Shown: in pieces, positions 1 through 5,765 of the stretch
Position numbering within the stretch: position 1 is the first letter of the stretch
Layout of the letters: every line of letters starts with the position of its first letter
Assembly: GCA_030448085.1 (NCBI GenBank)
Contig: JAUJNU010000062.1
Coordinates: 1 to 5,765, forward strand
DNA: 5,765 nt
Source: Actinomycetota bacterium
GTDB taxonomy: Bacteria; Actinomycetota; UBA4738; CADDZG01; WHSQ01
Reading direction: 5' to 3'
Program-made: the position numbers and the translations under genes
Notes under the pieces: model-generated
What the model saw: the letters and a program-made list of their open reading frames with translations, nothing else
Told to the model about the DNA's origin: nothing
Databases searched by the model: none

Positions 1-1
1 C

Positions 2-181
2 CATCACGGCCCCCAGCCGGCAGCGATCGAGGCCTCCAAGACGAAAACCCGGACGGACGAGATCGCCGTGATGGTCGAAACCGAAAAGCCGCTGGTTCCT
101 TCAGACGAAGCACTTGCCGTTGTCATCACCGAGTACGAGACCTCCTGGGCGCGCGGTATGGGTCTTCTAGACGAGCAGTAG
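2..181 (+). CDS. C-terminal fragment of an unrecognised protein (5' end outside window)
   Basis: This frame is open from the left edge and ends at TAG (179-181), giving 59 residues that start HHGPQPAAIEASKTKTRTDE and end MGLLDEQ. The fragment is charged and soluble, with no membrane segment; the stretch from about residue 36 (ALAVVITEYETSWARGMGLL) looks like a closing amphipathic helix. I do not recognise the family, and the visible part contains no diagnostic catalytic motif. The next gene starts nine bases after the stop, so the two are probably co-transcribed. That makes this plausibly a metabolic enzyme or accessory protein acting with the downstream FAH-family enzyme, but this rests on position alone. 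The next gene lies in the same frame, separated by this TAG and three codons. Its good continuity and codon use support a real coding end. Confidence 0.7.
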   Translation, partial: HHGPQPAAIEASKTKTRTDEIAVMVETEKPLVPSDEALAVVITEYETSWARGMGLLDEQ

Positions 182-190
182 CGACACCTG

Positions 191-1141
191 ATGCGGATCT
201 ACAGATACGCCTCCAAGGGCGGTGGGTACCAGCCGCGCCTTGCCGTGGCCGTCGACGGACAGCCGGTGGACCTCATCGCGGCATGGGACGAGGTGACGGG
301 GACGAGGCTCACCATCCAAGAGGGGCACTTCCTCGTCTCGACGCTCGCTCTGATAGAGGAAGGGCCGGAGGTCTGGGCCGAGGTTAGGGATGTGGTGAAG
401 GCAGCCTCCGGTCTTCCGACACTGACGCTCGACACCCAGGAACGCGGATTCAAGCTCCTCACCCCGTTCGACCGGATCCCCTCGCTGAAGGACTTCTTGG
501 CGTTCGAGGACCACGTCAAGAGAGGGGCCGCCCGCCGCGAGGGCGAAATCCCTCCTTATTGGTACGACGCCCCCATCTATTACAAGGGCAACCACAGGGC
601 GATGATCGGCCCGAACGAGGAATGCCGGTGGCCGAGATACACCGAGCGTCTGGACCTCGAGCTCGAGCTCGCCATGATCGTGGGACGGCGCGGTCGGGAC
701 ATCGCAGAGGAGAACGCACCGGAATACGTCTTCGGCTTCACGATCTTCAACGACTTCTCGGCCCGCGACATCCAGAGCAAGGAGAGGTCCGCGTGGCTGG
801 GGCCGGCGAAGGGCAAGGACTTCGCCAACGCCTTCGGGCCCTGCATCGTCACCGCCGACGAGGTGGGGCCGGAGCCGGACCTCGAGATGATCTGCCGGGT
901 GAACGGCGAAGAGTGGGGCCGGGCGCGGTCCTCCGACGCCCACTGGTCCTGGGGGTCGATGATCAAACACGTCTCGGACTCCGAAGACGTGTATCCCGGC
1001 GACGTCTACGGGTCCGGAACGCCCGGAGGCTGCTGTGGGCTCGACATCGGGAAGCAGCTCCAACCGGGCGACGTGGTCGAGCTCGAGGTGGAACGGATCG
1101 GAACCCTGCGCAACGTTGTAGGGAGGCGCAAGACTGCCTGA
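191..1141 (+). CDS. Fumarylacetoacetate hydrolase (FAH) family protein
   Basis: Soluble cytoplasmic enzyme of 316 aa, a usual length for bacterial FAH-family hydrolases, which act on C-C bonds of diketo or oxo acids using a divalent metal; some members are decarboxylases or hydratases. Residues 1-75 form the variable N-terminal part and about 98-312 the catalytic fold. Compared from memory with mouse FAH, the metal ligands match D101 (in DFLAFEDH), E157 and E159 (LDLELELA), and D188 (FNDFSARD). The catalytic His is H108, and R192, Q195 and K209 (AKGKDF) also correspond. The C-terminal signature GDVYGSGTPGG followed by LQPGDVVELEVERIGTLRN is typical. The start at 191 gives the expected N-terminus (MRIYRYASKG); the ribosome site is weak, perhaps GAGCAG at the end of the preceding gene. 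The exact substrate cannot be read from the sequence. Homogentisate, homoprotocatechuate and sugar-acid pathways are all possible. Family assignment is firm; pathway is open. Confidence 0.95.
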   Translation: MRIYRYASKGGGYQPRLAVAVDGQPVDLIAAWDEVTGTRLTIQEGHFLVSTLALIEEGPEVWAEVRDVVKAASGLPTLTLDTQERGFKLLTPFDRIPSLKDFLAFEDHVKRGAARREGEIPPYWYDAPIYYKGNHRAMIGPNEECRWPRYTERLDLELELAMIVGRRGRDIAEENAPEYVFGFTIFNDFSARDIQSKERSAWLGPAKGKDFANAFGPCIVTADEVGPEPDLEMICRVNGEEWGRARSSDAHWSWGSMIKHVSDSEDVYPGDVYGSGTPGGCCGLDIGKQLQPGDVVELEVERIGTLRNVVGRRKTA

Positions 1142-1201
1142 ACCCGCCCCGGGCGAAGGAAAAAGGCCTGGGAAGTCGAACCAGCAGAACAACCTATAGA
1201 T

Positions 1202-1205
1202 AGGA
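1202..1205 (+). promoter_or_regulatory. Probable ribosome binding site for ftsH
   Basis: AGGA lies five bases before the ATG at 1211. A second ATG at 1223 is preceded by AAGGA (1214-1218) four bases upstream, so either Met could initiate. The choice changes only four residues of the basic N-terminal tail, ahead of the first membrane helix. Confidence 0.4.
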
Positions 1206-1210
1206 CCCTG

Positions 1211-3337
1211 ATGAAGGAAAAGATGCAGAACTGGTTCGTCAAGCTACGGCGTACCAGGGCCGCTCGTAAGAAGAGTGGGAAACGGATGACGTACGTCCTG
1301 CTCCTCATCCTGGTCCTGTTGCTGGGCTCCTTCGCGTGGTCGATGAGCTTCCTTTATTACTCCCCGGACCCGGCCGGGACCGAGATCGGGCTCGAGCAGT
1401 TCAGCGCCCTCGCGACAGAGGGCCGATTGGTGAACGCCGATTTCAAGGATGAAGACCTTGTCGTGACCGGTCAGTTCAGCGCGGCGGAGCCTGCGGAAGA
1501 AGACCAAAAGGCCAAAGGCGACGCCAAGTCTGGTGGCCAGGGCAAGAACGGGGATGGAGCCGGAGACAAGGACGAGGAGCCGGCGGGTGACGCCGGGACC
1601 GAGGTCGAGGCCGAGACGGAGCCCGAGGTATCCGTAGCGCCTCCCGGAGCGGGAACCTATTGGGCCGCCTACCGGGACCCCATCACTGCCAGCCTGGTGA
1701 CGATCGCGACCACCGGGGGGGCAGAGGTCACCGTGGACTCGCAGGCCCCCAAACAGGCGGTAAGAGCCGTTTCCACCTTCCTCCTGCCACTGATGATCCT
1801 TGCCAACCTGTTCGCTCTCCTATTCACGGCAGGACGAGGCGGGGGCTCGGGCATCGGTGACGTGCAGATGTTCGGCACGATCGGTAGAGGCAAGGTGAAG
1901 AAGGGTGCCTCCACCGTCACGTTCGAGGATGTCGCCGGAGCGACAGAGGCCGTTGCCGAGCTGAAAGAGGTGAGGGACTACCTTCGAGAGCCACAGAAAT
2001 ACAAGGAACTCGGCGCCACTCCGCCCAAAGGTGTCCTGCTAGTCGGGCCTCCGGGCTGCGGGAAGACGCTGCTCGCCAAGGCCGTTGCCGGAGAGGCCGG
2101 AGTCCCGTTCTTCTCCGTTGCAGGCGCCGAGTTCGTCGAGTCCCTCGTCGGCGTTGGCGCGGCCCGTGTGAGAGACCTCTTCGCAAGGGTGCGGGCAGTC
2201 GCCCCTGCCATCGTCTTCATCGACGAGCTGGACGCTGCGGGACGCAAACGTGGGTCCGGAAGTGGCGGTGGAGGAAGTGACGAGCGGGAGCAGACACTCA
2301 ACCAGATGCTCGTCGAGATGGACGGGTTCGACGTCAGCCGGGGCCTCGTGGTGATCGGCGCAACGAACCGCCCCGACATCCTCGACCCGGCCCTTCTGCG
2401 TCCCGGGCGTTTCGACCGCCACGTGACGGTGGACCAGCCGGACGCCGAGGGACGACAGGCGATACTCGAGCTACATGCGCGCAATAGGCCCATCAACCCC
2501 AACGTAGACTTCAGCTACCTCGCCAAGCGGACCCCCGGGTTCTCCGGCGCCGACCTCGCAAATGTGATCAACGAAGCCGCGCTCCTAACCATCCGGCTCG
2601 AGAAGGGCACGATCGAGCTGCCCGAGTTGGAAGAGGCGATCCAGAGAGTGCTGTCCGGACCGCAGAAACGGGGCCGGATCCTCTCGGACGAAGAGCGGAG
2701 CAGAGCCGCGTATCACGAGAGCGGCCACGCGGTCGTGGCCGCTGCCGGCGGGAGCCACGAAGAGGTGCACCGTGTGTCGATCCTGGCTCGGGGCAAGGGC
2801 ATCGGGCTCACGAACGCACGCAAGGAGACGGACGCGATCCTCCTCACCCGCTCCGAGCTGTTCGCAGACCTCGTTACCTCGATGGGCGGCCTCTCGTCCG
2901 AGGAACTGGTTTTCGGCGAGCACTCCACGGGGGCCGAGCAGGACCTCGAGCGCGCAACGGACATCGCTCGCGACATGGTCGGACGGTTCGGGATGGGAGT
3001 TCGCAGACGACGGCTGCTTGCGAGAGGCGTGGATGAGTTCCTCAACAACGAGATCGCCCTCGCAGAGATCTCACCGCAGACCCATCAGGAGATGGAGGAA
3101 GAGGTCGACGCGCTCTTGGCAGAAGCAGAACAGGAGGCGAGTCGGCTCCTGGCCGCGCACAGAGAGATCCTCGACAACCTCGCCCAGAGGTTGATCACGG
3201 AGGAGACGATCGAGGGAGCCGAGCTGGACTCTGTCCTGGAGAGCATCCGTTCGAACGGCCATCACCCACCGAAGGTTGATGCGCTTGCCGACGGGGCGCC
3301 GGCTGCAAAGAGAACCCGGACCGCGAAGAACAAGTGA
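1211..3337 (+). CDS. ftsH: Divergent FtsH-family membrane AAA+ zinc metalloprotease
   Basis: ATP-driven inner-membrane protease of 708 aa; FtsH hexamers extract and degrade membrane and cytosolic proteins. Order: basic tail 1-25; first membrane helix about 27-49; extracytoplasmic domain about 50-185, split by an acidic low-complexity insert (about 92-146); second membrane helix about 187-206; AAA+ module about 235-430 with Walker A GPPGCGKT (279-286), Walker B IVFIDE (334-339) and Arg fingers R397 and R400; AAA lid to about 480; M41 peptidase with HESGH (502-506) and third zinc ligand D578; helical C-terminus; basic tail. Odd points: Cys replaces the usual Walker A Thr; pore loop SLVGVG has L312 where FtsH normally has Phe; RGKGIG stands where RGxALG is usual; and an Arg cluster (598-601) replaces the normal SxxLGPxxY stretch. 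All catalytic residues remain, so it should be active. This is probably a specialised paralogue beside a housekeeping FtsH elsewhere. Its stop overlaps the next start, implying coupling to the secreted protein. Confidence 0.95.
1484..1648 (+). other. Acidic low-complexity insert in the FtsH extracytoplasmic domain
   Basis: About 55 codons (FtsH residues 92-146) are rich in Glu, Asp, Gly, Ala and Lys, with almost no hydrophobic residues. They interrupt the small extracytoplasmic domain between its FtsH-like first half ([20 protein letters not shown]) and second half ([10 protein letters not shown]). The segment is predicted to be disordered and would face outside the cytoplasm. Confidence 0.75.
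3334..3337 (+). promoter_or_regulatory. GTGA start/stop overlap coupling ftsH to the downstream gene
   Basis: The GTG start of the downstream gene (3334-3336) overlaps the TGA stop of ftsH (3335-3337). In the downstream frame the nearest upstream stop is TGA at 3277-3279, and no ATG, GTG, TTG or CTG lies between it and 3334. The GTG is therefore the only start that yields the intact signal peptide. There is no strong Shine-Dalgarno (only GAAGAA nearby), which fits re-initiation by ribosomes finishing ftsH. Confidence 0.8.
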
Positions 3338-5765
3338 ACCGTCTCCGCCTCACCAGCTGTCTGCTGCTGCTCGCCCTGCTGGGGGCCTCGCTCATATCTC
3401 CTCTGGCCACCAGCGCGAGCGCGGCCGCCTGCGCCGCGATCAGGAAGACGGGCCCATGGGAGAGGATCGACGCACCCGCTTTCTCGGCGGGCCCAAGCGC
3501 GATCACGGGATACGCGGTGGATCCCGGCGACACCAACCGGCTCTACGCGACCAACGGCGCAGTCGTGATGGTCTCGATCGACGGGGGCTGCAAGTGGAAG
3601 CAGAGCTACAAGCCGGACGGCGGCACCCTGCCGGGGGGCTCCGTGAAGATCGAGCACATCGTCACCCCCCGCGTGAAGCAGGCAGCCATCCTCGCCGAGG
3701 AGAAGACGGCCGCGGGCACCACGCGGCCCCGCGTCATCCTGTCCACGGACGGAGGTGACTCATGGCGTGAAGGTGGCTCCGGGCTGCCGCCGTTGGGGCA
3801 CGCCGAGTTCATCAAGGTCGCTCCCAACACGCCGAACCTCATCTACGTCGGAGTGGACTCGGGCGATGGCGTCCTCGACGTCCTGTACGCGAGCAATGAC
3901 GGCGGCGAGACCTTCCTCCCTCGCTCCGACCCTTCGAAGGTCACGCCACAGATGGGGATACAGAGGCTCGAGGTCGACCCTTCCGACGCCGACTCGCTCT
4001 GGGCCTCCGGCACCGGCGGCCTCTACCACTCGACCGACGGCGGCCGCTCGTTCCCTCGCGTAAAACACTTCGATGGCGTGGCTGTTGGTCCGGTCGACGT
4101 CTTCCACGCTCCGGACTTCCCGGCCCGCGTGATGGCGTTCGTACCGAAGAGGGAAGAGTTCGAGATCTCGAGGAACGGGGGCAAGGACTGGTTCAGGGGA
4201 AGCGCCCCCACGGGCGTCACCGTCGACTCCGCGACCCACGGGATCCTCCAGACTCAGGTAGTCATCTCCGGGAACGGAAACGTCTTCGGCTATAACGACG
4301 GAACCAAGTCATTCGAGAACCTGAAAGCGCCGGAGCAGGGCGTCAAGGGCATGACGGCCACGAGAGCGGGTGTGCTCTTCTATTACGGCTACAGTCCCAG
4401 GGCGATCGTGAAGCTCACGGCGAACAGGACGGGCAAGCCCGGTACCGGCCCCACCGAGATCGACCCCGAGGTTTCTCTCGTGCAAGACCCCGAGTCCATC
4501 GCGAAGGCCAGCGCGTTCGGTCCCACGGGTCAGAGGATCGTGCTGAAGCCCGGTAACTCCCGCACCGTGAAGTTCAAGCTGGACCTGCCGCGTCGACCGG
4601 TCCCGCTGGACGTGTACTTCCTCGCCGACACGTCCTCCAGCATGACGGCTACCCTGAACGGACTAGCAGAGTCGATCGGGGACATCGCGAACGGCCTCGC
4701 CTCTCAGAACCTCGACGTCGAGTTCGGCTTGGCCGAGTACAGGGCCTATCCGTACTCTTGCCCGCCGCGCGCCGACGAGCCAAACTACGTGTACAAGCAG
4801 GTGCAGGACATCGGCCCCATCGGCCCGGGGCTGGAGAAGGCGATCGAAGGACTCGAGCCAAACGCCGGCGGCTACTACGACGCCCACCTGGGAGCTCTTT
4901 ACCAGACGGCGACCGGCTTCGGGCAGGATCTGTTCCCGATCGGTGTCGAGAACAGTTATGACGTGGAGAGTGGAGACCAGGCTACTTTCAGGGACAAGGC
5001 TCTGCGCGTGGTCATCAACGGGACCGATGAGGTCTTCGGTACGAACCAGTCCACCAACGACCTCGACGGCACCTCCCAATCACCGACCTGCGCCCTGCAG
5101 CCTACGCCGAAGATCCCGAATTTCGCCGACGTCATCGCTCAATTCAACGAGCGCAACATCGAGCACCTCGGACTGTCCATCAAGGCCCCGGGAGAGTCCT
5201 CCTACTTCGACCTAGCGAAGATGTCGCGTGGAACCGGAACCTTTGCAACGACTCCGGTTGATTGCGACGGGGACGGCAGCCCAGACGTGGCCGTCGGCGA
5301 GCCTCTCGTCTGCGAGCTGAGAAACGGGAACAGCGACGCCGGCCTCGATCTCGTCCCGGCGGTGGTCGGCCTCTTGAGGTCCATCCAGTACCAGGCGGCC
5401 GTGGAGCTCGACGTCTCGAAGGGGACCGAAGTCGTCGAGAACGTCACTCCCAAGGTCTACCCATCGATCGTCCTGCAGTCGTCGCACAGCCTCGGGTTCA
5501 AGGTTCAGTTCCACTGTTCGCGAAAGCAGCAGGGAGAGCGTTTCCCCGTGCGGCTGCATCCAGGGGGAGCACCTGGCCTCTCCACCCTCGAGGCCAAGGC
5601 GCTGGTCATCTGCAAGAAGATCCCCAAGCCCGAGCCCAAGGAGCGCAAGGAGCGCAAGAAGGTGCCGCCGATAGCGATCGCGGGCCCCCCGGGAGTGGCC
5701 CTCCTAAGCCTCGCGGTGCCCCCCCCCCCCCCCCCGCCCGCTCCCGGCAGCGCGCGGGCCAGCGC
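3334..5765 (+). CDS. Secreted Asp-box propeller plus integrin-beta-like hybrid/beta-I (VWA) protein, 3' end cut by window
   Basis: Open frame of at least 810 codons with no stop before the window end. Residues 2-30 form a Sec signal peptide: NRLRL, a Leu-rich core, then probable cleavage after ASA (28-30). About 40-390 carry five Asp-box repeats, starting at S81, S137, S187, S233 and S279, typical of BNR/sortilin-like beta-propellers. About 399-760 resemble integrin beta chains: a hybrid-domain strand (GQRIVLKPGNSRTVKF), then LDVYFLADTSSSM with MIDAS residues D432, S434 and S436, GGYYDA (512-517), D565 in INGTDEV, NFADVIAQFNERNIEHLGLS, a closing helix (LVPAVVGLLRSI), and a return strand VELDV with a second hybrid-like half to C760. 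A CDGDG loop (644-648) may bind calcium. The tail is Lys/Glu/Pro-rich, then a hydrophobic stretch and a proline run. Exported, probably surface-attached, with a role in adhesion or sensing; the ligand is unknown. Eight Cys in the mature part suggest disulfides. Similarity was judged by eye. Confidence 0.88.
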   Translation, partial: MNRLRLTSCLLLLALLGASLISPLATSASAAACAAIRKTGPWERIDAPAFSAGPSAITGYAVDPGDTNRLYATNGAVVMVSIDGGCKWKQSYKPDGGTLPGGSVKIEHIVTPRVKQAAILAEEKTAAGTTRPRVILSTDGGDSWREGGSGLPPLGHAEFIKVAPNTPNLIYVGVDSGDGVLDVLYASNDGGETFLPRSDPSKVTPQMGIQRLEVDPSDADSLWASGTGGLYHSTDGGRSFPRVKHFDGVAVGPVDVFHAPDFPARVMAFVPKREEFEISRNGGKDWFRGSAPTGVTVDSATHGILQTQVVISGNGNVFGYNDGTKSFENLKAPEQGVKGMTATRAGVLFYYGYSPRAIVKLTANRTGKPGTGPTEIDPEVSLVQDPESIAKASAFGPTGQRIVLKPGNSRTVKFKLDLPRRPVPLDVYFLADTSSSMTATLNGLAESIGDIANGLASQNLDVEFGLAEYRAYPYSCPPRADEPNYVYKQVQDIGPIGPGLEKAIEGLEPNAGGYYDAHLGALYQTATGFGQDLFPIGVENSYDVESGDQATFRDKALRVVINGTDEVFGTNQSTNDLDGTSQSPTCALQPTPKIPNFADVIAQFNERNIEHLGLSIKAPGESSYFDLAKMSRGTGTFATTPVDCDGDGSPDVAVGEPLVCELRNGNSDAGLDLVPAVVGLLRSIQYQAAVELDVSKGTEVVENVTPKVYPSIVLQSSHSLGFKVQFHCSRKQQGERFPVRLHPGGAPGLSTLEAKALVICKKIPKPEPKERKERKKVPPIAIAGPPGVALLSLAVPPPPPPPAPGSARAS
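3574..4191 (+). repeat. Five Asp-box (BNR) repeats at protein level
   Basis: Five degenerate copies of S-x-D/N-G-G-x-x-W/F: SIDGGCKW (81-88), STDGGDSW (137-144), SNDGGETF (187-194), STDGGRSF (233-240) and SRNGGKDW (279-286). Spacing is 46-56 residues, as expected for successive propeller blades. Several copies are preceded by an N/D-x-L-Y/W strand (NRLYA, NLIYV, DSLWA) that normally opens an Asp-box blade. Five boxes are seen, so a six- or seven-bladed fold would need blades lacking the box. Confidence 0.85.
4528..5613 (+). other. Integrin-beta-like hybrid / beta-I (VWA) module
   Basis: Residues about 399-760 of the secreted protein. A VWA domain (about 423-688) sits between two short beta-rich flanks. 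The order matches integrin beta chains, in which beta-I is inserted into the hybrid domain. The MIDAS motif is DTSSS (432-436). The Asp pair that builds the integrin ADMIDAS site is replaced by Thr and Ala after SSSM, and the specificity loop is shortened to about YPYSCPPRADEPNY. The later flank keeps VELDV, then LGFKVQFHC and ALVIC, where integrin has VELEV, a VSFSIEA-type strand and the final VTFDC. Confidence 0.7.
5641..5658 (+). repeat. Two tandem copies of a 9-bp unit in the stalk
   Basis: GAGCGCAAG occurs twice head to tail, in frame, encoding ERKERK within a KPEPKERKERKK stretch. It follows the last hybrid-like strand and looks like a charged linker or stalk. Confidence 0.8.
5719..5735 (+). 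repeat. Homopolymer of 17 C inside the coding frame
   Basis: Seventeen consecutive C, 30 bases before the window end. Read in frame it gives most of a seven-proline run (residues 796-802), followed by APGSARA. It may encode a real proline-rich tail, or it may be a sequencing or assembly artefact at a contig end. Any length change that is not a multiple of three shifts the frame, so the translation after 5719 is unreliable. Confidence 0.85.

Follow-up and report, generated by a model that had tools for sequence, protein, structure and literature searches.

A predicted bacterial surface protein joining an Asp-box propeller to an integrin-beta-like VWA domain

Bacterial proteins with integrin-beta-like VWA domains have been published (PMC3192720, PMC2651865), among them an example from Trichodesmium (PMC3192720) and integrin-beta-chain-like proteins of cyanobacteria, which appear alongside the Sib proteins of Dictyostelium (PMC2651865). 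A table in the latter paper gives the composition of Sib as a vWA domain, bacterial-like repeats and a transmembrane domain. Because both papers describe integrin-beta-like proteins from bacteria, the kind of protein treated here is already known; the relevant passages of the literature present bacterial relatives of integrin beta as partial matches only. Members are also found in databases (Okeania, Nostoc and others; Pfam PF00362 and PF24909). By domain content, the type IV pilus adhesin PilY1, for which a role in adhesion and mechanosensing is described (PMC11891296), is comparable in carrying a VWA domain and a beta-propeller on one exported bacterial chain, but its VWA domain lies ahead of the propeller and it is tied to type IV pili. 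The apparently new part of the present locus is the fusion to a propeller, with a membrane anchor and an FtsH-like neighbour, which we did not find in the literature searched; among the titles and abstracts returned by these searches, which covered few subscription journals, none dealt with an Actinomycetota protein combining a propeller with an integrin-beta-like VWA domain.

The window, that is, the whole stretch of 5,765 nucleotides analysed, holds three genes on the + strand, encoding a FAA-hydrolase-family enzyme, an FtsH-like AAA+ zinc protease and the propeller/VWA protein. The features are listed below.

191-1141, + strand: FAA-hydrolase-family enzyme
1211..3337, + strand: FtsH-like AAA+ zinc protease, upstream neighbour (TIGR01241, 641 bits, cut-off 600)
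3334..5763, + strand: propeller/integrin-beta-like VWA gene (GTG start, 810 codons, 3' end open)
3334..3429, + strand: predicted signal peptide, residues 1-32 (from the sequence and the N-terminal hydrophobic stretch of relatives; putative cleavage site)
3433..4428, + strand: BNR/Asp-box beta-propeller (from profile matches and Asp boxes; approximate borders)
4516..4602, + strand: N-flank, hybrid-like strand(s) preceding the VWA domain, residues 395-423 (from hhalign against shuffles; part of the PDB profile matches)
4603..5391, + strand: integrin-beta-like VWA domain (beta-I-like), residues 424-686 (from profile matches and hhalign; approximate end)
4627..4641, + strand: MIDAS motif D432-T-S-S-S436 (conservation in the 46-row alignment A1)
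4879..4881, + strand: D516, at the integrin MIDAS Glu position by the stronger alignments (register disputed by the 51-row hhalign)
5023..5031, + strand: T564-D565-E566, third MIDAS loop (conservation in 46 members)
5260..5313, + strand: Dx[DN]xDG-type loop, D643-C644...C660 (predicted beta6-alpha7 position; place in the fold and disulphide putative)
5395..5613, + strand: C-flank, residues 688-760, apparently all-beta, with an invariant Cys at its end (homologous to the C-flank of the cyanobacterial family)
5614..5763, + strand: charged and Pro-rich stalk (relatives continue with a stretch rich in QAQ, then a membrane segment, then a basic tail)

The GTG at 3334 overlaps the stop codon of the FtsH-like gene (GTGA), and the window copy ends inside a poly-C/Pro-rich stretch, without its own C-terminus. 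GC content by codon position is 0.63/0.49/0.85 and is alike in the two neighbouring genes; together with the 52 relatives described below, this identifies the reading frame as genuine. The encoded protein runs from a signal peptide through the Asp-box propeller, a short flank, the VWA domain and a second flank to the Pro-rich stalk. A search for tandem repeats found none.

A protein search with residues 385-770, with scoring limited to the 7995 candidates that had most words in common with the query, gave at least 52 relatives at E <= 1e-3. We built a full-length alignment (A1) of the window protein with 45 of the 52 relatives, and a module alignment (A2) with 50 of them. An N-terminal hydrophobic stretch is present in 42 of the 45 full-length relatives, a QAQ/QPQ-type motif in 44, and a C-terminal hydrophobic segment, with a short and mostly basic tail behind it, in 43. 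Since the relatives carry hydrophobic segments at both ends, the family is predicted to be exported and probably single-pass, and a membrane anchor of the window copy may be assumed from them. In a sample of 396 genomes of the phylum, with at most four candidates scored per genome, 11 had a match at E <= 1e-10, as did 5 of 24 genomes of the class of G001; within these two samples, E fell below 1e-100 in genomes G001-G004 only. The near relatives that carry titles come from uncultured Actinomycetota, including MAGs labelled Frankiaceae. Viral contigs gave 157 pattern matches and no relatives.

Taken alone, the window protein matched the Pfam model Integrin_beta at E 0.018 (15.2 bits, cut-off 24.8), and its best match in the PDB was integrin beta-8 at E 0.044; this borderline match would by itself serve as a lead only. 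Across the 46 members of A1, Integrin_beta matched 39 at E <= 0.1, compared with 25 for VWA (PF00092) and 22 for the model of the Dictyostelium Sib proteins (PF24909, vWA_SIBA-E), to which the family thus also bears a likeness. A profile of ten modules was made from the window and nine of 25 genome loci, leaving out short, broken or distant loci, and was searched against all PDB chains, which returned 75 sequences at E <= 10. Among the best 60 of these 75, 59 were integrin beta (2.4e-12 to 2.6e-5), the last of the 60 being complement factor B at E 0.009. When three distant bacterial members were added to the profile, the best E became 1.2e-18 and the best 60 of 79 matches were all named integrin beta. 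A beta-6 construct that was matched from the VWA domain onwards only scored E 1e-7 versus 0.009 for the best non-integrin among the matches listed, which indicates that the VWA core itself carries the integrin signal. On these results we assign the domain to the beta-I (VWA) type of integrin beta, and the original prediction that its likeness goes beyond a generic VWA domain is borne out.

In single hhalign comparisons, the 51-row family profile matched integrin beta-3 with Prob 86 and E 5.4e-6, and the broader profile A3 with Prob 98 and E 1.1e-12. The former aligned QRIVLKPGNSRTVKF, PLDVYFLADTSSSM, YKQV, the TD strand, NERNIEHLGLSI and AVELDV with beta-3 in this order, and the latter aligned QRIVLKPGNSRTVKF, PLDVYFLADTSSSM, YKQV, the TD strand and NERNIEHL. 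In these alignments the segments follow the order proposed, except that the register of GGYYDA on GGFDA is ambiguous (see below). The likeness to beta-3 exceeds chance for the VWA domain and the N-flank, both of which are homologous to integrin beta. That the protein is an ordinary bacterial VWA protein whose integrin likeness is generic VWA signal, as the modest single-sequence E-values of 0.018 (Pfam) and 0.044 (PDB) might suggest, is in our view very improbable. For the distant members L018 and L019, generic VWA models do give higher scores than Integrin_beta, and there is thus no clean split; but the family profiles put integrin beta far ahead of other VWA domains among the matches listed, the N-flank matches beta-3 significantly even by itself, and the control L024, a more distant bacterial VWA protein that is itself a weak match in the genome-locus search, matches VWA_4 and VWA and not Integrin_beta at E <= 0.001. 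The PDB profile searches and the shuffle test of the N-flank largely refute the generic reading.

The module of the window family matched the cyanobacterial family over 324 columns (hhalign Prob 99.8, E 1.3e-27, a single comparison). The two are homologous in N-flank, VWA domain and C-flank and match the same Pfam model, and by profile the window protein belongs to the bacterial family of integrin-beta-like VWA proteins. This wider family is large, as an Okeania query retrieved 1031 proteins; of the 120 matches listed, many of those that bear a name were cyanobacterial, while others came from Chloroflexota, Archangium, Bryobacteraceae and Actinomycetota. The Okeania protein L011 (530 aa) differs from the window family in giving no propeller match and a weak RicinB-lectin match below the cut-off, and in keeping DTPEA where the window family has YYDA. 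In a tree of 37 VWA rows, from which 7 of the 13 selected cyanobacterial-type rows were absent because the selection motif did not match them, the two integrins were placed on a long branch beside P0052 in an unsupported position (60/67), and we therefore make no statement on the direction of transfer.

The original prediction further held that matching flanks on both sides place the VWA domain inside a hybrid-like domain, as in integrin beta. The PDB profile match starts about 35 residues ahead of the VWA domain, in a strand that is assigned to the hybrid domain in integrins. When the N-flank alone was aligned with the corresponding stretch of beta-3 by hhalign, it scored 14.84, compared with a mean of 7.1 and a maximum of 12.3 for shuffles, none of 200 reaching its score; the N-flank of the cyanobacterial family scored 18.8, again reached by none of 200 shuffles. 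A PDB search with an N-flank-only profile returned 13 rows, in which two constructs of integrin beta-2 (E 0.66 and 0.69) and beta-7 (E 3.1) aligned at the expected place without reaching significance, the top rows being unrelated (a designed propeller at E 0.0013, a YSIRK surface protein at 0.034 and auracyanin at 0.19). We regard the strand preceding the VWA domain as a probable hybrid-domain strand. The C-flank scored 13.73 against beta-3, equalled by 14 of 200 shuffles, and 12.96 against a four-integrin profile, equalled by 21 of 300; for the cyanobacterial C-flank, 92 of 200 shuffles reached the score against beta-3 and 58 of 300 in a second test. None of the six rows of a PDB profile search with the C-flank was an integrin. 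The C-flanks of the window and cyanobacterial families are homologous to each other (hhalign E 7.8e-6, a single comparison), and the order of strands and Cys in the C-flank is co-linear with beta-3, which is suggestive of a likeness to the hybrid domain. Since the N-flank outscores all 200 of its shuffles and the C-flank does not beat all of its own, the insertion appears half established: the preceding strand stood, while the second half of the hybrid domain did not separate from chance.

The MIDAS residues D432, S/T434, S/T436 and D565 are present in all 46 members (position 436 being S in 45 and T in one), and E566 of the third loop in 43, so the family has the residue pattern expected of a MIDAS site. 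The remaining loop, GGYYDAHLGALYQ, aligned in two ways: the 51-row hhalign set GGYYDA on GGFDA with a one-residue gap, as had been proposed, while the A3 hhalign and two HMMER alignments with PDB sequences aligned the loop ungapped on DAPEGGFDAIMQ, against DAPEGGFDA. We prefer the ungapped register because its matches are stronger, and the GGYYDA/GGFDA match is doubtful. The ungapped register puts D516 on the integrin MIDAS glutamate, which we take to be E220 in beta-3 numbering. Of the 46 members, 40 have D (30), N (7) or E (3) at position 516; the other six have K (three members), R, G or A (one member each). An ADMIDAS Asp pair following DxSxSM was not found, the window protein having A439-T440 there, and none of the 46 members has D or E at position 440. 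Close to the end of the VWA domain lies DCDGDG...PLVC, whose D643, C644 and C660 are invariant in A1; its Dx[DN]xDG-type motif is one named in PMC3123361. By strand order, this loop is predicted at the beta6-alpha7 position, with a likely disulphide between C644 and C660. In integrins, the beta6-alpha7 region is an allosteric lever, and the loop would for this reason be a natural place for regulation.

The likeness to animal integrin beta thus covers the VWA domain, the preceding strand and the MIDAS loops; the absent ADMIDAS pair is a difference, and the 16 Pfam families matching any of the 46 members at E 0.1 include no PSI domain, I-EGF repeats or beta-tail. Since the ADMIDAS pair and the PSI, EGF and tail domains were looked for and not found, the window protein is not an integrin, and we rejected filing it as one. 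Its propeller also lies on the same chain and is of BNR type, whereas that of integrin alpha is of FG-GAP type on a separate subunit. The combination of a propeller with an integrin-beta-like head suggests a bacterial receptor for adhesion or sensing made from integrin-like parts, and we favour, with some reserve, a surface receptor or adhesin that depends on metal and functions in the manner of an integrin headpiece, although it is no integrin. Such a protein would be anchored by a single membrane pass and would expose the propeller and VWA domain on a Pro/Gln-rich stalk, with the VWA domain held within a small beta-sandwich. The MIDAS would bind a divalent metal and thereby capture an acidic ligand, the adjoining propeller could add specificity, and the Ca-type loop, with its likely disulphide close to alpha7, might together with the sandwich of the flanks relay the state of the ligand or a pulling force to the membrane. 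The C-flank shuffles, the absent ADMIDAS pair, the disputed register of the Glu, the six members with K, R, G or A at its presumed position and the generic VWA scores of L018 and L019 count against the receptor or adhesin reading. VWA domains have non-adhesive roles too.

The window propeller has five Asp boxes, at residues 81, 137, 187, 233 and 279. It matched the Pfam model Sortilin-Vps10 at E 1.9e-6 (27.4 bits, under the cut-off of 33), and BNR and PSII_BNR also matched under their cut-offs; Sortilin-Vps10 matched 45 of the 46 members at E <= 0.1. A propeller profile searched against the PDB gave cellulose/xyloglucan-active proteins as its top rows (6p2m_A, E 4.3e-21; 2cn2_A, E 3.7e-18), together with Ycf48 (8am5_S, E 6.2e-9) and sortilin (5znn_A, E 1.9e-8), and we place the domain, on these matches, in the BNR/Asp-box type that includes sortilin, Ycf48 and xyloglucanase. 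The top rows, and the match of the window protein to the NCBIfam model F510_1955 'glycosylhydrolase' (E 1.4e-15), would suit a surface enzyme whose propeller is a putative catalytic domain of glycosidase type, or binds glycans, and whose VWA domain merely targets the substrate. We consider such an enzyme decidedly improbable, as the F510_1955 match, at 57 bits, stays below its cut-off of 175, and Asp boxes are structural, not catalytic.

A propeller and an Integrin_beta match (42 bits) also share one chain in P0110 of Ktedonobacteraceae, but the propeller is there of RCC1 type and C-terminal to the VWA domain, and P0110 is apparently an independent fusion. Going beyond the receptor reading, the window protein might be a one-chain counterpart of the integrin headpiece, with the propeller on the MIDAS face, ligand bound at the interface and the flank sandwich swinging to transmit signal or force; the pairing would have arisen repeatedly (P0110, LVIVD genes), and propeller plus beta-I would then be an old bacterial arrangement that could have supplied the beta part of eukaryotic integrins. 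We put this forward as a speculative and rather unlikely extension. With regard to the origin of the integrin beta head, the window family offers an integrin-type VWA domain, a preceding hybrid-like strand and a propeller on one chain that is probably membrane-anchored and has a recurring gene neighbourhood. It makes testable whether a propeller/beta-I interface and metal-dependent ligand binding are older than integrins or had a parallel origin.

An FtsH-type gene accompanies one copy of the family in each of five genomes, namely the window and G001-G004, a grouping drawn up post hoc. In G001 and G003, the gene that best matches the window FtsH (72% and 62%, respectively) lies directly upstream of a family gene. 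In G004, the sole FtsH match at E <= 1e-40 (62%) is upstream of a candidate family gene of 215 residues up to the contig end, with 70% identity to P0034 over 187 residues. Upstream of the family gene in G002 (L002), the contig starts with a fragment of the C-terminal peptidase M41 part. Among these FtsH-linked copies are the loci ranking first to third in similarity to the window (46, 42 and 37%), and an acidic low-complexity insert precedes the AAA domain of FtsH in all four copies read. Upstream position, the GTGA overlap in the window and the shared insert would agree with an extracytoplasmic assembly or quality-control factor acting with the protease, like the Ycf48-like propellers that help membrane-complex assembly, and the propeller matches to Ycf48 and sortilin, which stand beside those to glycosidases, fit as well. 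The VWA domain would then dock client proteins or the protease and not an outside ligand. Both this role and this docking seem to us unlikely, since the FtsH motif was found beside none of six other copies scanned (L004, at 36%, and the more distant L005-L008 and L015), the long stalk and Pro/Gln-rich linker are a better fit for projection from the surface, and the functions of Asp-box propellers are diverse. For the receptor or adhesin that we favour, the co-encoded FtsH-like protease might control folding or turnover. Genes with LVIVD repeats, another exported type of propeller, were absent among the tested neighbours of L002, L003, L005, L006, L007, L008 and L015; two lie downstream of the L001 copy, one lies downstream in L055, and one or more are found upstream of L004.

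The FtsH-like protease encoded directly upstream of the propeller/integrin-beta-like VWA gene (window 1211-3337) carries an acidic low-complexity insert preceding the AAA domain, and the same pre-AAA acidic insert is common to the FtsH copies of loci L001, L003, and L053. For the remaining FtsH copies in genomes G001-G003, the alignment starts at residue 148 or later, with the exception of a 64% copy located at the end of contig G002:C156. In three loci, the family gene is adjoined by sequence encoding LVIVD-repeat proteins:

L001:11649-14048, LVIVD-repeat protein gene
L055:536-1807, minus strand, LVIVD-repeat protein gene
L004:1843-3066, LVIVD-repeat protein gene

These LVIVD-repeat proteins, which are exported and of a different propeller type, are possible partners of the family protein.

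Nine matches at E <= 1e-10 in G005 and four in G006, genomes reached via Frankiaceae-labelled MAGs, point to an expansion of the family in both. At locus L010 (G003:C15, ~423036-424226) the family gene is broken into pieces that sit in different frames, and one of them contains an in-frame stop. At the 3' end of the window, a run of 17 C (5719-5735) lies within the Pro-rich stretch, and the window stops just past this run. Since the final residues also differ from those of relatives beyond the common PAP-S, an assembly or sequencing slip at this position is possible.

Other architectures containing integrin-beta-like VWA domains were also identified. P0110, from Ktedonobacteraceae, has an RCC1 propeller C-terminal to the VWA in one chain, and is apparently an independent propeller/integrin-VWA fusion. 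The relative P0052 combines an integrin-beta-like VWA, detected at 33 bits, with thrombospondin type 3 and RTX repeats. In P0052 the MIDAS loop reads DLSGSYADDL, with a DD pair that resembles the integrin ADMIDAS.
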